Shown here in pieces: positions 1-7,604 of a stretch of DNA of 7,604 nucleotides. Both the position numbers and the translations under genes were made by a program. This DNA is from Methanobacteriota archaeon (GTDB lineage: Archaea; Thermoplasmatota; Thermoplasmata; RBG-16-68-12). Position 1 is the stretch's first letter. Each line of letters opens with the position of its first letter. The DNA is taken from contig VBLV01000172.1 in NCBI GenBank assembly GCA_005879045.1, positions 1 to 7,604 of the forward strand. Reading direction: 5' to 3'. A model generated the notes under the pieces. That model ran no database searches and was not told where the DNA came from. It saw only the letters and a program-made list of their open reading frames with translations.

Positions 1-433
1 GGATTTCATTGAGGCCGTTGCATGCGAGCTGGACGAGCGCCCGCATCCCCGGGGCGGTCGTTCCACGTGCCCGCTTCCGGCTCGCGTCGAGCGCTTTCCG
101 GCCGTCCGCAGCGAGGGCGCGTATGTGGTTCGATTTCACGCCTTCTTTGATCATGTACCCGAAGAGCGATTCGAGCAATGTCTGCGGGAGACGGGCCGGC
201 TCTCGGAGCTCGAGGCTTGCTCCGAAGGAGGCGAGCAGCTTCCGTTCGATGGGACTCGTCGCCGACTTCCGGATCCGAGAGATCTTGGCCAAGAGGCTGT
301 CGACCCGCCGTTGGGTCGGGATGAACAGACGCCCCGCGCATTCGTCCAAGCCGAAGACGAACGCTTCGTCCGGCCGGAGTTCCTTCCAGACCTCGAACAC
401 CGCGCGCTCGGTCTCGGTCCGCGGCGTCACCAT
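1..433 (-). CDS. N-terminal part of an uncharacterised protein, possibly DUF885-like (cut by the left edge)
   Basis: An open frame without a stop runs from an ATG at 433 to the left edge and gives 144 residues. It begins MVTPRTETERAVFEVW and continues with the segment AFVFGLDECAGRLFIPTQRR, followed by a helical, Lys/Arg-rich stretch. The A-x-x-x-G-L-D/H-E-x-x-G-R pattern near residues 24-35 resembles the N-terminus of DUF885 (putative metallopeptidase) proteins. The catalytic part of such a protein would lie outside the window, so this is only a tentative family call. The reverse-frame composition is protein-like, whereas the plus-strand frames here are Arg/Ser/Pro-rich shadows. The ATG is favoured because a TATA-like CAATTAAGG (minus: CCTTAATTG) lies about 29 nt upstream, which suggests a leaderless mRNA. 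The gene lies 85 bp downstream of the MOSC stop codon on the same strand. Confidence 0.7.
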   Translation of the reverse strand, partial: MVTPRTETERAVFEVWKELRPDEAFVFGLDECAGRLFIPTQRRVDSLLAKISRIRKSATSPIERKLLASFGASLELREPARLPQTLLESLFGYMIKEGVKSNHIRALAADGRKALDASRKRARGTTAPGMRALVQLACNGLNEI

Positions 434-458
434 TCGGCGGCCGAGATTGCAGACGGGC

Positions 459-467
459 AATTAAGGA
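459..467 (-). promoter_or_regulatory. TATA-like box for the left-edge gene
   Basis: The minus strand reads CCTTAATTG, centred about 29 nt before the ATG at 433. This is the expected position for an archaeal TATA box driving a leaderless transcript. It is an A/T island in GC-rich surroundings. No BRE-like purine pair was scored. Confidence 0.45.
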
Positions 468-518
468 TGTGCCCGATGCCGAAATGGTTCCGCCCTAATC
501 ACCTCCGGTCGCTCCGGA

Positions 519-1052
519 TCAGTGCCCCTCGGCGCTCGTCAGCGGAGCTGCGGCCCGGGCTTCCGACGCCTCCGCGGGAACAATCGGATCGCCCACTCGG
601 ATCTCCCCTCCGACGAGGATCTGGGCGCGAAGTCCGCCTCGGTGGATTAGCCCGGCGAGCACGCCCCGTCGCGTCAGTCCCTCCAGATGGGAGCACGGCT
701 CGCACAGTCGGATACCGCGGAGCCGGACGCGACCCACGAGGAACTCCTGGCCGACGAGATGGTTCAGGGGTACTCCCTGCGTGACGACGTTCCGACGCGC
801 ATCGCCCGGGGAGATTGCGAGGTCGTTATCGCGCGCCACCGCCGCGATCGCCTCGGATTCGATCAACGTGATCTCCCGCGCGGGTCCGGGCCGGTCCGAG
901 TACGTGCCGGTCGCTTTGAAGTATCGGTCGCCTTCGAGGCCCTTCCCCGGGATCGCCCGCACGCTATGGGTGGACCGCATCGAGTCCTCTGCCTTCGGAG
1001 CGATGTGGATCGAGACGACTTCGCCGTGCCACGGGGCAACAGCGCGGGCCAT
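519..1052 (-). CDS. MOSC domain protein
   Basis: This 177-residue protein consists of a stand-alone MOSC domain (the C-terminal domain of molybdenum-cofactor sulfurases). Visible signatures are VRAIPGKGLEGDRY at residues 31-44, TLIESEAIAAV at 62-72, the block NVVTQGVPLNHLVGQ at 88-102, and LCEPCSHLE at 116-124. C120 sits at the position of the family's conserved cysteine, and a second cysteine is at C117. MOSC proteins are thought to handle sulfur or bind the molybdenum cofactor; related stand-alone proteins (YiiM type) reduce N-hydroxylated compounds. Which of these applies here cannot be told. The start is full length: GEVVSIHIAP at 10-19 is the usual first strand. The gene begins 24 bp after the RidA stop codon and has its own TATA-like GTTAAG overlapping that stop, so it may be transcribed alone or with the RidA gene. 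Confidence 0.9.
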   Translation of the reverse strand: MARAVAPWHGEVVSIHIAPKAEDSMRSTHSVRAIPGKGLEGDRYFKATGTYSDRPGPAREITLIESEAIAAVARDNDLAISPGDARRNVVTQGVPLNHLVGQEFLVGRVRLRGIRLCEPCSHLEGLTRRGVLAGLIHRGGLRAQILVGGEIRVGDPIVPAEASEARAAAPLTSAEGH

Positions 1053-1074
1053 GCCGCCGCCAAGGACGTATGAG

Positions 1075-1082
1075 ACTTAACG
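1075..1082 (-). promoter_or_regulatory. TATA-like box for the MOSC gene, overlapping the RidA stop codon
   Basis: The minus strand reads CGTTAAGT and is centred about 26 nt before the ATG at 1052, the spacing expected for a leaderless archaeal mRNA. The element includes the TAA stop codon of the RidA gene, so the two genes share these bases. Confidence 0.45.
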
Positions 1083-1481
1083 ATTGCCCACCGGGGGAGC
1101 GAGGACTGCGTCGGCCTCGATTTCGACGAGGACCTCCGCGTCGATGAGGCGGCTCACCTCGAGCAACGTTGCCGCGGGACGGATGTCGCGGAAGAACTGG
1201 GCGTGCGCCCGGCCCACTTTCTCCCAGTCCTCGATGTTCGTCAGGAAGATGCGGGTCCGCACCACGTCCTCGAGTCGTGCACCCGCCTGAGTGAGCGCCG
1301 CCTCGATCCGGTGAAAGATGTGGACGGCCTGGCCGTACGCGTCTCCGGGTGCGACGACCTTCCCCTGCGGGTCCGTTGCGGTGGTGCCGGCGACCGCCAC
1401 GTACGCCCCGACGCGGACGGCCCGCGAGTATCCCACGATCGGCTCCCAACGTGCCCCGGACGCGACGTTCTTCCGCTCCAT
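1077..1481 (-). CDS. RidA/YjgF/UK114 family protein lacking the catalytic arginine
   Basis: The 134-residue length is typical of the trimeric Rid family. Family features are [14 protein letters not shown] at residues 28-41, the [17 protein letters not shown] helix at 51-67, [13 protein letters not shown] at 74-86, and VEIEADAV at 119-126 with the conserved glutamate pair. In classical RidA, which hydrolyses reactive 2-aminoacrylate-type enamines and imines, the motif before the last strand is PARS, with the arginine holding the substrate carboxylate. Here it is PAAT at 102-105, so alanine (A104) replaces that arginine. This points to one of the Rid subfamilies without demonstrated deaminase activity rather than to RidA itself, and the function is unknown. 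A TATA-like CCTTTTC lies about 28 nt upstream of the ATG. The gene is 42 bp downstream of the 7-TM gene and 24 bp upstream of the MOSC gene, all on the same strand. Confidence 0.92.
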
Positions 1482-1506
1482 GGAGCCGCGGAATCTGTCG
1501 GCCGCC

Positions 1507-1513
1507 GAAAAGG
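1507..1513 (-). promoter_or_regulatory. Weak TATA-like box for the RidA-family gene
   Basis: The minus strand reads CCTTTTC, centred about 28 nt before the ATG at 1481, within the 42-bp gap after the 7-TM gene. It is weak, but its position matches the other leaderless-type genes in this window. Confidence 0.3.
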
Positions 1514-1523
1514 CTTCCCCTCG

Positions 1524-2678
1524 TTACGACGCTTTCCCCGACTTCATCTCGGGCCGTGAGACTTTCGGGAGGCGTGGTGGGGTCGTGCGCTCCGGCTGCT
1601 CAAGGAAGTTCGAGAGCCCCTCCGCGGCCGACTCCGCGACCGTCGTCGCGTCTTCCCACGTGCCGAGCTGCCGCCAGCTCCGTTCCTCAAAGACCTTCAG
1701 GGCCTGGGTGAGCTCGCTCCGCAGGGCGTCGTATGCCGGCCCGTCGTAGACCGCCGCGACGATGACAAATTCCCCGCGGACCGCGACGATTCCGAGGCCC
1801 TCGTACCGCATCGCTGTGACCGCGTACCCGCGGGACAGCGGGACGCTCGTCTCCACAAAGTTCCCGACGACGGCGAGGAGGCCCTCGAGCTGCTCCGCTC
1901 CGATCGGAAGGTTCCGGCTCGACGCCAGCGCGACGAGGGGCTCGCCGGTCCGGTAGAACATGTAGATCGCGGTGACGCGTTCCTGGATCGTCGACGCCCC
2001 GCGGAACGCCTTGTTCCAGCCTTCGCTGGAGAGAGGCAGGATCACGACGAGGACGAGGACCGCCGCGATGATGAGCGAGGACGACGCCCAGCCTTCGTCG
2101 AAGGCGGATGTCAGGGTCGCGTAGAGGTTCGCGGACAGTGAAACGGCGACCGCCACGACCAGGACTTCGACCGTCCAGAGCGACCGCCGACGGAAGCCCG
2201 CCGAGGGGTCCGTTCGGCCTCGATACAACGAAGCCGACAGGGTGACTGACGCACCAACGAAGACGAGTTGCTGAGATGCCCACAGTCCGTAGCCCCACGA
2301 TGGACTTGCTGCCTTCGAAGGGAGCTCGGTCCATACGAGTCCGAGGGAGCCGATGATGGGGAGGACGAGCAGCGCGTCGTATCGGGATGGGCCTCGAGCC
2401 ATCCATTTCGTCATCAGGAGAAGAGCCAAGGTCGCGAACGTGATCAGCGTGACCCGCAGACCGATGAAGACGACATCTGGCGTGGGAGAGACGCCTGCGA
2501 ACGCCGGATAGATCCCGTCGAGGAACGCCCATCCTCCGAGGAAGAAGGCCGTGGCCGCCAGGGCGCGTTCCAACCGCGAGGCGAGCCGCGTCCGGATCGC
2601 GGGGACGATCCCGATGGCCCACCAGGCGACCCCGGAACCGAGGGAGACGATGCGGAGAGCGTCGAACGTGGGCGGCAT
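1524..2678 (-). CDS. Seven-TM membrane protein with a cytoplasmic roadblock-like sensor domain
   Basis: With the ATG at 2678 the protein has 384 residues. Hydrophobic segments lie at about 7-27, 39-60, 68-90, 101-118, 130-151, 167-187 and 199-217, giving seven predicted membrane helices. A soluble domain follows at about 232-345. It starts ERVTAIYMFYRTGEPLVAL and contains LLAVVGNFVETSV (267-279), YEGLGIVAVRGEFVIVAAVYDG (292-313) and an RSELTQALKVFEE helix ending in a W-x-x-L-x-x-W pattern. This pattern (short strand, amphipathic helix, two strands carrying an RG turn, final helix) resembles the roadblock/longin-like domains fused to membrane or signalling modules in euryarchaea. A sensory or small-GTPase-linked role is inference. 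The frame extends to a TTG at 2768, but the extension is not membrane-like and overlaps the divergent pirin promoter, so the ATG is preferred. The last 24 residues are a charged, Pro-rich tail. Confidence 0.85.
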   Translation of the reverse strand: MPPTFDALRIVSLGSGVAWWAIGIVPAIRTRLASRLERALAATAFFLGGWAFLDGIYPAFAGVSPTPDVVFIGLRVTLITFATLALLLMTKWMARGPSRYDALLVLPIIGSLGLVWTELPSKAASPSWGYGLWASQQLVFVGASVTLSASLYRGRTDPSAGFRRRSLWTVEVLVVAVAVSLSANLYATLTSAFDEGWASSSLIIAAVLVLVVILPLSSEGWNKAFRGASTIQERVTAIYMFYRTGEPLVALASSRNLPIGAEQLEGLLAVVGNFVETSVPLSRGYAVTAMRYEGLGIVAVRGEFVIVAAVYDGPAYDALRSELTQALKVFEERSWRQLGTWEDATTVAESAAEGLSNFLEQPERTTPPRLPKVSRPEMKSGKAS

Positions 2679-2717
2679 GGGGAGTCGCAGACCCGGTGTG
2701 AACCGTGCTCCTGAGGG

Positions 2718-2729
2718 CAAAATGATTTC
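2718..2729 (-). promoter_or_regulatory. Possible TATA-like box for the 7-TM gene
   Basis: The minus strand reads GAAATCATTTTG, about 45 nt before the preferred ATG at 2678, which would give a leader of roughly 15-20 nt. It lies back to back with the pirin promoter in a shared 116-bp divergent region. The call is weak because it rests on base composition alone. Confidence 0.25.
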
Positions 2730-2761
2730 GGTGATTTGTGCCGGAATCGCGGTGCCCCAAA

Positions 2762-2769
2762 CTTTCAAA
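2762..2769 (+). promoter_or_regulatory. TATA-like box for the pirin transcription unit
   Basis: CTTTCAAA is centred about 30 nt before the ATG at 2795. This matches a leaderless archaeal promoter and supports that start over the upstream GTG at 2738, which would place the TATA-like element inside the coding sequence. Confidence 0.45.
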
Positions 2770-2794
2770 CTCCACCGACGCGTTCGAATCTCCG

Positions 2795-3526
2795 ATGATC
2801 GCGGTTCGGGATCCGGCGTCGATCCATCAGGTCGACATTCCGATCGACGGGGGCACCTGTCACGGTCGCTGGCATTTCTCCTTCGACCGCTACTTCGACC
2901 CGCGGTGGATGCGCTTCGGCACGCTGCGAGTCTTCAACGATGATACGCTGACTCCCGGAGCCGTATGGCCGTTGCACCCGCACCGGGAAATCGAAGTGGT
3001 CACGTACTGCGCGGGCGGCGAGTTCCGCCACGCGGACGAGAACGGCGAAGGCGGCGTCCTGAAGGAAGGCTGGGTCCAGCACACGACGGTCGGCCAGGGC
3101 ATGTGGCACTCCGAGATCAACAACCGCAAGGACGCTCCCATGCGGTTCGTCCAGATGTGGTTCCTCCCGTCGGCGCCGGGCCTCGCACCCTCCGTCGAGC
3201 AAAGGGCGGTGGAAAAAGCGGACCGGACGAACCGGCTCCTCCCGCTCGTGTCGAACGAAGACCGAGACGGCCTGACGATCCTCTCGGATGCCCGCGTGTT
3301 CTCCTCGTTCCTGGAGGCAGGTAAGAAGATCTCCCATCCTCTCGAAGAGCATCGAGGAGCCTACCTGTACGTCCTCAGCGGTGGGCCCGTGAGAGTGAAC
3401 GGCGCGACGGTGTTGCCTCTCGGTGCCGCGACGCTCTCGGACGCACCGGAACTGAGTGTCCGATCCGACGCCGATGCGGAACTCCTCCTCGCGGACGTCC
3501 TTCTGGTCGAGGAACCTTCTTCATGA
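2795..3526 (+). CDS. Pirin family bicupin protein
   Basis: This 243-residue protein has the standard bacterial/archaeal pirin length. It carries the family's opening RWHFSFDRYFDPRWMRFGTL (25-44), then HPHREIEVVTY (61-71) and GQGMWHSEI (100-108). H61, H63, H105 and E107 match the four metal ligands of the N-terminal cupin of human pirin and YhhW, so a metal centre (Fe, Ni or similar) is expected. The C-terminal cupin ends in LYVLSGGPVRVNGATVLPLGAA. Relatives include quercetinase-type dioxygenases and transcription cofactors; the substrate cannot be read from sequence. ATG 2795 is chosen over GTG 2738 because homologues begin just before the metal-cupin and a TATA-like box sits at about -30. 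The stop codon overlaps the next gene's ATG as ATGA, so translation of the two proteins is probably coupled. Confidence 0.93.
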   Translation: MIAVRDPASIHQVDIPIDGGTCHGRWHFSFDRYFDPRWMRFGTLRVFNDDTLTPGAVWPLHPHREIEVVTYCAGGEFRHADENGEGGVLKEGWVQHTTVGQGMWHSEINNRKDAPMRFVQMWFLPSAPGLAPSVEQRAVEKADRTNRLLPLVSNEDRDGLTILSDARVFSSFLEAGKKISHPLEEHRGAYLYVLSGGPVRVNGATVLPLGAATLSDAPELSVRSDADAELLLADVLLVEEPSS

Positions 3527-4188
3527 AAATCGAACACTGTGAGTTCCCGGACGACCTCCTCTACGACCCGGAGGGACTCGTCTGGGCTCGCCCCCTCGTG
3601 TCCGGGGGCCTAATCGTCGGGATTACCAGCATCCTCGCGGCACTCGCGGGGCCTGTCATGAAGGTCGCAGCCAAACCGCTCGGAGTCCCGTACGCCCGAG
3701 GCGCCACGGTCGGGCTCCTGGAGAGCGGGAAGTATTTCGGTCCGATCCGCGCGCCCGCCAGCGGGGTCCTTCGGGAGGTCAACGCCGACGTCCTCGCGAA
3801 GCCTCGGACGTTGACCGACGCCTCCTACGAAGGCGGATGGTTTGCTCGCCTGCAACCGACGAATTTCGAGGAAGAACGTCGGGGCCTGCGGTCGGCCACC
3901 GACGCGCGTCTGTTCCTCTCGAAACAGATTGCGGCCTTGCGGGTTCGATGCTTCGCCGCGTTCCCCGATCACGAGATGTTCGAGATCGGCATCGAGTGTT
4001 CGGCCGTCCTCGCCAAGCTGAACGAGCTGCTCACGCGGATCGAGGTCGGGGCCGTCGTCCACCTCGTGACGGATGATCCGACGTCGCCGATCGAGATGGT
4101 CCGGTGGTCGGACCAGACCGGACAGCCGGTCATCGATGAACGGAAGGAAGGGAACCTGTTCCACTTCCTGGTCCGGAAGGTGACGTGA
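3523..4188 (+). CDS. GcvH-like lipoyl domain fused to a TusA-like sulfur-carrier domain
   Basis: This 221-residue protein appears to have two domains. Residues about 14-115 follow glycine-cleavage H protein: the start LYDPEGLVWARP, then GLIVGIT (29-35), a helical turn, GATVGLLESGKYFGPIRAPASG (60-81), REVNADVLAKP (84-94) and YEGGWFARL (102-110). K70 in ESGK aligns with the lipoylated lysine of the H-protein motif ESVK. Residues about 150-219 follow TusA/SirA: FEIGIECSAVLAKLNELLTR, then VGAVVHLVTDDPTSPIEM, a helix, and a final strand HFLVRK. C159 aligns with the active cysteine of TusA, but the usual CPxP reads CSAV. H proteins carry intermediates on a lipoyl arm; TusA passes persulfide sulfur. 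GcvH-like proteins work beside TusA in sHdr-type sulfur oxidation, so a sulfur-transfer role is plausible but inferred. No glycine cleavage, Hdr-like or lipoate-assembly gene lies nearby. Confidence 0.82.
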   Translation: MKIEHCEFPDDLLYDPEGLVWARPLVSGGLIVGITSILAALAGPVMKVAAKPLGVPYARGATVGLLESGKYFGPIRAPASGVLREVNADVLAKPRTLTDASYEGGWFARLQPTNFEEERRGLRSATDARLFLSKQIAALRVRCFAAFPDHEMFEIGIECSAVLAKLNELLTRIEVGAVVHLVTDDPTSPIEMVRWSDQTGQPVIDERKEGNLFHFLVRKVT

Positions 4189-4204
4189 CAACCGAATCGA
4201 CAAG

Positions 4205-4248
4205 GCCGCGTGCGGCGGGTGAATCCTCATTGCGGACACCGTGGTCCG
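4205..4248. terminator. Two small hairpins between convergent genes
   Basis: The 66-bp gap between the GcvH-TusA gene and the dehydrogenase holds GCCGCGTGCGGC (4205-4216, 5-bp stem) and CGGAC...GTCCG (4233-4248, 5-bp stem, 6-nt loop) followed by TTCTC. They could slow transcription from either side. No real T-tract is present, so the terminator call is weak. Confidence 0.25.
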
Positions 4249-4254
4249 TTCTCA

Positions 4255-5274
4255 TCATCCCATGGGCCCCGGGAAAAGGACCGCGCGTCCGACGATTTTC
4301 CCGTCCCGGAGATCGTTGAGGACCTCAGCGGCGTCTGCAAGCGGAGCTTTTCGCGTGACGACGGGGCGGAGACGACCCGCCTCGGCGAGCGAGATCGCCC
4401 GAGCGAAGTCGGCCATCGTCGAGGAGTACGCGCCGAGGTACGCTTTCCCTCCGTCCACGAGGTCGTTTGCCGTGACTTGGACGGCCTCCGACCCGGGGGC
4501 GACCGCGACAAACCGGCCTCCGGGACCCAGTAGCGAACGTCCCAGGTCGAATGTCCCCTTCGTCCCGACGAAATCAATGGCCACATCGGCGCCCGCATCG
4601 TTTGCGAAATCTCGAAACGCAGCACCTGCCTCGTCCGGACCCACCGCGCGGTCGGCACCGCAATCGAGGGCTGCTTTCCGTGCCTCCACCCTCGGCTCGA
4701 TTGCGAAAACGCGGGCATTGTACGCCTTCGAGACCTGGATGGCAGAGAGGCCGACACCGCCCGCCCCGATGATGACCACCATATCCTCTTCCTCCGCCTG
4801 CCCGAAGGCCACGACGGCCCGGTAGGCGGTGGCGCCGCTGCATCCGAGGGGAGCGGCCAGCGCCAGATCGAAGTTCGGGGGCAGCGGCAGGATCGTGGTT
4901 TGCTTCGCGACGACAAACTCCGCGTAGCCGCCGGGCGCATCGAAGCCCAGGGTGGTCCCCTGTTCGCAGAGGTTCGTCTTCTGGCGGCGGCATTGCCGGC
5001 ACCGACCGCACGGCTGCTCGAAATGCACTCCAACGAGGTCGCCGACCTTGGCGGTGTATACATCGTCGCCGATCTTCGCGATTCGGCCCGCCATCTCGTG
5101 ACCAGGGATGAGGGGCTCGTGTTCCCCGGCTTTGACCTCATCGAGGAGGTGGAGGTCCGTCCGGCAGACCCCCGCTGCGAGGACCTGCACCAGGACGTCC
5201 TCAGCGCCCGGTTGCGGGTTCGGGAGCTGAACGACCTTGATGGCGCCGCCCGACTCGAACCGAACCGCGCGCAT
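4255..5274 (-). CDS. Zinc-dependent, probably NAD-linked alcohol dehydrogenase (medium-chain family)
   Basis: This 339-residue protein is typical of medium-chain dehydrogenases that interconvert alcohols and aldehydes or ketones. Catalytic zinc ligands are C37 (GVCRTD), H59-E60 (PGHEMAG) and C145 (LGCSGATAYRA). A structural zinc lobe is formed by C89, C92, C95 and C103. The spacing agrees with the well-studied Sulfolobus enzyme. The nucleotide-binding motif is IIGAGGVGLSA (168-178), and the acidic E193 at the end of the next strand (VFAIEPR) favours NAD(H) over NADP(H). Both zinc sites are complete, so the enzyme should be active; the substrate is unknown. The start ATG at 5274 gives the standard N-terminus MRAVRFE. 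Only weak TATA-like sequence (ACAAACC, about 35 nt upstream) precedes it. The gene is convergent with the GcvH-TusA gene and divergent from the cupredoxin gene. Confidence 0.95.
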   Translation of the reverse strand: MRAVRFESGGAIKVVQLPNPQPGAEDVLVQVLAAGVCRTDLHLLDEVKAGEHEPLIPGHEMAGRIAKIGDDVYTAKVGDLVGVHFEQPCGRCRQCRRQKTNLCEQGTTLGFDAPGGYAEFVVAKQTTILPLPPNFDLALAAPLGCSGATAYRAVVAFGQAEEEDMVVIIGAGGVGLSAIQVSKAYNARVFAIEPRVEARKAALDCGADRAVGPDEAGAAFRDFANDAGADVAIDFVGTKGTFDLGRSLLGPGGRFVAVAPGSEAVQVTANDLVDGGKAYLGAYSSTMADFARAISLAEAGRLRPVVTRKAPLADAAEVLNDLRDGKIVGRAVLFPGPMG

Positions 5275-5448
5275 GGAGGGGCCCTAGTTCGGTCTCGCTC
5301 AAGACGGTTTGTGCTCCTTGCTTCCGTGCCAGGGTGCGAGATGCCTCGAAACATTGACCAAAGCGACCGCAACCGCAAAGTACCCGAAATCCGTGCCGGA
5401 CCGGCGGCGGGGGATTCCGTGGCGGGCACTGGAGGTATGTGGGCGCGG
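5275..5448. other. Divergent intergenic region (dehydrogenase / cupredoxin)
   Basis: This 174-bp stretch separates two divergent starts. It contains CAAAGTACC at 5376-5384, a possible TATA-like element for the cupredoxin gene, which would give a leader of about 40 nt containing GGAGGT at 5431-5436. An in-frame ATG at 5341 would extend the cupredoxin protein by 36 polar residues; this is unlikely because the extension has no membrane or signal character. No RNA gene is recognised here. Confidence 0.4.
5431..5436 (+). promoter_or_regulatory. Shine-Dalgarno GGAGGT for the cupredoxin gene
   Basis: GGAGGT directly abuts an ATG at 5437, which is too close for ribosome binding, and lies 12 nt before the next in-frame ATG at 5449. 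This spacing is why 5449 is preferred as the start. Strong SD sequences are rare in this window, so this gene probably has a leadered mRNA. Confidence 0.5.
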
Positions 5449-6237
5449 ATGCGACAGAAACCGTTTTCGCTCTGGGTGATTGCGGGCGGCCTCGTGTACA
5501 TGGCGTTGTCTCTCCTGTACCTCGGGCTCCCGTTCGCTATCATGGGGGGCATCTTGGCGGGCGGCGGCTTCCTGTTGATCTTGTTCGTCTTCGTCGCCGT
5601 CTTCCTCATCGCGGCGGCATTCTCATTCCGTCAGAAACGCTGGGCGTACGTGCTCGCGGCGGTCTCGAGTCTCGTGCTGCTCGTCCTCTTCGGCTCGTTC
5701 CTCCTCGGCAGCGCCTCGAACCCCGCGGACTCCGGATTCTGGCTGTCGATGTCCGGGCTCCCTGCGCTCACCCTGGTCGTCATCTTCTCGATCCTCTCGC
5801 TCCGGAGCGCGAAGACCGGCCTCGCGCAGAAGCGGTACCTCGCGAGCCCCCACTCCACTGGCGGACTCCTGACCCTCGCGGTGATCGGCTTCGTCATTGG
5901 CGGTCTCGTGGCCGGCGCGATCGGGTCTGCGGTCATCGGTCGGCTGGTGGCGACAGCGGGTGAGTCAGCGGACGTCAAGATTGTGAAGGACGCGCCCTCG
6001 GCCGCGGTCCCGTTCAACCCGGCGACCTTCCACGTGGCCGTCGGTGGCACAGTCACTTGGCTGAATACCGATTCGACGACCCATACGGTGACGAGCGACA
6101 TTGGGGACTCGGTGGCGTTCGATTCCGGTTCCTTGACGACCGGTGGGGTCTTCCAATTCACGTTCATGCAGGCAGGAACGTACCCGTACCACTGCACCCC
6201 GCATCTTCAGATGACGGGTACGATTGTAGTCGGTTGA
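5449..6237 (+). CDS. Five-TM membrane protein with an extracytoplasmic blue-copper (cupredoxin) domain
   Basis: From ATG 5449 the protein has 262 residues (266 if ATG 5437 is used). Hydrophobic helices lie at about 7-27, 35-60, 65-87, 97-117 and 138-165. Positive loops (RQKRW at 61-65, and a Lys/Arg cluster near 119-129) fall on the cytoplasmic side, so the C-terminus is outside. The domain at about 175-262 is plastocyanin/amicyanin-like, with FNPATFHVAVGGTVTWLN (189-206), HTVTS (212-216) and YPYHCTPHLQMTG (245-257). H212, C249, H252 and M255 form the complete His-Cys-His-Met type-1 copper site. The protein should carry single electrons at the outer membrane face, perhaps for a respiratory oxidase or copper enzyme, but no partner is encoded here. 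A five-helix anchor is larger than the usual single-helix or lipid anchor. The stop codon lies 13 bp from the convergent GYD stop codon. Confidence 0.92.
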   Translation: MRQKPFSLWVIAGGLVYMALSLLYLGLPFAIMGGILAGGGFLLILFVFVAVFLIAAAFSFRQKRWAYVLAAVSSLVLLVLFGSFLLGSASNPADSGFWLSMSGLPALTLVVIFSILSLRSAKTGLAQKRYLASPHSTGGLLTLAVIGFVIGGLVAGAIGSAVIGRLVATAGESADVKIVKDAPSAAVPFNPATFHVAVGGTVTWLNTDSTTHTVTSDIGDSVAFDSGSLTTGGVFQFTFMQAGTYPYHCTPHLQMTGTIVVG

Positions 6238-6250
6238 CCGAGCCGGCGTT

Positions 6251-6541
6251 CTACTGGAGTTTCGAGATGACCTTCGTCGCTTCCGAGGTCGTCCACGCCT
6301 TCAGCGTCTGTGTCTTGACGTTCCCGAGCTTCCCGATTTCGAGAAGGAGTTGCATCGCGACATCGTCGTTCGGCGCTTCCGTCAGCGCCACGATGTCGTA
6401 TCGCCCCATTGTGTAGAAAATCTGCATCTTGGCACCGAGTTTGCTGGCCAAGGCAGTCACGGCATCCGCGCGCTTCGGCGACTCCTTCACATTCTTGATC
6501 CCTTGCTCTGTCCAATTCCCGAGGCTGATGTAGTTCGGCAT
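6251..6541 (-). CDS. GYD domain protein
   Basis: This is a compact 96-residue protein of the GYD family, small ferredoxin-like-fold proteins of unknown function found in bacteria and archaea. The family-naming motif appears as MGRYDIVALTEAP (45-57), preceded by the usual MPNYISLGNWTEQG opening and a Lys-rich helix (KNVKESPKRADAV). A second helix (DDVAMQLLLEIGKLG) is followed by NVKTQTLKAWT, the standard last strand. The frame extends upstream to 6601, but the GYD domain starts exactly at ATG 6541. A clear TATA-like GTTAAATAG lies about 39 nt upstream, leaving a leader of roughly 13 nt with GGAG close to the ATG. Members are often annotated as possible stress or metabolite-binding proteins; nothing in the sequence identifies a ligand. 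Confidence 0.92.
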   Translation of the reverse strand: MPNYISLGNWTEQGIKNVKESPKRADAVTALASKLGAKMQIFYTMGRYDIVALTEAPNDDVAMQLLLEIGKLGNVKTQTLKAWTTSEATKVISKLQ

Positions 6542-6575
6542 CTCCGATCCCCTTGCGTGGTCCATCACTCGCGGC

Positions 6576-6584
6576 CTATTTAAC
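6576..6584 (-). promoter_or_regulatory. TATA box of the GYD gene
   Basis: The minus strand reads GTTAAATAG and is the best TATA match in the window. It is centred about 39 nt before the ATG at 6541, so transcription should begin near 6554. It lies in the 60-bp gap after the VOC gene, which makes the GYD gene an independent unit. Confidence 0.6.
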
Positions 6585-6601
6585 GGGCGCGACGGGATCA
6601 C

Positions 6602-6982
6602 TCACTTCTTCCGTTCCTCGTACAACTCGAGCCAGATTCCGTTGGGATCTTTCACGAAACCGACGACGTACCTCGGGCGGACCTCGACGGCCCTCGCGAG
6701 CGTCGCGCCCGCCTTCAGCAGCCGCTGCACTTCGCGCTCGACGTTGTCGCACTCGAACGCGAGGTGATCGAGCTCGCTTCCTTCGTGGTACTTCGTGTCC
6801 GGATACCAGTTCATCTCGAGGACGTGTTCCGAGCCTTTCGCCTTGAACGCCGCGACCTCCCCGCCCGTTGCTTCGATCTTGCCTCGGCCCGCGTACTCCA
6901 TGCCGAGGACATCCCGGTAGAACGCAATCGACTGGTCGAGGTCTCTGACTTCGATGCCCGTGTAAGTGAATCGCATCGTCAT
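6602..6982 (-). CDS. Glyoxalase/VOC superfamily protein
   Basis: From ATG 6982 the protein has 126 residues (124 from the ATG at 6976), the normal size for glyoxalase I and its relatives. The two beta-alpha-beta-beta-beta modules are visible: GIEVRDLDQSIAFYRDVLGM (9-28), HVLEMNWYP (53-61), ELDHLAFECDN (70-80), and VVGFVKDPNGIWLELYEE (106-123). Compared with glyoxalase I, metal ligands E56, H73 and E119 are present, but the first ligand (His or Gln) is Tyr (Y7). It may therefore be a glyoxalase variant, or another VOC enzyme such as a dioxygenase, epimerase or resistance protein. The longer frame back to 7063 adds 27 residues with no VOC character. A TATA-like GTTCATTC lies about 28 nt upstream of ATG 6982, which supports this start and a leaderless mRNA. 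Confidence 0.9.
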   Translation of the reverse strand: MTMRFTYTGIEVRDLDQSIAFYRDVLGMEYAGRGKIEATGGEVAAFKAKGSEHVLEMNWYPDTKYHEGSELDHLAFECDNVEREVQRLLKAGATLARAVEVRPRYVVGFVKDPNGIWLELYEERKK

Positions 6983-7006
6983 GTCGAACGGGATGGACTC
7001 GGCCCT

Positions 7007-7014
7007 GAATGAAC
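7007..7014 (-). promoter_or_regulatory. TATA-like box for the VOC gene
   Basis: The minus strand reads GTTCATTC, centred about 28 nt before the ATG at 6982. This is the leaderless-type spacing seen at several other genes in the window. Confidence 0.4.
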
Positions 7015-7034
7015 GTTGCCAGTGTCCAGCGTGG

Positions 7035-7047
7035 CTAGAAAGAAAGG
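7035..7047 (-). terminator. Possible T-rich archaeal terminator downstream of the small peptide gene
   Basis: The minus strand reads CCTTTCTTTCTAG, a pyrimidine tract with three short T runs, about 50 nt after the stop codon of the 22-residue peptide and just before the VOC promoter. Archaeal termination relies on T-rich tracts, and this is the only one in the local GC-rich sequence. The runs are interrupted, so the call is tentative. Confidence 0.35.
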
Positions 7048-7094
7048 ACCGGCACCGCGGCAAGGTCGGCGCCGGCTTCGCACCGCGTTTCCGG

Positions 7095-7163
7095 CTACTG
7101 GAAGCGGACCCACTCCGCGGCGTACCGCGCGAGCAGGAGCAGGATTGCGATGATGTGGACCAT
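7095..7163 (-). CDS. 22-residue hydrophobic membrane peptide with a perfect Shine-Dalgarno sequence
   Basis: ATG 7163 to TAG 7095 encodes 22 residues beginning MVHIIAILLLLARYAAEW and ending in VRFQ. Residues about 2-12 are strongly hydrophobic, followed by an amphipathic stretch with Arg, Glu, Trp and Arg, which suits a single short membrane helix with a positive end. The main evidence that it is translated is GGAGGTGA (7177-7170), a perfect anti-SD match exactly 6 nt before the ATG. The gene lies 60 bp downstream of the 79-residue gene on the same strand and is followed by a T-rich tract, so the two may share an mRNA. I do not recognise the peptide. Its general look recalls tiny accessory subunits of membrane complexes (KdpF- or CydX-like), but no such complex is encoded nearby. 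An ORF this short could still be chance. Confidence 0.55.
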   Translation of the reverse strand: MVHIIAILLLLARYAAEWVRFQ

Positions 7164-7169
7164 TGCTTG

Positions 7170-7177
7170 TCACCTCC
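7170..7177 (-). promoter_or_regulatory. Perfect Shine-Dalgarno sequence GGAGGTGA
   Basis: The eight bases complement the 3' end of 16S rRNA and sit 6 nt before the ATG at 7163. This is the strongest ribosome-binding site in the window and is the reason for calling the 22-residue gene. Confidence 0.65.
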
Positions 7178-7216
7178 GTCCCTTGGGTACTTCGAGCGCG
7201 CCCCTCCTCGGTCGCG

Positions 7217-7233
7217 GGCCCCCTCAGGGGGCC
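7217..7233 (-). repeat. Perfect G/C hairpin with the stop codon in its loop
   Basis: GGCCCCCTCAGGGGGCC forms a perfect 7-bp all-G/C stem with a 3-nt loop. On the minus strand the loop is TGA, which is exactly the stop codon of the 79-residue gene. It could act as an mRNA stabiliser or a pause element before the downstream small gene. No T-tract follows. Confidence 0.6.
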
Positions 7234-7463
7234 ATCGGAGCGGGCGCAGGCTTGAGCCGATCGAAGTCCCGCAAGACGGCCTTCGCGAAGCGGACGAAGG
7301 CCGCTCGGACCCCGCCGTTGGGCCGGACCGTACCCGCCAGGAGGGCCTCGACGGTCATGCCGCCGGGGTACTCCTCGCGCAGGTACCGCTCCAAGTCCGG
7401 GTCGTTGACGCGCGACCTTCGCGTGTTCGCATACTGGGCCATCACCAATTCCGTTGACATCAT
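7224..7463 (-). CDS. Hypothetical 79-residue protein
   Basis: I do not recognise this protein. It is soluble and charged: MMSTELVMAQYANTRRSRV, then NDPDLERYLREEYPGG (20-35), a helix MTVEALLAG (36-44), a Gly-containing turn, a basic amphipathic helix VRAAFVRFAKAVLRDFDRL (52-70), and a Pro/Ala tail. It has no membrane segment and no Cys or His metal motif. Composition and codon use look protein-like, and no competing frame here is better. The start may be ATG 7463 or 7460. Neither has a strong SD, and no good TATA box lies at -27. A longer leader is possible, since a same-frame mini-ORF with an SD-like AGGAG lies upstream and ends in TAG two codons before the ATG. The TGA stop sits in the loop of a 7-bp G/C hairpin. 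It may be co-transcribed with the 22-residue peptide gene downstream. Confidence 0.6.
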   Translation of the reverse strand: MMSTELVMAQYANTRRSRVNDPDLERYLREEYPGGMTVEALLAGTVRPNGGVRAAFVRFAKAVLRDFDRLKPAPAPMAP

Positions 7464-7604
7464 GTTCTATTCCGTTCCCGTGTCCGTCTGTGCGACGTTC
7501 ACGGAAGGTCCAGGACCGTTCGGGGTCTTGAGCGACACATAGGAGCTCCTGTGAACCTCCTATCCGAGACCTGGAAAGTCCCTGCCACAGGAGTATGGTT
7601 CGCG
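7464..7604. other. Right-edge leader/intergenic region with interlocking inverted repeats
   Basis: This 141-bp stretch holds no long gene. It contains ATAGGAG (7539-7545) paired with CTCCTAT (7557-7563), and CTCCTGTG (7546-7553) paired with CACAGGAG (7586-7593); the second repeat starts inside the loop of the first. AGGAGCTCCT (7541-7550) is itself a 10-bp palindrome. On the minus strand a 13-codon ORF (7499-7540) and a same-frame GTG mini-ORF (from 7538) follow an AGGAG motif. On the plus strand CACAGGAG precedes an ATG at 7595. Confidence 0.5.

Follow-up and report, generated by a model that had tools for sequence, protein, structure and literature searches.

What might a single protein chain do that carries both a lipoyl-type domain and a TusA-type sulfur-carrier domain? 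The question is raised by a gene for a protein of 221 amino acids (3523..4188, forward strand) in the window, the whole stretch of 7,604 nucleotides of archaeal DNA that was analysed here. A sequence-only reading had recognised the two domains in one chain, and their presence is borne out by matches of the open reading frame to the Pfam models GCV_H and TusA and by an AF2 model (pLDDT 96.9, pTM 0.87). Residues 6-135 make up the H-protein-fold domain (3538..3927, forward strand) and residues 144-220 the TusA-fold domain (3952..4182, forward strand). The AF2 model is the second of two and was built on a more diverse alignment, the first being weak around residues 141-160. The order of the lipoyl-type and TusA-type domains is conserved among the relatives, and a chance or artefactual join of the two domains was rejected. 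It is confirmed that domains of LbpA type and TusA type, which are separate proteins elsewhere, are joined in one archaeal protein. In a set of 153 fused members, non-redundant at 80%, three cysteines, C6, C143 and C159, are each invariant (153/153), and residues 141-221 represent the more constrained part of the protein.

The N-terminal domain had been labelled as GcvH-type, a label that has to be replaced by LbpA-type. In a quick tree of 69 rows, the 30 fused rows formed one clade (SH-aLRT 99), including the long-branched row L085, and this clade nested within a 56-row clade of LbpA-type proteins (SH-aLRT 98), apart from the five GcvH proteins. GcvH proper was also rejected because the protein scored 33.4 bits with the NCBIfam gcvH equivalog model, far below the cut-off of 115.85 bits. 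A separate, ordinary GcvH with its lysine in the motif ESVKA is encoded elsewhere in the same genome (L079). A further difference from GcvH consists of two extra cysteines, C6 (3538..3540, forward strand) and C143 (3949..3951, forward strand). As stated in passages of Cao et al. (2018, PMC6067878), LbpA proteins contain two conserved cysteines that are absent from GcvH, some archaea excepted. The columns of C6 and C143 were occupied by cysteine in all 28 stand-alone LbpA-type proteins and in all 41 fused proteins aligned with two MAFFT modes, with the C-terminal LbpA cysteine now located within the linker ahead of the TusA domain. The nested position of the fused clade and the shared cysteine columns indicate that the N-terminal half is derived from LbpA, and the topology is consistent with one origin of the fusion in this sample of 69 rows. 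The fusion thus shares with the LbpA of sulfur-oxidising sHdr systems the fold, an N-terminal C-x-F-P-like motif and both cysteines, but it differs in that a TusA domain has been joined on, that the lipoyl lysine is gone in 98 of the 153 members, and that it mostly occurs in genomes without an sHdr match.

A scan of named genomes yielded 39 loci, comprising archaeal fusions and more distant stand-alone proteins, the latter from Thioalkalivibrio, Arenicellales, Actinomycetes, Chloroflexi, Zoogloea/Thauera-type bacteria and one Thermoplasmata archaeon; two matches in Brevundimonas look like chance. Short extra LbpA-like proteins of 124-133 amino acids with the motif ES[EDG]KWV (L074, L075, L077 and L081) were observed near archaeal sHdr clusters and formed a clade of their own in the 69-row tree (support 100). 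The LbpA-like proteins of the Zoogloea/Thauera type (L029, L032, L033, L036, L037, L038) contain the motif EAGKTVFP and are without the C-terminal cysteine; the gene is directly followed by a DsrE-like frame (supported by Pfam for L029), and no match to sHdr genes was found in the fetched stretches around them.

According to Cao et al. (2018, PMC6067878), the lipoyl lysine is strictly conserved in LbpA; from the same paper and from PMC10332631, LbpA is lipoylated and essential in the sHdr system. The lysine was present in all 28 stand-alone LbpA-type proteins compared here, and it is retained in the protein of the window as K70 (3730..3732, forward strand). In the fused family, this position is mostly arginine (R in 89, K in 55 and T in 5 of the 153 members, with N, V, I and H once each), and it ranks only 81st of 221 in conservation. 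Arginine is found even in L003, which is 93% identical to the window protein. On a quick tree of 121 rows, built without the column of position 70, at least 19 changes between lysine and other residues were needed, of which at least eight are forced by well-supported branches. Three fusions (L142, L143 and L144) from genomes of 2.8-3.4 Mb, each consisting of one long contig, have N, I and V at this position, which excludes lipoylation of the residue in these proteins. We observed that these three fusions also contain a longer stretch ahead of the last strand. Since K or R occupies position 70 in 144 of 153 members, a positive charge may be selected.

These data bear on the suggestion that lipoate on K70 forms a swinging arm and acts together with a persulfide on C159 within one chain. 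The protein in the window may itself be lipoylated, to judge from its lysine, and 55 of the 153 members have lysine at this position. A search of 20 fusion genomes identified a ligase of the LplA type in 19, the exception being the incomplete genome of the window. However, such a ligase would also serve the ordinary GcvH of the genome, and the repeated replacement of the lysine, also in a relative with 93% identity, argues against a dithiolane arm as the general mechanism of the family, which we consider quite improbable. The expectation that both K70 and C159 would be conserved among close homologs held for the cysteine and failed for the lysine.

The C-terminal half has the TusA fold with its cysteine. 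C159 (3997..3999, forward strand) aligns with C19 of 1dcj and occupies the place of the sulfur-carrying residue, as the sequence-only reading had proposed. The Pfam TusA model scored 27.9 bits for the whole window protein (gathering threshold 28.6) and 30.3 bits in the genome search, and it matched 103 of 106 diverse members at E<=0.01. The degenerate CPxP motif noted in the window, where the cysteine is followed by S-A-V and not by P-x-P, turned out to be a trait of the entire family, with no proline at position 160 or 162 in any of the 153 members; a redundant set of 120 relatives contained a single P at 162. The fusion is thereby set apart from the TusA/SirA/YeeD carriers (PF01206), both by the loss of these prolines and by its covalent link to an LbpA-type domain.

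In E. coli, TusA supplies sulfur for the thiolation of tRNA, for the molybdenum cofactor or for the assembly of Fe-S clusters. The main rival to a role in sulfur relay is that the TusA half of the fusion feeds one of these biosynthetic pathways, with the LbpA half only as a docking surface. Of 20 fusion genomes chosen for a search, nine, including the incomplete genome of the window, yielded no TusA-family match other than the fusion, and the fusion occurs in archaea where the sHdr search found none, both of which are compatible with such a role. Yet the CPxP motif is lost in all members, the LbpA half contains further cysteines that are invariant, and the spread of the fusion is patchy (98 of 400 genomes in the class of the window and 59 of 151 in a second order), unlike that of a housekeeping thiolation factor. 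We regard a biosynthetic donor as unlikely.

LbpA and TusA had been described in the sequence-only reading as separate proteins encoded together in sHdr clusters, and we observed this arrangement in a bacterial locus from Arenicellales (L025), where lbpA (7992-8432) is directly followed by a separate tusA (8490-8711). By Pfam matches, on which the sHdr gene names used for this locus were assigned here as labels, the neighborhood encodes two CCG-domain proteins (HdrB-type), two dicluster ferredoxins (HdrC-type), a flavoprotein (HdrA-type), DsrE and TusA. Relatives of all five of these gene types were identified in L024, L026 and L031, and of some of them in L023 and L027. The two parts are thus the same as in the fusion and in the same order, but in L025 they are two genes beside sHdr-type genes, and both the lysine and a CPLP motif have been kept.

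An sHdr neighborhood had likewise been expected for the fusion, and this expectation was not borne out in the family of the window, where 18 of 22 genomes carry the fusion and none of the 22 contained a match to the sHdrB1 query. Membership in an sHdr operon was rejected for the window itself, as no sHdr-type gene was among its Pfam matches. In the class as a whole, strong matches to sHdrB1 were obtained in 28 of 400 genomes, with three weak matches set aside and a positive control for the query. The fusion is also present in 26 of these 28 genomes, so a link to sHdr may exist in the families concerned. Conversely, no sHdrB1 match was found in 72 of the 98 fusion genomes of the class, many of which are incomplete assemblies, nor in any of 12 fusion genomes from the second order, to which the Nitrososphaeraceae archaeon of L017 belongs. 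Each of the nine sHdr loci examined keeps its own stand-alone LbpA.

In most of the genomes surveyed, the fusion has as a neighbor a gene for a two-domain rhodanese with two PF00581 stretches and a CRIGERSS loop, for which the best NCBIfam model is 3-mercaptopyruvate sulfurtransferase, below its cut-off (139.6 versus 250 bits). Among 400 genomes of the class, 98 contained the fusion (102 copies, some of them partial) and 103 contained the rhodanese, counted as present at E<=1e-40. Both were found in 94 genomes, the fusion only in 4 and the rhodanese only in 9, such that the rhodanese was present in 94 of 98 fusion genomes as compared to 9 of the 302 others (Fisher p 3e-75, uncorrected for kinship; the counts are not independent, because relatives inherit both genes). 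A rhodanese of this one family was located within 2 kb of 80 of the 102 fusion copies, in all 80 cases in convergent orientation and with a median gap of 66 nt. In the second order, where 59 of 151 genomes had a match reaching into both fusion domains, the rhodanese was within 2 kb in 45 of the 59 (42 convergent, 3 upstream on the same strand), farther off on the same contig in 7 and absent from the contig in 7. Convergent genes do not form one transcript, and the adjacency could therefore reflect co-transfer only.

Less favorable to a link with the rhodanese is the genus of the window: of 17 fusion copies, two had the rhodanese within 2 kb, two at distances of 8 and 45 kb, and 12 on another contig, while no match was found in one genome. 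The genome of the window, whose assembly is 69% complete, encodes it on another contig (G000:C197), with 85% identity to the query. We compared 16 loci, namely L017, L018, L020 and L021 together with 12 that had been fetched for having fusion and rhodanese on one contig, so recovery of the rhodanese in 16 of 16 is partly due to the choice of the 12. Antisense shadow frames aside, no other gene family recurred in more than four of the 16 loci. Genes that we take to encode eIF1/SUI1-like, ABC-transporter and IscA-like proteins stay close to the locus in family f15 but not elsewhere, and a third conserved partner was accordingly rejected.

AmoA was identified in 28 of the 59 fusion genomes of the second order. 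The ammonia-oxidising hosts, the rhodanese partner and record names that refer to soil profiles would all suit a protein that senses or scavenges reactive sulfur such as thiosulfate or polysulfide, in which the cysteines form di- or trisulfides and detoxification proceeds with the rhodanese. However, no DNA-binding or regulatory domain was among the Pfam matches, and no third partner is kept across families, which makes this role very unlikely in our view. As a separate observation, amoA was located 15.8-22.7 kb from the fusion, always on its upstream side, in all 13 second-order genomes in which the two share a contig (G404, G410, G421, G432, G441, G443, G451, G457, G465, G481, G503, G533 and G551); this arrangement could be plain synteny.

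That most relatives are without the lipoyl lysine and that all have three cysteines points to a likely hand-over of sulfur from cysteine to cysteine. We give about an even chance to the explanation that the fusion is a cysteine-based sulfur carrier fed by the partner rhodanese, for which lipoate at position 70 is probably dispensable. The rhodanese would load sulfane sulfur onto C159 as a persulfide, the LbpA cysteines C143 in the linker and C6 would receive or present the sulfur from C159, and it would then be passed on to some acceptor, in what we infer to be this order of transfer. Lipoate would be an ancestral and now optional feature, which members with K70, the window protein included, would not need. 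The proposed chemistry has partial precedent. In an archaeal TusA, thiosulfate groups supplied by tetrathionate or DsrE3A become bound to the cysteine (PMC4175335), and YeeD, a relative of TusA, has a cysteine that can bear several sulfur adducts (PMC11073785). Unlike tetrathionate, neither thiosulfate nor polysulfide reacted directly with the archaeal TusA (PMC4175335), and direct loading of sulfur onto C159 is hence not a given.

More broadly, and more tentatively, the rhodanese and the LbpA-TusA chain may constitute a sulfur-traffic module, where the fold of a lipoyl carrier has become a persulfide relay of three cysteines that works without lipoate, independent of the sHdr enzyme behind its parts, across Thermoplasmata and Nitrososphaeria-type archaea, including ammonia oxidisers; we would put this at somewhat under even. 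LbpA is thought to need lipoate, but the fusion has kept the fold and the two cysteines and has lost the lipoate site many times. The family thus offers a natural experiment on the roles of the LbpA cysteines versus lipoate in sulfur carrying, and soil archaea and ammonia oxidisers gain a conserved, rhodanese-linked candidate for a sulfur carrier. What is new relative to the LbpA and TusA carriers is the architecture, the altered active sites and the partner. No description of an LbpA-TusA fusion was found in the literature searched, which was covered as the openings of abstracts, with subscription papers and preprints mostly outside it. The words "fusion" and "fused" are absent from the main text of PMC6067878, and TusA is absent from the main text of PMC10332631. 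Where relatives have database names, these are mostly "glycine cleavage system H protein", and the automatic names of some relatives at JGI already list both domains.

Within the window, the fusion gene is preceded by a gene of the pirin/quercetinase type (2738..3526, forward strand; Pfam Pirin, E 6.4e-22), the stop codon of which overlaps the start of the fusion in the sequence ATGA. The same overlap was seen in L003, L004, L005 and L039, and a gap of about 10 bases in L007. Pirin was rejected as a partner, since the loci that have it all belong to the close genus. Downstream and convergent to the fusion is a gene for a zinc alcohol dehydrogenase (4255..5274, reverse strand; Pfam ADH_N, E 2.2e-27), a relative of which sits between the fusion and the rhodanese in L014 and L016. 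The window also contains genes for a MOSC-domain protein (519-1052) and a RidA-type protein (1077-1481), both on the reverse strand, of which the MOSC gene is common to seven further loci of the close genus.
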